From a bacterium D16-56 (GTDB taxonomy: Bacteria; Bacillota; Clostridia; Lachnospirales; Lachnospiraceae), in NCBI GenBank assembly GCA_003611875.1, contig RAYY01000001.1, positions 1 to 64,000 on the forward strand: 64,000 nucleotides of DNA, written 5' to 3'. The notes below the pieces were generated by a model that did no database searches, was not told the DNA's origin, and was given only the letters and a program-made list of their open reading frames with translations. Shown here one piece after another: positions 1 through 64,000 of this stretch; position 1 is the first letter of the stretch; every line of letters begins with the position of its first letter. Made by a program: the position numbers and the translations under genes.

Positions 1-107
1 GTATCAAAAGTTGAGACTTAACTTTTAATACCCATGATAGAAATATAGTCTATTGTCACACATTTTGCCGCCATAGTCGAGGTACGCACTATCTACCGTT
101 TACTAAG

Positions 108-155
108 AAAACCGCTGTTGCATGGTTGTGTATGTTTCCATGTAGCAGCGGTTTT
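108..155. terminator. Bidirectional hairpin terminator
   Basis: Arms at 108-125 and 138-155 pair over 18 positions with two G-U pairs, around a 12-nt loop. On the minus strand the stem is followed by TTTTCTT, so it can end transcription of the membrane-protein gene that stops at 225. On the plus strand it is followed by a shorter T run and could serve a gene lying before the window. I saw no gene in 1-224. Confidence 0.6.
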
Positions 156-224
156 GTGCTGGTGGTATTTAGTTGAGAACGTGGCTTGATAAACTGGAAT
201 TGATGTGAAGATTATGTTCATTAA

Positions 225-1334
225 TTATTTCGCTCTGCCCGATTTATTTAACATACGTTTCTTAAATGCTTCTAGAATTGATTTCTGCTCCGTCATATCC
301 ATTATGCTTATGATATATAATTTCTTTTTTTTCTTTTTATCCATTGTTATATTGGTTTGATATGTTAATTTGTTTATTTCCCTTTCTTTATATTCAGTTA
401 TCTTTCCTTTTGTGTATTCTTCAATAATTACCTTGTGTTGAAGTATTTTATCATAATATGTCTGATTGGATACCATACAAAATGCTATTAATACAATGCT
501 CGGAAAAATTGTAAAATACAAGCCATTTTCTGCTGCTAATATATTCCATAAATTATTATATAGGGTAAAAATTACAACAAATCCACCCCCTATTACAAAT
601 AAAAAACTAAAAATTGTTCTATATTTATTATTTAACTTTGAATACTGAATTACATAATAGGGTTGATCTCCATATGTTTCAATACATTCTCTTTGAATAT
701 GAAATGCCATAAATTCTTCATATTTCTCGTTTATCTTCTTCTCACAATCTTTTATGTTCTGACTTAATTTTATTGATAAAAATTTTATTTCACTATGTTC
801 AAGCTCTCCTAATACAAAGTACAATATATTAAAAAGTCCTACTAAAATTTGTACCACAAGTATAATATAATTGGTTTTACTTGCATGACACCATATATAA
901 GGAATTATGCCACAAACACAAACTAATACATTTAATACTGCTATTTGTTCTATCTTTCTATTATACTTATTATAAAACAAATCATACCTTACATATCCAC
1001 CATCAATATTAATTTCTACAGATTCTGAAATACTATTACTAGGTAATGTAATGTTATCTATTTTATCTATTCTTAATAATTGTTCTGCTTTTCTTTGAAT
1101 TTTGTATTGTTGTAATTTTCGTATTTTCATATAACTATATAAAATCAAAGAATTTATGCAATATGTACTGTATTCAGTTCCAAATTTAGAAATATCAAAT
1201 TTTATTGAATCTTGTTCAATTACCATTCCATCAATAAAACTTTTCACATATGCTATCGCAATAACTGTTAGACCTATTATCGTTAATAATATTAAATATG
1301 TCTTATCCCAATGTTTCTCAATCCATTTTTTCAT
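225..1334 (-). CDS. Multi-pass membrane protein of unknown function
   Basis: I do not recognise this family. The 369-residue product has hydrophobic segments at about 13-30, 131-149, 155-176, 241-262 and 272-289, with a weaker one near 53-69. Charged soluble stretches lie between them, and there is a run of lysines at 333-338. The pairing of membrane segments with cytosolic linkers loosely recalls small membrane effector proteins, but no diagnostic motif supports that. The start is supported by GGAG 8 nt upstream. The gene is strikingly AT-rich compared with the core genes further along, which suggests recent acquisition. It reads on the same strand as the nucleoside phosphorylase gene, 52 bp downstream of it, so the two may be co-transcribed. 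Confidence 0.7.
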   Translation of the reverse strand: MKKWIEKHWDKTYLILLTIIGLTVIAIAYVKSFIDGMVIEQDSIKFDISKFGTEYSTYCINSLILYSYMKIRKLQQYKIQRKAEQLLRIDKIDNITLPSNSISESVEINIDGGYVRYDLFYNKYNRKIEQIAVLNVLVCVCGIIPYIWCHASKTNYIILVVQILVGLFNILYFVLGELEHSEIKFLSIKLSQNIKDCEKKINEKYEEFMAFHIQRECIETYGDQPYYVIQYSKLNNKYRTIFSFLFVIGGGFVVIFTLYNNLWNILAAENGLYFTIFPSIVLIAFCMVSNQTYYDKILQHKVIIEEYTKGKITEYKEREINKLTYQTNITMDKKKKKKLYIISIMDMTEQKSILEAFKKRMLNKSGRAK

Positions 1335-1386
1335 CCAACCATTCTCCTAAGCAAATTCCGATTTAAACTTATAACCACATAACCCA

Positions 1387-2154
1387 TTACAATTTCTTTA
1401 CAATTTCGATTGCAGAGATAATTAAATCATATCGGATATTCTTTTGCGTATTCCAATTTCGGGAATCCCACTCCTCACCGCTTACATCATCACCAGCATA
1501 TAATAACTGAGCAAGCGGAATATTGTAATACTGAGACACCGCAAAAAAGGCTGCCGCTTCCATTTCCACCGTTATACATCCCTCGTTTCGCCTTAATTCA
1601 ACCATATCAGGAGTTTCTCTGTATATAGCGTCGCTTGTCCATGTTTTCCCGGTTGTAAATGGAATCCCCATTTGTTCCAAACACGAAACAACAGTCTTAA
1701 CCGTTTCTTTATGGCATTCCACTTCACGGGATGGCTCTAAATAATGATAGGATGTCCCCTCATCTCTAACCGCAGAAACAGGGATAATGATTTCTCCCAC
1801 TTTACTGTCCTTTGTCAATGCCCCTGCGCCCCCGCAGATTATGAATTTCTCACATCCCATAGCATGAAGTTCTTCAATCGCTACAGCTGCACCCGGCGCA
1901 CCACAAAATGCCATTGTAATACAAAGCTTATCTGTACCATATCCATATTCATAAATCGGTATATCAAGCACTTCTGAATTAAGATAGCCAATGACAGGAA
2001 GATTGTTTTCCGAAGCAAACTGTTCCAATTCCTTTCTGAAAAAGGTAACCACACATTTTTCAGGAAGGCTTTTAGCCAAAAAATTCGTTGCCTGAATAAT
2101 CGGATTTTTACCGGTATCAAATTCACATATAGGATATTTATTCTTCAATATCAT
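1387..2154 (-). CDS. Nucleoside phosphorylase (uridine/purine phosphorylase family)
   Basis: The 255-residue product has the nucleoside phosphorylase fold: a glycine-rich CGGAGAL segment near residue 107 and the conserved VEMEAAAFFAVS segment near residue 195, where the glutamates contact the ribose in characterised members. The family cleaves nucleosides with phosphate to give a free base and ribose-1-phosphate in the cytosol; substrate is not predictable here, though uridine-phosphorylase-like enzymes fit best. An ATG exists 15 nt further upstream at 2169, but it has no Shine-Dalgarno. The bases after that ATG form GGAGG placed 8 nt before the ATG at 2154, so I chose 2154. Its neighbours are accessory genes, so a role in a mobile or stress module is possible but not shown. 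Confidence 0.85.
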   Translation of the reverse strand: MILKNKYPICEFDTGKNPIIQATNFLAKSLPEKCVVTFFRKELEQFASENNLPVIGYLNSEVLDIPIYEYGYGTDKLCITMAFCGAPGAAVAIEELHAMGCEKFIICGGAGALTKDSKVGEIIIPVSAVRDEGTSYHYLEPSREVECHKETVKTVVSCLEQMGIPFTTGKTWTSDAIYRETPDMVELRRNEGCITVEMEAAAFFAVSQYYNIPLAQLLYAGDDVSGEEWDSRNWNTQKNIRYDLIISAIEIVKKL

Positions 2155-2300
2155 GTCTTTAACCTCCATTTCGATTTGTCAATGGCTCCATTATACCACA
2201 ATCACTTTCTAGAGGGAATAGACTTTACAAAAAATCCATTTCAATGTAATGGACACTATTCCCCTGAATCTACTCTTGTTCCGTCTTTTGTGGTGGTAAG

Positions 2301-2444
2301 CTACCCTTGCTGGCATTTCACGGTGATTTTGTCCCCTGCGGAGAATCCGGCTTGTTCCAGCCAGTTCCCCTGTAAAAGAATCTGCGGCGGCGATTTCTTG
2401 AAAGCACCTCGCCCATTATAAACGGTCAGTTTGCGGTCATCCAT
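2301..2444 (-). CDS. Short SymE-like (SpoVT/AbrB fold) protein, 47 aa
   Basis: A reading frame of 47 codons starts at 2444 behind a strong AAGGAG, 5 nt from the ATG, and overlaps the 3' end of the upstream 70-codon gene by 19 nt. The product begins MDDRKLTVYNGRGAF and contains QILLQGNWLEQAGFSAGDKI. That matches the SymE toxin-like pattern of a short beta strand, a conserved GxWLExAGF segment and a GDxIxV strand. SymE-type proteins in enteric bacteria are SOS-induced RNA-cleaving toxins controlled by antisense RNA; many mobile-element homologues are uncharacterised. The last strand seems to be cut short by a TAG just after CQQG, so it may be a truncated form. A second, longer relative lies at 39883-40113. 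Confidence 0.6.
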   Translation of the reverse strand: MDDRKLTVYNGRGAFKKSPPQILLQGNWLEQAGFSAGDKITVKCQQG

Positions 2445-2638
2445 CCGTTCTCCTTCCCCGCTGCCTGCCGGCATACGATTTCAAATACATCCCCGTCCTC
2501 TGTCCTAACAGTGAGCAGGCTGTTCCGCTCGTCTGTGTTCAGGTCGGCAATCCTCATCCCTTCGCTGTCATTCAGTAAATCAAAAAGTTTGTCCCTAAAA
2601 TAGTTCGGTTCCATTCCATTCTGTTGTTCCCCTTTCAT
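2426..2638 (-). CDS. Small hypothetical protein, 70 aa
   Basis: Not recognised. The product is acidic and soluble, with a DSEGMRIADLNTDERNSLLTVRT segment that looks like a small alpha/beta domain and a tail rich in small residues. No convincing ribosome binding site precedes the ATG at 2638; an AAAGGGG lies just inside the frame and suits no in-frame start well, so the true start is uncertain. It is the first gene of a two-gene unit with the SymE-like frame, which it overlaps. It diverges from the Xre regulator at 2759 across a repeat-containing intergenic region, the usual layout of a small mobile-element cargo unit under its own regulator. Confidence 0.5.
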   Translation of the reverse strand: MKGEQQNGMEPNYFRDKLFDLLNDSEGMRIADLNTDERNSLLTVRTEDGDVFEIVCRQAAGKENGWMTAN

Positions 2639-2644
2639 AGTTTG

Positions 2645-2710
2645 TAGTCTATTAGCTAATATTATATAGTCTTTTAGAGGCTATTGCAATCACTATGTGT
2701 GATGTAGTCT
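2645..2710. promoter_or_regulatory. Candidate operator region between divergent genes
   Basis: The 120-bp gap between the 70-aa gene and the Xre gene holds three copies of TAGTCT, at 2645, 2667 and 2705, and a perfect ATTAGCTAAT palindrome at 2651-2660. The repeats sit where both divergent promoters must lie. Autoregulation by the adjacent Xre protein is the simplest explanation; this is inference from position. Confidence 0.4.
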
Positions 2711-2758
2711 AAAAGTGAACAAAATAAATGCTAATAGCTTATGAAATGGGTGGGCATT

Positions 2759-3085
2759 ATGGAAACAAAAGGATTGGGCAAACGTATCAACATGGTGAGG
2801 AAAGACCGGGGATTCACGGCTGACAGGCTTTCAGAATTATGCAGTATAAACGCAACCTATCTCCGGCAGATTGAAGGCGGGACAAAGGTTCCCAGCCTGC
2901 CTGTATTTATCAATATCTGCAACGCACTGAAAATTTCTCCGGATTATCTGCTGCGGGATGCGCTGGAAGATAATGAGGTCAGTAAAATACGAGAACTGGC
3001 AGCATTGTGGGAAAGCACTTCGCCCAGCCAACAGGAAATCGCCGTTGCCATGATTCGGGCGGTATTGGAGCGCAGGGAAGATTAG
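2759..3085 (+). CDS. Xre/Cro-family helix-turn-helix regulator
   Basis: The product is about 108 residues. It has an N-terminal HTH_3 domain: LGKRINMVRKDRGFTADRLSEL gives helices 1-2, SINATYLRQIEGGTKVPSLPVF the recognition region, and LKISPDYLL the closing helix. The C-terminal 40 residues are acidic and probably mediate oligomerisation. An in-frame ATG at 2741 lacks a ribosome binding site, whereas GGGTGGG precedes the ATG at 2759, so I prefer the latter. It diverges from the small-protein pair upstream, with TAGTCT repeats between, and probably represses that unit and itself. It follows the pattern of regulators carried by Lachnospiraceae transposons, consistent with the TnpV-type gene beside it. 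Confidence 0.85.
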   Translation: METKGLGKRINMVRKDRGFTADRLSELCSINATYLRQIEGGTKVPSLPVFINICNALKISPDYLLRDALEDNEVSKIRELAALWESTSPSQQEIAVAMIRAVLERRED

Positions 3086-3125
3086 AAAGACCAGCCGGTA
3101 ATCGGCTGGCCTTTGCATATCCAAA

Positions 3126-3509
3126 TCAAATATAAATCAATTCGCTGTTTATGATTTCCTCTGCCCGGCTGCGAATATTGTTTATCCGACCTACCCATTC
3201 AAGCTGGTTCCGGGCTTTCAGTTCCTCAGTCACTCCCTCGGCGGTTTTCATCTGCTCAATGATTAAGTCAAGCCGTTCCTCCGCCTGCTCGTTCAGGTCG
3301 GCAAGGTACGTCCATAATTTCTCTGTCAAGATAAGGGAACTGTATCGTGCCGGATGTTCCTGTTTCAGATATTCCCGGTGCAGTCGCCCATAATGTCCGA
3401 TAGGGCGGTTTTCCTCTGGCAGCTTCAAGTTCGGGATATAGTAATCGCTTACCAACGTATAATACAGTCCATTATTTTCATCATAAATATGCTTTTTCAA
3501 TGCATCCAT
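3126..3509 (-). CDS. tnpV: TnpV-family transposon-encoded protein
   Basis: The 127-residue product contains the signature of the TnpV family: LYYTLVSDYYIPNLKLPEE near the start, then IGHYGRLHREYLKQEHP and YLADLNEQAEERLDLIIEQM. The name comes from Tn4451-type elements of clostridia; the biochemical role is not established and members are mostly useful as markers of mobile DNA. GAGGAG lies 9 nt before the ATG at 3509, so the in-frame ATG at 3545 is rejected. It converges on the Xre gene with a 40-bp gap. No recombinase partner is in the window, so the element is either decayed or extends beyond the left edge. Confidence 0.85.
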   Translation of the reverse strand: MDALKKHIYDENNGLYYTLVSDYYIPNLKLPEENRPIGHYGRLHREYLKQEHPARYSSLILTEKLWTYLADLNEQAEERLDLIIEQMKTAEGVTEELKARNQLEWVGRINNIRSRAEEIINSELIYI

Positions 3510-3846
3510 TTTGTTAATCTCCTCATTCTGGTTTAATAATTGCAAGTCTGACTCTCCAGAAATATTGGTAAATCATTGGTAAAAATGAGTAAGAAACACA
3601 AAAAACATTGGATTTATAGGAATTTTACCATGACCAACAAATCCTGCCGTGGCAAAAGTAACGAATCCGCCATGCTTTTTCAAATTTAATAATTAAGTAC
3701 TTGTTAAAGCATTGTGCCTGTAGTATAATAATCAAAGCACTTGTCACTATTTTCAAGGCATTCTCTCCTAACCCGGATAAGACGAAACCAAAATTTTGCC
3801 ACACTTTTCAATCCAGCTTATTAAATGAAAAAGAAAGGAAGACAAG
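3510..3846. other. Intergenic region, no gene seen
   Basis: This 337-bp gap holds the sigma-A promoter described below and otherwise only AT-rich sequence with no credible ribosome-binding site plus ORF. It probably includes the junction between the mobile segment on the left and the resident DNA on the right, but I could not find terminal repeats. Confidence 0.4.
3701..3729 (+). promoter_or_regulatory. Sigma-A promoter for the ArsR-AraC pair
   Basis: TTGTTA at 3701-3706 and TATAAT at 3724-3729 are separated by 17 nt. Transcription would begin near 3736, giving a leader of about 110 nt before the ArsR-family gene at 3847. Confidence 0.7.
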
Positions 3847-4233
3847 ATGGATCATTTAAAATTGCCGCACCAGCACGGAGAAGGACAGAACACCGCACGG
3901 ATCCAGACACAGTTAGACCATGTGGATTATTTCCAGACCGTAGCAGAGGTATTTAAACAGCTTGGCGATACCACCAGGGTCCGCATTTTCTGGCTCCTCT
4001 GTCACTGCGAGGAATGTGTCCTCAACATTGCCGCCATGCTCCATATGTCAAGTCCGGCCGTGTCGCATCACTTAAGGCCATTAAAAAACAGCGGCCTGAT
4101 CGTGTGCCGCCGTGAAGGAAAAGAGGTCTATTACCGTGCCGCAGATACCGAGGAAGGCCGCCTGCTGCATCGGATGATCGAGCAGGTGATGGAAATCACC
4201 TGTCCTGAGTCAGGAGATCTGTCCTATGAATGA
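3847..4233 (+). CDS. ArsR/SmtB-family regulator
   Basis: The 128-residue product has the winged-helix ArsR fold: VFKQLGDTTRVRIFWLL followed by the cysteine-bearing CHCEECVLNIA, then MLHMSSPAVSHHLRPLKNSGL as the recognition helix and REGKEVYYRA as the wing. In ArsR/SmtB proteins a cysteine pair near helix 3 senses soft metals or thiols, and binding releases DNA. Here three Cys lie within five residues, so metal or metalloid sensing is plausible but unproven. GGAAG precedes the start. The gene overlaps the AraC-type gene downstream by 8 nt, so the two are translationally coupled. In related clostridia such pairs precede efflux genes; none follows here on this strand. Confidence 0.88.
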   Translation: MDHLKLPHQHGEGQNTARIQTQLDHVDYFQTVAEVFKQLGDTTRVRIFWLLCHCEECVLNIAAMLHMSSPAVSHHLRPLKNSGLIVCRREGKEVYYRAADTEEGRLLHRMIEQVMEITCPESGDLSYE

Positions 4234-5083
4234 GGAATGGACAAAGGTTATTCCGCTTTATCCTGGTATCAAGCTATCCTATCTGGCATTTTCATCCGAC
4301 TCACTTTCCGTACACCATAAAGCCAGAGCTCACATAATCCAGATTCACTGCTGCAAGGAGGGACAGCTTGTATGGGATATGGGAAATGGAAACCATGTTT
4401 ATCTGAATCCAGGAGATTTTTCCCTGCATACCATGAAGGCCTGTACGGATTCTGTACTTACCTTTCCAAGTGGTACGTACCAGGGATTTACGATTTATAT
4501 TGATTTACAGGAAGCCTCCCGCAATCCGCCTGAATTGTTAAAAAACAGTGGTGTTTTTGAAAGGATATTATCTGAAAAATTCTGCCTGGATGAACGCCCT
4601 GTTTTTCTAGCGGGAAATGAACAGACGGAAAGTATTTTTTCTGCATTTTATCATCAGCCCGAAAGATTGAAGCTGCCGTATCAGAAAATAAAGACCTTGG
4701 AGCTGCTTCTTTATCTCGGCAAAACAGAATTCACCTCCAAACAGCAGTTATCCGAATATCAGGCCGAACAGATCCGCATTGTCCGGAAGATTCATGACCA
4801 GATGATTCAGCATATGGAGCAGCGAATCACCATAGAGGATCTTTCCAGACAATATCTGATCAATCCAACCACGTTAAAGGCTGCATTCAAGTCCATTTAC
4901 GGAACCTCGATAGCTGCCCACATCAAAGAGCACCGCATGGAACAAGCTGCCAAAATGCTTCGTCAATCCAAGATGAGTATCGCTGAAATCGCACAGGCCG
5001 TGGGCTATGACAGCCACAGCAAATTTACCGCGGCATTTAAAGCGTATTTTAAAGTCCTGCCAAAAGAGTACCGTAAACAATAA
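4226..5083 (+). CDS. AraC-family transcriptional regulator
   Basis: The 285-residue product has a cupin-like N-terminal ligand region (HIIQIHCCKEGQLVWDM, LNPGDFSLHT) and a C-terminal double helix-turn-helix from about residue 190. The first HTH is ITIEDLSRQYLINPTTLKAAF and the second is MSIAEIAQAVGYDSHSKFTAAF, followed by the family end motif LPKEYRKQ. It belongs to the YSIRK-free cluster of AraC regulators often paired with ArsR proteins in clostridia. GGAG lies 9 nt before the ATG, which is inside the ArsR gene. The target is unknown: the next gene is a GNAT enzyme on the opposite strand, converging with a 30-bp gap. Confidence 0.9.
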   Translation: MNEEWTKVIPLYPGIKLSYLAFSSDSLSVHHKARAHIIQIHCCKEGQLVWDMGNGNHVYLNPGDFSLHTMKACTDSVLTFPSGTYQGFTIYIDLQEASRNPPELLKNSGVFERILSEKFCLDERPVFLAGNEQTESIFSAFYHQPERLKLPYQKIKTLELLLYLGKTEFTSKQQLSEYQAEQIRIVRKIHDQMIQHMEQRITIEDLSRQYLINPTTLKAAFKSIYGTSIAAHIKEHRMEQAAKMLRQSKMSIAEIAQAVGYDSHSKFTAAFKAYFKVLPKEYRKQ

Positions 5084-5113
5084 TGACCGCTCCGGCGGCG
5101 TACACATGGAGGT

Positions 5114-5908
5114 TTACCATCCTTTTCCGTCTTCATCTGATACTGTTTCAATCTCAATCCAGGCCGGATAAAATCCACACTGAAGCGCTATATTCCATGA
5201 ATGTAAATTGGATAAGCTTGTTCCATAGAAGGGGATTGCTTCCCGCCTGATTATCTCATTTTTCAAAAGCTGGACTAATTTGGTTCCAATTCCCATACCT
5301 CTATATTTTGGCAGCACATCGATTCCGATCTGCCAAAATAATGCGGTATCTGCCGAACATCCTGCCAATCCAATGATATGATCTCCCTGCATTGCTCCGA
5401 TTGCCAGCATATCTGGTCTTTGAGGTGTGTATTTCTCACAAAGGGCATTTGAGAACTCCTGTCTTCCATACAATTTTATAATGGCTTCCTGCTCAAACCA
5501 TTTTACCTCAAAATCAATGATTGGCTCATTAACTTCCATCTTTGGAAGAAACATATGGTGGCTTTGCCATAATTTCTTTCCATGCTTTTGCAGCTCCCTT
5601 TCCAGCTCCATCAAATGATTATGCTCAAAAAGCCATATGCCTTTCTTATCTTTGCTCCATTGTTTCAGCCACTGGTGTATGCTTTCATCCGCTGAAATAA
5701 CCGCATGATTGCCAAGAGTAACCATTGAAAAAAATTCTTTCTGCTGTGTATAGAATCTTCTTCCTGGATTCTCTCTGGCAGCTGTAATAATGTTTTCTTT
5801 TTTATCAAAGTCTTCCACTGTACAGTTAAAATCAATGGCTAACTGCTTCTTTAATTCTGCTGTTATTTGTTTTTTATCATACATAGTTAGCTTGCCCCAC
5901 TTTTCCAT
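5114..5908 (-). CDS. GNAT-family N-acetyltransferase
   Basis: The 264-residue product carries a C-terminal GNAT domain at about 165-250. The acetyl-CoA-binding loop is visible as YRGMGIGTKLV (R/Q-x-x-G-x-G/A), preceded by the IGIDVLPK strand and followed by GTSLSNLHSWNIALQCGFYPA, the N-x-x-S/W-x-x-x-GF element. The N-terminal 150 residues form a second, poorly conserved half that often binds substrate in this clade. The acyl acceptor cannot be predicted. A second in-frame ATG at 5884 gives a slightly shorter protein; neither start has a strong Shine-Dalgarno. It follows the pyrophosphatase-like gene on the same strand after 48 bp. Confidence 0.85.
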   Translation of the reverse strand: MEKWGKLTMYDKKQITAELKKQLAIDFNCTVEDFDKKENIITAARENPGRRFYTQQKEFFSMVTLGNHAVISADESIHQWLKQWSKDKKGIWLFEHNHLMELERELQKHGKKLWQSHHMFLPKMEVNEPIIDFEVKWFEQEAIIKLYGRQEFSNALCEKYTPQRPDMLAIGAMQGDHIIGLAGCSADTALFWQIGIDVLPKYRGMGIGTKLVQLLKNEIIRREAIPFYGTSLSNLHSWNIALQCGFYPAWIEIETVSDEDGKGW

Positions 5909-5956
5909 ACAATTCCAAATACGCTCTTTCCACTTTGGCAGACATGCCGTTTCTCA

Positions 5957-6286
5957 TTAAAGCTGCATTCTGATTTCCGACTTAAAATACTGCTCCTGAA
6001 ACCAAATTTTCTCCATAATTTCTTTTTCACTAAAGGAAATGTTCTCCGGAGCAACTACCCATTTTTCCTCCACATCATCCAACCGGTGAACAATGGCAAT
6101 CACCCTTCCGGTAAATTCTCCGACCGCCTTATGGACACCAACAATGTAGGCGTCCTGCTCCTCACCGTCCGGAGCCATCACCCCTTCAATGTATCCGTAA
6201 TTTACCGGATAATACATATTTTTATATTTAGGATGTCTGCTGCCAAGGGGTCTGTCCACTGTAACTGTTACCATGGTTCCAATCAT
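5957..6286 (-). CDS. Short inorganic pyrophosphatase-like protein
   Basis: The 109-residue product aligns with the core of family I inorganic pyrophosphatases: VTVDRPLGSRHPKY, then YYPVNYGYIEGVMAPDGEEQDAYIVG, which corresponds to the family segment YPxNYGYI...DGDPLD. Family I enzymes from bacteria are usually about 170 residues and use the aspartates of D-x-D-P-x-D to bind metals; here the middle aspartate is replaced by glutamate and the proline is absent (DGEEQD). The protein is therefore a short divergent form, and hydrolysis of pyrophosphate should not be assumed. GGAG lies 7 nt before the start. It is upstream of and probably co-transcribed with the GNAT gene. Confidence 0.7.
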   Translation of the reverse strand: MIGTMVTVTVDRPLGSRHPKYKNMYYPVNYGYIEGVMAPDGEEQDAYIVGVHKAVGEFTGRVIAIVHRLDDVEEKWVVAPENISFSEKEIMEKIWFQEQYFKSEIRMQL

Positions 6287-6472
6287 ATGCTTACTCCGTT
6301 TTTCATATCATTTATGTATATTCCATACTCTATGGTTATCTGCTCTTTCTATTAAATTTTACCACATCTAAATATTACCACATCGAACAAATATACTCAA
6401 TCAGAAAACACATAATTTTGGGACAGAAGCCAGAAGCAGATGTGTCATCAAAGGTGGGAAATCCCATAAAGC

Positions 6473-6511
6473 AAACAAGGGCTTCCGACAGCATGTAGGA
6501 TGCCCTTGTTT
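6473..6511 (-). terminator. Terminator after the sulfatase gene
   Basis: A perfect 10-bp stem (6473-6482 with 6502-6511) with a 19-nt loop lies 18 bp after the sulfatase stop. In the minus direction it is followed by GTTTGCTTTAT, a moderate U-tract. Confidence 0.55.
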
Positions 6512-6528
6512 ACAGCGGTTTTTATTTC

Positions 6529-7887
6529 CTAAAACCCAATCACCGGAGCCTGCTCCCCTGCCTTAACCATCTCCTGTATCAAGCTCAAAGCCAGACTGTT
6601 TCGTATCTCCTGGTAATCAGGATTTCCCACCAGATTATCAAGCTCAAAGGGATCCTTTCTCAGATCATAGAGAAAATCATCCCGATAATAATCACTGCTG
6701 CCCTCATTCCATCCGTCAAGACCTGGCGCATATACACTGTAAAGATAATCCTCCGTGCGGATACAGCGGCCTGTCCGACTTTCGCTGATCTGGGCAAAAA
6801 TACAGTTTTTTCTTCCTTCTGTCCTGCCGTCCGCCACATCCTTCAAATTTTCTCCTACCATGCGATCCCCTGCGTCCACACCGGCCATGGCCAGAATCGT
6901 CTTCGGCAGCCCTGCCGTGCTGACCAGGCTGGGAACCCGGATTCCGCCGCGAAATCCTGGTCCTGCAATCACTAACGGCACCTTTAGACAGGCATCATGA
7001 CAAGAACGCTTATAATCATCTCCCCCTGTCATATGTTCATCGCAATTCCTTGTCCTAAAATGGGAGCCATGATCAGAGGCAAAAATAATAATGGTATTTT
7101 CATACAAGCCCTTGTCCTTTAACCGGCAGATAATCCTTCCCAGATTATCATCCAGGCTCTTGCAGCAGCCCAGATAATCCGGATACATCTCCCTTGCGTC
7201 GCCTCCCAATGCCTGGAGATCTCCCGGCAGCTCATAATCTTCAAATCTTTCCTTGGACCCCATGGGTCCCTCATAGCACTGGCGGTCGTTTTGATGATGA
7301 GGTTCAATATGGGAAATCGTCAGAAAGAAAGGCTTTTTCCCCTCATATTGGTCTAAAAATTCCAGGGCAAAATCTGTAATACCGTCTACCCGGTATCCCT
7401 TAAACTCCCGTTTTTCCATATTTTCATCAAACACATAACCATCATACCCATGAGAGGTATATTCCAGCACATCCGCTGCCCTCCAAAACCCATTGTACCC
7501 GCCGCGCCGTTTTGGCGGAATGGGCTTCGTTTCATAGTCCACATCCAGCGGTTCCTGACGCCCCCGCCTGGTGCTGGCCAGATGCCACTTCCCTACATAG
7601 GCTGTCACGTACCCGGCCTCCTGGATATAATCTGCCAGTGTCTTAATATCATCCGGAAGGGCCTGGGCATTCCGAAAGCAGCCGATGTCCGTGGGATATC
7701 GTCCGGTCTGGAACAAGGCACGGCATGGGCCGCATACCGGCTGAGCCGTAAAAGCATTTTCAAACAAAACACCTTCTGCCGCCAGCCCGTCCAGATAAGG
7801 GCTGATATCCAGCTTCTGTCCATAACATCCAAGAGTATCCGCCCGCTGCTGATCCGTAAAATAGAACAAAATGTTTGGCCGTCTCAT
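6529..7887 (-). CDS. Sulfatase (type I, cysteine-type)
   Basis: The 452-residue product is an alkaline-phosphatase-superfamily sulfatase that removes sulfate from organic esters, probably host or dietary glycans. The metal site starts at TDQQRADTLGCYG near residue 11. The active-site signature is VCGPCRALFQTGRYP with Cys52 in C-x-P-x-R, the residue converted to formylglycine by a radical-SAM maturase; no maturase gene is in the window. IIIFASDHGSHF near 275 supplies further metal ligands. There is no signal peptide, so it should act on imported substrate in the cytosol. AGGAGG precedes the ATG by 7 nt. It is the last gene of the sugar-transport operon, 12 bp after the inner permease gene, and a terminator follows. 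Confidence 0.92.
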   Translation of the reverse strand: MRRPNILFYFTDQQRADTLGCYGQKLDISPYLDGLAAEGVLFENAFTAQPVCGPCRALFQTGRYPTDIGCFRNAQALPDDIKTLADYIQEAGYVTAYVGKWHLASTRRGRQEPLDVDYETKPIPPKRRGGYNGFWRAADVLEYTSHGYDGYVFDENMEKREFKGYRVDGITDFALEFLDQYEGKKPFFLTISHIEPHHQNDRQCYEGPMGSKERFEDYELPGDLQALGGDAREMYPDYLGCCKSLDDNLGRIICRLKDKGLYENTIIIFASDHGSHFRTRNCDEHMTGGDDYKRSCHDACLKVPLVIAGPGFRGGIRVPSLVSTAGLPKTILAMAGVDAGDRMVGENLKDVADGRTEGRKNCIFAQISESRTGRCIRTEDYLYSVYAPGLDGWNEGSSDYYRDDFLYDLRKDPFELDNLVGNPDYQEIRNSLALSLIQEMVKAGEQAPVIGF

Positions 7888-7899
7888 TTCTCTGCCTCC

Positions 7900-8799
7900 T
7901 TACTTCAAGCCTGATGTGACAATCCCCTGAATAAAGTATTTCTGGGCGCACAAAAACAACACGAACATGGGCAATGCTGCCAGCACGGCAGCCGCCATCA
8001 TCTGATTCCACTGAACGCCGCTTTCAGTCTTAAACATGGTCAGGGCAAGCTGAACGGTCTTCATGCTTTCCGAATTAGTCATGACTAAAGGCCACATATA
8101 GTCATTCCATACTGCCACTGCCTTTAACAATCCCAGGGTTGCCAGAATCGCCTTTGAGTTTGGCAGGTAGATCATAAAATACGTCCGCCACTTGCCTGCT
8201 CCGTCAATTTCCGCCGCCTCATCCAAGGACCGGGGGAAGTTTTCATAAAACTGTTTGCACATAAACACTCCATAGGAACCAGAAATCAACGGAATCACCA
8301 GCCCTGCGCAGGTATTAACCAAACCGGTTCCTCCTGCCCCCAAAAGATTATTTCCTCCCATAAGAGGAAACTTTGCCAAGATCAAAAATGTAGGAAGCAT
8401 GGTCACCTGCGGCGGCATCATCAGACCCACCATCAGCAGGATAAACATGATCCTGGAACCACGAAACTTTAATCTGGCAAATGCATAGCCTGCGATAGAG
8501 TTAAACAGCAAAGAGAAAACCACTGCGGTTCCGGTAATACAGATGGAATTTCTGAAATAGATCAGCCAGTTTCCATTGCTCATAGCATTCTGGTAGTTCA
8601 CCAGGGAAAAATGCTCCGGCAAAAGATGAAACACCGGTGATTTGATCTCCTCCATTGTCTTAAATGACGTGGAAAACATCATAATGATCGGAATCATCAT
8701 AATCAGGGATGCCACGGTCATCCCGACGATCCAAATACTATGCTCCCATTTTTTCTTTTTCATATTTTTTGCCGTTCCTTTCCAATGCACTGTTTTCAT
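7900..8799 (-). CDS. Carbohydrate ABC transporter permease (MalG type)
   Basis: The 299-residue product has six predicted membrane helices and the MalG-family EAA loop near residue 195 (DEAAEIDGAGKWRTYFMIYLP), which docks on the ATPase. The first helix follows KKKKWEHSIWIVGM; the sequence ends with YFIQGIVTSGLK, the typical MalG tail. It would form the importer with the partner permease and the lipoprotein encoded upstream. No ATPase is encoded in the operon, which is common in clostridia where a shared MsmX-type ATPase serves many importers. Starts at 8799 and 8763 are both possible; neither has a strong ribosome binding site. Confidence 0.9.
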   Translation of the reverse strand: MKTVHWKGTAKNMKKKKWEHSIWIVGMTVASLIMMIPIIMMFSTSFKTMEEIKSPVFHLLPEHFSLVNYQNAMSNGNWLIYFRNSICITGTAVVFSLLFNSIAGYAFARLKFRGSRIMFILLMVGLMMPPQVTMLPTFLILAKFPLMGGNNLLGAGGTGLVNTCAGLVIPLISGSYGVFMCKQFYENFPRSLDEAAEIDGAGKWRTYFMIYLPNSKAILATLGLLKAVAVWNDYMWPLVMTNSESMKTVQLALTMFKTESGVQWNQMMAAAVLAALPMFVLFLCAQKYFIQGIVTSGLK

Positions 8800-8870
8800 T
8801 TTCCCGCTTTTTTTACACTGATGCTGTGTCGTTCAGGCAGATTTGGAGGCTTCCCCTCTCGGCCCTTTGC

Positions 8871-9773
8871 CTATGACACATCCACATCCTGTCCCTGGCT
8901 TCCGTATTTAAATACAAAAGCAGTAACCAGGATGGAAAAAGCCAGGAGCATGACTGACATTGCGCTGGCATAGCCCATTTTAAACTCCAAAAATCCTCTC
9001 CTGTAAATCTGATGTACAATCGTAGTGGTGGTCTTTAACGGTCCGCCCCCTGTCATAATATTAACCTGCTCAAATACGGAAAAGCTGTTTACAATTCCGG
9101 TCACCAGCAGAAAAAAGGTAGTTGGCCTTAACATGGGCCAGGTTATATAGTAAAACTTTTTGATTGGCCCGGCTCCGTCTAAAGAAGCTGCCTCATAAAG
9201 AGAATCCGGTATGGAGGTAAGCCCTGACAAAAAGATTACCATAGAATAGCCGCAGCTTTTCCAAATACTCATTAAAATAATACAGGGCATGGCCATTTTT
9301 GTATCCTGCAGCCATTGCTCTGCGGCACAGCCGAAAAATTTTAAAATCAGGTTTAAAACACCAAAGGTAGGGTCATAAATCCACAGCCATACCATAGAAA
9401 TACATACCATGGACATCACGTTAGGTATATAAAAAGCAGTCCTAAACAGCGGCAGAAGCCTGGATTTCCGGTACAGCATAATGGCCACCAAAAGTCCCAG
9501 AGCCAGCTGCGGAAACAAGGTAAGTATTGTATAGAACAATGTGTTTTTTATGGAAATGATAAAATCCCCATCTCCAAACAGATTGATATAATTCTTCAGC
9601 CCTGCCAGCTCTGGTTTGGAATACATGTTAAAATTCGTGATACTGTAGTAAAATACCACAAAGATAGGAATTAGGATAAATACGGTAAAAGTAAAATATG
9701 CAGGAAAGATCATGGCATATGCACATTTGTCACTCTTACTCTTTCGTTTTCCTGCAATGTTTTTCTGATTCAC
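8871..9773 (-). CDS. Carbohydrate ABC transporter permease (MalF/UgpA type)
   Basis: The product is about 300 residues with six membrane helices, beginning with AMIFPAYFTFTVFILIPIFVV. It has the EAA loop YEAASLDGAGPIKKFYYITWP near residue 200, and an INLFGDGDF periplasmic segment typical of UgpA/LacF proteins. I chose a GTG start at 9773 because AAGGAGG lies 8 nt before it; the ATG at 9803 overlaps the preceding gene and lacks a Shine-Dalgarno. The gene follows the binding-protein gene by 16 bp. With the MalG-type permease it forms the membrane channel for the same sugar. Confidence 0.9.
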   Translation of the reverse strand: MNQKNIAGKRKSKSDKCAYAMIFPAYFTFTVFILIPIFVVFYYSITNFNMYSKPELAGLKNYINLFGDGDFIISIKNTLFYTILTLFPQLALGLLVAIMLYRKSRLLPLFRTAFYIPNVMSMVCISMVWLWIYDPTFGVLNLILKFFGCAAEQWLQDTKMAMPCIILMSIWKSCGYSMVIFLSGLTSIPDSLYEAASLDGAGPIKKFYYITWPMLRPTTFFLLVTGIVNSFSVFEQVNIMTGGGPLKTTTTIVHQIYRRGFLEFKMGYASAMSVMLLAFSILVTAFVFKYGSQGQDVDVS

Positions 9774-9789
9774 CTGCGAAACCTCCTTC

Positions 9790-11097
9790 CTATTGATTAT
9801 CAATCTCCTGCTGGATCACATCGGCTGCAGTATCCAAAGCAGTCTTTGCATCCTCCACCCCATACATCACCTTCTCCAAGGCGTCATTCACCGCATTATA
9901 GACGGAATTTGCATAGGCCACCTTAGGAGAGCCGGTTCCATAATTGATGGAATCATAGATCGCTTCATTATCTTCCGGCGAAATCTGGATAAACCTGTCC
10001 TTTAAGGACTCTCTCAAAGGCGGAATCCCCAGATCTTCATACCGCTTCCACATCTGCTCGGAGGATGAAATAAATTCAATAAATTTCCATACTTCTTCCT
10101 TATACTGGGTCTCCCCGCTCATAAACAAAAAGCTCATGCCGCAAAAGGTTCTCTGCTCCTTATTGGTCATGGGAGCCGCCATAGCGATCTTTCCTTCCAT
10201 AGCGCCCTGATTCCAGTTGTGAAAATCCGAGGTATTGCCCAATGTCATTGCTGCCAGGCCGCTGGAAAACGGATTCTGATCCTTGTTGTTGCTGTCCCAG
10301 CGAATGATTCCCTCATCTGCGATCTGCTTCATGAACTCAGCCGCTTCCACAGCCTCAGCCGTATTGCAGAGCACCTGGTTATTATCTTCATCCACCAGAT
10401 TCTTCACACCATTTTCTTCCATAAATACAGAGAAATAATGCTGCATGTTAGAGCCGGATGTAGGGATTCCAAAGCCGGTCTGCACCACGGAGTCCCCTTC
10501 CTTTTTCACCAGCTTTTTGTGATATTCCATTAGCTCATCCCAGGTTTTCGGCGGCGCCGACGGATCCAGCCCTGCCTGCTCAAACAGCTCCTTATTGTAG
10601 ATCAGGATCCGCGGATCCGGAAATACCGCAATGCCATAGATGCTGTCGCGTACACTGCCAAGGCTTAGGGCATTCTGCATAAAATCATCCTTGCCCTTCC
10701 AATTATTTACATACTCATCCAAAGCTGTATACTGCCCCAAGGGCACCCGGGTTCCCATGGAAGCCATGGTAAAATTGATCACATCCGGTGCTGTTCCTGA
10801 TGCAAAACCTGTATTTAGTTTTGTCTCAAAATCATCTCCATAGCCACACTCCTGATACTCAATTTCAATATCCGGATTGGCCTCCATAAAGGCAGCTATC
10901 GCCTCCTCCCAATAGGTTTTTCTTTCTGGTTCCGTACCTACACGCAGAAAAACCAGCCTGGTCTTTGCGCTGTCCGAACCATTAACAGCGCCGGATTCCT
11001 TCAGGTCTTCCGTGCCCTGATTTCCGCATCCTGCCAAGCCAAGCAGCGCTGCACATATTACGGAAACAACGCATAATACTGCACCCCTTCGTCTCAT
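9790..11097 (-). CDS. Extracellular solute-binding lipoprotein (sugar, family 1)
   Basis: The 435-residue product starts with a lipoprotein signal, RRRGAVLCVVSVICAALLG, and the lipobox LAGC with lipidation at Cys24. The mature part has the family 1 binding-protein fold (IAAFMEANPDIEIEYQECGYGDDF, FASGTAPDVINF, GIPTSGSN). Such proteins capture oligosaccharides outside the membrane and deliver them to the MalFG permeases encoded downstream. Given the sulfatase at the end of the operon the ligand may be a sulfated saccharide; this is inference from context. AGGAGG lies 8 nt before the ATG. Upstream is a promoter with an inverted repeat that could be bound by the response regulator encoded before it. 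Confidence 0.93.
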   Translation of the reverse strand: MRRRGAVLCVVSVICAALLGLAGCGNQGTEDLKESGAVNGSDSAKTRLVFLRVGTEPERKTYWEEAIAAFMEANPDIEIEYQECGYGDDFETKLNTGFASGTAPDVINFTMASMGTRVPLGQYTALDEYVNNWKGKDDFMQNALSLGSVRDSIYGIAVFPDPRILIYNKELFEQAGLDPSAPPKTWDELMEYHKKLVKKEGDSVVQTGFGIPTSGSNMQHYFSVFMEENGVKNLVDEDNNQVLCNTAEAVEAAEFMKQIADEGIIRWDSNNKDQNPFSSGLAAMTLGNTSDFHNWNQGAMEGKIAMAAPMTNKEQRTFCGMSFLFMSGETQYKEEVWKFIEFISSSEQMWKRYEDLGIPPLRESLKDRFIQISPEDNEAIYDSINYGTGSPKVAYANSVYNAVNDALEKVMYGVEDAKTALDTAADVIQQEIDNQ

Positions 11098-11127
11098 ATT
11101 CCATACCTCCTGCTATTTGATATGAAA

Positions 11128-11190
11128 ATTATAACGAAAACAGGATGCAAATTCCATGTTGCTCCTTTGGATATTCTTGCACCCTGTTTT
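11128..11190 (-). promoter_or_regulatory. Promoter with inverted repeat before the binding-protein gene
   Basis: On the minus strand a perfect TATAAT occupies 11133-11128. Upstream, arms at 11179-11190 and 11137-11148 form an inverted repeat of 12 positions with one mismatch (AAAACAGGGTGC against GCATCCTGTTTT). The -35 hexamer is poor, as expected for an activator-dependent promoter. The likely activator is the AraC-type response regulator encoded just upstream; that link is inferred. Confidence 0.5.
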
Positions 11191-11234
11191 CCTATTTTTA
11201 CAATTTTTTATGCCTTTTTCTTCTTTTTTTGCAG

Positions 11235-12818
11235 CTATTGTATAATTCTATTCCCTTTTTGTAAAATTATTCGTTTTCTGTATTCAGCAGGAGAAAGACC
11301 ATACCACTCTTTAAAAACACGGCTGAAATGGGCCGCATCGAAAAAGCCGGTGCGGACTGCAATCTCCTGGATGGAAATCCTGCTGTCTAAAAGCATTTCA
11401 CAGGACTTTTCCAGCCGGACCTCCTGGAGATAGCTGCTGAATTTTTTGCCGGTTTCTTTTTTAAATAAGGTAGAGGCATAGGACTGGCTCAGATAAATGG
11501 AATCGGAAATTTGTGCCAAGGAAATCCGTTCTGCATAGTGTTCCTCTATGTATTTTATGATCTCCTGCACCGGTGCGGAACAGCCGTTAATGCCGGACTT
11601 TCTTTTCAGAAGCTGGGTCATATAGCTGACTGCCTTCAGCACATCCTCCTTTAAGAGATGAAAATGCGAAGCCGCCTGTTCAAACAAAAGCTCAACAGCC
11701 CCTGTTCCTCCTTTTTCTTCTTCCGTCAAGTCGTATTTCCATATCTCATGAAGATACAGCACAAGAAACTCATTGCACATGGTCTTTACATAAGCCGGAT
11801 AGAGATAGACTGCCTCCCCAACAGCCTCCAACAGCCTTTCCACTGCTATCTGTGCTTCTGTATACTGCCTCTGACCCAGAAATACGCCGATCTGCTTTAT
11901 GTTCTGGAAAAAGCAAAATTCCGAGGGATTTCCCTCCGCCGTAATCCGCATACTCTCATAGCTTTGGCAGCCGGGAATTGAAAAAAAGCGCCGGTTTTCA
12001 CAAGCCATAGATGCCTGACGGTACATTTTCCCCCACCCACAGTCCTGTTTTCTTCGGCTCACTCCCAGATATACCTCCACCCCCATATGGCTCTTTAAAA
12101 CCTTCCGCAGCTTCTGCACTTGCTTTAAGCTGTTCTCGTGATCCTCATAAGCATAAAAGATCACAAACTCCTGCTCACTGCAGGAAAAGGCTGTCCCTTT
12201 TGTCTGCTCCTGCTCCAAAAAAAGGTTCAAAAGCTCTAATGCCAGCTTTTTGCGGATCACACCGTCAAAAAAAATATCAACCAAAATCATGTCCGGAAAA
12301 GACAGAAAAATCCCCTGCTCCTCCAGCTGTCTAATCAGCTCAATGTCATCCGGATCCCCTGCCCGACGAATAAGCTGTCTCATACTGGCCTCCCAGCTTT
12401 CCCCCTCACTTTTCAGCCTTTCCTGGTCAAGTGTATTCCTTTGATCCTGAAATTTTCTGGCTTCCTCAAGAATGCTCCTCAGGCTTTCTTCTGTGATCTC
12501 CGGCTTCAGCACAAATTCCTGCGCTCCCAGCTTCATGGCCCGGCGGGCATAGCAAAATTCGTCATAAGCGCTGAGAATCACCTTATATGGCTGTTTTTCC
12601 ATGGCCTGAATCTGTTCTAAAAGCTCCAGGCCATCCATCACCGGCATCTGAATATCCGTAAAAACCACATCCGTGTCATGGCTGTTCATATATTCCAAGG
12701 CCTGGCTCCCATTGGAAAATACGCCCTCCACCACAAAGCCCATGCCAAGATCCTCGATCTTCTTTTTGATCCATTTTCTCGTAATCCCCTCGTCCTCAAC
12801 AATGACCACCCTCATCAT
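11235..12818 (-). CDS. AraC-type response regulator (YesN family)
   Basis: The product is about 527 residues. The N-terminal receiver domain (VVIVEDEGITRKWIKKKI) has its phospho-acceptor in VVFTDIQMPVMDGLEL, followed by the conserved KVILSAYDEF and AQEFVLKPE lysine. A central region of about 250 residues is of unknown function. The C-terminus is a double HTH (RISLAQISDSIYLSQSYAS, ISIQEIAVRTGFFDAAHFSRVF) ending in LSPAEYRKR. A TTG at 12893 opens the frame but has no ribosome site; the ATG at 12818 follows GGTGAG and starts just before the receiver domain. It pairs with the kinase gene upstream and should activate the sugar-uptake genes downstream. Confidence 0.9.
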   Translation of the reverse strand: MMRVVIVEDEGITRKWIKKKIEDLGMGFVVEGVFSNGSQALEYMNSHDTDVVFTDIQMPVMDGLELLEQIQAMEKQPYKVILSAYDEFCYARRAMKLGAQEFVLKPEITEESLRSILEEARKFQDQRNTLDQERLKSEGESWEASMRQLIRRAGDPDDIELIRQLEEQGIFLSFPDMILVDIFFDGVIRKKLALELLNLFLEQEQTKGTAFSCSEQEFVIFYAYEDHENSLKQVQKLRKVLKSHMGVEVYLGVSRRKQDCGWGKMYRQASMACENRRFFSIPGCQSYESMRITAEGNPSEFCFFQNIKQIGVFLGQRQYTEAQIAVERLLEAVGEAVYLYPAYVKTMCNEFLVLYLHEIWKYDLTEEEKGGTGAVELLFEQAASHFHLLKEDVLKAVSYMTQLLKRKSGINGCSAPVQEIIKYIEEHYAERISLAQISDSIYLSQSYASTLFKKETGKKFSSYLQEVRLEKSCEMLLDSRISIQEIAVRTGFFDAAHFSRVFKEWYGLSPAEYRKRIILQKGNRIIQ

Positions 12819-12928
12819 GGTACTGCTTCTCACCACTTTCTCCGTCACATGCTCCCCTTCAGGCAGCAAAACATCACGCCAGCAGAGCAGCAAACCATAC
12901 TGGCGCCTACTCTATATCCCACAGAATA

Positions 12929-14704
12929 CTATGACTCTGCCTGTGTCCTGACTGGTATCCGTATCTCAAAACAGACGCCTCCATCCTCTATACCACGAGC
13001 CGTAAGCCCGTAGGAATCGCCAAAAAACAACCGAATCCTCTGCTGTACATTCCGGATTCCTATACTGCTGAGCTTTTCCTTTCCCCCCACAGGCGATGTA
13101 TCTGCCAAAAGACGATTTATCTTTTCCAGATCCGCTCCCACTCCGTCGTCACAGACGCGAATCACCAGATCTCTGTCGTCCTGTCCGGCCCAAATCCGGA
13201 TATGGCCCATTCCCTGTTTTTCCCCAAAACCATGAGAAATGGCATTTTCTGCCAAAGGCTGCACCGAAAACCTGGGTACCAGACATTCCCGTATCTCCGG
13301 CTCCATATGCATATCCCACACAAAGGAATCCTGATAGCGGTTCTCCATAAGAACCAGATAATGCCTTAATACCTCCAATTCCTCCTGAACCGGAATCAGC
13401 TTCCGGTGTTCCGAAAAGGTACTCTTTAAAAATTTTACCAGGGACAGCAAAGACTGGCTTGCCTTGTCCCGCATATCCATTTCCAGCAAAAACCGGATCG
13501 ACGCCAATGTATTATAGAGAAAATGCGGGCTGATCTGAGCCTGAAGCGCCTGAAGCTCCAGCACCCTCTTTTCCTCATCCTTTTCTTCAAGCTGCCGGAT
13601 CAGGCGCTGGATCTGGCCAATCATTTCATTAAATTGTCTGCTTAGCTGACCAAACTCATCGTCTGTCTCCACCTCGGCCCGAACGCTCAGATCCCCCTTG
13701 TAAACGGTTAACATATGATCCTTCAGCCTTTGTACAGGGCGGCTGATATAATGGGCATTATACCAGGACATAAGAAATGCCAGCAAAAGAAAAACCACTG
13801 CCACCATCACAATTCCCAGATATTGATCCGTAAACCAGGCTCCGGCTCGAACATTCTCGTACATGACAAGCTTCCACCCGGTAGTCGGATTGGTCACAAA
13901 ACAGAGCTGCCACCGCATTCCGTCCATCCACATTTGAAAATATCCGCGATCATTCTCTGTCAGCTTTTTCAGGCAGACCGGATCCTGTACCAATCCTTCT
14001 TCCCTTTCCGCTTGTGCCGAACTGACAATATTCCCATTGCCTTCCATCAGATAAATATTCTCCAGAGGCTTTTCTGTCCTCCCTCCCAGCATTTCCTGCA
14101 TCTGCTCCTGTTGGATGCTGATATTCATCAGACCGATGGTCCGGCCGCTGTTAAGGTTGATCAGACGGCGTACTGCCCGGATAGCGCCCCCTGGAATTTT
14201 TGCAAATTCTTCACTGCTCTCCACAGGAATGTAATAGATCCTGCTGCTTTTTTCCACATCAGCATACCAGGCTTCCTCCTTCAGCTTGTCCAGATCAGGA
14301 TAAACCAGACCCACATTTTCATCCTTCTGCGAGGAGTAATTATGTCCGTTTTCCCCCAATAGTTCAAGAAAATATCCGTTTTCCCCGTAAAATACCCATC
14401 GTTCCCGCAAATAATCCTGAATGATCCGGCCCACCCTGACACTCTCATAAGCATCCTTAAAGCTCCTTTGGGAAAGAAGCCGGTTCACCTCTGGGTTGTT
14501 GAAGAAAAAATCAGAAAAAGCTGTAATATTGCGAAATGTAACCTCCAGATTTTCATTGATCTGATCCAGGATCACCAGCCGTGACTGATTCAGCCTTTGG
14601 TTGCCCTCCTGGCGCACAAGGGATACGATCAGCCAAAACAAGATCAGACATGGACATACAAACAAAACCAGGTTGGATATCAGGATCTTTTTTTGAAGTT
14701 TCAT
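12929..14704 (-). CDS. Sensor histidine kinase (YesM family)
   Basis: The 591-residue product has an N-terminal membrane helix (KILISNLVLFVCPCLILFW), a large extracellular sensor region of roughly 260 residues, and a second helix near 295-315. A HAMP linker (ISRPVQRLKDHM) and the His_kinase dimerisation segment LQAQISPHFLYNTL follow, with the phosphorylated His. The ATP-binding motifs are LAENAISHGF, VCDDGVGAD and SSIGIRNVQQRIRLFFG. AGGA lies 8-10 nt before the ATG at 14704, so upstream in-frame starts are rejected. The kinase presumably senses an extracellular saccharide and signals to the AraC-type regulator 110 bp downstream. The gap to cobU is only 34 bp, so read-through from the cobalamin genes is possible. 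Confidence 0.92.
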   Translation of the reverse strand: MKLQKKILISNLVLFVCPCLILFWLIVSLVRQEGNQRLNQSRLVILDQINENLEVTFRNITAFSDFFFNNPEVNRLLSQRSFKDAYESVRVGRIIQDYLRERWVFYGENGYFLELLGENGHNYSSQKDENVGLVYPDLDKLKEEAWYADVEKSSRIYYIPVESSEEFAKIPGGAIRAVRRLINLNSGRTIGLMNISIQQEQMQEMLGGRTEKPLENIYLMEGNGNIVSSAQAEREEGLVQDPVCLKKLTENDRGYFQMWMDGMRWQLCFVTNPTTGWKLVMYENVRAGAWFTDQYLGIVMVAVVFLLLAFLMSWYNAHYISRPVQRLKDHMLTVYKGDLSVRAEVETDDEFGQLSRQFNEMIGQIQRLIRQLEEKDEEKRVLELQALQAQISPHFLYNTLASIRFLLEMDMRDKASQSLLSLVKFLKSTFSEHRKLIPVQEELEVLRHYLVLMENRYQDSFVWDMHMEPEIRECLVPRFSVQPLAENAISHGFGEKQGMGHIRIWAGQDDRDLVIRVCDDGVGADLEKINRLLADTSPVGGKEKLSSIGIRNVQQRIRLFFGDSYGLTARGIEDGGVCFEIRIPVRTQAES

Positions 14705-14738
14705 ATCAAACCGTTCCTTATCCAGTATTTTGGTCATA

Positions 14739-15293
14739 TTATACAAAATTCCATAAGGAAGAGTCAATATTTTTTACCGGCACACCAATTCCATATACAA
14801 CCTCCGTAACCTGATCCGCCATACATGCCAAATCCTGGTTTACCTGTCCCAACAAAGCAAGATACCGCCTGGTCTGTTCCTCGTACACATTTCCGTCTGA
14901 AAACACCTCATTTGTAATTACAATCACATATTCTGCACATGTCTGCAGGTGACGGATCCCCCTTTTCACCCGCTGCAGAATCTCCTTGTCGCTTCCCCCT
15001 GCTTCAAACTGTTCATTGGCCACCAGGTTGGACATACACTCCAGCAAAACGACCCGCCCCTCTTTTTCTCCTGCCCCCAGCAAAACCTTTTCCAGATGAT
15101 GGTAGGCTTCTATGGTGTAAAACCCCTTTCCTGACCGCTGCTTTCGATGCCTGATAACCCGCTCCTTCCCTTCCTTTCCCCATGGATGCATGGCAGCCAG
15201 ATAATACCGTGTCTCTGCCCCTGTGTCAAGCGCCGCCTGCTCCCCAAAGGCTGACTTTCCGCTGGCGCTTCCGCCGATAATCAGATGCAGCAT
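14739..15293 (-). CDS. cobU: Adenosylcobinamide kinase / adenosylcobinamide-phosphate guanylyltransferase
   Basis: The 184-residue product begins with the P-loop IIGGSASGKSAFGEQ and contains the family segments YYLAAMHPWGKEGKERVIRH (guanylylation region, with the active-site His), VVLLECMSNLVANE (the Walker B strand) and VIVITNEVFSDGNV. CobU phosphorylates adenosylcobinamide and then transfers GMP to it, activating the nucleotide loop of vitamin B12. Length matches the family (about 180). The start overlaps the end of cbiT by 13 bp, indicating translational coupling in the cobalamin operon. Confidence 0.93.
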   Translation of the reverse strand: MLHLIIGGSASGKSAFGEQAALDTGAETRYYLAAMHPWGKEGKERVIRHRKQRSGKGFYTIEAYHHLEKVLLGAGEKEGRVVLLECMSNLVANEQFEAGGSDKEILQRVKRGIRHLQTCAEYVIVITNEVFSDGNVYEEQTRRYLALLGQVNQDLACMADQVTEVVYGIGVPVKNIDSSLWNFV

Positions 15294-15874
15294 TGTCCTG
15301 CACCTGCAGATGTTTCACTGCTGTCCGGCTCTATGGTAATAATATAAACCGGATTCTGCCCTTCCATAAGATGATAATCTCCCAGCCTTTTGGCCCGCGC
15401 TGCCTGAATGCTGACAATCTCTGCCCGGATGCCTTTCTCTCTCAGATATTGTGTTGCCACAGACAAGGTTTCCAAGGATATGGCATTGATCACAATCCGC
15501 ACAAAAGGATTATTCTTCCTCACCCAATCCAAAATTCCCGTCAGCTCTCCCCCGCTTCCGCCGATAAATACCCGGTCCGCAGCAGGAAGACCTTCCAATA
15601 TATCTGGCGCTTTTCCTCTCACAACAGTCAGATTCCACACTCCAAAATGCTCCTTGTTTTTGGCAGTCAGCTCACACCCCTCCTCCTTCTGCTCAATGGC
15701 ATAAACATGGCCGTGCCTCATCGCCAAAGCCATCTCCACTGCTACAGAGCCGGTTCCTGCTCCTATGTCATAGACAATGCTGTCGTCCTCCAGTTCCAGC
15801 TTTGAGATGGACACAGCCCGGACTTCACTTTTGGTCATGGGAACCCGTCCCCGGATAAATGCTTCGTCTTTCAT
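15281..15874 (-). CDS. cbiT: Cobalt-precorrin-6B methyltransferase/decarboxylase subunit CbiT
   Basis: The product is about 197 residues and has the CbiT layout: an entry segment GRVPMTKSEVRAVSISKLEL, the SAM-binding loop VYDIGAGTGSVAVEMA, then the acidic strand end YAIEQKEEGCELTAKN. CbiT carries out the C15 methylation and the C12 acetate decarboxylation in the anaerobic corrin pathway, working with CbiE. GGAGG 5 nt before the ATG at 15874 decides the start over the in-frame ATG at 15895. It overlaps cobU downstream. The upstream 326 bp holds no gene and may be a structured leader. Confidence 0.92.
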   Translation of the reverse strand: MKDEAFIRGRVPMTKSEVRAVSISKLELEDDSIVYDIGAGTGSVAVEMALAMRHGHVYAIEQKEEGCELTAKNKEHFGVWNLTVVRGKAPDILEGLPAADRVFIGGSGGELTGILDWVRKNNPFVRIVINAISLETLSVATQYLREKGIRAEIVSIQAARAKRLGDYHLMEGQNPVYIITIEPDSSETSAGAGQCCI

Positions 15875-16200
15875 TGTTTCCTCCGTTCCGTGCATGCTTC
15901 ACACATTACATACCCTGTTTTCCCGGGTATTGCATGCCTCGCTTTATCAGGCAGCACATGTCCCACTTGGAGCTTGTGGTAAATCTTTGTGCCTGTTTTT
16001 TGATTCTCATGTTCCCATAAGCCAAGTATAACATAAAACGCCGCTTTTGACTACCTTGCAGCACCGTCTAAAGCCAGTGGGATTGCGGCAGCTGATTTTA
16101 TTTCCCATCGAGTGAGGGCAGACCGCTTTAACTGCATATCCCTTTCCGGGACCTAAATATCCATTTGTTCAGAAAGTACATTCTTTCCAAAAATGCTTTC
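15875..16200. other. Unexplained structured intergenic region upstream of cbiT
   Basis: No gene is seen in this 326-bp gap. On the minus strand it has pieces that recall the cobalamin-riboswitch core (GGGAA near 16105, then AGCTGCCGCAATCCCACTGG around 16093-16074), but the stem that normally lies between them is missing. A hairpin at 15910-15930 lies about 35 nt before the cbiT start. The segment may be a degenerate B12 leader or a dispersed repeat. I cannot decide by eye. Confidence 0.35.
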
Positions 16201-17670
16201 TCAAACAAGCTCTAAAATAACAGCCGCCAAATCTGCTGTTTTTATCTCCTTCAGTTCCCTGACAGATCCTGTCAGAATTTTCTCATCCTCATACCCCAGC
16301 CTCTCCCCAACGGCTGCCTTCACGTTCCCCATTCCCTTCTCGGTCAGTTTCCTGCAGATTCTCCCCAGATCCTCCCCATTGCTCAAAAGCAGAAAAATCT
16401 CCCCGTATTTCTTCAAAAGCCCCACATAATCACACGTTCGTCCATGAACACTTGCCGGACGAATCCCCTCCCACGGCCTGCCTAACCTGGCACAAAGACA
16501 GGACAAGGCAGAAACACCCGGGAAAATCCGTAATTGAAACTCCTCTCTCTGAGTCCCGTCCGCCCTCTTTAGTTCCTTCATCAGAGAACTGCAGCCACTA
16601 TAAAATCCCGTATCCCCCGAATACACTACCCCGGCCTTCCCACATTCCGGATGAGAATCCAGCCATTTCAGCACATCCCTTCCTAAATATATCGGCTCCA
16701 CATGCGTTCCCTTTGTCCAAGGCTCTATATCCTGCAGCATCCGTGCTGCCCCCATCACCACATCACACTGAGAAAGAGCTTCCAATGCCTCCAGCGTCAG
16801 CTGCCTCCCTGCTCCCATTCCCATTCCAATTAAGAACAGGCTGCGCCTTTTTCCCATCCTCCCATGCTGCTCCTCCTGTTGTAAAGCATCGTCTGCCAGC
16901 CGCGCCAGCTCCTCCCTCGCATCCTGCACAGACATCCCTTCCGTCTGCCTAGGACGCCGAATCACAATCACACGAATTTTGCAGGCTTTGGCGGCCTCTA
17001 TTTTCTCCCGGAATCCGCCCTTTTCCCCTGACTCCTTTGTCACAAGCCATCCTGCCCCGGTCTGATGAATCAAAGCCCGGTTCATTTCCTCCGAAAAGGG
17101 GCCCTGCATGGCAATCAGCCTCTTTCCTCGGATGCCCAAAGCCTGACACTCTGCTAAAACCTGGCTGTCCGGCAAAACCCTGGCATAAATTCTGTTCTGC
17201 AAATGTTCTGTCCCGGCAAACACCCCCAGCTCCTTGCTCCCTGTAGTGAGAAGCACCTGCCGATCATCCATTTCCAGTATTCGGACTGCATCCTTTGGTG
17301 TATCTACCCAGAAGCATCCATCTTCATCTTCTACTCCCGTTCCCTTTTTCTCCCTTCCTCCATCCTTCCTCAATACCCTCACACAACGAACTCCTGCCCT
17401 TTTGCATGCCTGCCCGATCTGCTCTGTGGCAGCAGCAGCGTAAGGATGAGTGGCATCCACCACCAACCTTGGCTTTTCCTTCTCAAGCAGCCTGCAGATC
17501 CCCTCCTCCTCCAAGGTCCCGCAGCGCACCGTTACCCCTTTTGTCTCCCTTAGAATCTCCCTTCCATACTCTGACACCACACTGACCAATGTTGCAATTC
17601 CCTTACCTCCTGCATACTCTGCCAGCTCCCGCCCCTCTGCAGTTCCGCCGAAAATCACTGCTTCCGCCAT
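16201..17670 (-). CDS. cbiJE: Fused precorrin-6A reductase (CbiJ/CobK) and precorrin-6Y methyltransferase subunit CbiE
   Basis: The 489-residue product joins two corrin-ring enzymes. Residues 1-255 are CbiJ/CobK: AVIFGGTAEGRELAEY at the NAD(P)H-binding start, then VVDATHPYAAAATEQI. Residues 275-489 are CbiE, a SAM-dependent tetrapyrrole methylase: LFLIGMGMGAGRQLTLEAL, VVYSGDTGFYSG, and FPGVSALSCLCARLG. The fusion links the reduction of the precorrin-6A ring to the C5 methylation step, and CbiT encoded next supplies the C15 step. AAAGGA lies 9 nt before the ATG. A basic, EEQ-rich linker at about 255-272 separates the domains. Other corrin-ring genes must lie elsewhere. Confidence 0.92.
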   Translation of the reverse strand: MAEAVIFGGTAEGRELAEYAGGKGIATLVSVVSEYGREILRETKGVTVRCGTLEEEGICRLLEKEKPRLVVDATHPYAAAATEQIGQACKRAGVRCVRVLRKDGGREKKGTGVEDEDGCFWVDTPKDAVRILEMDDRQVLLTTGSKELGVFAGTEHLQNRIYARVLPDSQVLAECQALGIRGKRLIAMQGPFSEEMNRALIHQTGAGWLVTKESGEKGGFREKIEAAKACKIRVIVIRRPRQTEGMSVQDAREELARLADDALQQEEQHGRMGKRRSLFLIGMGMGAGRQLTLEALEALSQCDVVMGAARMLQDIEPWTKGTHVEPIYLGRDVLKWLDSHPECGKAGVVYSGDTGFYSGCSSLMKELKRADGTQREEFQLRIFPGVSALSCLCARLGRPWEGIRPASVHGRTCDYVGLLKKYGEIFLLLSNGEDLGRICRKLTEKGMGNVKAAVGERLGYEDEKILTGSVRELKEIKTADLAAVILELV

Positions 17671-17889
17671 GTTTATCTTTCCTTTCTGCAGTTACTATAG
17701 TCCCCGACAAACTTTAATACAATCAAAACAGATACCCAAAAACTTCCTTTCGATATCCTATCAGGCTTATATTTTCTGTACACCTTACTTTCATCATAAC
17801 ATCACACATCACGTTCCGCAACACAAATTCCGTACTCATTGTCTAAAAAAGTACACTATTTGCAGCCGTCCAGATAGGTCCGCGCCGCC

Positions 17890-17918
17890 TTGACGTATCC
17901 CCCCGCTTATCTTATAAT
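17890..17918 (+). promoter_or_regulatory. Sigma-A promoter for the fucosyltransferase-like gene
   Basis: TTGACG at 17890-17895 and TATAAT at 17913-17918 with a 17-nt spacer. The leader is about 30 nt and carries AAGGAG at 17941-17946. Confidence 0.8.
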
Positions 17919-17956
17919 CATCTAAAACCCATAACAAACCAAGGAGAACATATCCC

Positions 17957-19528
17957 ATGATCATCAGTGTACCAGGTGAATACTACATATTTGAAACCGA
18001 AGACCATCCTGACCAGGAAAGTCTTCACGCCTTCTTCCAAACTCTGAATGAAAATGACATTCTGGAAGTCCGGGTTCGCTCAAAAGACCAGAATCCCCAG
18101 ACCTGCCAGATCTACCATGTCACCCAATATCACCTTCAGCACCGGCTGCCGCTTGCCAACCTGGCCGTTTCCAAAGGTCCTGACACCTTTCAGAAAGCCT
18201 CCCGGGCCTGCCCCTACCATGCCATTGTGCCTGTCATGGATTCCACCGGCTCCTGTGTCAGCATTCTCAAAAAAATCTGGACCTACTATGACCATCCATA
18301 CCAGTATGAAGGGGGCCTGGATTTGACCTTTTTAAACTGCTGCCAGCGCATTGTCCTGGTATCCCTGAACGAATACTCGGCAGAGCTTTATCAAAAGGTC
18401 ATCCCCTTCTGGAGCGGAAAGCACCTCTATCTTATCGGTACAGAGTGGAGGGATTACATCAACGTTCTTTCTGCTCCCAAGAACGTGCCTGTAACGATTT
18501 ATGATCAACTAGATGAAATCGGAAAGAACTTCCAGGCCGAAGACTATACAGGGCTTTTATATATTGCCGACAAGCTGCCGGAAAATGAAGGGCTGTCCCG
18601 GTATGAGCATGGGATCATGAGCTATGACGAGATCATGACCCTGACCTTTTTCCACTCCCATGTCACCCACCCGGGCGCCAAAAATCCGGACCGGAAATTT
18701 TTCCTCATCAATGCTCATTTTAATATTGAAGGAATCTTCGGCATCTGGGACAAGGTGTTTACCGCGGCATCCTATGCCCTGGCCAAAGGCTTTACCCCTG
18801 CCTTTTCCATCACTGCCTCAGATGACAACCTTTATTCCGACCATCCCGGCGACGACATCTGGAACAAATTTTTCCTCCAGCCGGAAGGATTTTCCTTTAA
18901 GGATGTGCAGGAAAGCAGCTATGTAGTCCTTTCCCCCAACATGAATGTGCTGACCATCATGCGCCATATTATGAAGGAGCATTCCAAAGGCATGAAGCTT
19001 TCCTGGCCGGACGGAATCTTCAATACCCGGGTCAGACAGTATATTGACGACCGCAAAAAGCGCTTCCTTCCCAGCCCTGATAAGACTCTCGGAGTGCTGA
19101 TACGAGGTACGGATTACATCCACAATCCCCTGCCCAACCATCCCCGGCAGGCATCTGCAGAACAAATAATAGAAAAAATTGCAGAAATCCAGACCTCCTG
19201 GGACTTTGAGTGGATTTATCTGGCCACAGAGGATGAGGATATCTGCACAAAAATGCAAAACCGATTTGGAAAACAGCTCTTTTTCACAGACCAGAGCCGA
19301 TATACGGTAAAGCCCGGACAGCTTCTGGCTGACCTGCACCGGGTCAAGGAGGAGGGCAAAGGCTTCCGTCTGGGCGCAGAATACCTTTGCTCCATTCATC
19401 TTTTGTCTCAATGCCGCAGCCTGATCGCCTCCGGTGAATGCGGCGCCCTGACCGAAGCTTTAAGAGAAAATCAGGGGAAATATGAACATGTATTTGTATT
19501 TCACTCCAGCTCACTAAGTCCTGTATAA
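17957..19528 (+). CDS. Putative fucosyltransferase-like (GT-B) protein, 523 aa
   Basis: The C-terminal half resembles the alpha-1,6-fucosyltransferase/NodZ group: LGVLIRGTDYIHNPLPNHP near residue 380 recalls the family HxRRTDY segment that binds GDP-fucose. It is followed by WIYLATEDEDICTKMQNRFG and YLCSIHLLSQCRSLIASGECGALTEAL, the usual order of the last motifs. The first arginine pair is reduced to a single Arg. The N-terminal 230 residues are unfamiliar and have no signal peptide, so the enzyme should act in the cytosol on a lipid-linked or soluble acceptor. A strong promoter and AAGGAG support the start. Its 3' end overlaps the convergent ABC exporter gene by 28 bp. Confidence 0.6.
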   Translation: MIISVPGEYYIFETEDHPDQESLHAFFQTLNENDILEVRVRSKDQNPQTCQIYHVTQYHLQHRLPLANLAVSKGPDTFQKASRACPYHAIVPVMDSTGSCVSILKKIWTYYDHPYQYEGGLDLTFLNCCQRIVLVSLNEYSAELYQKVIPFWSGKHLYLIGTEWRDYINVLSAPKNVPVTIYDQLDEIGKNFQAEDYTGLLYIADKLPENEGLSRYEHGIMSYDEIMTLTFFHSHVTHPGAKNPDRKFFLINAHFNIEGIFGIWDKVFTAASYALAKGFTPAFSITASDDNLYSDHPGDDIWNKFFLQPEGFSFKDVQESSYVVLSPNMNVLTIMRHIMKEHSKGMKLSWPDGIFNTRVRQYIDDRKKRFLPSPDKTLGVLIRGTDYIHNPLPNHPRQASAEQIIEKIAEIQTSWDFEWIYLATEDEDICTKMQNRFGKQLFFTDQSRYTVKPGQLLADLHRVKEEGKGFRLGAEYLCSIHLLSQCRSLIASGECGALTEALRENQGKYEHVFVFHSSSLSPV

Positions 19529-21450
19529 AGCTCATAATACCGCCCTTTTTGTGCCACCAGCTCCTCATGGTCTCCCCGCTCCATGATCTGCCCATGCTCC
19601 AGAACCATGATGGCATTGGCATTGCGCACCGTAGACAGCCGATGGGCGATCACAAAGGTGGTCCGGTCTGCCATCAGCCGGTCCATGCCGTGCTCAATAT
19701 GCTTCTCTGTTCTGGTATCCACCGAGCTGGTGGCCTCGTCAAGAATCAGAATCGGCGCTTTGGAGATCGCCGCCCTGGCAATATTTAAAAGCTGGCGCTG
19801 TCCCTGGCTAAGGTTGGCCCCATCCCCCTCTAGCATGGTCTGGTATCCCTGTGGAAGCCGGTTAATGAAGGAATGGGCAGAAGCAGTCTTTGCCGCCTGG
19901 ATTACCTCCTCGTCCGTGGCGTCCAGCCTTCCATAACGGATATTTTCCATAACCGTCCCCGTAAATAAATGGGTATCCTGCAGCACCATGGCAATATTCC
20001 GGCGCAGATCCTCCCGCCGGATCCGGCGGATGTCCACCCCGTCAATGGTAATGGTTCCATCCTGGATATCGTAAAACCGGTTGATCAGGTTGGTAATGGT
20101 GGTCTTCCCTGCCCCTGTTGAGCCTACAAAGGCAATTTTCTGCCCTGGCTTGGCATACAGGCTCACGTCTTTTAAAATCACCTTATCCGGGTCATACCCA
20201 AAGGTCACATGGCTGAGAACCACATCCCCCTTCATTGATTTCATCTCTGCCGCATCCTCTGCGTCCTCCGGCTCCGGAGACTCATCCATCACCGCAAACA
20301 CCCGCTCTGCACCGGCCAGAGCAGAAAACACATTGCTGATCTGCATGGAAATCTCATTAATGGGCCTTGAAAATTGTCTGGAAAAATTCAAAAATACCGT
20401 CAGCCCGCCCACATCAAAATTCTTGAAAATGCACAACAGCCCTCCGATACACGCAGTCAGGGAATAATTCACCTGGCTTAGATTTCCCATAACCGGTCCC
20501 ATGATTCCTCCGAAAAACTGGGCGCGGATCTGATTGTCCCGCAGATCCTCATTCAGCAGGTCAAATTCCTCCTGAGCCGTATTTTCATGACAGAATACCT
20601 TTACCACCTTCTGCCCGGTAATCATTTCTTCTATATAACCATTGACTGCTCCTAAGGATGTCTGCTGTGCAGAAAAATGACGATGGCTCTGCTTGGCCAC
20701 AGTCCCTCCTGCTTTCATCATCACCGGTATCATGGCCAACGTCACCAGGGTCAGCCAGATATTGGTGTAAATCATCAAAAACAAGGTACCGATAATACTT
20801 AAAATTCCTGCAAAAAGCTGCACTAACGTATTGCTCAGCATCATTCCGATTGTATCCACATCATTGGTGAAACGACTCATTAGATCACCATTACTGTTTG
20901 TATCATAGAATCGTACCGGAAAGCTCTGCATTTTCCCAAACAGGTCGTTGCGGATTTTGCGAAGGGCCGTCTGAGCCACATTCAGCATAATCCGGGCCTG
21001 AAAGTAGTTGGCTCCCACACCGATCACAAACACCAGCGCCATCACCATAAGAGCCCGCAGAAGCCCTGCCGGGTCTCCCCGGCTGCCGTCCACCGGAACG
21101 ATATAGGTATTAATAATCGGACGCAGCATGTAAGATCCCAGTAATGTTCCCAGGGTGTTGAGAATAATGCACACAAATGCCCCGAAAAGCTTGGGTGTGT
21201 CCCCCTTTAGATACCCCAAAAGCCGCCGGATTGTTCCCAGACTGTTTTCAGGACGTCTTCCCCCAAACTGTCTGACCCGGCCAGGACCGCCAAAGCCGCC
21301 CGGGCCAGGATTCCCGGACCCGGCGCCTTCTGCTTCCTTGCCGCTTCCTGCCCCCTTGACGCCAGGTGCCGGCCCCGCTTTTGCCCCTCCTGTCATTTGC
21401 TTCCTTCCATACCGATATTTCAAGCTGTTCAGCCTTTCCTTCCGGTTCAT
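19501..21450 (-). CDS. ABC exporter half-transporter, second subunit (canonical NBD)
   Basis: The 649-residue product has an unusual glycine/proline-rich N-terminal extension of about 65 residues. A six-helix exporter domain and a nucleotide-binding domain follow, with Walker A VGSTGAGKTTI, signature LSQGQRQLLNIARA and Walker B ILILDEATSSVDTRTE. The catalytic Glu is present. Together with the preceding gene, overlapping by 4 bp, it forms a heterodimeric exporter of the BmrCD/TM287-288 type, which usually expels drugs or lipids. AGGTGA precedes the ATG. The role of the Gly/Pro-rich extension is unknown. Confidence 0.93.
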   Translation of the reverse strand: MNRKERLNSLKYRYGRKQMTGGAKAGPAPGVKGAGSGKEAEGAGSGNPGPGGFGGPGRVRQFGGRRPENSLGTIRRLLGYLKGDTPKLFGAFVCIILNTLGTLLGSYMLRPIINTYIVPVDGSRGDPAGLLRALMVMALVFVIGVGANYFQARIMLNVAQTALRKIRNDLFGKMQSFPVRFYDTNSNGDLMSRFTNDVDTIGMMLSNTLVQLFAGILSIIGTLFLMIYTNIWLTLVTLAMIPVMMKAGGTVAKQSHRHFSAQQTSLGAVNGYIEEMITGQKVVKVFCHENTAQEEFDLLNEDLRDNQIRAQFFGGIMGPVMGNLSQVNYSLTACIGGLLCIFKNFDVGGLTVFLNFSRQFSRPINEISMQISNVFSALAGAERVFAVMDESPEPEDAEDAAEMKSMKGDVVLSHVTFGYDPDKVILKDVSLYAKPGQKIAFVGSTGAGKTTITNLINRFYDIQDGTITIDGVDIRRIRREDLRRNIAMVLQDTHLFTGTVMENIRYGRLDATDEEVIQAAKTASAHSFINRLPQGYQTMLEGDGANLSQGQRQLLNIARAAISKAPILILDEATSSVDTRTEKHIEHGMDRLMADRTTFVIAHRLSTVRNANAIMVLEHGQIMERGDHEELVAQKGRYYELYTGLSELE

Positions 21451-23186
21451 GCACTCACCTCCCGCTCTCTGTCCCGCTGGGAATAATAAATCTCCTGGTA
21501 CGCCTCACAGGAAGCAAGCAGCTCCTGATGCGTTCCCATACCGATGATTTTACCCTCATCCAGCACCAGTATCTGGTCCGCCTCTTCCACGGATCCGATT
21601 CTCTGAGCAATGATAATCTTTGTGGTGTTTTCCAGGGAAGATCGAAAGCATTCCCGAATTTTTGCCTCAGTGGCCGTGTCAACTGCACTGGTTGAATCAT
21701 CCAGAATCAGAATTTTAGGCTTACGCATCATAGCCCTGGCAATGCACAGTCTCTGTTTCTGCCCGCCGGACACATTGACGCCCCCCTGTCCCATATCCGT
21801 ATCATATCCATTTGCAAAGGAGGTGACAAAACCGTCTGCCTGGGCCGCGTCCGCAAAGGTACGCAGTTCTTCCATGGAAGCATCCTCATTTCCCCACCGG
21901 AGATTCTCCTCAATCGTGCCGGAAAACAGAACATTTTTCTGCAGAACCATACCCACGCCGTCCCGCAGGTTTTTCAAGGAATACTCCCGCACATCCACTC
22001 CGTCCACCAGCACCTGACCTGCTGTCACATCATACAGACGGGGAATCAACTGAACCAAAGAAGTCTTTCCGCTGCCTGTAGCGCCGATGATTCCGATTAC
22101 CTGTCCCGGCTCGGCCAGAAAGCTGATGTGCTCCAGCACTTCATCTCCGTGATTTTTCCCGTAGCGGAAGGAAACATCCCGAAATTCCACCCTTCCTTCC
22201 ATGACCTTTTTCTCCTTCTGTCCGGCATTTTCATCACTGAGGTCAATCTCGGTTCTCATGACCTCATTTATTCGCTTTACAGAAGCCATGGCACGGGCAC
22301 TCTGAAGAAATACCATGGACAGCATCATCAGAGACATAAGAATCTGCACAATATAGGTGGTAAAAGCTGTCAGATCTCCCACCTGCATACTGCCGCCAAT
22401 AATCAGATTTCCTCCGTACCACACCACGGCCAAGGTTGTCACATTCATGGCCATCATCATCACCGGCATGGTAAGAATCACAATTCTCATGGCGCGCAGG
22501 CTGTTTTCCTGAAGGTCCTCATTAGCCTGGCGAAATTTGTCTTTCTCGAAATCCTCCCGTACAAAAGACTTGATCACCCTCACATTTACCAGCGCCTCCT
22601 GAATCTGGGAGTTCATCTTATCCAGCTTTGTCTGCATTATCCCGAACCTGGGATATGCGGTAAACATAATCGCGCCGATCATCAGCCCCAGCACCGGAAT
22701 TACCACAAGAATGATCATGGCCAGCCGGTAATTCATAATAAACGCCATAATCAGCGCCCCCACCAGCATCCCCGGCGCCCGCAGAGCCAGCCGCAGAAAC
22801 ATCATCATGACCTGCTGCACCTGCTGAATATCATTGGTCAGCCTGGTTACCAGCGAGCCTGTGCTGAAATCATCAATATTGCGGAATGAAAATTTCAAAA
22901 CCCTGGCAAACAGATCCTTTCTCAAATCACTGGTAAAGCAGATGGATGCTTTGGCCGAAAAATATGCGCCTCCGATTCCGCTTATTGCCATAAAAAATGC
23001 TACGCATACCATTAAAAATCCCATTTGCAGAATATAGCCATGATTCCGATCCGCCACCCCGTTATTGATGATCAGAGACATCATTTTGGGCAGCATGATC
23101 TCTCCGATCACCTCTGTAATCATCAGACAGGGACCTATGATAAATGCACTAAGATATGGTTTTGCATATTTTCCATAACCCTTCAT
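21447..23186 (-). CDS. ABC exporter half-transporter, first subunit (degenerate NBD)
   Basis: The 579-residue product has a six-helix exporter domain (YLSAFIIGPCLMITEVIGEI onward) and an ATPase domain with Walker A IGATGSGKTSL and signature VSGGQKQRLCIARAMM. The Walker B end is ILILDDSTSAVDTATE: the usual catalytic Glu after the Walker B Asp is an Asp. In heterodimeric exporters this marks the subunit whose composite site hydrolyses ATP poorly, while the partner site keeps LILDE; the pair here fits that rule. AGGAGG precedes the ATG. The stop overlaps the next gene as ATGA. Substrate is not predictable. Confidence 0.93.
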   Translation of the reverse strand: MKGYGKYAKPYLSAFIIGPCLMITEVIGEIMLPKMMSLIINNGVADRNHGYILQMGFLMVCVAFFMAISGIGGAYFSAKASICFTSDLRKDLFARVLKFSFRNIDDFSTGSLVTRLTNDIQQVQQVMMMFLRLALRAPGMLVGALIMAFIMNYRLAMIILVVIPVLGLMIGAIMFTAYPRFGIMQTKLDKMNSQIQEALVNVRVIKSFVREDFEKDKFRQANEDLQENSLRAMRIVILTMPVMMMAMNVTTLAVVWYGGNLIIGGSMQVGDLTAFTTYIVQILMSLMMLSMVFLQSARAMASVKRINEVMRTEIDLSDENAGQKEKKVMEGRVEFRDVSFRYGKNHGDEVLEHISFLAEPGQVIGIIGATGSGKTSLVQLIPRLYDVTAGQVLVDGVDVREYSLKNLRDGVGMVLQKNVLFSGTIEENLRWGNEDASMEELRTFADAAQADGFVTSFANGYDTDMGQGGVNVSGGQKQRLCIARAMMRKPKILILDDSTSAVDTATEAKIRECFRSSLENTTKIIIAQRIGSVEEADQILVLDEGKIIGMGTHQELLASCEAYQEIYYSQRDREREVSA

Positions 23187-23264
23187 CTCCTGCTCCTCCT
23201 TTATGGTTTCTCATAATCTGATTTTCCTGTTTTATTTCTTTACGGTTCCGCAGGCGCTGCCGCG

Positions 23265-23358
23265 AAATAATATATGCAAATTGCGCATACCCAAAGGGCA
23301 CCCCTTAATACATGCTCCTTCGGAGCGGGGGCACTTCGTGCCATAAGGTATATTATTT
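23265..23358. repeat. Multi-hairpin dispersed repeat, copy 1
   Basis: The 65-nt core at 23287-23351 recurs in inverted orientation at 47761-47825 with 63 of 65 bases identical. Inside are short stems CCC-AAA-GGG, GCTCC-TTC-GGAGC and GGCAC-TTC-GTGCC, an enclosing CCTTA/TAAGG stem, and terminal ATACC/GGTAT. In this copy flanking AAATAATAT/ATATTATTT arms (23265-23273, 23350-23358) extend the palindrome. The element lies between the ABC-F gene's end and the exporter gene's start. Confidence 0.8.
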
Positions 23359-23370
23359 TGAGACAGTTCC

Positions 23371-25314
23371 TTACTGCCTGGCCGCTTCAATCTGCTCCGC
23401 CAAGTCATTTAAATACATCCACCGTTCCATCTTCTCCTCCAGCGCCTGTTCTGCCTGGGCTTTCTCCTCCATCAAAAGACTAAGCCTGCCGAACACAGTG
23501 GCTGACTCGTCAATCTGTCTGTCCAGCTCCTGAAGCTTTGTCTCCAGTCCGGCAATCTCCCCCTCAATGATCTCCCATTCCTTTTGTTCCTTATACGTAA
23601 ATTTCAGCTTCTTCTGATGCCCGCGGCCGTTTCTCGAATCCGACAGAGCCTGTGCCTGTTCGTTTGTCCCGTCTGCTCCGTCATCCTCGCCGTTTTTCTT
23701 TCCCCGCACTTTGGCTTCATCTTCCTTAGATATTCTTCCCGGATTCTTCCTTCCCCCGTCTGTTCTCCCGTTCTTTGCGCCTTCCTGTATTCCTGCCGGC
23801 TCTGTTTCGCCCCAATGCTTTCTCTCGTAAGCCGCCTGATAATCCGTAAATCCTCCCTCATACTGCACCACCGCCCCGTTTCCCTCAAAGGCAAAGATTC
23901 TTTTCACCATCCTGTCAAGAAAATACCGATCATGGGACACTGTCACCACGATCCCGGAAAAGCTGTCCAGATAATCCTCTAAAATTGTCAGAGTTTGGAT
24001 ATCCAGGTCATTAGTAGGCTCATCCAAAAGCAGCATATTGGGTGCATCCATCAAAATCCGCAGCAAATACAGCCTCCGTCTTTCCCCTCCGGAAAGTCTG
24101 CCCACCACGGTGTGCTGCACACTTCCCGGAAACAAAAAACGCTCCAGCATTTGGGATGCACTGACGCTCCCGTCTCGTGTCTGCACCACCTCTGCCACAT
24201 TCCGAATATAGTCGATCACCTTTAGGCTTTCGTCCATGTCTTCATTTTCCTGAGAAAAATATCCCAGTTTGACCGTCTGTCCGATCTGAATCTCCCCTGC
24301 ATCCGGCTTCACCCACCCGGCAATCATTTTCAGCAGGGTAGATTTCCCGCTTCCGTTAGGTCCAATGATTCCCACTCGGTCATTTTTCAGAAAAATATAA
24401 GTAAAATCTTTTATGAGCACTTGATCCCCATATGCCTTGCAAAGCCCGGAAAGCTCCACGGTAGTCCTGCCCAGACGGCTGGAAACCGACTCCAGCTCCA
24501 CCTGCTGATCCATTTCCGGCGCCTTTTCCTCCCGCAGAGCCTCATACCGCTGAATATGGGCCTTCTGCTTGGTTGACCGGGCTCTGGCTCCCCTCTGCAT
24601 CCATTCCAGCTCTGTCCGCAGTATAGACTGACGCTTTCTCTCTGAAGCCAGCGCCATATCCACGCGCTCTGCCTTCAGCCTGACAAACCCCTCATAATTG
24701 GTCTGATACCGGTACAGCTTCCCCTTGTCCAGCTCCACAATGCAATCCGTCACGCTGTCAAGAAAGTACCGGTCATGGGTAATCATCAGAAGCGCCCCCC
24801 GAAACCGCTTTAAATACCCCTCCAGCCAGTCCGCCATCTCACTGTCCAAGTGATTGGTAGGCTCATCCAAAATCAGCAGATCAGCGGTAGAAAGAAGCAC
24901 ACTGGTCAGAGCTACCCTTTTTTTCTGGCCTCCGGACAAGGTCTCTACCTTTGCCTCATAATCATAAATGCCAAGTCTTGTGAAAATCGCCTTTGCACTG
25001 GCCTCCAATTCTTCCTGTGACGTAAAATGAGGCTCCTTTTTATTGTCCCGCACAATACTTTCCAACACAGTATCTCCTGCCGTAAACTCTGGGTTCTGAG
25101 GCAGATAACGAACATAGAGATTCCTCCGGCAGACCACATTTCCCTGGTCCGGCTCCTCCAATCCTGCCACAATCTTAAGCAAAGTGGATTTTCCCGTGCC
25201 GTTAACGCCAATCAGGCCCACCTTCTCCCCAGCCTCTATACTAAATGCCGTATCATCAAACAACAACCGCTCCGTATAAGATTTTGTCAAATGCTCTATG
25301 GTCACTAAGCTCAT
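23371..25314 (-). CDS. ABC-F family ATPase (Uup-like)
   Basis: The 647-residue soluble protein has two ATPase domains with no membrane helices. Domain 1 has Walker A GVNGTGKSTLL, signature LSGGQKKRVAL and ILDEPTNHLD; domain 2 has GPNGSGKSTLL, LSGGERRRLYL and LLDEPTNDLD. Between them is the P-site tRNA-interaction linker (VDMALASERKRQSILRTEL onward), and after domain 2 a charged linker and a C-terminal coiled coil from about residue 560, the Uup layout. ABC-F proteins act on the ribosome; Uup-like members affect translation or transposon excision, while some relatives protect against antibiotics. Nothing here specifies resistance. AGGAG lies 6 nt before the start. The promoter upstream carries the 19-bp element noted below. 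Confidence 0.92.
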   Translation of the reverse strand: MSLVTIEHLTKSYTERLLFDDTAFSIEAGEKVGLIGVNGTGKSTLLKIVAGLEEPDQGNVVCRRNLYVRYLPQNPEFTAGDTVLESIVRDNKKEPHFTSQEELEASAKAIFTRLGIYDYEAKVETLSGGQKKRVALTSVLLSTADLLILDEPTNHLDSEMADWLEGYLKRFRGALLMITHDRYFLDSVTDCIVELDKGKLYRYQTNYEGFVRLKAERVDMALASERKRQSILRTELEWMQRGARARSTKQKAHIQRYEALREEKAPEMDQQVELESVSSRLGRTTVELSGLCKAYGDQVLIKDFTYIFLKNDRVGIIGPNGSGKSTLLKMIAGWVKPDAGEIQIGQTVKLGYFSQENEDMDESLKVIDYIRNVAEVVQTRDGSVSASQMLERFLFPGSVQHTVVGRLSGGERRRLYLLRILMDAPNMLLLDEPTNDLDIQTLTILEDYLDSFSGIVVTVSHDRYFLDRMVKRIFAFEGNGAVVQYEGGFTDYQAAYERKHWGETEPAGIQEGAKNGRTDGGRKNPGRISKEDEAKVRGKKNGEDDGADGTNEQAQALSDSRNGRGHQKKLKFTYKEQKEWEIIEGEIAGLETKLQELDRQIDESATVFGRLSLLMEEKAQAEQALEEKMERWMYLNDLAEQIEAARQ

Positions 25315-25429
25315 CTTTATTCTCCTCGTTCTGATGATTTCCTGTTTTCCTCATTCCCCTTTTTAATGATGCCAGGGTTAAAAGATCATGTATAACATAC
25401 AAAGTAATCTGTATATCATTATCTTTTAT

Positions 25430-25487
25430 ATCATACCACAGACTACGTGTGCAGCCCAACTAAAAAAACAAAACCACTCTTTCTTGA
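25430..25487 (-). promoter_or_regulatory. Promoter and shared 19-bp upstream element (ABC-F gene)
   Basis: On the minus strand TTGGGC (25459-25454) and TATGAT (25435-25430) are 18 nt apart. Nine nt further upstream, 25487-25469 is TCAAGAAAGAGTGGTTTTG, identical over 19 bases to the element before the surface-protein promoter at 29040-29022. Confidence 0.55.
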
Positions 25488-25529
25488 TAATGCAGCATAA
25501 TGACTACGGAAAAGAATTGGTGACTATTA

Positions 25530-25590
25530 AGGAACTGTTCAGAAATAACTTTACCGTCTGCCAATAGAAAGTTATTCCTGAACAGTTCCT
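25530..25590. repeat. Long inverted repeat (23-bp arms)
   Basis: Arms 25530-25552 and 25568-25590 match at 22 of 23 positions, around a 15-nt loop. No T-run follows on either strand, so it is not a clean terminator. It lies in a 520-bp gap between the ABC-F and surface-protein genes that otherwise holds one small ORF and a terminator. Confidence 0.7.
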
Positions 25591-25638
25591 AACCCTAACA
25601 GGTTCTCACCAGTTTAAATATGGAGGAGTAGTTTTGAC

Positions 25639-25743
25639 ATGGATATTCTAAAACAATTCCAGGAAAAAATCAATGCGCTTTGGAAACTTTTGGCCGGATT
25701 CTTATCACGGAGTGATTTGTCATGGTGTAAACAGCAGCTCTAA
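25639..25743 (+). CDS. Possible small peptide, 34 aa
   Basis: An ATG at 25639 follows GGAGGAG with 10-nt spacing and opens a 34-codon frame. The product has a helical, amphipathic middle (FQEKINALWKLLAGFL) and ends in KQQL. I do not recognise it. It may be a real small peptide, or the start of a decayed longer gene. Confidence 0.35.
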   Translation: MDILKQFQEKINALWKLLAGFLSRSDLSWCKQQL

Positions 25744-25763
25744 CAGCTATCTTTTCCAACCCA

Positions 25764-25809
25764 AGAAAAACCGCCTGCCTGGTACATCATTGCTGTACCA
25801 GACAGGCGG
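25764..25809 (-). terminator. Terminator of the SLH surface-protein gene
   Basis: A 16-bp near-perfect stem (25771-25786 with 25794-25809) is followed on the minus strand by TTTTTCTT. It lies 25 bp after the surface-protein stop. Confidence 0.9.
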
Positions 25810-25834
25810 ACACTTCACTCTTTGCAGACTTAAA

Positions 25835-28800
25835 TTACGGCCTGCATCTCTTAAGGTTCCATAACATCTGCGCTGCCTCTGCCCGTGTTAATGCTGCCGG
25901 CAGCTCATCATTGATCGTAATATTAAAATACTGCTCATAAATCTTAATCAAATCCCTGGTCGCCGTACTCTCCGGATTCATCCCGGCATCCATCACTCCA
26001 TTTGTCACAGCCCAGCTCATGCCTTCCTCATACCAGATCGTTCCGCCTTCCGTATCCAAGCCCTCTAACCGCGCTAATGCAGTCACCAGCATCGCACACG
26101 TCATGTGTGCGGCCGGATCGAAGGTCGTCTCCGTCACACCGTAGAACAGATCCCTTGCTGCCACATAATCGACTGCTTCCTTATACCAAGCATCTGCCGG
26201 CACATCTGTAAACTGTCTGCTCCGATCTACGATTTTCACAGTGTCACCATTCACCACCGGCACCACCATTCCGCCTTCAATCAAAGTAGAATCTTCTATT
26301 ATCTGTGTCGATCCGTCCGGATTTACCAGAACTGCTACCGCGCCTGCACCCGATGCTGTCACCGGAATCAATACTTTCACCGGCTCCGTAGTGGCTGCAG
26401 CCGGATTTGCGGCGTCTTGCAGCTTTTCCGTATCTGTATTAACCGTTATCGGTGTTGCATTTGTTATGTCATTGGCCACCGGTACGGGGTCTATCGGCAA
26501 AGTCACCGCCTTATCTTCGCGCTGCGCTGTCTCTGATATCTGCTTCGGCAATCCCACTTCCAGCTTTATTTCCCCCAACGCGCCAGTTGTCGTCATTACT
26601 ACCGTTCCGTCTGACCATTTGACAGTCTCAACCTTCTCCCCTGCAGCATTAGTCGTCGCAATCGTTGAAACTACCTGGCTGACGCTTTCGCTTGCATTAC
26701 CGGAAGACTCTTGTGAGCTATTTCCGGAAGAATTACTTCCTGAAGAACTACTTCCTGAAGAACTACTTCCTGAAGAACTTCCTCCTGAAGAACCACTCGA
26801 TCCGCCTGAACTGCCTCCAGAATTGTTCCCACCGTTTACAATACCTCCCGGTTTTTGGCTGTCGTCTGGCTTTACTGGATCTTTATCGCCTTCCCCAGAA
26901 TCGCCCGGATTGCCTGGTTTCTCCTGGTCGTCTCCCGGTGCATCCGGATCCACCGGCTCATCTGGATCCGTTGACAACACGGTGTCACATATATCGCAAC
27001 GTCCATCACCGTTCTCGTCCACATGTTCACATGTCACAAACTCTCCCGGATCGCCGGGAATCTCTGCAAACGGATCATCAAACTCTACGTTGTAATTCAC
27101 TGTCACGCCTGTCAAACCACCATTATTCAATGCATAGGAGCCGCCATTCGCATTCCATTCACTCTCCGTTCCTCCAAAGTCTATTGTCCGCAAGCCACTC
27201 TTCTGAAACGGCGAACTGACATATACGCCCACTTCATAAATTTTTACTCCCGCAGGAATATACAGATAAGTCAACGCAAAACAGCTGGCAAACATACCTG
27301 AGCTCATCTTCTCTGCCTTCAACGGCAAAGTTACATCTGACAAATACCAGCACCCGCCAAATAAGTCATCTCCCAATGACACTTTCTGCTCTCCCGGCGC
27401 AAATCGTATCTGCACTAAACTACCACACTCGTAAAAGGCTCTATCGCCCACATAGGTAACACTTTCCGGAAAATCCAAATAAGCAATTCCGCAATTTTGG
27501 AACGCCTGCTGACCAATGCTCTCCACGCCCTCATAGAATGTTGCTGACTTCAAACCTTGGCAATTATAAAACGCTTTCTTCCCAATTTCTTTTACACTTC
27601 CAGGCACCGTTATTTCCATCAAACTCGACTCTCCAAACGCCGCCTCTCCAATGCTCATAACTGTCTCAGGGATCTGCACACCCATGATCGAACTTTGATA
27701 AAAAGCATAGCTGCCTATACTTTCCACGCCATCCTCAATCATCACCTGATTGATTATGTCAGCATAATCGTTCCAATCCGGACGGTTACTCTCAGTATAA
27801 TCCGGCATCGCACCGTTCCCGGAGATCGTCAGCATTCCTCCATTGGTCAACGTCCAGCTTAAGCTGCCTTCCGTTCCGCTCTTGAAAATCTCATCTGTGT
27901 CCTGTTCCTCCGAATACCCGACCGGGTAGCGGGTCACAATAAAATTCGCATTCAAAACTTCTGACTTACTCAACGTCCGTCCCCAATGCACACTCTTATT
28001 GTAATTCCCCTCAGCAACCGTCACTCCGCCAGAACCTACTCTAAGTACAATCACAAAGTGGCTGTTATTAATCCGCAGAATGTCTCCCACCCTCACGTCT
28101 TCATACTCGAATCCTCCTCTATCAATCGTCCTTGCCGGAAGATTGCCAAAAGCCTCATCGCTCAGCATAAAGACAAATGCCGCACAGCCAACACCAAGAC
28201 TTGCTCCTTTTACCGAACCGCCCTGAAAACGATAGTATTTCCCCCATTCTCCCTCATCTCCAAACGGCACAAAATTCGTCCAAGTCATTCCCTCATTAAG
28301 CTCATCTTTCATGCCAATCATCGCTTCATAAGCTTCCTCATACGTGGGACAAATCTCAGATGCTCTCGTCATCCCAAAAAGCTGACTTGATAAATCATCT
28401 CCATCTTCGGCTTCCATCAAAACCGGCGCCTTGTCGGACCAAACCCAAACTAAATCCTCCGACTTTTCATCATCCGGAGTTTTCTCTTTGAGAACATCTT
28501 CAAAGTCGTCATTAATTTCCTCATCCTCATGCGTCTCGTCCTCAAGCGTATCGTCTTCAAGCTCCTCGTCCTCAAGCTCCTCGTCCTCAGGCTCCTCGTC
28601 CTCAGCTTCTGCCTTCTGGGCATTGGAAGATGTAGCTTTCATTACCTTCTCCACTCTGTCCTCATCATTAATTTCTGTGTCATACACCTCCTTATCTTTC
28701 TGCTCTCCACTGTCGAGCGCCTTTTTCGACTCGTCAACCTTTGCCAAAACCGTCTGTTCAGGCAATTCAGCGGCAGTAACCGGGCACACGTTGGAAAACG

Positions 28801-28858
28801 TCACCGCAATTACCAGCATCACCGGCAACACCCAGTTTTTTTGTTTCTTTCGTTTCAT
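25835..28858 (-). CDS. SLH-anchored surface protein with peptidase-like and leucine-rich repeat domains
   Basis: The 1007-residue product has a signal peptide (WVLPVMLVIAVTFSNVC, cleavage near AA30). An acidic tract follows at about 84-130, then a domain at 165-315 with Cys225 (GVGCAAFVF), His267 (NNSHFVIVL) and an AEGNYN segment, resembling an NlpC/P60 or CHAP-type cysteine peptidase. BspA-type LRR_5 repeats at about 365-590 come next (e.g. GVESIGSYAFYQSSIMGVQI), then a CDICD metal-binding-like motif, a Pro/Asp and Ser/Gly-rich stalk, and SLH-type repeats at 880-1007 (FTDVPADAWYKEAVDYV). SLH domains attach to cell-wall polymer. AGGAGG lies 9 nt before the ATG at 28858, so the in-frame ATG at 28894 is rejected. 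Catalytic activity of the peptidase-like domain is inferred. Confidence 0.85.
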   Translation of the reverse strand: MKRKKQKNWVLPVMLVIAVTFSNVCPVTAAELPEQTVLAKVDESKKALDSGEQKDKEVYDTEINDEDRVEKVMKATSSNAQKAEAEDEEPEDEELEDEELEDDTLEDETHEDEEINDDFEDVLKEKTPDDEKSEDLVWVWSDKAPVLMEAEDGDDLSSQLFGMTRASEICPTYEEAYEAMIGMKDELNEGMTWTNFVPFGDEGEWGKYYRFQGGSVKGASLGVGCAAFVFMLSDEAFGNLPARTIDRGGFEYEDVRVGDILRINNSHFVIVLRVGSGGVTVAEGNYNKSVHWGRTLSKSEVLNANFIVTRYPVGYSEEQDTDEIFKSGTEGSLSWTLTNGGMLTISGNGAMPDYTESNRPDWNDYADIINQVMIEDGVESIGSYAFYQSSIMGVQIPETVMSIGEAAFGESSLMEITVPGSVKEIGKKAFYNCQGLKSATFYEGVESIGQQAFQNCGIAYLDFPESVTYVGDRAFYECGSLVQIRFAPGEQKVSLGDDLFGGCWYLSDVTLPLKAEKMSSGMFASCFALTYLYIPAGVKIYEVGVYVSSPFQKSGLRTIDFGGTESEWNANGGSYALNNGGLTGVTVNYNVEFDDPFAEIPGDPGEFVTCEHVDENGDGRCDICDTVLSTDPDEPVDPDAPGDDQEKPGNPGDSGEGDKDPVKPDDSQKPGGIVNGGNNSGGSSGGSSGSSGGSSSGSSSSGSSSSGSNSSGNSSQESSGNASESVSQVVSTIATTNAAGEKVETVKWSDGTVVMTTTGALGEIKLEVGLPKQISETAQREDKAVTLPIDPVPVANDITNATPITVNTDTEKLQDAANPAAATTEPVKVLIPVTASGAGAVAVLVNPDGSTQIIEDSTLIEGGMVVPVVNGDTVKIVDRSRQFTDVPADAWYKEAVDYVAARDLFYGVTETTFDPAAHMTCAMLVTALARLEGLDTEGGTIWYEEGMSWAVTNGVMDAGMNPESTATRDLIKIYEQYFNITINDELPAALTRAEAAQMLWNLKRCRP
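26722..26793. repeat. 15-bp tandem repeat encoding the Ser/Gly linker
   Basis: About four imperfect copies of a 15-bp unit (TTCCTGAAGAACTAC on the plus strand) encode the SSSSG repeats of the stalk between the wall anchor and the outer domains. Copy number is likely to vary between strains. Confidence 0.7.
28532..28606. repeat. 15-bp tandem repeat encoding the acidic tract
   Basis: Tandem near-copies of CTCCTCGTCCTCAAG encode the repeated EDEEL pentapeptides after the signal peptide of the surface protein. Confidence 0.7.
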
Positions 28859-28889
28859 TTCTTTGAACCTCCTGTTAATGTGATGATCC

Positions 28890-28942
28890 GGCAACCCAAA
28901 ACGGAGTCGTCAACTCTCGCCCCTCTTAGGGGGATAGTTACC
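28890..28942 (-). promoter_or_regulatory. Three-way-junction leader before the SLH protein gene
   Basis: In the transcript GGTAAC (28942-28937) can pair with GTTGCC (28895-28890). They enclose the hairpins CCCC-TAAGA-GGGG (28932-28920) and GAGT-TGACG-ACTC (28916-28904). The result is a compact three-way junction about 20 nt before the ribosome binding site. No known riboswitch class was recognised. Confidence 0.4.
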
Positions 28943-28978
28943 TTGTATTTAGGACAAAAAATCCCGCCTACATTTTTT

Positions 28979-29040
28979 ATTATACCATACCGAAAACCAG
29001 GTCCGCAACCTAACAAAAAATCAAAACCACTCTTTCTTGA
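28979..29040 (-). promoter_or_regulatory. Promoter and shared 19-bp upstream element (SLH protein gene)
   Basis: TTGCGG (29008-29003) and TATAAT (28984-28979) are 18 nt apart on the minus strand. The element TCAAGAAAGAGTGGTTTTG at 29040-29022 lies 13 nt upstream of the -35 and is identical to the one before the ABC-F gene, with an A/T-rich spacer in both. Confidence 0.6.
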
Positions 29041-29043
29041 AAG

Positions 29044-29078
29044 AAAAAAAGGAACCCTGACCTCAAAGCCAGAATCCC
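29044..29078 (-). terminator. Terminator of the TRAP operon
   Basis: An 11-bp stem with four G-U pairs (29051-29061 with 29068-29078) and a 6-nt loop is followed on the minus strand by a run of seven T. It lies 10 bp after the dctM-like stop. Confidence 0.85.
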
Positions 29079-29088
29079 TTTCTTTCCT

Positions 29089-30348
29089 TTACATAATCCC
29101 CGGTACCAGCATGGGAACATACAGAATCATGAAAAACACCAAGACAAGCCCCAGAAGATACGGAACCACTGCCTTGGCAATCCGTTCAATGGGCAGCCCT
29201 GTAATCCCCGAGGCCACAAACAAATTGATGGCTACCGGCGGCGTGATCATCCCAATGGCAATCCCCACCACAAATACGATTCCAAAATGAACCAGGCTGA
29301 TGCCCATGGCCTTCACCAGCGGCAAAAACACCGGCGTCAGAATAATGATGGCAGAAGACGTCTCCATAAAGACCCCTGCAATCAGGATAATCACAGCAAT
29401 CAGCAGCATAATCACATAGGGATTGCTGGAAACACTCAGCACAGAGCTGGAGATCGCCTCTGGAATCTTCCAGTTGGCCAGCACCCATCCAAAGGGACCG
29501 CTGCAGGAGATAATGATCATAATTACCGCAGAAGTCTTGGCGCTGCCCTTCATAATACGGAACAGCTCCTTCCATCCCATGTCCCGATACACAAAGGCAG
29601 ACACAAGAATTGCATAAATCACTGCCACGTCCGCTGCCTCTGAAGGCGTAAAGTATCCGGAAAAAATACCTCCCAGAATAATAAGCGGCATCAGGATTCC
29701 CCAGATCGCCTTTATAAAGGTCTTCCCCACATTTTTAACAGAAAAGGAAGCTCCCTTGGGATAGTTGAATTTTTTCGCCTCTGCCAGAGAGATGGCCACC
29801 AGAATACCGCCCATAAGCACACCGGGAATAAACCCGTTTTTAAACAAGGTGTTCACGCTCTGCTCTGCAATCACCGCATAAAGCACCATGGGAACAGAGG
29901 GCGGTATTACCACGCCGATGGTTCCTGCCGCCGCAATCAGCGCCGCTGACCGCCCCTCATCATACCCTCTCTTTTTCAGCTCCGGAATCAAGGTGGCGCC
30001 TACAGCAGCCGTAGTAGCTGCCCCAGAGCCGGAAATCGCCGCAAAGAACATTCCTGCCAGTACAGAGACAATGGACAAGCCTCCTTTAATCATTCCCAGC
30101 AGGGCCTCTGCAAACTCTACCAGAACCTTAGACACCTTCCCCTTTGCCATCAGATCCCCAGCAAAGATAAAGAAGGGTACGGCAATCAGGGAGAAGGAAT
30201 CCGTAGACGCAAACATCCTCTGAACAATCATCAGCAGGGGAACCTCCCCTTTTGCCATTACTGCCACAGAAGCCAGCACAATGGAAAACGCCACAGGAAC
30301 CCCTAAAAGAAGCATTACAATAAATGTACCAAACAATAAAGCCGCCAT
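29089..30348 (-). CDS. dctM: TRAP transporter large permease subunit (DctM family)
   Basis: The 419-residue product is almost entirely membrane-spanning, with the family's glycine-rich segments FFAAISGSGAATTAAVGATLIP near residue 105 and GMITPPVAINLFVASGITG near 370. DctM is the Na+-coupled transport subunit; with DctQ and the binding protein DctP it imports organic acids or amino-acid-like substrates. It starts 1 bp after the dctQ stop, so the two are coupled. It is the last gene of the operon, followed by a terminator. The T-box upstream suggests an amino acid or a related keto acid as substrate. Confidence 0.93.
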   Translation of the reverse strand: MAALLFGTFIVMLLLGVPVAFSIVLASVAVMAKGEVPLLMIVQRMFASTDSFSLIAVPFFIFAGDLMAKGKVSKVLVEFAEALLGMIKGGLSIVSVLAGMFFAAISGSGAATTAAVGATLIPELKKRGYDEGRSAALIAAAGTIGVVIPPSVPMVLYAVIAEQSVNTLFKNGFIPGVLMGGILVAISLAEAKKFNYPKGASFSVKNVGKTFIKAIWGILMPLIILGGIFSGYFTPSEAADVAVIYAILVSAFVYRDMGWKELFRIMKGSAKTSAVIMIIISCSGPFGWVLANWKIPEAISSSVLSVSSNPYVIMLLIAVIILIAGVFMETSSAIIILTPVFLPLVKAMGISLVHFGIVFVVGIAIGMITPPVAINLFVASGITGLPIERIAKAVVPYLLGLVLVFFMILYVPMLVPGIM

Positions 30349-30349
30349 A

Positions 30350-30847
30350 CTACTCCTCCCCCTTTCCCAACAAATCCATCAGGCTGCAGACAATAGCATC
30401 CAATGCATGAAAGGCCATGATTCCGCAGCCAATGGGAATACAGGTGTACACATACCGCATGGGCAGACGCATGGCAGGGGAAAGCTGCTTTCCCTGCCTG
30501 CCGAAATACTGGATTCCATACCACACGATCAAAACAAACAATATACAGCAAAGTCCGTGAATCACAATCTGCAAAAGGTCCTTTGCCTTGGCCGGCAGGG
30601 CGTCCTGGAGAATAGAAATAGAGATATGGCCGGCATGCTTATACACGCAGCCTGCGCCAAGCAGCGTACTCCAAATCAGCAGATACCGGGTAGCCTCCTC
30701 GCTCCATGCCAGGGAGGTAAAAAAGATGCGGAAAACAATCTGCGCTCCTGTAATCACAACCATAGCGCCCAGCATAAACACAATCACAACCTCCATGAGC
30801 TTATCCAGTATATCGCTGAGCTTATGAATACCATGAACTATCATCAT
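30350..30847 (-). CDS. dctQ: TRAP transporter small permease subunit (DctQ family)
   Basis: The 165-residue product has four predicted membrane helices and the DctQ pattern WSEEATRYLLIWSTLLGAGCVYKHAGHISISIL between helices 1 and 3. It bridges the binding protein to DctM in the membrane. AGGAG lies 8 nt before the first of two adjacent ATG codons. The gene sits 35 bp after dctP and abuts dctM. Confidence 0.9.
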   Translation of the reverse strand: MMIVHGIHKLSDILDKLMEVVIVFMLGAMVVITGAQIVFRIFFTSLAWSEEATRYLLIWSTLLGAGCVYKHAGHISISILQDALPAKAKDLLQIVIHGLCCILFVLIVWYGIQYFGRQGKQLSPAMRLPMRYVYTCIPIGCGIMAFHALDAIVCSLMDLLGKGEE

Positions 30848-30882
30848 ATTGGATTCTCCTTTCGTTCCCCATGCCCTCCTTG

Positions 30883-31977
30883 TTACTGCATTCCTGCAAT
30901 CACTTCCTGGATTCTGGACACATAGTCGCTGTACTCCTCGTACTGGTCATAGACCGGCTGTACTGCCTCCTTAAAGGAAGCCAGATCCGGCTCCTCAATC
31001 ACTTCCATGCCGTTGTCCTTTAACGCCTGAAGCTGGGAGCTTTCCTGATCTGCTACCCATGCACGCTCATACTCTGCCGCCTCCTGAGCCGCATCCAGGA
31101 AAATCTGCTGGGTATCTGCATCCAGGCCGTCAAACAGAGAAGCACTCATGGTAATAATCGCCGTAGAATAGGAATGGCGGTCCAAGGTCACATACTTTTG
31201 AGATTCCCACAGGCTGTAGGAATAAATCACATTAATAGGATTTTCCTGACCCTGTACCGTACCCTGCTGCAGGGCAGTCAGCGCATCGGCCCATGCCATA
31301 GGAGTGGCATTTACATTCATGGCCTGGAAGCTGGCTGTATACACATCATTTTCCATGATTCGGATAGTCATGCCGGAAAGGTCTGCTGCGGTCTCAATCG
31401 GCTTCACACTGTTGGTCAGATTCCGAAAGCCACGCTCTGCATAGGCCAGTCCCTTCAGACCCGAATCCTCCAGGGTATCTAAAAGCTCTCTTCCGATCTC
31501 ACCGTCAAGAACTGCATAAGCCTCCTCATTGCTGGCAAACAGATAAGGCATATCCAACACGCCCATAGCAGAAGAAAAGTTAATGAACGGCCCGCTGGTA
31601 ATGATCCCCATATCCAGGGTTCCGATCTGCATACTCTCCAGCATATCCCGCTCTCCTCCCAAGGTTCCGTTGGGATAAATCTCGATCTCATAAGCGCCGT
31701 TGGTGCGCTCCTTCACCAGCTCGGCAAATTTTTCTGCTGCCACCTGAAAGCTGTCCTGCTCATTTACCGTAGTTCCCAGCTTAAACACTGTGGCGCCTGC
31801 GGAAGCTGCTTTCTCCTCTCCTGCCGCCTCCTGCCCGCCGGCCTCTGCAGCAGTCTCTCCCTCTGCGGCTTTGGCAGTCTGGGTGCTCTGGCTGTCCGAA
31901 GATCCGCCGCAGCCTGCCATACTTAAAACCATTGCCGCCGACATGGCCAGAGCCACGATTTTTGCACTCTTTCTCAT
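30883..31977 (-). CDS. dctP: TRAP transporter substrate-binding lipoprotein (DctP family)
   Basis: The 364-residue product starts with a lipoprotein signal, KIVALAMSAAMVLSMAGCGG (Cys23 lipidated). A low-complexity Ala/Glu/Gly linker follows, then the DctP fold: FKLGTTVNEQDSFQVAAEKF, IYPNGTLGGERDMLESMQIG and MTIRIMENDVYTASFQAM. In this family a conserved Arg in the RIME/RVP region binds the substrate carboxylate; R198 or its neighbour is the candidate. It captures the ligand outside the membrane for DctQM. GGAGG lies 10 nt before the ATG. The gene is preceded by a promoter and a T-box leader, so its expression should rise when a tRNA is uncharged. Confidence 0.93.
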   Translation of the reverse strand: MRKSAKIVALAMSAAMVLSMAGCGGSSDSQSTQTAKAAEGETAAEAGGQEAAGEEKAASAGATVFKLGTTVNEQDSFQVAAEKFAELVKERTNGAYEIEIYPNGTLGGERDMLESMQIGTLDMGIITSGPFINFSSAMGVLDMPYLFASNEEAYAVLDGEIGRELLDTLEDSGLKGLAYAERGFRNLTNSVKPIETAADLSGMTIRIMENDVYTASFQAMNVNATPMAWADALTALQQGTVQGQENPINVIYSYSLWESQKYVTLDRHSYSTAIITMSASLFDGLDADTQQIFLDAAQEAAEYERAWVADQESSQLQALKDNGMEVIEEPDLASFKEAVQPVYDQYEEYSDYVSRIQEVIAGMQ

Positions 31978-32092
31978 AATGATTCATCCTCCTTAATATT
32001 TAGTTGTAAATCTATGCCATCTGCCCTTGTGAAGCTGTTTCTTTTCTGATTCTCCTTCCTTCAGGGCAGAAATGACCGTTTTCTTCCAAAAT

Positions 32093-32487
32093 AAAAAACA
32101 GCCTTCATCTCCTAAGAGACAAAAGCTGCACACTTCTGCGGTACCACTCTTTTTGCTGCACGAGGCAGCCACTTATCCCTGTCAGCCGGTCTGCGGCATA
32201 ACAGGTAGTGCGGTAACGGGCACCTGCCGTTTCAGCCTACACAGACGAAAGGTCCTTCAGCCAAACTGCTCAAAGGGGATTTTCCCAAACATTCAGCCGC
32301 CGTGTCACACCAACCCACGGCTCTCTGCCGACCTCCTGATCCGTACTCTTCCTTATCAACACATTTTCCCTCTAAACCTCCATGCGCCCGGCAACGAACG
32401 CGCCACCAATTATGAAAGCTTGGCGGGCGCATTTGGCATACCTGATTTTAAATCGCCTCCGGCGATGGGGTCTTCATTGTAAAAATA
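32093..32487 (-). promoter_or_regulatory. T-box riboswitch leader of the TRAP operon (specifier probably ATC, Ile)
   Basis: Reading the minus strand, the leader shows the T-box elements in order. Stem I starts with GATAAGGAAGAGTA, followed by AGAGAG at 32326-32321 and a GGTTGGTGTGA loop. The specifier side is GGGAAAATCCCCTTTGAG, in which ATC at 32280-32278 fits the usual GAA-N-codon-N-CC arrangement. The T-box AAGAGTGGTACCGCA lies at about 32151-32137, with TGGTACCGC at 32146-32138 to pair with the tRNA end. A terminator follows (arms CAGC 32128-32125 and GCTG 32102-32099, then six T). An extra GC-rich hairpin (32431-32383) precedes stem I. The Ile assignment is by eye. Confidence 0.85.
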
Positions 32488-32493
32488 TAGCAT

Positions 32494-32522
32494 ATCATAA
32501 CGCAGCCGGAAAGGTTTGTCAA
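32494..32522 (-). promoter_or_regulatory. Sigma-A promoter of the T-box/TRAP operon
   Basis: TTGACA (32522-32517) and TATGAT (32499-32494) with a 17-nt spacer on the minus strand. The start would be near 32487, just before the T-box leader. Confidence 0.85.
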
Positions 32523-32607
32523 TCTTTTTTCTAAAAATATCTTTGCAAAATTTCCCTAAATGTTACAAATTCTGTGCTATGAATATTTGTTTTAACATTT
32601 TCTATGA

Positions 32608-33088
32608 TTATCCAATAAGAACCCTTTTTCCGGTAAAGCCAAAGCCATATTCCCGAATCCGTTCTTCACTAATTTCTTCTGCCACTAAATCTGATTTATA
32701 ATTCTTATCTTCAATCTGCTTTAAAGCTGCTTTCACTGTATCACCCAGACTATCTTCGTCATCGGGATCATAGACCTTGAATTCCAGAATAATCGCGTCA
32801 TCCTCCTTTTTCCGGGGCTTTAACATCACATCATATCTTCCAAATCCACTTTCCCGATTTGACGTAATCACATACCGGTCATCCAGTTCCACCATAAGCC
32901 CTAATACGAATCCGTAGTAGAACCGTTCCGGTTCCGATCCTGACCATACTCATCCAGAAGAATGATCACTTTCTTTCCATCTGATTTTCCCACCATTCCC
33001 GAATGAACTGTGTCTTATCCACATAAAGACATCCACTTATGATCAAATCGGTAAAATCCTGATGTCCAATACCGATTGTTCTTGTCAT
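32608..33088 (-). pseudogene. Relic of an AAA-ATPase/PD-(D/E)XK nuclease-family gene
   Basis: Three pieces of one family appear in order but in different frames. First is an N-terminal piece beginning MTRTIGIGHQDFTDLI at 33088 with RBS AAGGGGGG, stopped by TGA after about 40 codons. Next is a short KKVIILLDEYGQD (Walker B-like) piece. Last is a C-terminal piece, ERFYYGFVLGLMVELDDRYV through SNRESGFGRYDVML, LEFKVYDPDDEDSLGDTVKAAL and EYGFGFTGKRVLIG. Intact relatives (DUF1703-type, common in Lachnospiraceae and Bacteroidetes) are around 500-550 residues, so most of the middle is deleted. An ATG at 32895 would give only a 95-residue nuclease fragment retaining the E-x-K pair. Confidence 0.75.
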
Positions 33089-33142
33089 ATTTGTTTATGT
33101 CCCCCCTTTCTTCTATAACATAGTATAACAAGTTTTTTATCC

Positions 33143-35620
33143 TTACCCTGCTATCTTCCACGCTGTCAAAAGCTCCGCCAGTACCCCATAAAGCTCCTTT
33201 TCCAACCCCATGGCGCTCATCTGTCCAAGAAGCACCGGAACGCTTTTTCTTGTCCTTATCAGCCGGTAAAGCTCATCCTTCAATCCAAATTCAATCTCCG
33301 CCTGATTTAAAAAGTCAAAAATACGTTCCTCCACCACATTTCCCCTGGCCCGCAGACCCATATCCAGGGAAATTTCCAGTTCTTTGTCTGTATCCACCTG
33401 CTTTAGACACACTTCCACTGCCTGTTTTTCCTTCCTGTAAGAGACGATTACCTGATCCTCTGACAAAGGCTGCCCGCTGATCTTCACCTGCACCTGGCTA
33501 TACCTCTGCCCTGCCTGGTCACTCTCCGCCCCGGACAAGCCCATACATTCTGTCCGACCCTCTTCTGTGTCCGAAAACCCGGTAAACTCCACCACATAAT
33601 CCCTTTTCTCCGGAATCAAAGAACCATCTCCCTGGGCCGGCTCCACAACAAACACCGCCCGTTCTCCCTCCCGATAGGTCATTCTGGTAATCACACAGAG
33701 ACCTTTTTGATATCCGCAGGTCTCATTGTCGTCCTCATAGAGCAGAAAGCTTCCGTCCGCTCCTCCATAAACACGAATCCACAAGGAATCCGGGTTCTTC
33801 ACAGCCTGGACAGCAGAGATCTCCCTGGTAAACGGTACAATCCCCCCGGCCCTTGCCAGCACGGGAATACTCTCCAAGGTCCGATACATCACCAAGGTCC
33901 GCCCTCCCTCATAGATCATTCCTGTATAAATATCATACCAGATCCCTTCTGGCAGCCATACAGTCACAGGAGCCACATTCAAACCTTTTATCCTGGGTGC
34001 AGTAATCGGCGCCGCTATCAGCTCACTGCCAAAAAAATACTGATTTCTTGCCTCATAAGCCCCATTCTCCTCCGGACACTCATAATACATCGGGCAGATC
34101 ACCGGCAAATCTTCCCGGTAATTCCGATAATTCATGGAATACAGATAAGGAATCATCCTGTGCCTCTCCCGCAGGGCCTCCCCCATGACTTGTCTTGTCT
34201 CCCCCTTAAACCTCCAGGGTTCCTTGCCGTTAAACTCGCTTTTTGTGCTGTGAAGGCGCATAATCGGAGAATAAATCCCAAACTGGGTCCATCTTGCCGT
34301 CAGTTCATCATCCTTATAGCCCTGCATATGTCCGCCGATGTCATGGCTCCACCAGCCATACCCGATGTTGGACGCATTGGCAGTAAAATACGGCTGAAAA
34401 TCCAGCGACTCCCAGGTAATGATGGTATCCCCGGAAAATCCTACCGGATACCGATGGCTTCCTGGTCCTCCGTACCGGGAAAAGGTAATGGGCCTCTTTC
34501 CGTTTCGTGCGCTGTCCAGGAAATGAAAATGATTCATGATCCACAGCGGATCCAGCCCCTCCACCTTACAATTACTCCCCTGCTGCCAGTCAATCCACCA
34601 GAAATCCACCCCTTCCTTCTCCCGCGGATGGTGAAGGTATGTAAAATAATTTTCCATATATTCCGGGCTGGCCGGGTCACAGTTTACCGGATCCTCCTTG
34701 GTATCATCCACCCCCATGGCCCTTGCCATATCCTGATACCTCTCCTCATAAGCCCGGACGCCGTCCGCCGGATGGACATTTAAGGTGATCCGCATTCCCC
34801 GGTCATGAAGTTTTTTCAAAAAACGCTCCGGGTCCGGAAAAAGCTCCCGGTTCCAGGTATATCCCGTCCAGCCGCTTCCATACCTGGGATCAATGTCTAC
34901 CAGATGCCAATCCATATCAATCACCGCCACTGTAAAAGGAAGCTGCTCCTTGTCAAACCGCTCCATCAGCGCCAGATAAGACTCCTCCGAATAAGCATAA
35001 TACCGGCTCCACCAGTTTCCCAGGGCATACCGGGGAACCATAGGCGTCTTGCCGCACAGATGATAAAAAGCTTTCAGCGCCTCCTTGTAGTCATGTCCAT
35101 AACCAAAGAAGTAAATATCCTGGATACCCTTTTTTCGAGGCATAAGCCAGCCATTTTCTAAAAGCACCTGAGACCTGCTGTCATCCAGCAGCGCATATCC
35201 GAAACGGGACAAAATTCCATGCTCCAGCTCAATCGCCCCGTTGGCCTCATCCAATGTCCGGGCTGTTCCTCTTAAATCATGAAGCTCCTCTCCATAATGC
35301 CAAAAGCTGTTAGAGGCGTTGAAATTCCCCTTGATCTGGATGCTCAGTCCGTGGGAAGAAAATTCCTTTTCATTATAGATCAGATGAATCCGCGATGTAT
35401 GAATCTCGATTCCGTCTGCTGTGTGATTTACCCGAAAATCCGTCTTCGGAAAATCCCGATGCCATACCACCTGAGTGGCCTGGTCCTCAAAGCTTCCGTC
35501 CTGGCTGTATTCCAGACGTACCAGCCCTTCCGTCAGCATGGTGATCCGGTAATGCTCCCTGACGATCTGATTCTCCTGCAATGCCTGCGGATTTGCTGCC
35601 ACTTTATAAATATCCTTCAT
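33143..35620 (-). CDS. Glycoside hydrolase family 31 enzyme
   Basis: The 825-residue product has an N-terminal galactose-mutarotase-like domain and a GH31 TIM barrel at about 190-560: YALGNWWSRYYAYSEES at the start, VAVIDMDWH near 233, and the nucleophile Asp344 in VDFWWIDWQQG. The acid/base candidate Asp398 lies in VGFSGDT, with SHDIGGHMQGY nearby. C-terminal beta domains follow. GH31 members cleave alpha-linked sugars (glucosides, xylosides, GalNAc and others); the WWIDWQQG form differs from the DMNE of classical alpha-glucosidases, so substrate is uncertain. There is no signal peptide, so it should be cytosolic. GGAGG lies 10 nt before the ATG. A strong promoter lies about 300 nt upstream, giving a long leader. 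Confidence 0.9.
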   Translation of the reverse strand: MKDIYKVAANPQALQENQIVREHYRITMLTEGLVRLEYSQDGSFEDQATQVVWHRDFPKTDFRVNHTADGIEIHTSRIHLIYNEKEFSSHGLSIQIKGNFNASNSFWHYGEELHDLRGTARTLDEANGAIELEHGILSRFGYALLDDSRSQVLLENGWLMPRKKGIQDIYFFGYGHDYKEALKAFYHLCGKTPMVPRYALGNWWSRYYAYSEESYLALMERFDKEQLPFTVAVIDMDWHLVDIDPRYGSGWTGYTWNRELFPDPERFLKKLHDRGMRITLNVHPADGVRAYEERYQDMARAMGVDDTKEDPVNCDPASPEYMENYFTYLHHPREKEGVDFWWIDWQQGSNCKVEGLDPLWIMNHFHFLDSARNGKRPITFSRYGGPGSHRYPVGFSGDTIITWESLDFQPYFTANASNIGYGWWSHDIGGHMQGYKDDELTARWTQFGIYSPIMRLHSTKSEFNGKEPWRFKGETRQVMGEALRERHRMIPYLYSMNYRNYREDLPVICPMYYECPEENGAYEARNQYFFGSELIAAPITAPRIKGLNVAPVTVWLPEGIWYDIYTGMIYEGGRTLVMYRTLESIPVLARAGGIVPFTREISAVQAVKNPDSLWIRVYGGADGSFLLYEDDNETCGYQKGLCVITRMTYREGERAVFVVEPAQGDGSLIPEKRDYVVEFTGFSDTEEGRTECMGLSGAESDQAGQRYSQVQVKISGQPLSEDQVIVSYRKEKQAVEVCLKQVDTDKELEISLDMGLRARGNVVEERIFDFLNQAEIEFGLKDELYRLIRTRKSVPVLLGQMSAMGLEKELYGVLAELLTAWKIAG

Positions 35621-35686
35621 GTTTTCGCGTCCTCCTTATCATCACCCATAGCCTCTCGGAATCTCTAAGCCTTATTTCATAGGGCC

Positions 35687-35714
35687 TTTGAAATTCCAGT
35701 TTTGAAATTCCAGT
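35687..35714. repeat. 14-bp tandem duplication in the GH31 leader
   Basis: TTTGAAATTCCAGT is repeated exactly at 35687-35700 and 35701-35714, in the otherwise gene-free leader of the GH31 transcript. Confidence 0.8.
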
Positions 35715-35923
35715 TTTACGGATCCCCTGCATTTCACGGAAAATAGGGATTAAAAATGCCTATTTCCCGGCCCTTTGAGATTTAACAGGAATACGGCGGG
35801 GACAGATCAAGCCATACAAAATCTTCTGAAATTTTTTATAAGAATTGTAAGGACTTGGTTCTCCGTTTTCTGAAAATTTCATCTCCCCAGTGGGAAGCAA
35901 ACATCCGATACATGGATATGGTC

Positions 35924-35953
35924 ATTATAAGATGCTCCCTGCCCCTGCGTCAA
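35924..35953 (-). promoter_or_regulatory. Sigma-A promoter of the GH31 gene
   Basis: TTGACG (35953-35948) and TATAAT (35929-35924) on the minus strand with an 18-nt spacer. Confidence 0.75.
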
Positions 35954-36019
35954 CAGAATAATCCCTTCCCCAGAAAAATTCCACGGCAAAATTGCTCAGA
36001 CATTTCATTATTTATATTA

Positions 36020-36048
36020 TTGACATATGTTTTAAATAATTTTATAAT
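36020..36048 (+). promoter_or_regulatory. Consensus sigma-A promoter of the DUF134-NifX gene
   Basis: TTGACA at 36020-36025 and TATAAT at 36043-36048, a perfect consensus with a 17-nt spacer in an A/T-rich setting. Confidence 0.9.
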
Positions 36049-36124
36049 AAGTATATTTGTTTCTCTATCCCCCCAAACCGCCCACGTCCTTTCAACAACC
36101 TTTATCCAATGAAAAGGAGCTTCT

Positions 36125-36907
36125 ATGCCAAGACCGAAAAAATGCAGAAAAGTATGTCATTTCCCACAAGTCCTGGATTTTCTGCCTGCCTCAGACAAAG
36201 AACAAAACCGTCGGGTAATCCTGACTGTGGATGAGTATGAAACTATCCGCCTGATTGACAAGGAAGGCTTGTCCCAGGAACAGTGCTGCCAGTGTATGCA
36301 GATTGCCCGAACCACTGTACAGAGAATCTACGAAAGCGCCCGGAAAAAGCTTGCCGCTGTACTTGTAGACGGACTTCCTCTTCACATCGAAGGCGGCGAC
36401 TTCTGGCTGTGTGACGGCCAGAGCACCCATTGCAGACAAGAGGAGTGCTTTAAACACCAATACTGTCAAAAATACAAAAAACCAAAAGGAGAGCTTGTTA
36501 TGAGAGTTGCAGTCACTTATGAAAACGGCCTGATTTTCCAGCACTTCGGCCACACAGAACAATTTAAGATTTATGATATTACAGACGACGTGGTCACGGA
36601 TTCCCAGGTGGTGGACACCAATGGCAGCGGTCACGGGGCACTGGCCGGCGTTCTTAATGCCCTGCATGTGGACACCCTGATCTGCGGCGGTATCGGCGGC
36701 GGAGCCCAGGCAGCGCTGGCAGCAGCCGGCATCCGTTTGTACGGCGGCGTTTCCGGCGAGGCAGACAAGGCTGTGGAAGCCCTGATCCATGGCACCCTGG
36801 AATTTAACCCCCATATCCAGTGCAGCCACCACCATCACCAGGGCCAGGGGCATACCTGCGGCGAACATGGCTGCGGCGACAGACATGCCTGCAGCCATCA
36901 TCACTGA
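36125..36907 (+). CDS. DUF134 HTH domain fused to a NifX/dinitrogenase cofactor-type domain with a His/Cys-rich tail
   Basis: The 260-residue product combines three parts. Residues 1-110 are the DUF134 region: a PRPKKCRKVCHFP start, VDEYETIRLIDKEGLSQEQCC and an HTH helix IARTTVQRIYESARKKL. Residues 126-225 are a NifX/NafY-type domain (MRVAVTYENGLIFQHFGH, LICGGIGGGAQAALAAAGI). Residues 230-260 are a metal-binding tail with about ten His and three Cys. In related anaerobes DUF134 and NifX-type proteins accompany iron-sulfur or molybdenum cofactor handling; no nif gene is nearby. AAAGGAG precedes the ATG. An internal AAAGGAG and ATG at 36500 could make the NifX part on its own. Confidence 0.88.
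   Translation: MPRPKKCRKVCHFPQVLDFLPASDKEQNRRVILTVDEYETIRLIDKEGLSQEQCCQCMQIARTTVQRIYESARKKLAAVLVDGLPLHIEGGDFWLCDGQSTHCRQEECFKHQYCQKYKKPKGELVMRVAVTYENGLIFQHFGHTEQFKIYDITDDVVTDSQVVDTNGSGHGALAGVLNALHVDTLICGGIGGGAQAALAAAGIRLYGGVSGEADKAVEALIHGTLEFNPHIQCSHHHHQGQGHTCGEHGCGDRHACSHHH
36485..36502 (+). promoter_or_regulatory. Internal ribosome binding site and start
   Basis: AAAGGAG is followed after 8 nt by an in-frame ATG at 36500 (codon 126), exactly where the NifX-type domain begins. It would yield a separate 135-residue protein. It may be left over from a gene fusion or be used in vivo. Confidence 0.5.
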
Positions 36908-37229
36908 TTTTCAAGGAGAAACGATTTTTCGAGCAGTAAGATAGAGCATCGCTTGCTGCCTTTTGGCAGACGGTATCGCCCCGTCACAAGGGCTGTACCG
37001 TCGGTTCCGCCGTTAAGTCCTCCTCCCGCCTATCATCATTTTGGTCCTTTACAAAATTAAATAGTTAATATTGTATACCACAAAAAGATATAAAAATCAC
37101 GTATTTTTTTATTTTTTTGTAATTTTATTATACCTCAGGTAACAGTTCAGACAAGGCTGTACTAGGCCTTCACAGACAGGATTCTCACCTGTTAGGCTAA
37201 TTGCCCTTTGCTGGGCACACAACTTGAAG
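36908..37229. other. Intergenic region, one hairpin only
   Basis: No gene is seen in 322 bp. A stem ACGGTA/TACCGT at 36970-37001 encloses GCCC/GGGC, but no T-run follows. From about 37030 the sequence is AT-rich, marking the left edge of the mosaic island. Confidence 0.4.
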
Positions 37230-37544
37230 TTAGATAGCAACCAAGCTTCCGCTATAAATTCTGGTATTCCATATTTCATCAAATTCTTCTTTGGAAATAA
37301 TAGCTGCATAAAAGCCTTCTCCCCAGACCTTTGCGTTAAATTCATCAGCGGTTGGGATTGGACATACTTCTATGACATCACGATAGAGGTCATTCTCAAT
37401 CTTTACTGTCCTGTCTGCAAAGACTTCCATCTCTCTAAGCGCAAAGCGGTTATCATTCAAATCCACTTCATAAAAATATATCACAGGCATATCATCAGAT
37501 TCATATTCCATAAATAGCTGTATATACTCAATACCTCTTTCCAT
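37230..37544 (-). CDS. Small hypothetical protein (DUF6881-like)
   Basis: The 104-residue product begins MERGIEYIQLFMEYESDDMP and has the pattern VIYFYEVDLNDNRFALREMEVFADRTV, then PTADEFNAKVWGEGFYAAIISKEEFDEIW. That is a small alpha/beta protein resembling DUF6881, often found as an immunity-like or orphan protein in genomic islands; I hold this match loosely. GAGGTG lies 7 nt before the ATG at 37544. A longer reading frame extends upstream through a hairpin-rich repeat and is not believable as protein. A TATAAT at about 37600 on the same strand could be its -10. Confidence 0.6.
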   Translation of the reverse strand: MERGIEYIQLFMEYESDDMPVIYFYEVDLNDNRFALREMEVFADRTVKIENDLYRDVIEVCPIPTADEFNAKVWGEGFYAAIISKEEFDEIWNTRIYSGSLVAI

Positions 37545-37851
37545 TGACAAGCACCTCTCTATTAAAACCCAGTTTATCGCTTGTTTCATTATACAGTAAC
37601 CTATGGAAAAAATATAGTCGGATTTCAGAAAACTTGTCAGACAGAAGCAGCTTACCGTGTAAGGTAATTCCGGGCTGCAAGTCCACAAAGAGGTAGCTGG
37701 TGAAGCCAGCGCAGGGGAAGTGCAGCTTCCCCTGTGATGATTGAAACGGATAGGAAATCCGTGGAAAGTTTCCTGTAAGAACCTGTTGCACAAGCAATTT
37801 TGTATCGTTCTCATGAAAAAATTTCTTTAAGTTTGGCTCTCCATAGATCAA
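37545..37851. other. Gene-free region containing the hairpin cluster
   Basis: This 307-bp gap holds the hairpin cluster described at 37696-37773, and a likely -10 for the small gene on the left. Its right end abuts the point where the RhuM coding sequence loses its 5' part. Confidence 0.45.
37696..37773. repeat. Cluster of four consecutive hairpins
   Basis: Perfect stems follow one another: GCTGG/CCAGC (37696-37710), CAGGGGAAG/CTTCCCCTG (37712-37734), ACGGAT/ATCCGT (37746-37762) and GGAAA/TTTCC (37763-37773). The arrangement suggests a structured RNA or a mobile palindromic element. Confidence 0.6.
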
Positions 37852-38745
37852 ATGGCCGAATTATTTCAACGAGATAAAAGTGTAATTGGAAAACATGTAA
37901 GAAATACTTTTAAAGAAGGAGAATTGACAAAAGAAGCAGTTTGGGCAAAATTTGCCTACACTGCTTCTGACGGTAAGACCTATCAGGTGGATTTCTATAA
38001 TTTAGATGTTATTCTTTCCGTTGGTTATCGGGTAAAATCCCTGAGAGGAACACAGTTTAGAATATGGGCTACTTCTATTTTGAAGGAATATATGAAAAAA
38101 GGGTTCGCATTAGATGATGATCGACTTAAGAATCTTGGAGGCGGAAACTATTTTGATGAATTGTTAGCTCGTATCAGTGATATTCGTTCTTCTAAAAAAG
38201 TATTTTGGAGAAAAGTTCTGGAAATATATGCAACAAGTATTGATTATGACCCAAAAGCAGAAAGTTCGATTATATTTTTTAAGCAGGTACAAAATAAAAT
38301 GCACTGGGCAGCTCATAAGCACACAGCGGCAGAAGTAATCTATCAGCGGGCAGATGCAGATAAGGACAATATGGGATTAACAGCATGGGCTGGAAAGAAG
38401 ATTAAACGTTCTGATGTAGAGGTTGCAAAGAATTATTTAAACGAAAAAGAAATAGACGCGTTAAATAAAATCGTTATGGCGTATTTAGATATTGCGGAAG
38501 TGCATGCCTTGAATCAAGAACCAATGTATATGAAAGACTGGCTGGAAACAATTGACGACTATCTGAAAATGACAAGAAGGGATATTTTAACTACAAAAGG
38601 AAGATTTACACATAAACAGGCTCTTGAAAAGGCACATGGAGAATACGAGAAATATCGGAAAAAGCAGGAGGATATCCTTTCTCCGGTGGAATGCCATTTT
38701 CTTGAAAGTATAGAAGAATTACAAGAGTTGGAAGATAAAAAATAA
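37852..38745 (+). CDS. RhuM-family protein, 5'-truncated
   Basis: The 297-residue frame matches the RhuM virulence family: MAELFQRDKSVIGKHVRNTFKEGEL, YNLDVILSVGYRVKSLRGTQFRIWAT, and a long helical C-terminal half. Family members continue upstream with about 35-40 more residues ending in VWLxxxQMAELF. Here the codons before the ATG read VWLSIDQ, preceded directly by TAA, so the natural start is lost and no ribosome binding site precedes the ATG at 37852. Function of RhuM is unknown, though it is common in genomic islands and toxin-like loci. Expression is doubtful; it may be a remnant. It is AT-rich like the DUF6881-like gene next to it. Confidence 0.7.
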   Translation: MAELFQRDKSVIGKHVRNTFKEGELTKEAVWAKFAYTASDGKTYQVDFYNLDVILSVGYRVKSLRGTQFRIWATSILKEYMKKGFALDDDRLKNLGGGNYFDELLARISDIRSSKKVFWRKVLEIYATSIDYDPKAESSIIFFKQVQNKMHWAAHKHTAAEVIYQRADADKDNMGLTAWAGKKIKRSDVEVAKNYLNEKEIDALNKIVMAYLDIAEVHALNQEPMYMKDWLETIDDYLKMTRRDILTTKGRFTHKQALEKAHGEYEKYRKKQEDILSPVECHFLESIEELQELEDKK

Positions 38746-38856
38746 TTTTTGCCTAATCTAACGCAAGCAGAAAGGTGGGTTACAGAGCATGAATTATTTA
38801 TCAGCCAAGTTTATATTGGCACCAATCACAGTGGCTCCAACTTCGACCGTTTGGCA

Positions 38857-39018
38857 TTCAAGCAAATGCTGAGAGATATCAATAAGGTATAATGTCGGGA
38901 AATCATGCTTCTTCAAAAGTCTCTTGAACTGCAGGTTGATGTAATTCTTGCTCATATATTCGCCGAACTGCCCTGTGAACACGGCTCCCCGGTCATCCAC
39001 CTGTCCTCCACTTCTTTC
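38857..39018 (-). pseudogene. Fragment of a tyrosine recombinase (phage integrase)
   Basis: A minus-strand frame reads DDRGAVFTGQFGEYMSKNYI then FKRLLKKHDFPTL, matching the segment just before the catalytic HxLR box of Lachnospiraceae integrases. The box itself and the tyrosine are absent; the frame runs on into unrelated sequence. It is a short relic. Confidence 0.5.
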
Positions 39019-39060
39019 CTTCGCCTGTCCTGCCATTCTTTCTGCTCCTGCAAAAGCTTC

Positions 39061-39345
39061 ACTGCCTGCGGCGGCAGCTACCTGTGGAACCATAACAGCG
39101 ACACTATCTTTGGAAAACCCGTGAATACCTCGGAATTCATGCCGTCCGCCGCTCCTGGGAGACTTCCCGTAGCATTCGGGGATTTCAGCCATTACTAGAT
39201 CGTGAACAGTCTCCCCCTGTCCGTGCGGACGCTGACGGAACGGTTCACACTCCAGCACCAGACGGGCTACCTTGACTACGAGTTCCTGGATGGCCGGCTC
39301 ACCCGCCCGGAGGCCGTCAAAATTTTACAGATAGAAGCAGCATAG
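39061..39345 (+). pseudogene. C-terminal fragment of an HK97-type phage major capsid protein
   Basis: The frame reads CGGSYLWNHNSDTIFGKPV, SEFMPSAAPGRLPVAFGDFS and, after a TAG at 39196, IVNSLPLSVRTLTERFTLQH through RLTRPEAVKILQIEAA. The order GKPV-SEFMPS-AFGDFS-Y-SVRTLTERF is that of HK97-fold capsid proteins. The TAG replaces the usual Tyr/Trp position and is a single-base change from TGG. The N-terminal two thirds are gone. Confidence 0.6.
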
Positions 39346-39696
39346 GCAATTTGCCAGCAGCCCACCCTTGTTCTCCGCCAGCTTTGCAAGGTTCTCCAAT
39401 GCCTCCGGCGTGAACTGTTCCTCTGGCATGCTGACGGTCAGTCTATCCTCTGTCTGCTCCGCTTCGCCTGTGAAGCCTTTTTCTTTCAGGTACTCCAACA
39501 GGCTGCCCACTGTTCCCCTGTCTACGCGGTCCGGGATGCGGAGCGTCCCATCCCTTTCCAATGTGCAGTCACCAATCTTATAAGCTAGGCTCGGTGCTTT
39601 CTGGTAGCATGGGACTGTATGCAGTGCCGTAGCAATCTCCTCTGCAAGTTTCGGTCGCTGTTTTGACTTCAGTTCAAATTTGATATCCATCTGCAT
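39325..39696 (-). CDS. Truncated element-borne 'virulence protein' family gene
   Basis: The 123-residue frame resembles the N-terminal part of a Firmicute mobile-element protein often named virulence protein. The matching features are a strand, HTVPCYQKAPSLAYKIGDCTLERDGTLRIP, and a LLEYLKEKGF helix. The last 10 residues (CLCCFYL region) come from sequence overlapping the capsid relic on the other strand, so the 3' part has been lost at a recombination junction near 39360. GGAGG lies 8 nt before the ATG. Function is unknown; intact relatives are longer, around 300 residues. Confidence 0.5.
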   Translation of the reverse strand: MQMDIKFELKSKQRPKLAEEIATALHTVPCYQKAPSLAYKIGDCTLERDGTLRIPDRVDRGTVGSLLEYLKEKGFTGEAEQTEDRLTVSMPEEQFTPEALENLAKLAENKGGLLANCLCCFYL

Positions 39697-39721
39697 ATAT
39701 ATGCCCTCCTTGATTTTGGTA

Positions 39722-39862
39722 GGTACATGTCCGCTCTATCCGCACAGAATAGCAAGCAAAAACCTCCAAAATACTGGACAATCATCTGCCGGGATGTATG
39801 TGCAGTTTATAGCGCAAAATCCGCTTGCTATTATTGCACACCCGATTTGACATGTCCGTACC
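39722..39862. repeat. Long imperfect inverted repeat before the SymE-like gene
   Basis: Arms of about 36-40 bp (39722-39757 and 39823-39862) share GGTAC/GTACC at the outside and a perfect AATAGCAAGC/GCTTGCTATT at the inside, with partial matches between. They enclose a 65-bp loop and end 20 bp before the SymE-like start. Confidence 0.5.
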
Positions 39863-39882
39863 AAAAGAAAAGGAGGCAGCTT

Positions 39883-40113
39883 ATGCAGACAAAGAAAATG
39901 AAAGTACAGTATTCCACATGCGCACGGCAGAGCAAAAGCCACTACTTCGGCAGCGGGTACATCGAAACGCCGAAGATAGAGATGGAGGGGAAATGGCTGG
40001 AGGCGCTCGGCTTCCACATCGGGGACTCCATCCAGGTGGCTTATGATGAAGGCTCCATCCACATCTCACTTGCAGCTCAGCCATACATAGCCCAAGACGC
40101 ACCAATATACTAA
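39883..40113 (+). CDS. SymE-like (SpoVT/AbrB-fold) small protein, 76 aa
   Basis: The product begins MQTKKMKVQYSTCARQSKS and carries the SymE core IETPKIEMEGKWLEALGFHI followed by GDSIQVAYDEGSIHISLA, which completes the strand missing from the 47-aa relative at 2301-2444. SymE family members fold like AbrB antitoxins, yet E. coli SymE acts as an RNA-cleaving toxin; the function of clostridial versions is not established. AGGAGG lies 6 nt before the ATG. The gene lies in the mosaic island just before the restriction operon, behind a long inverted repeat that might act as a control element. Confidence 0.75.
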   Translation: MQTKKMKVQYSTCARQSKSHYFGSGYIETPKIEMEGKWLEALGFHIGDSIQVAYDEGSIHISLAAQPYIAQDAPIY

Positions 40114-40344
40114 TTGAGCAGAATAATCCCCAAGAAAGCAGAAAGTCCATGAAAAGGAATGTAATGGCATCATTGCCGAACATCATTTTCCATGGGCATT
40201 TCGTTATTGAAAGCAGTAAAAACACACCGAAATATTTGTAACAATATCTATTTCCTACAGATTGTATCAAATCATTTTGGGCATTTAGAAAGATTTGAAA
40301 TTTCAAAAAGTAAATGCTGTTACCCTGACGTTATTGCGTACCTG

Positions 40345-40373
40345 TTGTATTTCTTAGAGAAGTGTGCTATATT
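40345..40373 (+). promoter_or_regulatory. Promoter of the restriction-modification operon
   Basis: TTGTAT at 40345-40350 and TATATT at 40368-40373 with a 17-nt spacer, about 30 nt before the Xre-type reading frame that leads into hsdR. The 230 bp between the SymE-like gene and this promoter hold nothing I recognise. Confidence 0.65.
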
Positions 40374-40409
40374 GAATTAATTAGTCTATGATGTCGAGAG
40401 ATGTGTCGC

Positions 40410-40630
40410 ATGGCTGTATCGTACAATCGACTTTGGAAATTGTTAATTGACAAAGGGATAAGCCAGACAGATATGCGTAAGGCGGCAGGAATTGCGCCAA
40501 ACACTCTGACCAAGATGAAAAAGGACGAGGACGTTTCCTTGAGGGTTCTTGGAAAATATGCAAAGCTCTTGATTGTGATTTTAAGGATGTGGTTGAGTAT
40601 ATAGAGGATGAGGAGGTGTCCGAACCATGA
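40410..40630 (+). pseudogene. Frameshifted Xre-family regulator leading into hsdR
   Basis: The frame starts MAVSYNRLWKLLIDKGISQT then AAGIAPNTLTKMKKDEDVSL, a compact YozG-type HTH. After VLG the expected continuation KICKALDCDFKDVVEYIEDE is present but one frame away. Restoring one A in the run at about 40555-40558 joins the halves into a protein of about 73 residues whose TGA (40628-40630) overlaps the hsdR ATG as ATGA. As it stands the gene ends early at 40604 with a scrambled tail. The family controls restriction genes or acts as a small repressor; here it is probably inactive unless the shift is a sequencing artefact. Confidence 0.7.
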
Positions 40631-43386
40631 CACCGGAAGAACAAGCCAGAGTTGTTATAGACCAGAAGTTACAACAGTCCGGCTGGGTAATTCAGGATAT
40701 GAAACGTTTGAATTTATCTGTTTCTATCGGCGTTGCTGTCCGTGAATTCCCCACCAGCACTGGGGAGGTGGACTATGCGCTTTTTGTAGAGGGCGCACCC
40801 ATCGGTGTGATTGAAGCAAAAAGAAGTGAGACTGGAGAAAATATCACAGTTGTCGAGGGGCAATCTGTCCGATACGCAGGCAGCACCTTAAAGTATATCC
40901 ATCAGGATTATACAATTCGTTTCGCCTATGAGGCCACAGACAAGCTGGTGCGTTTCACTGATTATAAAGATATAAAGTTCCGTTCCCGTACAGTGTTTTC
41001 TTTTCACCGTCCGGAAACTTTAAAAGCACTGCTGACAGCAAGGGATACCATTCGTAACAATATGAAACATTTCCCGGCATTGGACGATACTGGGTTTCGC
41101 CAGTGCCAAATCAACGCAATACATAATTTGGATATTTCTTTTGCTAATAATCATCCCAAAGCCTTGGTGCAGATGGCCACAGGAGCAGGTAAAACCTTTA
41201 CAGCCATTACCGCAGCCTATCGTCTGCTCAAATACGGGAAAATAAACCGAATTCTCTTTCTGGTAGATACCAAGAGTCTCGGAGAACAAGCGGAGCGAGA
41301 ATTTATGGCCTACACACCGAATGATGATCCCCGCAGTTTCTCGCAATTATATGGAGTGCGCCGCCTGAAATCCTCCTTCATACCGGATGATGTGCAAATC
41401 TGCATCAGCACTATTCAGCGGATGTATTCCATTCTGAAAGGTGAGGAATTGGACGAAGGCGCAGAAGAAACTTCTTTCAACGAATATGTCACAGCCGAGA
41501 GCAAAGTGCCCAAAGAGGTGGTATATAACGGAAAATATCCCCCGGAGTTTTTTGACTGCATTATTGTAGACGAATGCCACCGCTCTATTTACAATGTGTG
41601 GAGTCAGGTGCTTACCTATTTTGATGCTTTTATCATCGGGCTAACTGCAACGCCAGACAAACGCACCTTTGCATTTTTTAATCAGAATGTAGTCAGCGAA
41701 TATCCCAGAGAGCAAGCTATCATTGATGGCGTAAATGTCGGAGAAGATATTTTTCTGATTGAAACAGAAATAACCAAAAACGGTGCCAGGCTAATGAAAC
41801 AGCTGATCGAATACCGTGAACGGCTTTCCAGAACAAAACGATGGCAGCAAATGGATGAAGATGAGGACTACACCGGGAAGAATAAAGGCAAGTTGGATCG
41901 TGACATAGTCAATCCCAGCCAAATACGAACCATCATTCGTTCTTTTAAGGAAAATTTGTATACTACTCTGTTCCCTCACAGAAAAGAGGTACCGAAAACG
42001 CTGGTTTTCGCTAAGACCGACAGCCATGCCGATGACATCATACAAATTATACGCGAGGAATTTGGTGAAGGAAATGACTTCTGCCGCAAAATCACCTATA
42101 ACACCCACGAAGATGACCTGACACCAGAAAATGTACTATCGGCATTTCGCAACGACTATTATCCACGCATCGCCGTTACCGTAGATATGATAGCTACTGG
42201 AACAGATGTGAAGCCTATCGAATGTCTCATATTTATGAGAGATGTCCGAAGCAAGAACTATTTTGAGCAGATGAAGGGACGCGGCACCCGTACACTCAGT
42301 ATGGACGATTTACAGAAAGTCACACCTTCAGCCACAGGAAACAAAGACCATTTTGTGATCATAGATGCCGTGGGCGTTACCAAGTCCAAAAAGAGCGACA
42401 CCCGCCCATTGGAACGCAAGCCCACAGTTTCCATGAAGGAATTGATGCTGAATGTAGCATTAGGGGCAAAGGATTCTGATACACTGACTTCCCTTGCAAA
42501 CCGTGTCATCCGTCTGAACAGCCAACTGACAGTCTCCGAGCGAAAAAAGTTTGAGTCAAAAGTTGGCTCTACACCTCAAGCAGTAGCAGAACGGCTGCTG
42601 AATGCCTTTGATGAAGATGTGATTCTTGAAAAGGCACAGGCGGATACAGGCGTATCCGAGCCTACAGTGGAACAGCTTGCAGCCGCGCAGAAAGCGTTGA
42701 TTACAGAGGCCGTGCGACCTTTCCAAAACCCGGATATCCGGGATTATATTGAGAATGTGCGTCGGAGTCATGACCAGATCATAGACAGCGTGAATCTCGA
42801 CACCGTCCTTTTTGCCGGATATGACACCCAGCGCGAGGAGAACGCCGACCTGGTGATTGCGACATTCCGGGAGTTCATTGAGGAAAACAAGGACGAAATC
42901 ATTGCCCTGCGCATTATTTATGACCAGAAGTATGCTAACCGCCCAATGGCCGTTGAACAATTGAAGACCCTCTACAAAAAACTGACCGCAAAGAGTATAA
43001 CGGTAGAGCGACTGTGGGATTGTTATGCCATCAAGAAACCGGATAAGGTAAAGCGTGGCACTATAGCGCAGCTTACAGACCTTATCTCCATCATCCGTTT
43101 TGAGATGGGGTACATGGATAGACTGACCCCTTTTGCGGATAAGGTCAACTATAACTTTATGCAGTGGACATTCCGCAAAAACGCCGGCAACGGACAGTTT
43201 ACGGAAGAACAGATGGATTGGCTCCGCCTGATCAAGGAACATATCATCACCTCGCTCAGTATCTTGCCGGAGGATTTGGAGCTGACGCCATTTGACTGCA
43301 AGGGTGGCTTGCTGGGATTTTATGAATGCTTCGGAGATGGATATAAGGAACTGCTGACAGAGATGAATTTAGAATTGGTGGCGTAA
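40627..43386 (+). CDS. hsdR: Type I restriction enzyme, R subunit
   Basis: The 919-residue product has an N-terminal PD-(D/E)xK nuclease (Asp49 in GEVDYALF, Glu63 and Lys65 in GVIEAKR). A helicase core follows: Walker A ATGAGKT at 184-190, DECH at 315-318, LTATPDKRTF, and later ATGTDVKPIECLIFMRDV and MKGRGTRT. A C-terminal helical region binds the methylase complex. HsdR translocates DNA and cuts it when the site bound by HsdS is unmethylated. AGGAGG precedes the ATG by about 10 nt. The ATG overlaps the intended stop of the frameshifted regulator. The following hsdS gene starts 1 bp after its stop. Confidence 0.95.
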   Translation: MTPEEQARVVIDQKLQQSGWVIQDMKRLNLSVSIGVAVREFPTSTGEVDYALFVEGAPIGVIEAKRSETGENITVVEGQSVRYAGSTLKYIHQDYTIRFAYEATDKLVRFTDYKDIKFRSRTVFSFHRPETLKALLTARDTIRNNMKHFPALDDTGFRQCQINAIHNLDISFANNHPKALVQMATGAGKTFTAITAAYRLLKYGKINRILFLVDTKSLGEQAEREFMAYTPNDDPRSFSQLYGVRRLKSSFIPDDVQICISTIQRMYSILKGEELDEGAEETSFNEYVTAESKVPKEVVYNGKYPPEFFDCIIVDECHRSIYNVWSQVLTYFDAFIIGLTATPDKRTFAFFNQNVVSEYPREQAIIDGVNVGEDIFLIETEITKNGARLMKQLIEYRERLSRTKRWQQMDEDEDYTGKNKGKLDRDIVNPSQIRTIIRSFKENLYTTLFPHRKEVPKTLVFAKTDSHADDIIQIIREEFGEGNDFCRKITYNTHEDDLTPENVLSAFRNDYYPRIAVTVDMIATGTDVKPIECLIFMRDVRSKNYFEQMKGRGTRTLSMDDLQKVTPSATGNKDHFVIIDAVGVTKSKKSDTRPLERKPTVSMKELMLNVALGAKDSDTLTSLANRVIRLNSQLTVSERKKFESKVGSTPQAVAERLLNAFDEDVILEKAQADTGVSEPTVEQLAAAQKALITEAVRPFQNPDIRDYIENVRRSHDQIIDSVNLDTVLFAGYDTQREENADLVIATFREFIEENKDEIIALRIIYDQKYANRPMAVEQLKTLYKKLTAKSITVERLWDCYAIKKPDKVKRGTIAQLTDLISIIRFEMGYMDRLTPFADKVNYNFMQWTFRKNAGNGQFTEEQMDWLRLIKEHIITSLSILPEDLELTPFDCKGGLLGFYECFGDGYKELLTEMNLELVA

Positions 43387-43387
43387 T

Positions 43388-44500
43388 ATGGAATGGAAAG
43401 AATATGAGTTGGGCAAATTACTGTCTTATGAGCAACCAACTGCCTATATTGTTGAGTCGACTGATTATAGCGATGCCTATAACATTCCCGTACTCACTGC
43501 AGGAAAGTCATTTATTCTCGGATACACCAACGAAACAACAAGGATTTTTGACCAGTTGCCCGTTATTATCTTTGATGACTTCACGACCGCAACGCAGTAT
43601 GTGAATTTCAAGTTCAAGGTAAAGTCTTCAGCCATGAAGATTTTACATATCAATACAGACCTTGTGCTACCGAAGTACATTTATTATAGGATGCAAATCA
43701 TCCAATTCGACCACAGTACACACAAACGATACTGGATACAACAATACTCTAAAATAAAAATTTCTGTTCCTTCCCTCCCAGAACAGGAGTGCATTGTTGC
43801 CCACATTGAAGAACTGTTCTCCCAGCTGGACGTCAGCGTAGCCGAATTGAAAACGGCAAAGGAACGGCTGAAGGTGTACCGACAGGCGGTGTTGAAAGAG
43901 GCGTTTGGAAAAGTCACAACACATACTCCATTTGGGAAAATTATTGACGCCCGCCTTGGGAAAATGCTGGACAAAGAAAAAAATACCGGAAATTATAGAA
44001 AATACTTGCGTAATATCAATGTCAGGTGGTTTTCTTTCGATTTGTCTGATTTGTTAGAAATGCGGATTGAGGACGGTGAGATTGAGAAATATTCTGTTTC
44101 CCTGAATGACCTTATAATCTGCGAAGGTGGAGAACCTGGCAGATGTGCAGTTTGGGATAAGCAGGATTCTTTGTTTTATCAGAAAGCGCTACATAGAGTG
44201 CGGTTTTTAGATAACTCAAATCCCAAATTTTATATGTATTATCTGTGGTTTTTTGCTCAGGCAGGGCAACTTTGCAGATATTTCACGGGAACTGGTATTA
44301 AACATTTAACAGGGCAATCACTATCAAAAGTAATTGTTCCTACGGCAGACAGAACCATTCAGGATTCTATTGTGGCTGAAATTGAATCCCGCTTATCTGT
44401 CTGTGACAGCATTGAAAAAACAGTGGACACCGCCCTGCAACAGGCCGAAGCCCTGCGGCAAAGTATCTTGAAGAAAGCGTTTGAAGGAGGACTGGCATGA
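43388..44500 (+). CDS. hsdS: Type I restriction enzyme, specificity subunit
   Basis: The 370-residue product has two target-recognition domains, each followed by a conserved helical repeat: LPEQECIVAHIEELFSQLDV near 140 and DSIVAEIESRLSVCDSIEKT near 320. Each repeat is followed by an LKEAFGK/LKKAFEGG end. HsdS holds two HsdM and two HsdR subunits and sets the bipartite target sequence. The first recognition domain is AT-rich. The start is 1 bp after the hsdR stop. The last codons overlap the next gene as ATGA. Recognition domains evolve fast, so the target cannot be predicted. Confidence 0.93.
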   Translation: MEWKEYELGKLLSYEQPTAYIVESTDYSDAYNIPVLTAGKSFILGYTNETTRIFDQLPVIIFDDFTTATQYVNFKFKVKSSAMKILHINTDLVLPKYIYYRMQIIQFDHSTHKRYWIQQYSKIKISVPSLPEQECIVAHIEELFSQLDVSVAELKTAKERLKVYRQAVLKEAFGKVTTHTPFGKIIDARLGKMLDKEKNTGNYRKYLRNINVRWFSFDLSDLLEMRIEDGEIEKYSVSLNDLIICEGGEPGRCAVWDKQDSLFYQKALHRVRFLDNSNPKFYMYYLWFFAQAGQLCRYFTGTGIKHLTGQSLSKVIVPTADRTIQDSIVAEIESRLSVCDSIEKTVDTALQQAEALRQSILKKAFEGGLA

Positions 44501-45093
44501 CAACAGACCTGAATCTATATCGTGAGCTTGATGCCAATATCAAACCTCGCGATTTTGAAATCTTTTGTATGGAAACTTTGAAGTCATATGCTGAACAAGA
44601 GCATCTTCAAAATTTTAAGATTGCTCATAATCAAAAAGTCGAAACAGATGATGGTACTTACCAAATTGACGTACTAGCTGAGTATACTGCGCTTGGTGTC
44701 AAAAATACAGTAATTGTAGAGTGTAAAAAACAATCTCGCAGTGTAGAGCGTGAAATCGTAGCAGCACTTGATAGAAAATTGCAGAGCATAGGTGCTCAAA
44801 AGGGAATCTTAATATCCACAGCAGGCTTTCAAAGCGGGGCAGTCAAGTTTGCTGAAAAACATGGTATTGCTTTGTGGCAGGTGTGCAATAACTACATACG
44901 AGGATATTCCAATGCTGCTGATTCCGATTGCTCTGAAGCAAGAAAGTTTCAAATGCTGATGGAGCAGTACCTTCCAAAATATTTCATGATGGAATGGGAT
45001 TGCGCTGCGGATTATCCATATGATCAGATTTATCCAACGGAAGAAATGTATATAACAGCAAGAAAGCAAGCAAGGGAGAACTATCATGCTTGA
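44497..45093 (+). CDS. Mrr-like restriction endonuclease embedded in the type I operon
   Basis: The 198-residue product is an Mrr_cat-type PD-(D/E)xK protein: the DFEIFCMETLKSYAEQEHLQ helix, the catalytic strand pair YQIDVLAEY (Asp) and NTVIVECKKQ (Glu and Lys), then ILISTAGFQSGAVKFAEKHG, the conserved helix after the active site. Mrr-type enzymes cut DNA carrying modified bases or act as accessory nucleases. GGAGG precedes the ATG. It overlaps hsdS by 4 bp and hsdM by 8 bp, so it is translated as part of the type I system. There is no separate DNA-reading domain beyond the core, so targeting could depend on its partners. Less GC-rich than hsdM. Confidence 0.85.
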   Translation: MTTDLNLYRELDANIKPRDFEIFCMETLKSYAEQEHLQNFKIAHNQKVETDDGTYQIDVLAEYTALGVKNTVIVECKKQSRSVEREIVAALDRKLQSIGAQKGILISTAGFQSGAVKFAEKHGIALWQVCNNYIRGYSNAADSDCSEARKFQMLMEQYLPKYFMMEWDCAADYPYDQIYPTEEMYITARKQARENYHA

Positions 45094-46576
45094 TCAAACC
45101 TCCACCATCATCTCCAAAGTCTGGGGCATGTGCAACCCCCTGCGGGACAACGGCGTGTCCTATGGTGACTACCTGGAGCAGCTTACCTATTTGATCTTCC
45201 TGAAAATGTCGGATGAGTATTCTAAGCCGCCCTACAAGCGAGAAACCGGCATCCCCGTCGGATACACCTGGGCGGACATGAATACCCTCAAGGGTGCAGA
45301 ACTGGAGGGGCAATATAAGGCCACCTTGGAAAAGCTGGGGGAGCAGGGAGGCATCCTGGGAAAGATTTTCAAAGGCGCTGTGAACAAAATCAGCAGTGCA
45401 GCCATTCTGTACCGCATCGTCCAGATGATCAATCAAGAAAAATGGGTGTCCATGTCCTCCGATGTCAAAGGCGAGATTTACGAAGGCTTGCTTCAGAAAA
45501 ATGCCGAGGATGTGAAAAGCGGCGCAGGCCAGTACTTTACGCCACGCCCTCTCATCCGTGCCATGGTGTGCTGTATCCGCCCGGAGCCGATGAAGACCAT
45601 TGCAGACCCCTGCTGCGGCAGCGGAGGTTTTTTCCTCGCCTGTCAGTCATTCGTTGCTGATCCACAGAATTATGGGCTTGACCGTGGACAGAAGGAATTT
45701 TTGAAAAGCAAAACCTTCTTCGGAAATGAAATCGTACAGGCAACTTTCAAAACAGCCTTAATGAATCTATATTTACACAATATCGGTGACATTTATGGAA
45801 ATGTTCCGATTACATTGGGCGATGCTTTGCTGACTGATCCCGGCTGGCGCGTGGATTATTGCCTGACCAATCCACCCTTTGGCAAAAAGTCATCCATTAC
45901 AGTAACAAATGAGGCGGGTGAGCAGGAAAATGAGGATTTAACCTACAACCGCCAGGATTTCTGGACAACCACGTCCAATAAACAACTAAATTTTGTGCAG
46001 CATATCAATACTATTTTAAAGGCCACAGGCAGGGCGGCAGTTGTTGTGCCAGATAATGTACTGTTTGAGGGCGGAGCCGGAGAGATTGTGCGGAAAAAGC
46101 TACTGGAAACTACCGATTTACATACCGTCTTGCGTTTGCCGACAGGAATATTCTATAAGCCTGGTGTAAAAGCAAATGTTATTTTCTTTGATAAACGCCC
46201 AGCCAGCCCAGAGCGGCAAACGAAGGAAGTATGGATTTACGATTTTCGCACGAATATGCATTTTACCTTAAAACAACACCCCATGACCGACGCAGACCTG
46301 CTTGACTTTATAGCCTGCTTCAATCCCCTCAATCGTCATGAACGCCGAGAAACTTGGTCAGAGCAAAATCCCTATGGCCGTTGGCGGAGGTTTTCTGTAG
46401 ATGAAATTTTGCAGCGTGATAAGACAAGCCTTGATATTTTCTGGATTAAGGATAAATCTCTCGCTGATTTGGACAGCCTCCCTGCACCAGATGAACTCGC
46501 TGTAGACATTATCGAAAATCTGCAAAGCGCATTGGAGAGTTTTCAGGAGTTACAAATCCGATTACAAAAACAGTGA
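45086..46576 (+). CDS. hsdM: Type I restriction enzyme, N6-adenine methyltransferase subunit
   Basis: The 496-residue product has an N-terminal HsdM helical domain (LRDNGVSYGDYLEQLTYLIF), the SAM-binding loop IADPCCGSGGFFLACQ, the catalytic CLTNPPFGKKSSIT (N/D-PP-F/Y), and the C-terminal GVKANVIFFDK segment. It methylates adenine at sites chosen by HsdS, protecting self DNA. GGAG precedes the ATG, which lies inside the Mrr-like gene. In the family hsdM usually comes before hsdS; here it is last, after hsdR, hsdS and the nuclease. A strong bidirectional terminator follows. Confidence 0.95.
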   Translation: MLDQTSTIISKVWGMCNPLRDNGVSYGDYLEQLTYLIFLKMSDEYSKPPYKRETGIPVGYTWADMNTLKGAELEGQYKATLEKLGEQGGILGKIFKGAVNKISSAAILYRIVQMINQEKWVSMSSDVKGEIYEGLLQKNAEDVKSGAGQYFTPRPLIRAMVCCIRPEPMKTIADPCCGSGGFFLACQSFVADPQNYGLDRGQKEFLKSKTFFGNEIVQATFKTALMNLYLHNIGDIYGNVPITLGDALLTDPGWRVDYCLTNPPFGKKSSITVTNEAGEQENEDLTYNRQDFWTTTSNKQLNFVQHINTILKATGRAAVVVPDNVLFEGGAGEIVRKKLLETTDLHTVLRLPTGIFYKPGVKANVIFFDKRPASPERQTKEVWIYDFRTNMHFTLKQHPMTDADLLDFIACFNPLNRHERRETWSEQNPYGRWRRFSVDEILQRDKTSLDIFWIKDKSLADLDSLPAPDELAVDIIENLQSALESFQELQIRLQKQ

Positions 46577-46651
46577 TTTGATCCGATACAACATAGTGTT
46601 TCGTTTCGTGCCGTCACATAAATTCAAACACCACCTAAACACCAAATACAT

Positions 46652-46683
46652 CCGAAGAATGCCCATTTTACCGCATTCTTCGG
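46652..46683. terminator. Bidirectional terminator between hsdM and clpP
   Basis: A perfect 11-bp stem (46652-46662 with 46673-46683) and a 10-nt loop lie between two convergent genes. AATTTT follows on the plus strand. Confidence 0.75.
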
Positions 46684-46711
46684 AATTTTCCCCATATAGA
46701 AGTCTTTCTTT

Positions 46712-47317
46712 TCAAAAAAATAAGCTCCTTCCCTCACCAATAATCCCGTCAATCAGCCCAAAGCCTACTGCCTCCCCAGCCGAAAAATAGTGATCCCTCT
46801 CTGTAGCATCTTCTATTTCCGTCACAGTCCTTCCTGTATTTTCCGCTAATATCCGGTTTAGCCTTCTTTTGCTTTCCTGGATATGATCGGACATAATCCG
46901 GATATCGGTTGCCTGACCCTGGATGCCATTGCCATGAATGGCGGGCTGATGAATCATGATTTCCGCATTGGGCAGAGCCATCCGCTTTCCTCTTGCCCCT
47001 CCTGCCAGCAAAAATGCACCGAAGCTTGCTGCCAATCCCAGACATATGGTAGAAACGTCACACCGAATATATTGCATGGTATCATAGATTGCAAAGCCTG
47101 CGGACACAGAACCGCCAGGGCTGTTAATGTAAAACTGGATATCCTTTCCCGGATCCTGAGATTCCAGAAAAAGCATCTGGGCAATGATAATTCCTGCCGA
47201 TGCATCACTGACCTCCTCTCCCAAAAACACAATCCGGTCTGATAGGAGCCGGGAATAAATATCATAGCTCCTTTCCCCCCGCCCTGTCTGCTGAATCACA
47301 TAAGGGATAAAGCTCAT
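46712..47317 (-). CDS. clpP: ClpP-family serine protease (paralog)
   Basis: The 201-residue product has the ClpP fold with its catalytic triad: Ser in [15 protein letters not shown], His in [11 protein letters not shown] and Asp in [21 protein letters not shown]. ClpP forms a barrel with an AAA+ unfoldase for protein degradation. AGGAGG lies 7 nt before the ATG at 47317, which decides the start; the reading frame continues upstream into the AraC gene but is not used. The ATG overlaps the AraC stop as ATGA. ClpP is usually next to trigger factor or clpX; pairing with an AraC regulator marks this as a specialised copy. Confidence 0.9.
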
Positions 47318-47724
47318 GCCGCCATCCTCCTCTCCCCCCATCTCCACAATCCTCCTGCCGCACTTCTTCGAATACCCATAAAGATCCGGCCCTGTTTCGG
47401 GATAAATACTCCCGCCCTTCTGTATTCCTGAGGTGTGCATCCGTATTCACAGCGAAACACCCTTGTAAAGGATTGTTGGGATCCGTATCCTGCCTCTAAA
47501 GCAATCTCAACCACCGGCTGCTTTGTCCCTGCCAGCTTCTCCGCTGCTTTGTCCAGGCGTCTTCCCCGGATATATTGGTAAGGTGTAATTCCTGTATTAT
47601 CTTTAAATACCCGCACCATGTAAAATTTGGAATAGTTCAGTTCCTCTGCTATTTTTTCCAATGTCAGATCCTTATCTAAATTCTCCTCTATATAGGAAAC
47701 GATTTTTCTTGATATCTCCTCCAT
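47314..47724 (-). CDS. Single-domain AraC-type regulator coupled to clpP
   Basis: The 136-residue product is little more than an AraC DNA-binding domain: [40 protein letters not shown] as the first HTH, and [20 protein letters not shown] for the second, then a short basic tail of about 35 residues. There is no ligand domain, as in MarA/SoxS-type proteins. The start at 47724 has GGAG 10 nt upstream; a longer frame through the dispersed repeat is artefact. The 4-bp ATGA overlap with clpP implies coupled translation. Confidence 0.88.
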
Positions 47725-47760
47725 CAAGGGATGCTCCTTTCTGTTTTCCTGTTTTTGGGT

Positions 47761-47825
47761 ATACCTTATGGCACAAAGTGCCCCCGCTCCGAAGGAGCAT
47801 GTATTAAGGTGTGCCCTTTGGGTAT
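47761..47825. repeat. Multi-hairpin dispersed repeat, copy 2
   Basis: This is the inverted copy of the element at 23287-23351, with 63 of 65 bases identical. It lies 36 bp upstream of the AraC gene's start and may overlap its promoter. Confidence 0.8.
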
Positions 47826-47939
47826 ACCACATTACTCCCTGGTTTGTCTTAACAGAAATTGCCCTCTTTTTTATTTAAACTTCCCTTACCACTATTTAAC
47901 AGAGAATGCCTGCGATTTCCTTGCATTTCCCGATAAACC

Positions 47940-47972
47940 AAAAAAAGACCTCTGCCAGCAATTACTGCTGGC
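47940..47972 (-). terminator. Terminator of the pepV-side operon
   Basis: A perfect 7-bp stem (47954-47960 with 47966-47972) followed on the minus strand by a run of T at 47947-47940. It lies 76 bp after the pepV stop. Confidence 0.85.
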
Positions 47973-48048
47973 AAAGGCCGCCTAAGAAACTGTTCAAAAG
48001 AAATCTGCCGCCGCCTCTTTCCGGTAAGCCGGGGACCATCCTGCCCCC

Positions 48049-49455
48049 TTACCCACACAGCTCCACAATCGCCTGGGCAAACATTTTGGCGCTGATCACA
48101 AGCTCCTCCACCACGGCGAACTCATCTGCCCCGTGCATTCTGTTTTCGGTTCCAGGCATAGAGGCCCCGAATGCAACCCCGTTCTTCAGATTATGCACAT
48201 AGGTGCCGCCGCCGATGGAAAGACATTTCCCCTTCTGTCCGGTATAACGCTCATAGATGCTCAAAAGTGTTTTCACCAACAGGGAATCTGCATCCACCAA
48301 GTGAGGAGGCGTCATGGAATCATTCAGCAGGCAAAGCCCGTTGTCTGCCATTTTGCTTTTGATTACCTTGAGAACATTTTCTTCATTCCCGCAGGCGGAA
48401 ACCCGGCTGTCAAACTGGCCGTCCAGGCCGGCCTTATCCACAGTCAGCATAGAAAAGGCCAGTGTCAGCCGCCCTGACACCTGATCTTCCATGTCCACCC
48501 CCAATGTTGTTCCGTTCACATCTCCATGGGGCATTAAGGCCGCGGTCTTTTTCAGGCATTCTATCTGGGGACATGGGGCAAAGGACAGGCTGCACAAAAG
48601 TGCCAGCAAACCGGTAATGGCATTATTCCCTTCCTCCGGCCGGCTGGCATGAGAGCCGGTCCCTACTGCCGTGATCTCACAAAAAGCCTCCTCTGGAGCA
48701 AATTGAAATTCGATTCCTGTCTTGTCCTTTACCTCTCCGGCCGCTTTCTCCAGCACGGAAAGCTCAAAGCCCTCCACAGTGGCTTTTGCCTTTCCCGGCA
48801 CTACATTGACCTTGGTTCCTGCCTCGATCTTCACCAGCCTGGGAAGTGCGTCCGATGGTTCAAATTCTGCCGTAAAATGCCCTTCCAGCCGCCCTTTTTC
48901 CACATTTACCACAGGATACTGTCCGTCCGGGGAAAAGGTCATGGGCGCCTCCTTTTCCGTCTCATAATAATGCCGGATATCCGAGCTTCCGCACTCCTCA
49001 TCCGTTCCCAGAATAAGGCGTACATTTTTCTTTAAAGGAATCCCCAATTCTTTGACCGCCCGCATGGCATAAAGGGCTGCCACGGCCGGACCCTTGTCGT
49101 CTGCGGTTCCGCGCCCGTAAAGCATCCCGTCCTTTACTGCCGGCTCAAAGGGCTTTGTCACCTGCCATCCCTCTCCGGCCGGAACAATATCTAAGTGGGC
49201 CAGAATATCCAACTGGCTGGGAAGGGTGGTATCAAAATCCACGCAGCCCACATATCCGTCATAATCCTGCACCTCAAATCCGTACCCCTCAGCCATGTCA
49301 AGAGCCGCATCCAGGCACTCTGCCACGGCCGGACCGTATGGCATGTCTTCCTCTGCCGGCATCTTCACGCTGTTGATTCTGCACAGCTCACAAATGTCTT
49401 CTATCATCTCCTGGGTGTGAGCATTCATATATTTCTCGATTTTCTCTTTGTACAT
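48049..49455 (-). CDS. pepV: Dipeptidase PepV/Sapep family (M20 metallopeptidase)
   Basis: The 468-residue product shows the M20 metal-binding pattern. LDILAHLDIVPAGEGW gives the first His and Asp, YGRGTADDKGP the bridging Asp, and LGTDEECGSSD the catalytic Glu pair, with a later GGGTYVHNLKNGVAFGASMPG that holds a His. A lid domain lies at about 190-380. PepV removes single residues from dipeptides and some modified peptides in the cytosol using two zinc ions. GGAGG precedes the ATG. It follows yqeY by 33 bp and ends at a strong terminator. Confidence 0.93.
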   Translation of the reverse strand: MYKEKIEKYMNAHTQEMIEDICELCRINSVKMPAEEDMPYGPAVAECLDAALDMAEGYGFEVQDYDGYVGCVDFDTTLPSQLDILAHLDIVPAGEGWQVTKPFEPAVKDGMLYGRGTADDKGPAVAALYAMRAVKELGIPLKKNVRLILGTDEECGSSDIRHYYETEKEAPMTFSPDGQYPVVNVEKGRLEGHFTAEFEPSDALPRLVKIEAGTKVNVVPGKAKATVEGFELSVLEKAAGEVKDKTGIEFQFAPEEAFCEITAVGTGSHASRPEEGNNAITGLLALLCSLSFAPCPQIECLKKTAALMPHGDVNGTTLGVDMEDQVSGRLTLAFSMLTVDKAGLDGQFDSRVSACGNEENVLKVIKSKMADNGLCLLNDSMTPPHLVDADSLLVKTLLSIYERYTGQKGKCLSIGGGTYVHNLKNGVAFGASMPGTENRMHGADEFAVVEELVISAKMFAQAIVELCG

Positions 49456-49488
49456 CTCAAGCTCCCTCCTGAAATCAAAATGGCTGTT

Positions 49489-49938
49489 CTATTTTTTCAT
49501 CATTTCTGCCAATGTCTCATTTACCAGCTTGCCGTCTGCCTTTCCCTTTACCCTGGGCATCAGCACCTTCATAATCTTCCCTTTATCCCCATTGGTCGGC
49601 GTCTGGATCTCCAGCTCCTTCAGTACCCCGGCAATGACCTCCCGAATCTGCTCCACCCCCATATCCTCCGGAGCAAACTCTTTATATACGGCGATTCTCC
49701 CGGCTGCCTCCTCCCGGATATCATCCCGGTTGGCAGGCGCCGAATCATAGGTTTCCTGCGTCTGACGGATCTCCTTTTTCACAATGGCATTTTCCTCATC
49801 CTCCGTCAGATCCTCCCTTTTGTCGATCTGCGCGTTTTTCAGCGCGGAAAGAAGCATGGACAATGCATCCTTTCTGGGCTTATCCTTTGCTTTCATGGCC
49901 TCAACCATCGCAGCCCTCACAAGATCAATCTTACTCAT
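49489..49938 (-). CDS. yqeY: GatB/YqeY-domain protein
   Basis: The 149-residue product is a YqeY protein: MSKIDLVRAAMVEAMKAKDK, then LSMLLSALKNAQIDKREDLT and the C-terminal helical bundle ending GKLVNETLAEMMKK. YqeY resembles the C-terminal domain of the GatB amidotransferase subunit and is thought to bind tRNA; its precise role is not settled. AGGA 8 nt upstream of 49938 supports that start over an ATG 21 nt earlier. It lies 40 bp after prfC in the same direction and 33 bp before pepV. Confidence 0.9.
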   Translation of the reverse strand: MSKIDLVRAAMVEAMKAKDKPRKDALSMLLSALKNAQIDKREDLTEDEENAIVKKEIRQTQETYDSAPANRDDIREEAAGRIAVYKEFAPEDMGVEQIREVIAGVLKELEIQTPTNGDKGKIMKVLMPRVKGKADGKLVNETLAEMMKK

Positions 49939-49978
49939 TCCACTCATCCTTTCTTTCATTTTCTAATCCGGCACTATC

Positions 49979-51586
49979 CTAACCTCGTCCAAATTCCTCC
50001 AGCACCAGCCCCGGATTCCGGTCCAGCACCATCCCCACGCTCCAGCTATTCACAAACAGCAACAGCGGATGATCCTTTAAATCCTTAATCCGTTTCATAT
50101 CAGAGGTTCCCTGGATCTTCTCCACATCGATCTCATCCCGGTTTCCGATCCAGCGGATATATTCATAAGGCAGCTTTTCCAGCTTTACCTCTACATTATA
50201 CTCATTTTCCAGACGATAGGTGAGCACCTCAAACTGCAGCTCCCCCACCACGCCGACAATAATCTCCTCCATTCCGGTATTAAATTCCTGGAATATCTGG
50301 ATCGCCCCTTCCTGGGCAATCTGACTTACACCCTTTAGAAACTGCTTTCGTTTCATGGTGTCCATCTGCCGCACACGGGCAAAATACTCCGGCGCAAAGG
50401 TGGGGATTCCTTCAAACTCAAACTTTTCATTGGACAAGCACAGGGTATCCCCAATAGAAAATATCCCTGGGTCAAACACTCCGATAATATCCCCTGCGTA
50501 TGCCTCCTCCACGATCTTGCGATCCTGGGCCATCATCTGCTGAGGCTGGGAAAGGCGAAGCTTCTTCCCCCCTTGAATATGGTTTACCTCCATCCCTGCC
50601 TCAAACTTTCCTGACACGATCCGCATAAAAGCAATCCGGTCCCGGTGCGCCTTATTCATATTAGCCTGAATCTTAAACACAAAGGCAGAAAAATCCTCTG
50701 CAAAGGGATCGATCTCCCCGGTCTTTGTCCTTCTTGCCAAAGGGGAGGTGGTCATCCTGAGAAAATGCTGAAGAAAGGTCTCCACGCCGAAATTGGTCAG
50801 GGCCGACCCGAAAAACACGGGCGAAAGATTGCCCCGGCTGACTCTCTCCTGGTCAAACTCATCGCTGGCGCCGTCTAATAGCTCGATCTCGTCCAGCAGC
50901 TGCTCATAATAATCTGCCCCGATCACTGCCTCTGCATCTGTCCCCTGCAAGTCAAAGGTTTCCGACGCCACCTCTTTCTGTCCGCCCATGGCAGCCGTAA
51001 AGGTAGTGATTTTTTGGGTGTTCCGATCATACACTCCCTTAAAGTTCTTTCCGCAGCCAATGGGCCAGTTGACAGGACAGGTTCGAATGCCCAGCACATT
51101 TTCAATCTCATCCATCAGCTCAAAGGGGTCCCTTGCCTCCCGGTCCATCTTATTGATAAAGGTAAAAATGGGGATTCCCCGCATTACGCACACCTTAAAA
51201 AGCTTGATGGTCTGGGCCTCCACGCCCTTGGAGCCGTCAATCACCATCACCGCGCTGTCTGCTGCCATCAGGGTCCGGTAGGTATCCTCCGAAAAGTCCT
51301 GGTGTCCCGGCGTATCCAGAATATTGATGCAGAAGCCGCCATATTCAAACTGCATAACCGACGAAGTGACGGAGATTCCTCTTTCCTTCTCGATCTCCAT
51401 CCAGTCAGAGACTGCATATTTGGCTGCCTTCCGCCCTTTTACCGTCCCGGCCAGGTTGATGGCGCCTCCATACAGCAGAAATTTCTCCGTCAAGGTCGTC
51501 TTTCCGGCATCCGGGTGGGAAATGATGGCAAAGGTTCTTCGTTTCTTTATTTCTTCGTTTTTGTTTGGCAAAGATAAGTCCTCCAT
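49979..51586 (-). CDS. prfC: Peptide chain release factor 3
   Basis: The 535-residue GTPase has G1 SHPDAGKTTLTEKFL, the switch I region (KERGISVTSSVMQFEY), G3 DTPGHQDFSEDTYRTL and G4 FINKMDRE. It is followed by the RF3 domains 2 and 3. RF3 releases class I release factors from the ribosome after termination. The ATG at 51586 has no Shine-Dalgarno. Five codons in, TTG at 51571 follows GGAGG by 7 nt, so translation may begin there instead. It lies 27 bp after the esterase gene and 40 bp before yqeY. Confidence 0.95.
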   Translation of the reverse strand: MEDLSLPNKNEEIKKRRTFAIISHPDAGKTTLTEKFLLYGGAINLAGTVKGRKAAKYAVSDWMEIEKERGISVTSSVMQFEYGGFCINILDTPGHQDFSEDTYRTLMAADSAVMVIDGSKGVEAQTIKLFKVCVMRGIPIFTFINKMDREARDPFELMDEIENVLGIRTCPVNWPIGCGKNFKGVYDRNTQKITTFTAAMGGQKEVASETFDLQGTDAEAVIGADYYEQLLDEIELLDGASDEFDQERVSRGNLSPVFFGSALTNFGVETFLQHFLRMTTSPLARRTKTGEIDPFAEDFSAFVFKIQANMNKAHRDRIAFMRIVSGKFEAGMEVNHIQGGKKLRLSQPQQMMAQDRKIVEEAYAGDIIGVFDPGIFSIGDTLCLSNEKFEFEGIPTFAPEYFARVRQMDTMKRKQFLKGVSQIAQEGAIQIFQEFNTGMEEIIVGVVGELQFEVLTYRLENEYNVEVKLEKLPYEYIRWIGNRDEIDVEKIQGTSDMKRIKDLKDHPLLLFVNSWSVGMVLDRNPGLVLEEFGRG

Positions 51587-51613
51587 TGCTTCTATTTATA
51601 AATCATGAATCAT

Positions 51614-52444
51614 TCAGCGCTTCTTCCAGCGCTGGTTCTCAATCCAGGATTGTACCATCAAAACCCAGCTTTGGCAAGCCGGTTCCAGCATATTAGCACG
51701 ATTTCCGGCAGTCTCCTCGGTAGCCAGGGACAGCCCGTGACAGCCTGACGGATAAATGTGCATCTCATAGTTTACATGGTTTTTCTGCATGGCCCATGCC
51801 AGCAGAAGGCTGTTCTCCACCGGCACCGTATCATCTGTGACCGTATGCCACAGAAATACCGGCGGCATCTGATCCGTCACGTGAAGCTCCAAGGAAACTG
51901 CCTGTCCCAGCTCTGGCTGCGTATTCTCCCCCAAAAGCTCCTGAAAAGAGCCTGGGTGACAGTGCTCCCCTGACGTAATCACCGGATAGCAGAGAATCAG
52001 GCCGTCAGGCCGCACCTCCCTGGCCGTCCTTTTGATGCCTTCATAGGCCACAGACCGGTTCCAGAAGGTTCCGATGCTGCATGCCAAATGGCCTCCTGCC
52101 GAAAATCCGCACACCAGAACCGATTCCGGATCCACATACCATTCCTCTGCATGGTCCCGCACGATGGCAATGGCTGCGGCCAGCTCCCGCAGCGCCACCG
52201 GAAACCGGTTGGGAGACACACTGTAATCCAGCACACAGGCATGGCATCCCATGGCCAGAAACTGCATGGCTACCGGCTCGCTCTCCCGGTCTGAACAGCG
52301 CTGATATCCTCCCCCCGGAACCACGATCACTAAAGGCCGCCTTTTCTCCGGCGAAACACTGACCGGATCCAGCAGGTATACCGTCAGCCGCGCCTCCCCT
52401 GTCTTCTGCCCCTCAACAACCAGGTTGATCTTATCATACTTCAT
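51614..52444 (-). CDS. Alpha/beta hydrolase (esterase/lipase family)
   Basis: The 276-residue product has the BD-FAE/HSL-like esterase pattern. VVPGGGYQR supplies the oxyanion hole, Ser sits in VCGFSAGGHLA, Asp in WHTVTDDTVPVENS and His in YPSGCHGLSLA. Members hydrolyse small acyl esters such as acetylated sugars; no signal peptide is seen, so it should act in the cytosol. GGGGAGG lies 7 nt before the ATG. It sits between coaBC and prfC in the same direction, with 40- and 27-bp gaps, so it is probably in the same transcript. The substrate is unknown. Confidence 0.9.
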   Translation of the reverse strand: MKYDKINLVVEGQKTGEARLTVYLLDPVSVSPEKRRPLVIVVPGGGYQRCSDRESEPVAMQFLAMGCHACVLDYSVSPNRFPVALRELAAAIAIVRDHAEEWYVDPESVLVCGFSAGGHLACSIGTFWNRSVAYEGIKRTAREVRPDGLILCYPVITSGEHCHPGSFQELLGENTQPELGQAVSLELHVTDQMPPVFLWHTVTDDTVPVENSLLLAWAMQKNHVNYEMHIYPSGCHGLSLATEETAGNRANMLEPACQSWVLMVQSWIENQRWKKR

Positions 52445-52484
52445 ATCCTATCCTCCCCTTATTACATTCTTTGTTGGTAACTGT

Positions 52485-53690
52485 TCATTCAAAACGCTTC
52501 CCGGTTATGGCTATGATCCGGTCCAAAATCCGGTGCGCCACTTCTGATTTTGCCATTTTTTCCAGTGTCTCCGTTCCGTCCGGTGTAAGAATGGTCACCA
52601 CATTGGTATCCGTACCGAATCCGGCCCCCTCTGTCCGAAGACTATTGGCCACAATCATATCTATCTTTTTTTTCTGCAGCTTTGCCCTGGAATTTTCCAG
52701 CACATTCTGGGTCTCCATAGAAAATCCGCACAAAAACTGACCGTCTCTCCGGTGCTCTCCCAGCCATGCCAGAATATCATCGGTCCGCTCCAGGGCAATG
52801 CTCATGGAACCCTCTCCCTTTTTGGTCTTTTCCCGGTTCACATGGACCGGACGGTAATCTGCCACTGCTGCTGCCTTAATGATCACATCCTGTTCCCCTG
52901 CTGCCTGGGTCACTGCCTCAAACATCTCCTTGGCGCTGATCACCTTAACCAGCGCTGCCCCCAAAGGAGGCTTTTGCTCCACCGGACCGCTGACCAGCGT
53001 CACCTGCGCCCCCCGCCGGACTGCCGCCTGGGCAATGGCATACCCCATCTTTCCGGTAGAATGATTGGTAATATACCGGACCGGATCCATCTCCTCCCTG
53101 GTAGGCCCTGCCGTCACCAAAACCTTTTTTCCCGCCAGGTCCTTTTCGCAGGCAATCTCCTGAAGAATATACTCCAAAAGCTCTGCCGGCTCCGGCATCT
53201 TCCCGGCCCCCACATCCCCGCAGGCCAGATATCCCTTTGCCGGATCAATAACCCTGATCCCGTACCTTTGGCAAAGAGCCAGATTATCCTGGGTAATCGG
53301 ATTCTCATACATCCGGGTATTCATGGCCGGCGCAATCAGCTTGGGCGCCTGACAGGCCAGAAAGGTTGTGGTCAGCATATCATCTGCAAGGCCATGGACT
53401 GCCTTGGCAATCACATTGGCTGTGGCAGGGGCAATGAGAAATACATCCGCCCTCCTGGCCAGCTCCACGTGCTCTACCTGAAACCGGAAATTCCGGTCAA
53501 AGGTATCCACCAGACATTTGTTCCCGGTCAGGGACTCAAAGGTAACAGGCGTAATGAAATTGCAGGCATGTTCTGTCAGAATCACCTCCACATCGGCATG
53601 AAGCTTTTTCAGCATACTGGCCAGATTGGGAATTTTATAGGCGGCAATCCCCCCGCTCACCCCCAATACCACCGTCTTCCCCTGCAGCAT
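52485..53690 (-). CDS. coaBC: Bifunctional phosphopantothenoylcysteine synthetase/decarboxylase
   Basis: The product is about 401 residues. Residues 1-185 are the CoaC flavoprotein decarboxylase: VVLGVSGGIAAYKIPNLASM, then PAMNTRMYENPITQDNL, which holds the active-site region. Residues 190-401 are the CoaB ligase (VLVTAGPTREEMDPVRYITN, SGKMGYAIA). Together they turn phosphopantothenate and cysteine into phosphopantetheine on the way to coenzyme A. AGGAGG lies 6 nt before the ATG at 53690; the frame extends upstream to 53756 without a ribosome site. coaX diverges from it across 93 bp. Confidence 0.95.
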   Translation of the reverse strand: MLQGKTVVLGVSGGIAAYKIPNLASMLKKLHADVEVILTEHACNFITPVTFESLTGNKCLVDTFDRNFRFQVEHVELARRADVFLIAPATANVIAKAVHGLADDMLTTTFLACQAPKLIAPAMNTRMYENPITQDNLALCQRYGIRVIDPAKGYLACGDVGAGKMPEPAELLEYILQEIACEKDLAGKKVLVTAGPTREEMDPVRYITNHSTGKMGYAIAQAAVRRGAQVTLVSGPVEQKPPLGAALVKVISAKEMFEAVTQAAGEQDVIIKAAAVADYRPVHVNREKTKKGEGSMSIALERTDDILAWLGEHRRDGQFLCGFSMETQNVLENSRAKLQKKKIDMIVANSLRTEGAGFGTDTNVVTILTPDGTETLEKMAKSEVAHRILDRIIAITGKRFE

Positions 53691-53783
53691 AAGTCTCCTC
53701 CTTTCAGACAAAGCATTGTCTTTTCGCTGAAAATGTGATAACTTAGTATAACACAAATTTTTTCCATTTGAAAGGAGTTCCCC

Positions 53784-54548
53784 ATGATTTTAGCAATTGA
53801 TATGGGTAATACCAATATTGTGATCGGCGGCATTGATTCTTCCCAGACCTATTTTGTGGAACGAATCACCACCAATCATGTGAAAACCGGACTGGAATAT
53901 GCCATTAACATCAAAAACATCCTGGAAATCCACGGCATTGACAAATCCCAGGTAGAGGGGTCCATCATGTCCTCTGTGGTCCCCCCTTTAAATGCCCCCA
54001 TTTCCTCTGCAGTAAAAAAAATATTCGGCTTCCGTCCCCGCCTGGTAGGATCCGGCATGAAGACAGGGCTGAATATTGTGATGGACAATCCCAAAACCGT
54101 GGGAAGCGATATGATCGTGGACGCGGTGGCTGCGCTGAAGGAGTATTCCCTTCCGGTGATTATCATTGACATGGGAACTGCCACCACCATGTCTGTGGTA
54201 GATCAGAAGGGAAACTACATCGGCGGAGTGATCCTGCCGGGGCTGCGGGTTTCCTTAGACTCCCTCAGCAGCAAAACCGCCCAGCTTCCCTCCATCAGCC
54301 TTGACATTCCTCAAAAGGTAATCGGGAAAAATACCATTGATTGTATGAGAAGCGGAATTATGTATGGAAGCGCAGGTATGATAGACGGAATCTTAGACCG
54401 GATGGAAGACGAGCTGGGACAGTCTGCCACGGTGGTGGCCACAGGAGGCCTCTCCCGGTTTGTGGTTCCGCTGTGCCGCCACAAGATCGTATATGACGAG
54501 GCGCTGCTGATGAAGGGTCTTTGGATCCTCTATGAAAAAAATCAATAA
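53784..54548 (+). CDS. coaX: Type III pantothenate kinase
   Basis: The 254-residue product has the CoaX phosphate loops: ILAIDMGNTNIVIGG at the start (DxGNT), the VGSDMIVDAVAAL motif (G-x-D-R-variant), and the IIIDMGTATTMSVVD phosphate 2 loop, then GGVILPGLRVSLDSL. It phosphorylates pantothenate with ATP as the first step to coenzyme A and is insensitive to CoA feedback in known examples. AAAGGAG precedes the ATG. It diverges from coaBC, so two CoA steps share this intergenic region. Its stop is 20 bp from the convergent DUF1266 gene. Confidence 0.95.
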   Translation: MILAIDMGNTNIVIGGIDSSQTYFVERITTNHVKTGLEYAINIKNILEIHGIDKSQVEGSIMSSVVPPLNAPISSAVKKIFGFRPRLVGSGMKTGLNIVMDNPKTVGSDMIVDAVAALKEYSLPVIIIDMGTATTMSVVDQKGNYIGGVILPGLRVSLDSLSSKTAQLPSISLDIPQKVIGKNTIDCMRSGIMYGSAGMIDGILDRMEDELGQSATVVATGGLSRFVVPLCRHKIVYDEALLMKGLWILYEKNQ

Positions 54549-54604
54549 AACGCCTGTGGAGCCGCCGTCAGACCTCCCCGGTCTTCTCCCTCACCGGCTC
54601 CACA
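54543..54604 (-). terminator. Terminator overlapping the end of the DUF1266 gene
   Basis: A perfect 10-bp stem (54555-54564 with 54595-54604) straddles the stop codon of the minus-strand gene. It is followed in that direction by GTTTTATTGATTTTTTT. The loop is 30 nt, longer than usual. Confidence 0.5.
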
Positions 54605-55863
54605 CGACTTCCGTCGGTTCCCAGGGGAAGCATCCAGGGCAGCTTATAAGGGCTGTCTGTCCGGCTGCACAGGTTCTGGTAGATCATACGCCGCATTTTT
54701 ACCGCAGATTCCTCCTGGCCCTTAAAAGTCCGGGCATACCAGGCGGCAAATGCTTCCAGATAGCTTTCTGCCAATTCATCCCAGCCGTCAAATGACTTCT
54801 GGATAATATTTCCCACCACACTGGATCGTTTCGTCATTTCCTCTCTTGTAAGCCATCCTGCAATAAAGCCCATACCCAGAAGCTGGGAAGACCGGCACAG
54901 CTCCCATGCCCGTTCCGACTGGGTTTCGCAATCCCAGAAGCCGGAGCCTTTGCTCATATATTCCACAGTCTCCAGCAATTCTTCCCTGTTTTTAATATCC
55001 CAATCCCGCTTTAATACCTTTATGGTTCGTTTTCTGCTGTCCTCATCCCTGGGCCGTCCTCCTATATACAGAGGGCTCCTGACCGTGTTTGGCTCATAAA
55101 GCCTTCCCTTATAATCAAACTGGCCGAAAAATTGTGCCCATATGGCATAGGTTCCCAGAATCCAGCGTTCCTGGTCATTTTGGGGAACAGACTCCTGTTC
55201 CTCTTTTTTCTTCATCAACAATTCTGCTGCCGCCAGTCCTCCTAATCCCAGCACAAGCCCCACCGCAGCCATGGCCAGCATGGAATCCGTCCTCAGCTTC
55301 TCTAAATCCGGAAGCTCTACGCCAAAATCCCCCTGCATATCCACATAGCCGTCTGTATAGGTAAGCCATCCTGCCTCCTGGGCCGCCCTTTGATCCGTCT
55401 CCTTTGGCCATGGCCGCATCCTGCCAATGGGATATGTGACGACCACATGCTCATAATCTGCCCGAAAGCTGCCATCCTCCTTCACATATTCCAGTTCCAC
55501 TGCATCCTGGTTGATCTTGGCAGCAATCACGATCCCGTCCCCCAGGACAATTTTGTTATAATACTCATCCCCGATCATCCCGCCGTTGTTTCTTGTCCAA
55601 TCCCCAAACTCCTCGTTTTTTAACACAAAGCTTTTGGTAGCTTCCATCTGGGAAAACATGGTCACCTCCGGAACGCTCCCGTCTGCCTTGCTTCCCACAC
55701 TTCCGGGAGACAGCTCCAGCCTGCCGGCCTTTGCCCGGTAAATGCCCGGGCCCACCACGGATGACCCCAGTAATCCCAATAACATAACCCCCAAAAATAG
55801 TCCTGCCCCCATGATTTTCTGACGAGTTGTGGTATGTCCCACATACACCCTTGTAACTGCCAT
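54568..55863 (-). CDS. Membrane protein with C-terminal DUF1266 domain
   Basis: The 431-residue product has a membrane helix at about 18-38 (MGAGLFLGVMLLGLLGSSVV) and another at about 195-215 (MLAMAAVGLVLGLGGLAAAE), with an extracellular-type region between and a soluble C-terminal half. The C-terminal half, from ERWILGTYAIWAQFFGQFDY through AWELCRSSQLLGMGFIAGWL, matches the DUF1266 family. The function of this domain is unknown; E. coli relatives are linked to toxin-like or polymorphic loci only by context. The start near 55863 is followed closely by the divergent MATE promoter. A terminator overlaps its end. Confidence 0.75.
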   Translation of the reverse strand: MAVTRVYVGHTTTRQKIMGAGLFLGVMLLGLLGSSVVGPGIYRAKAGRLELSPGSVGSKADGSVPEVTMFSQMEATKSFVLKNEEFGDWTRNNGGMIGDEYYNKIVLGDGIVIAAKINQDAVELEYVKEDGSFRADYEHVVVTYPIGRMRPWPKETDQRAAQEAGWLTYTDGYVDMQGDFGVELPDLEKLRTDSMLAMAAVGLVLGLGGLAAAELLMKKKEEQESVPQNDQERWILGTYAIWAQFFGQFDYKGRLYEPNTVRSPLYIGGRPRDEDSRKRTIKVLKRDWDIKNREELLETVEYMSKGSGFWDCETQSERAWELCRSSQLLGMGFIAGWLTREEMTKRSSVVGNIIQKSFDGWDELAESYLEAFAAWYARTFKGQEESAVKMRRMIYQNLCSRTDSPYKLPWMLPLGTDGSRVEPVREKTGEV

Positions 55864-55889
55864 GTCTTATCCTCCTTCTTCTGCCAGCC

Positions 55890-55918
55890 TTGCATTTTTC
55901 TTTGAAACAAGCTATAAT
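55890..55918 (+). promoter_or_regulatory. Sigma-A promoter of the MATE gene
   Basis: TTGCAT at 55890-55895 and TATAAT at 55913-55918 with a 17-nt spacer, about 55 nt before the MATE start. Confidence 0.8.
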
Positions 55919-55975
55919 AAATCCCGCCGGGCCTGCCCCGGCAATTTATTCCAATCAACAAGAAAGGGTCCCTCA

Positions 55976-57334
55976 ATGACTACCAAAAAACAAAAGCTGA
56001 TCACCGGCGCCCCTGGGCGTTCCCTGTTCTTTTTTGCCCTTCCCATGATTCTCGGCAACCTGTTCCAGCAATTCTACAACATGGCTGACTCGGTTATCGT
56101 GGGACGTTATGTAGGTGAAAATGCCCTGGCCGCTGTGGGCGCCTCCTACTCCTTTACCAATGTTTTCATCATGATCGCCATCGGCGGCGGCATCGGCGCA
56201 TCCGTGCTGACCAGCCAATACCTGGGAGCAGGAAAATATCAGGAAATGAAAACCTCTGTCTACACGTTCCTGATCACCTTTGCCGTCCTAAGCAGCCTGC
56301 TGGCCATTTTTGGCTTTTTCTCCAATCCTCGTGTGCTGGCTGTCTTAAAAACGCCCCAAAATATCTATCAGGACGCTGTGTTATATCTGCAGCTCTATTT
56401 TTTAGGGCTTCCCTTTATGTTTATGTACAATGTGCTGGCTGCCGATTTTAATGCCATGGGCAAATCCGGAATCCCCTTAGGACTGCTGATCTTTTCCTCC
56501 CTGCTGAACATTTTCCTGGATCTGCTTATGGTGGTTCGGTTCCACATGGGAGTAGCCGGAGTCGCTGTTGCCACGGTGATTGCCCAGGGTGTTTCCGCAG
56601 TGATTTCCTTTTTTATTCTGATCTTTTTGCTGCGTGCCTACCCCACCCAGGAGCGTCCCGGCCTGTTCCGGATCTCCATGCTGATCCATGGCACCAGGAT
56701 CGCCATTCCTTCCATTATCCAGCAGTCCATTGTCAGCATCGGTATGCTGCTGACCCAATCCTCTGTAAACCAGTTCGGCTCCTCAGCCCTGGCAGGCTAC
56801 TCTGCCGGTATGCGCCTGGAGTCCATTGCCATTGTTCCTATGATCGGAACCGGCAATGCCATGTCCACCTTTACGGCCCAGAACTTAGGCGCCGGACAAC
56901 CGGAACGGGTAAAGCAGGGCTACCGGATTTCATATGGGATCATTGCCGGATTCGCCGTTTTTCTGTTTCTGGTCTGCGAATTTTTCTATGGAGCCATTCT
57001 GTCTGTTTTCTTGGACGCCGGCTCCTCCTCCGTCGCCTATGAGACAGGAACCTCCTACCTTCGCTTTATTGGCTGCTTTTTCTGCCTGATTGGCTTTAAA
57101 GCCACCACAGACGGCGTTTTAAGAGGCTCCGGAGACGTGGGGGTTTACATGGTAGCCAATCTGGTCAATCTGGGAATCCGGGTGTTTGTGGCAAGATTTT
57201 TCTCGCCCCTGTACGGAATCCAGTTTGTCTGGTATGCCGTTCCCCTTGGATGGGCCGTCAACTTCCTGATCTCCTATATCTGGTATCGGACCGGACACTG
57301 GCAAAAGAAAAGCCTCATACAAAAAACGAAATAA
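55976..57334 (+). CDS. MATE-family efflux transporter
   Basis: The 452-residue product has about 12 membrane helices in two halves, beginning GRSLFFFALPMILGNLFQQFYN and MADSVIVGRYVGENALAAVG, the signature MATE start. MATE pumps export cations, drugs or metabolites in exchange for Na+ or H+. AAAGGG lies about 8 nt before the ATG at 55976. The frame is open upstream to 55829, but that part is rejected because it precedes the promoter. Its 3' end overlaps the convergent MacB-like gene by 20 bp. Substrate is not predictable. Confidence 0.92.
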   Translation: MTTKKQKLITGAPGRSLFFFALPMILGNLFQQFYNMADSVIVGRYVGENALAAVGASYSFTNVFIMIAIGGGIGASVLTSQYLGAGKYQEMKTSVYTFLITFAVLSSLLAIFGFFSNPRVLAVLKTPQNIYQDAVLYLQLYFLGLPFMFMYNVLAADFNAMGKSGIPLGLLIFSSLLNIFLDLLMVVRFHMGVAGVAVATVIAQGVSAVISFFILIFLLRAYPTQERPGLFRISMLIHGTRIAIPSIIQQSIVSIGMLLTQSSVNQFGSSALAGYSAGMRLESIAIVPMIGTGNAMSTFTAQNLGAGQPERVKQGYRISYGIIAGFAVFLFLVCEFFYGAILSVFLDAGSSSVAYETGTSYLRFIGCFFCLIGFKATTDGVLRGSGDVGVYMVANLVNLGIRVFVARFFSPLYGIQFVWYAVPLGWAVNFLISYIWYRTGHWQKKSLIQKTK

Positions 57335-58010
57335 TTTTCACTGCCGAGCTGCTGAAAGAAAGCAGCTCTTTCACTCTTTCCTTGATTTGAAAGCGCTCCT
57401 TAAACCGGACTGCAACCCTTTCCATCTCCCCGGACTGTGTGGGAATCAGCAGACACTGCCCTTCCTGATCAATTACCCCTGCCACTGTCAAGGTTCTCTT
57501 TCCGGCCTGTGTCTGCATTCCCTGCTCCTTACCTGTGTCTGCCTCCGGACAGCACACCTGCTCCCCCACCACATCCACACTTCCAAACAAAGCATCTGCC
57601 AGCTCTCCGGTCAGCACACAGACGTCCTCTCTCCCTGTCAGCCCATAAGTCCCTGCCAGAATATGTGCCGGCAGCGCCAGCTCCATATTCCCATATACCT
57701 CCAGCACCTGAGCGCTCTGGCTCCTTTTCGTACTTTTCCCCGAAATCATCACCCTCTCCCGAATCCGCCACCCGGCCAGATCCACTATCCCTTTCTCCTC
57801 CTGCTCCCCCCACCCCTTCAAAGTCTCTGCATCGATTCCATACCCCCTGCATTCGACTTCAATCCGAGCCGGCCTGCAAAACCAATAAAGACGTCCCCCT
57901 GTTCCTGCCATTAAAATAAAATTGATAAAAACTAAGAAAAATAGGATCCTTCTTATCATACCATCTTTATCCGTTCTTTTCCACATAAAATCCACTTCTA
58001 TCCCCTTCAT
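57315..58010 (-). CDS. MacB-like periplasmic-core protein with one membrane helix, apparently truncated
   Basis: The frame is up to 231 residues. A positively charged segment precedes one membrane helix (IRRILFFLVFINFILMAG), then a region reading LALPAHILAGTYGLTGREDV and later RTLTVAGVIDQEGQCLLIPT. The pattern of an extracellular beta-rich domain after one helix resembles the MacB_PCD core of MacB/FtsX permeases. Those permeases continue with three more helices and have a separate or fused ATPase; both are missing. The end (ELLSFSSSAV) is coded by a terminator stem used by the MATE gene, so the 3' part seems lost. The start is unsure: ATGs at 58010, 57986 and 57959 are candidates; I chose 58010 (AGGA). 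Confidence 0.55.
   Translation of the reverse strand: MKGIEVDFMWKRTDKDGMIRRILFFLVFINFILMAGTGGRLYWFCRPARIEVECRGYGIDAETLKGWGEQEEKGIVDLAGWRIRERVMISGKSTKRSQSAQVLEVYGNMELALPAHILAGTYGLTGREDVCVLTGELADALFGSVDVVGEQVCCPEADTGKEQGMQTQAGKRTLTVAGVIDQEGQCLLIPTQSGEMERVAVRFKERFQIKERVKELLSFSSSAVKIISFFV
57346..57368. terminator. Bidirectional terminator inside the MacB-like gene's 3' end
   Basis: A perfect 8-bp stem GAGCTGCT/AGCAGCTC with a 7-nt loop. TTTCACTCTTT follows on the plus strand, serving the MATE gene. It is 33 bp inside the last codons of the MacB-like frame. Confidence 0.6.
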
Positions 58011-58169
58011 TCCAGTCCATCCTTCCCCAAAACCGCACAAAAACACGATAAAAAATAACATAGGCTCACAGCCAGCCAATAACGCGGCCGGAGCGGGAGC
58101 GCGTTTTCCGGGGTACAGGCAACACGGCGGACCCTTCTCCAATCATCTGCCCCTTCCACAAATCCTTTT

Positions 58170-59876
58170 TCACGAATCCCCCTCCACAATCCGAACCCGA
58201 TCCCCCTCCCCGATGATCTGATTCCCACCCACAATAATCTCATCCGAGCTCTGCAAAACCCCCTCCACTGCCACCTCTGTGTTCCCCTCATAAATCACCT
58301 GCACATTCACCCTCTCTGCTGCAAACTCCTCCCCCAAAATAGCTCTTTTAGGCCGGGCAACCAAACAATAGTACCCCTTCATATCCTTCCTGAGCCCCTG
58401 CAGGGGAATCACCTGCCGGAATACCTCTGACTTCTTTCTGCACTCATATCCTGTCAAAGCTCCCAGCAAAATCTCCTCCCCTCCAAGCTCTGCCCGAAAC
58501 ACCCCTGTGGTCTGGTCTGACAAATTCATTTCCTCAATTCTTGCCTCCAGCTTTCGGTTCCCGCCCGGCACCCCGATCTGGATCACATCCCCGATTCCCA
58601 GCTTCTGTTCCTCTTTTTCAAACTGCGCTTCAAACCAAAAGCCTCCGGACGCAATGGATAAGCACTCCTCCCCGCTGGCAGTCTTTCCCGCCGAAAGCTC
58701 CACCTTGGCCACAGTCCCTCTCTGACCGGCGCATACCCTTCCCCCTGCCTCCATAATTGCCTCCAGCTTTTGAATCTCCCTTTCCTTAGCCTGAATATCC
58801 ATCTCCAGTCCCTTCCTGACAAGCTGGGACATTCTTTTTTGCTGCTCCCTGTTCAGCCGGGTATACTCATCTCTTTCAGACGCATTTTTCAGATCCCATT
58901 TGGCTCTCTCCACCCCTTTCTCCAGCTCCTCCAATCTTTTTTCTTCTTCCTTTATCGCCTTTTCCTGCTGCCGTACCGCTTCCTCATAGGTTTCCAAAAG
59001 AGCCGTCTGGGAGCTGGTCTCCCCAGACCGGATCCGCTCGTTTTGATTATCAATCAGATCCATCTCAAGCTCCACATCCTCGAGCCGGTCGTCCCACTCA
59101 TCCTCCAGCTCCTCCAGATCTTCCCTGGCTCTTAACAGCTCCCGCTCCTTGCGGGCCAGCTTTTCCGCCTCATACTCTCCGGCCTTCATTTCCTCCAGTT
59201 CTTCCTCCAAATCCTCTATTTTTCTTCTTGCCTCCCTGATTGCCGAAGCCCTGGAATTTTCTGCAGAATGAAGCTCTTGTCTGACAGACTCCTGCTGCCT
59301 TCTCTGCTGTTCCCACAGCTCCTCCCCCGTCATGGCCTTTTTCCGCTCATAATCCTGTTCCAAACGCGCTAGGGTCTCCTGATACTCCTGGAAGCGTTCC
59401 TCATACTCCTGCTGCCCGTCTGTCAGCTCCCGCTCTGCCAGCGCAAGCTCCCATGATGCCAGCTCACTTTCTGTTACCTGGTTATAAATCTCCCCGGACA
59501 CCTGCTCCTTTTCCAGCTCCAGCTTAAGCCTTAAAAGCTCCTCCCCCAGCTTCTGCCTCTGCTCCTCCATGGATTCCTGCCCGTAGCAAAATAATTCGTC
59601 TCCCTCCTCCACCTGTTTCCCGGGCGCCGCTGACACGGACATGACCCGAAGTCCTGGATAAATACTGCAGAAGAATAAATCCCGCTCTCTTACGGTTCCG
59701 GTTCCGGTAACGACCGTCTCCACTGCTTTCTCCTTCATCCATGCTGTCTTTACCTTTGGCACTGTAATGCTGTCATAAATCCGGGATGCAATGGTAAACC
59801 CAAGCATCATCAAAAAAAATCCTGCAAGCAGCCGCCGATAAAGCCGTTTTTTTCCGCTCTGTCTTACTTTCTCCAT
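58170..59876 (-). CDS. HlyD/MacA-like periplasmic adaptor protein
   Basis: The 568-residue product has an N-terminal membrane helix (RRLLAGFFLMMLGFTIAS). A lipoyl half follows (VMSVSAAPGKQVEEGDELFC), then an unusually long coiled coil at about 100-390 (EEELEEMKAGEYEAEKLARK and similar), a second lipoyl half (QRGTVAKVELSAGKTASGEE) and a beta barrel. Adaptors of this family link a membrane pump to the cell exterior or another component. GGAGG precedes the ATG by 9 nt. It lies 18 bp after the MalG-type permease gene and 159 bp before the MacB-like gene, so it is part of the same operon, an odd mixture with sugar-importer genes. Confidence 0.88.
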   Translation of the reverse strand: MEKVRQSGKKRLYRRLLAGFFLMMLGFTIASRIYDSITVPKVKTAWMKEKAVETVVTGTGTVRERDLFFCSIYPGLRVMSVSAAPGKQVEEGDELFCYGQESMEEQRQKLGEELLRLKLELEKEQVSGEIYNQVTESELASWELALAERELTDGQQEYEERFQEYQETLARLEQDYERKKAMTGEELWEQQRRQQESVRQELHSAENSRASAIREARRKIEDLEEELEEMKAGEYEAEKLARKERELLRAREDLEELEDEWDDRLEDVELEMDLIDNQNERIRSGETSSQTALLETYEEAVRQQEKAIKEEEKRLEELEKGVERAKWDLKNASERDEYTRLNREQQKRMSQLVRKGLEMDIQAKEREIQKLEAIMEAGGRVCAGQRGTVAKVELSAGKTASGEECLSIASGGFWFEAQFEKEEQKLGIGDVIQIGVPGGNRKLEARIEEMNLSDQTTGVFRAELGGEEILLGALTGYECRKKSEVFRQVIPLQGLRKDMKGYYCLVARPKRAILGEEFAAERVNVQVIYEGNTEVAVEGVLQSSDEIIVGGNQIIGEGDRVRIVEGDS

Positions 59877-59894
59877 GCTTTCTTTCCTCCATGC

Positions 59895-60764
59895 CTACTC
59901 CTTTACCCCGGAGGCTGCCACACCCTGTTCCAGCTCCCCTTCCCCGTTCATGTACAAAAGTACCGGAGGAAGCATCATCACCATCCCCGCCGCAAAGGCC
60001 ACTGCTGCTTTGTCCTGTACCATATCCGGCAGATAAAGAGATAAAGGCCACAGCCTCATTTCCTTTAAAAATGCCATAGGCTGCTCCAAAGCATTCCACC
60101 CGTCAATAAACCCCAGCACCAGTGCAGTCACGATCCCCGGAAAACCGGCAGGAAGCCCCACTAAAAAAAAGGCTTGCAGCTCCCCGGCTCCATCCAGATA
60201 CGCTGCCTCCAAAAGCGCCCCCGGAACCGCCTCAAAAGACCGGGTCATTATAAAAACCGGAAAAGTAGACCAGATTCCCGGCAAAATCAAAGCCAGATGA
60301 GAATCCAGCAGACCAAGCCGGTCCAACACCAGATAATTCGACACCTGCGTTACCTGAAAAGGGAGCACCATCAAAAGCACATACAGTCCAAACAGCCCCC
60401 GTTTCCCCGGAAAATCAAAACGGGCAAATGCCCAGGCTGCCGGAGCCCCCACCAAAAGCTGCCCCGCAAGCATAGGAAACACCTGAATGCAAGAATTCCA
60501 GAACATGACGAAAAAGCCAGGCGACCGAAGCAGCAGCTCCACAAAAGGCTCCAAAGTAGGATAAGACGGCAAAAGCGCAGCCCGGACCGGAGCCTTTCCG
60601 ATTCCTAAAGGCGATAAATAGCGCCATAAAAGCTCATCCTCCGGCATAAAACAGGCTGCTGCCATCAAAAGAAAAGGAACCCATACCAATAGACAGATAA
60701 AAGCCAAAAGCATCATCCTAAGATGAGCAGCCGTCCTTTTCGAAACCGTTTTTCGAGAAATCAT
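59895..60764 (-). CDS. ABC transporter permease (MalG type) of the hybrid operon
   Basis: The 289-residue product has a MalG-type layout with six membrane helices: LAFICLLVWVPFLLMAAACF as the first and the EAA-loop LLEAAYLDGAGELQAFFLVG near 180-200. It lacks an ATPase partner in the operon. AAGGTG lies 8 nt before the ATG at 60764; upstream starts (TTG at 60794, ATG at 60770) lack a good site. It follows the partner permease by 52 bp and precedes the adaptor by 18 bp. Confidence 0.85.
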   Translation of the reverse strand: MISRKTVSKRTAAHLRMMLLAFICLLVWVPFLLMAAACFMPEDELLWRYLSPLGIGKAPVRAALLPSYPTLEPFVELLLRSPGFFVMFWNSCIQVFPMLAGQLLVGAPAAWAFARFDFPGKRGLFGLYVLLMVLPFQVTQVSNYLVLDRLGLLDSHLALILPGIWSTFPVFIMTRSFEAVPGALLEAAYLDGAGELQAFFLVGLPAGFPGIVTALVLGFIDGWNALEQPMAFLKEMRLWPLSLYLPDMVQDKAAVAFAAGMVMMLPPVLLYMNGEGELEQGVAASGVKE

Positions 60765-60816
60765 CCCCATTCTCACCTTGCTCTCCTTCCTCAAGCTCTC
60801 ATCTGCACTCTGCCAG

Positions 60817-61659
60817 TCATCTCACAATGCTCTGCACCCCTCGCACAGCCCCTGCCGCCAAAAGCGCCCCTGCCACCAGAATGGCTGCCGCCGTACACAT
60901 CTTCTGCACATCCAATGTGAGAAACCAGTGTCCAAAAAGATGAGGGATCATATAGATTCTCTGGTCAGGATAGCTTCCTGCTAAAAGATACGCCTCCCGA
61001 TACACCCGAAACGAGTTGACCACCGAGAGCACAATCACCAGCCCCATGGTCCCTTGCAGGCAAGGCAGGGTAATGTAGCGAAGCTGCGCCCATCCACCTG
61101 CCCCATCCACCCGGGCCGCATCATAAAGGCTCTCCGAAATCCCACCTAATCCTGCCAGCCACAGCAGCATATCATACCCGGCATTTTTCCACACATACGT
61201 AATCATTAACACCCAAAAAGCCGTATCTCCATTCACCCAGTCCACATCCCATGCCCTGCCCGTAATCCCGGATAAAATCTGGTTTAGCACCCCATCCCTG
61301 CACAGCAAAATCTTCCACACCAGCACCATGGCTGCCGCTGGTATTACCATCGGCAGCACCAGGCTTGTCTTAAAAATCCCCCTTCCAACCTGAAAAACCA
61401 GCAAAGACAGCACAAGGGATACCACAAAAAGCACCGGAACCGCAATCACTAAAAACCGCAGCATATTTCCTGCTGCCAGCCGAAAGGCCCCATTCCCCCA
61501 GACTATTTTGTAATTTTCCACTCCCACAAACGCCCTCCCCACTGCATCCAGAAAAGATCTTCGCATTACATCTCCAAAAGGCAGCCCCATAAAAACCACC
61601 ACCCCCATAAGACTAGGCGCCAAAAAACCCCCTGCCACCCCCATTCTCCTTCTCCTCAT
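60817..61659 (-). CDS. ABC transporter permease (MalF/UgpA type) of the hybrid operon
   Basis: The 280-residue product has six membrane helices (FLAPSLMGVVVFMGLPFGDV first), an NMLRFLVIAVPVLFVVSLVL helix and the EAA loop YDAARVDGAGGWAQLRYITL near 185. It pairs with the MalG-type permease next to it. AAGGAG lies 9 nt before the ATG at 61659, two codons into the open frame, so the TTG at 61665 is rejected. It follows the solute-binding lipoprotein gene by 24 bp. The two permeases are more divergent from ordinary sugar permeases than those at 8-10 kb. Confidence 0.87.
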   Translation of the reverse strand: MRRRRMGVAGGFLAPSLMGVVVFMGLPFGDVMRRSFLDAVGRAFVGVENYKIVWGNGAFRLAAGNMLRFLVIAVPVLFVVSLVLSLLVFQVGRGIFKTSLVLPMVIPAAAMVLVWKILLCRDGVLNQILSGITGRAWDVDWVNGDTAFWVLMITYVWKNAGYDMLLWLAGLGGISESLYDAARVDGAGGWAQLRYITLPCLQGTMGLVIVLSVVNSFRVYREAYLLAGSYPDQRIYMIPHLFGHWFLTLDVQKMCTAAAILVAGALLAAGAVRGVQSIVR

Positions 61660-61683
61660 CTCCAAATACTCCTTCCTGCCTCT

Positions 61684-63981
61684 TTACTCTCTCTCCGCCT
61701 CATACAACCGGACCTGCCGATAAATCCCCCCGGCAGCCTGCTCTGCACTTATCTTTCCATCCAGATATTCCTCGGCTCCATCCACAATCATCCTCATCAC
61801 CGTCTCATCCACCACAACCGGAACCGACACGGTTCTGATGATTTTGTAAATCTCCTTCCTCCTTTCCAGATCCGGCCAGCTACCTCCAATATAATAATCC
61901 CCATATCCGCTTCCCACAGAAACCCCTTCCTTATCCGTCTCACAATTGATCTGCTGTGCCTCTAAATTCACGGCAAACCCGTCAAAAAGCTCCTCCTTCT
62001 GCACCTCTGTAGTGAACATCCTCCGCACAAACTCCTTTGCCAGGTCCGGTTGATCCGTATTCTGATTCACCCCTGCCAATACCTCCGGAAAATAAATCCC
62101 GTTTATCGTATCCTGCCGCGCCTCAGGATGTTTATCCAGCACAGCCTCAAAAAGGATGACAGAAAACATTCCTTCCAGATGCATCATACCGCAGCCACTA
62201 AGTCCCTGGTCAAACCTTGAATCCGATCCATAGATCCCATAAGGCACCTCATGGTTGCTGATATACATCTTCTCCATCTCCTCCTCTGTAAACATGCTCT
62301 TGGCATGATTTTGATCCGTCAAAGCCTTCACCGTTTCCAGATAAGATATCAGCATTTCCTCAGTCAATGTCCCACTGCCGAATATCTCCTCATACCGGAT
62401 GCTGGCCACCATCCTAAGCATATTGGCATAAGTAGAAGTATAAATCAGGGGCACCTCCCCCTCATAGCGCTTCATCCCCTCCAAACTTTCAATCGCCTTG
62501 AGAGCAGGATCCTCCCCCATAATCAGCGGAACCGAAATCCTTGCCGGCATTTGGTAAATACTGCCGTCATCCTCCGTAAAGTCTGCCAGGACCTGCTCCA
62601 TCATCGGATTCTCCCTTTGAACCGTCTCAAAAACATCCCGAAGATCCATCAAAATCCCTTTTTCCTGATAAGCCTTTCCCGGAAGTCCATCCAAAATCAG
62701 AACATCCGCCCCTCGTCCTCCCAAAATCTCCGTATTTAACGCCCGAATCGTATCCTCTGACACATTCCCATCCTGATCCGCACCATTTAACACCTCCACC
62801 CGCACATCCGGATAATCCTTCTGAAACAGCACTGCAGTCTGACGAACCGTAGAATTATCCTTCAGCCCATACACAGTAAGAGTAACCGGCGGCACTGCCG
62901 ACATATCCGGATCATACATATAACGACACAGCATCAGCCCCTTCCCGCCTTCTCCCACAAACGCAGCAAAATAATCCTCATCCTCCCCGGCAAGAAACTC
63001 CTCCAGATACACACTTTTCATCCCCATGGTATTCAAGCTGCCGTCAATTATCTGCTCCCACAGACTTCCCCCTGGATTCACACGAGAAAGCCCCTGCTCA
63101 CCGGCCATACAGATTCCGCCGCTTCTATCCCCAAACAGCACCGTACCCTCATCCGATTCCCGTTTCACCCCCTCATAAGGAATCGTCTCCACCAGCTTTC
63201 CCCCATCCAGGCTGTAACGGGCCACCCCACTCTCAGCCCCGGTAATAAACTCCTCCTCCGTCAGATATCCTGCACTAGACTCAGAAGTTCCGCTCCACGC
63301 CTTATCCATGGAAAAAAGTTTCTTTCCATCCGGCTGATAATACACACAATCATCAAAAGTATGAACCAGAATATTCCCATTCTTCCCCACCTCCACCTTA
63401 GTAGGGATCAATCCATACTCCTTCCCTTCCTCTGCCTGAAACACCTCCGGAATCAGCTCCCTGCTCTCCCCCTCCTGCTGGACCTGATACAAATGACACA
63501 CATAATCCTCTCTCGTCATAACAGTAAAATAATAATTTCCATCCAGACCAAAGAAAACCCTCCGAATATCAACCAATTCCCCCTGAGGCTTCACCCGGTC
63601 CCACCATCCCTCATCCAGACGCCAATCCTCTCCCTCCCTCAAAAACCTCCGCACCCCACTTACATCCTCCGGCCCCTCCTCCCTGGCCATATACAGCTCC
63701 AGATTCCCATCTCTTCCATAAAATAACGCAACAAACCGATCCTCCCCCACATCCTGAGGAAGTCCCATCTCCACCTCCACATACCTCCCCACCGCAGCAA
63801 TCTCCCCATCTCCCCCCGTCTCCTCCATCCGGTTCCCACCACTGACATTCTGTCCATCTCCTCCCCCCATCTCCTGCTCCTTCCCACTTCCACACCCACT
63901 CAGATTCCCCATTACAATCCCCGCAGCCACCAATCCAGCCGCCATCCGTCTCCACAATCCCCTCATCCTATTCCACATCAT
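61684..63981 (-). CDS. Lipoprotein with N-terminal propeller-like region and C-terminal solute-binding domain
   Basis: The 765-residue product has a lipoprotein signal, RRMAAGLVAAGIVMGNLSGC (lipidated Cys30). Residues 60-370 are a beta-rich region with propeller-like blades (YGRDGNLELYMAREEG, FFGLDGNYYFTVMTREDYVC, YQPDGKKLFSM). Residues 375-765 are a family 1 solute-binding domain (FQKDYPDVRVEVLNGADQDG, RGADVLILDGLPGKAYQEKG, FVRRMFTTEVQKEELFDGFA). Normal sugar-binding proteins are about 430 residues and lack the first part. GAGGAGG precedes the ATG. It is the first gene in the window of the operon that continues through two permeases, an adaptor and the MacB-like gene. Ligand unknown. Confidence 0.8.
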   Translation of the reverse strand: MMWNRMRGLWRRMAAGLVAAGIVMGNLSGCGSGKEQEMGGGDGQNVSGGNRMEETGGDGEIAAVGRYVEVEMGLPQDVGEDRFVALFYGRDGNLELYMAREEGPEDVSGVRRFLREGEDWRLDEGWWDRVKPQGELVDIRRVFFGLDGNYYFTVMTREDYVCHLYQVQQEGESRELIPEVFQAEEGKEYGLIPTKVEVGKNGNILVHTFDDCVYYQPDGKKLFSMDKAWSGTSESSAGYLTEEEFITGAESGVARYSLDGGKLVETIPYEGVKRESDEGTVLFGDRSGGICMAGEQGLSRVNPGGSLWEQIIDGSLNTMGMKSVYLEEFLAGEDEDYFAAFVGEGGKGLMLCRYMYDPDMSAVPPVTLTVYGLKDNSTVRQTAVLFQKDYPDVRVEVLNGADQDGNVSEDTIRALNTEILGGRGADVLILDGLPGKAYQEKGILMDLRDVFETVQRENPMMEQVLADFTEDDGSIYQMPARISVPLIMGEDPALKAIESLEGMKRYEGEVPLIYTSTYANMLRMVASIRYEEIFGSGTLTEEMLISYLETVKALTDQNHAKSMFTEEEMEKMYISNHEVPYGIYGSDSRFDQGLSGCGMMHLEGMFSVILFEAVLDKHPEARQDTINGIYFPEVLAGVNQNTDQPDLAKEFVRRMFTTEVQKEELFDGFAVNLEAQQINCETDKEGVSVGSGYGDYYIGGSWPDLERRKEIYKIIRTVSVPVVVDETVMRMIVDGAEEYLDGKISAEQAAGGIYRQVRLYEAERE

Positions 63982-64000
63982 TTTACTATCCTCCTCATTT

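What the first reader, a model, noticed from the sequence alone, without database searches (positions are those of the whole stretch)
29089..32522. TRAP transporter under T-box (uncharged tRNA) control, specifier probably isoleucine
The sequence shows a sigma-A promoter, T-box stem I with AGAGAG, a T-box (TGGTACCGC), a terminator and then dctP-dctQ-dctM. T-boxes normally control aminoacyl-tRNA synthetases, amino acid biosynthesis or known amino acid carriers. A T-box on a TRAP system suggests import of an amino acid or its keto-acid precursor, and ATC as specifier points to isoleucine or branched-chain precursors. An extra GC-rich hairpin before stem I is also unusual.
Basis: partly seen in the sequence, partly recalled or inferred. 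Interest (0 to 1): 0.8.

Follow-up and report, generated by a model that had tools for sequence, protein, structure and literature searches.

The report
Isoleucine-sensing RNA controls organic-acid importer
In some gut and rumen Clostridia, an RNA switch that senses isoleucine shortage sits in front of a three-part acid importer whose genes often travel with isoleucine/valine/leucine-making genes, so the importer probably brings in building blocks of these amino acids, a pairing I found in none of the papers I could search.

Summary
A T-box (RF00230, 120.3 bits, E 4.5e-26) lies at 32112-32368(-) behind a good sigma-A promoter, followed by a 14-bp terminator and dctP-dctQ-dctM. The specifier is AUC (isoleucine). 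Of 37 relatives' loci scanned with Rfam, 21 have a T-box upstream of dctP at gathering score. Among 56 full-length DctP orthologs, 32 carry the T-box (28 at gathering score, 4 by motif only); 31 of the 32 read AUC, one (L023) is odd. New evidence on the transporter's role: 12 of the 56 have ilvD (dihydroxy-acid dehydratase) beside dctPQM on the same strand, in several clades and in both orders, and one lineage has leuA-leuC-leuD-leuB-dctPQM-ilvD. Best reading: isoleucine starvation opens transcription of an importer for a branched-chain amino-acid precursor acid (2,3-dihydroxy or 2-oxo acid). The substrate and the response to tRNA-Ile are inferred, not shown. The 'extra hairpin' is a dispersed ~97-nt genomic repeat. 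The paper searches made found no T-box with a TRAP system.

The parts
32494..32522 (-). sigma-A-type promoter TTGACA-17-TATGAT
   Evidence: 11 of 12 matches; TTGACA is also found upstream of Stem I in 18 of the 20 relatives printed (L027 and L042 read TTGACT)
32373..32469 (-). ~97-nt dispersed repeat (the 'extra GC-rich hairpin') inserted between promoter and Stem I
   Evidence: 53 matches in the window's genome including this one, some in 107-nt tandem; by eye not in the 20 other leaders printed
32112..32368 (-). T-box leader (Stem I to antiterminator)
   Evidence: RF00230, 120.3 bits, E 4.5e-26
32278..32280 (-). specifier triplet AUC (isoleucine)
   Evidence: Rfam alignment; invariant in 22 of 22 rows (L019 and L045 look identical there) and 21 of 21 rows, while the bases on either side vary
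32138..32146 (-). T-box sequence UGGUACCGC (UGGU would pair with a discriminator A)
   Evidence: invariant in 21 of 21
32098..32129 (-). intrinsic terminator that shares its 5' strand with the antiterminator
   Evidence: 97.4% of cells paired across 21 sequences; antiterminator 99.5%
32014..32076 (-). second conserved RNA hairpin between terminator and dctP; function unknown, not needed for the reading given
   Evidence: in 17 sequences 7 of 12 pairs change on both sides, 0 of 500 shuffles as high
30883..31977 (-). dctP, TRAP solute-binding protein (lipobox-like N-terminus by eye)
   Evidence: PF03480 E 4.3e-89; AF2 model of the mature part pLDDT 94.6
30350..30847 (-). dctQ, TRAP small permease
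   Evidence: PF04290 E 1.6e-33
29089..30348 (-). dctM, TRAP large permease
   Evidence: PF06808 E 1.3e-111

Best explanation
This is an isoleucine-responsive T-box attenuator in front of a TRAP importer. When tRNA-Ile is uncharged, its anticodon reads AUC in Stem I and its free CCA end pairs with UGGU, the antiterminator forms instead of the terminator, and dctPQM is transcribed. The importer then takes up a small branched-chain carboxylic acid that feeds Ile/Val(/Leu) synthesis near the IlvD step: most likely a 2,3-dihydroxy acid (2,3-dihydroxy-3-methylvalerate or 2,3-dihydroxyisovalerate), otherwise the matching 2-oxo acid. Shown by sequence: promoter, T-box, AUC, mutually exclusive antiterminator and terminator, operon order, conservation, linkage with ilvD and leuACDB. 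Inferred: tRNA-Ile dependence, substrate, and direction (import, as for other TRAP systems).
For: T-box E 4.5e-26. AUC in 22 of 22 rows with varying neighbours and in 31 of the 32 T-box orthologs in all; the T-box before ileS of this genome also reads AUC (by eye; gene). In the genus, 10 of 10 orthologs have the T-box motif upstream, and none of the 10 paralog loci fetched (of 16 paralog matches) has it upstream. ilvD beside dctPQM, same strand, in 12 of 56 orthologs, 8 with and 4 without a T-box; 10 of the 12 were scanned and pass the TIGR00110 cut-off, the other two pass it. leuA-C-D-B-dctPQM-ilvD on one strand in L241 and L243 (leuD is just under its cut-off). These loci fall in several separate clades of the DctP tree. 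DctP keeps two Arg and an Asn at the motifs that hold the ligand carboxylate in relatives (role read in PMC11668362 section 5). Precedents: 2-acetolactate and pantoate/D-erythronate among TRAP ligands (PMC5812351, passages); TakP binds 2-keto acids and was said to fit a role in supplying Val/Ile intermediates (PMC1839085, passages).
Against: No binding or expression data. The window's own genome has no ilvD beside dctPQM; it has ilvD with ilvB, and ilvC, elsewhere, so it is no obvious auxotroph; 10 of 11 relatives searched have ilvC over the cut-off and the eleventh a fragment at a contig start. In 3 of 4 ilvD-linked genomes searched the linked ilvD is the only one over the cut-off, so it may be there as a member of the Ile regulon and not as a partner of the importer. 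44 of 56 orthologs show no linked ilvD (in some the contig ends too early to tell), and 24 of 56 show no T-box (one, L015, cannot be judged). One T-box (L023) reads UUC or AUU. For the terminator the number of pairs changed on both sides is no higher than in shuffles (3; 121 of 500 as high). tRNA-Ile was not found among the tRNAs of this draft genome looked at, so its discriminator base was not checked.
Confidence: 0.66

Rival explanations
1. The importer carries isoleucine (or all branched-chain amino acids) itself, as known T-box-controlled carriers are thought to do.
For: T-box transporters tabulated in PMC2494555 section 10 (read in full) are assigned amino acids from the T-box; the specifier here is Ile.
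Against: Linkage is to biosynthetic genes (ilvD, leuACDB), which an importer of the finished amino acid does not need; of the closest solved DctPs, 4XEQ falls in a set described as bound to pantoate or erythronate.
Confidence: 0.12
2. The importer carries another organic acid (pantoate, erythronate, a C4-dicarboxylate or another carbon source) and was drawn into the Ile regulon only indirectly.
For: 4XEQ, one of the five nearest solved sequences, falls in a set described as bound to pantoate or erythronate (the ligands of the other four are recalled as the same). 24 of 56 orthologs show no T-box and many have no BCAA gene beside them.
Against: Repeated linkage with ilvD in several clades and with leuACDB, and an Ile specifier in 31 of 32 T-boxes, would be odd for an unrelated substrate.
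Confidence: 0.18
3. The T-box is a relic or stands there by chance and does not control dctPQM.
For: L023 has an altered Stem I and falls below the gathering score; many relatives lack the element.
Against: Specifier, UGGU and the mutually exclusive terminator/antiterminator are kept right before dctP in 21 aligned loci.
Confidence: 0.04

Closest known systems
T-box riboswitches on Ile carriers of the ABC and LIVCS families (PMC2494555, section 10 read in full)
   Same: same RNA class, Ile specifier, transporter as target
   Different: the seven carrier families listed there are MFS, APC, NSS, DAACS, LIVCS, NhaC and ABC; TRAP is not among them, and here the linked genes point to a biosynthetic precursor
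TakP/TakQM of Rhodobacter, 2-keto-acid TRAP system (PMC1839085, passages)
   Same: TRAP system said to fit a role in supplying Val/Ile intermediates
   Different: the passages seen name no T-box; no phenotype was found for the R. sphaeroides mutant; no chain named TakP is among the 60 (of 81) solved sequences shown; no direct comparison with TakP was made
TRAP solute-binding proteins 4nq8, 4p9k/4pak, 4pdd, 4pdh, 4xeq
   Same: closest solved structures by sequence and fold (36-40% identity, TM 0.94-0.96); the carboxylate-binding motifs are kept
   Different: Polaromonas, Verminephrobacter, Bordetella and Desulfovibrio proteins; only 4XEQ is named in the passage that speaks of pantoate or erythronate (PMC11668362 section 5), the ligands of the others are recalled

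Membership tests
T-box riboswitch (RF00230) | match to the covariance model above gathering score | tested here: met
   120.3 bits against 93
T-box riboswitch (RF00230) | specifier triplet in the Stem I bulge | tested here: met
   AUC, invariant in 22 of 22 rows
T-box riboswitch (RF00230) | UGGN bulge in an antiterminator that excludes a terminator | tested here: met
T-box riboswitch (RF00230) | UGGN complementary to the discriminator base of the cognate tRNA | tested here: inconclusive
   no tRNA-Ile among the tRNA loci of the draft genome looked at, typed pattern without match; A73 in tRNA-Ile is recalled
T-box riboswitch (RF00230) | response to uncharged tRNA | not testable with these tools
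   needs a transcription assay or reporter
TRAP transporter (DctP type) | dctP, dctQ, dctM in one operon | tested here: met
TRAP transporter (DctP type) | conserved carboxylate-binding Arg and supporting Arg and Asn | tested here: met
   R206, R185 and N246 in 22 of 22 T-box rows and in the five solved chains aligned; equivalence to the residues named in PMC11668362 and PMC4646407 is by motif, not by an alignment to 4P47 or SiaP
BCAA-precursor transporter | binding of branched-chain hydroxy or oxo acids | not testable with these tools
   inferred from gene linkage only
BCAA-precursor transporter | linkage to BCAA biosynthetic genes in relatives | tested here: met
   13 of 56 orthologs: 12 with ilvD, one more (L235, contig ends in dctM) with leuB and the end of leuD; not met in the window itself

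The most novel reading that the evidence does not exclude
Gut and rumen Clostridia import late intermediates of branched-chain amino-acid synthesis (2,3-dihydroxy-3-methylvalerate or 2,3-dihydroxyisovalerate) shed by neighbours, through a dedicated TRAP system that is switched on by uncharged tRNA-Ile and feeds IlvD: cross-feeding of a pathway intermediate rather than of the amino acid.
Probability: 0.38. Interest if true: 0.78.

Novelty: new variant of a known kind. Interest (0 to 1): 0.62.

Why it matters
T-boxes are used to assign substrates to transporters. Here the RNA names the amino acid, and the linked ilvD/leu genes narrow the likely substrate to a precursor acid, for a TRAP subfamily that I found no assigned function for. 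If true, it adds a transporter class to the T-box regulon and predicts uptake of BCAA intermediates in gut and rumen bacteria, testable with one binding assay and one pair of auxotrophs.

Tried and rejected
A specifier other than Ile: rejected, AUC is invariant with changing neighbours. The extra 5' hairpin as a second sensor: rejected, it is a repeat with 53 matches, itself included. T-box as a general feature of TRAP operons in this genus: rejected, none of the 10 paralog loci fetched (of 16 paralog matches) has the motif upstream; the one chance match (L068) lies inside the gene on the other strand. Auxotrophy as the reason for import: not supported, ilvC is present. A first AF2 model from 16 rows was poor (pLDDT 53.9); a second from 38 rows of the mature part was good (94.6). 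A typed tRNA-Ile-like pattern found nothing, and ARAGORN listed no tRNA-Ile in the tRNA loci given to it.

Paper searches: (T-box, TRAP transporter, riboswitch) 0 papers; (T-box, tripartite ATP-independent) 0; (T-box, isoleucine, transporter, dihydroxy-acid dehydratase) 0; (2 of 6 T-box and TRAP/Dct terms) 536, none of the 15 listed holds 'T-box riboswitch'; (ilvD, TRAP transporter) 2, seen only in the listing; some searches were looked at as listings apart from the papers cited. The library holds open-licence PMC papers only and TBDB itself could not be queried, so such a pairing may be recorded elsewhere.

Limits: two searches scored only the best few candidates in each genome, so their counts are lower bounds. 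Absence of a T-box rests on Rfam at gathering score for the loci and on a motif search within 900 bases for the rest.
Full report
1. What is there. On the minus strand the window holds a sigma-A-type promoter (32522-32494), a T-box leader (32368-32112, RF00230, 120.3 bits, E 4.5e-26), a 14-bp terminator (32129-32098) and dctP, dctQ, dctM. The genome has 10 RF00230 matches at E 0.001, 4 of them over the cut-off; by the family scan of the next gene the other nine lie before leuS, valS, a TrpB-like gene, tyrS, thrS, pheS, an aspartate--tRNA(Asn)-type ligase and ileS, and one (L006) before genes that were not clearly named.

2. Specifier. The Rfam alignment puts AUC at the specifier place. In 22 aligned leaders (window plus 21 relatives; L019 and L045 look identical) AUC is invariant while the base before it is A, U or G and the base after it C, G or A; it is invariant in 21 of 21 in a second alignment without L045. 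G069 (L054), seven of the eight further T-box loci and the eighth, L218, also read AUC by eye; L225 has otherwise altered neighbours. That makes 31 of 32. AUC is 0.99 of Ile specifiers in TBDB (PMC7778990, passages). The exception, L023 (the same contig as L063), has the motif, falls below the gathering score and reads UUC, or AUU in another frame (sequence).

3. Spread. A scan of genome contigs with DctP gave 39 loci. Of the 37 loci L011-L047 scanned with Rfam, 21 have a T-box at gathering score upstream of dctP; L048 and L049, distant relatives, were not scanned. In the window's genus 15 of 24 genomes have some DctP at E 1e-60; 10 of the 24 have the ortholog (over 700 bits; the next match is 260), and all 10 have the T-box motif upstream. 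In an even draw of the family 2 of 397 have it, the window's genome being one. In the genus of Oribacterium sp. C9 it is 3 of 17; in the family of L036's genome 31 of 308. 32 of the 56 have the T-box: 28 at gathering score and 4 by motif only (L023, L221, L225, L233). Of the 24 without, L015 begins 233 bases before dctP and cannot be judged.

4. The new link. In Oribacterium C9 (L027), Lachnospiraceae JC7 (L042), L032 and L036 an ilvD lies after dctM on the same strand. Of the 31 loci, 9 have ilvD beside dctPQM: 7 after dctM (L210, which is L036, L218, L219, L230, L232, L233, L236) and 2 before dctP (L229, L231); in 7 others (L181, L187, L202, L224, L226, L235, L237) the contig ends before the place after dctM can be seen. 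Together 12 of 56. Ten of the 12 were scanned and score over the TIGR00110 cut-off; the other two do so. In L241 (G681) the order is leuA, leuC, leuD, leuB, dctP, dctQ, dctM, ilvD on one strand with short gaps; leuA, leuC and leuB pass their cut-offs, leuD scores 237.6 against 245.85. L243 (G673) has the same order with 97-99% identical leu proteins, and L235 (G674) shows leuB and the end of leuD before dctP; these three are one lineage. No T-box at gathering score was found in L241, L243, L244 or L245. In G419, G421 and G422 the linked ilvD is the only match over the cut-off; G420 has a second.

5. How it would work. The antiterminator (99.5% of cells paired over 21 sequences) and the terminator (97.4%) use the same strand, so only one can form; both fall when the pairing is slid. 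The sequences are close, so changes on both sides of a pair are few: 3 pairs for the terminator (121 of 500 shuffles as high) and 2 for the antiterminator (24 of 500). This is the standard T-box design. With tRNA-Ile charged, transcription stops before dctP; uncharged, dctPQM is made. DctP has a lipobox-like LSMAGC by eye and keeps Arg185, Arg206, Asn246 and Trp229 in 22 of 22 T-box rows; by motif these are the residues that hold a carboxylate in relatives (PMC11668362 section 5 read in full; PMC4646407, passages). The nearest solved chains by sequence and fold are 4nq8, 4p9k/4pak, 4pdd, 4pdh and 4xeq. PMC11668362 names 4XEQ in a set of ten homologs of another TRAP protein, of which those not bound to sugar acids or orotate and not open are said to hold pantoate or erythronate, with the warning that ligands were mostly co-purified; the ligands of the other four are recalled. 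2,3-Dihydroxyisovalerate and 2,3-dihydroxy-3-methylvalerate, the IlvD substrates, resemble these compounds closely (established chemistry). ilvD is the BCAA gene most often linked, and in both orders, so I rank its substrates first and its 2-oxo products second.

6. Against. The window's genome keeps leuB-ilvD-ilvB-serC together and ilvC elsewhere, so import would supplement synthesis. The linkage with ilvD could mean only shared regulation. Many orthologs in ruminant Clostridia show neither T-box nor BCAA neighbour.

7. Known or new. T-boxes on Ile carriers are known, but the seven families in PMC2494555 section 10 do not include TRAP, and the searches found no paper with the terms together. 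TakP is a precedent for a TRAP system said to fit supply of Val/Ile intermediates (PMC1839085, passages). Both halves are known; their union, and the ilvD/leu linkage, appear new within what I could search.

8. Side results. The extra hairpin is a repeat. A second hairpin between terminator and dctP covaries in 17 sequences: 7 of 12 pairs change on both sides, 0 of 500 shuffles reach the covariation score, and slid pairings reach at most 64.6% of cells paired against 93.1%; L027, L032, L036 and L042 lack it by the pattern. Its role is unknown. Clostridiales-1 RNA (RF01699) lies between T-box and dctP in L027, L042 and L074.

Noticed in passing
window 32373-32469: ~97-nt dispersed repeat with 53 matches in the genome (this one included), some in 107-nt tandem, inserted in the leader between promoter and Stem I.
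   Followed up: partly
window 32014-32076: Conserved hairpin GGUCA-UUU-CUGCUG...CAGCAG-U-UGACA between the terminator and dctP, with covariation in 17 sequences; not found by pattern in L027, L032, L036 and L042.
   Followed up: partly
L027:4537-4694, L042:4744-4901, L074:3884-4046: Clostridiales-1 RNA (RF01699) lies between the T-box and dctP in three loci.
   Followed up: no
L028-L031, L033-L035, L040, L041, L043 upstream of dctP: Relatives without T-box share ATGAA...TTTTTCA-like sites just before a TTGACA box, as if a DNA-binding protein replaced the T-box (sequences, by eye).
   Followed up: no
L023:4560-4870 (same as L063): T-box motif before dctP with an altered Stem I whose specifier reads UUC or AUU and not AUC; below gathering score.
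   Followed up: partly
L004 (G000:C77:54235-57479): T-box with a UGG specifier (by eye) before a TrpB-like gene, with a DctM-like gene (34% identical) just upstream of the T-box.
   Followed up: no
L039:6797-7957: A DctP relative (65% identical) without T-box at gathering score has a diaminopropionate ammonia-lyase family gene after dctM.
   Followed up: no
window 32608-32895 and 25835-28894: A short PD-(D/E)XK nuclease-family ORF upstream and a BspA-type LRR/SLH protein downstream of the operon.
   Followed up: no
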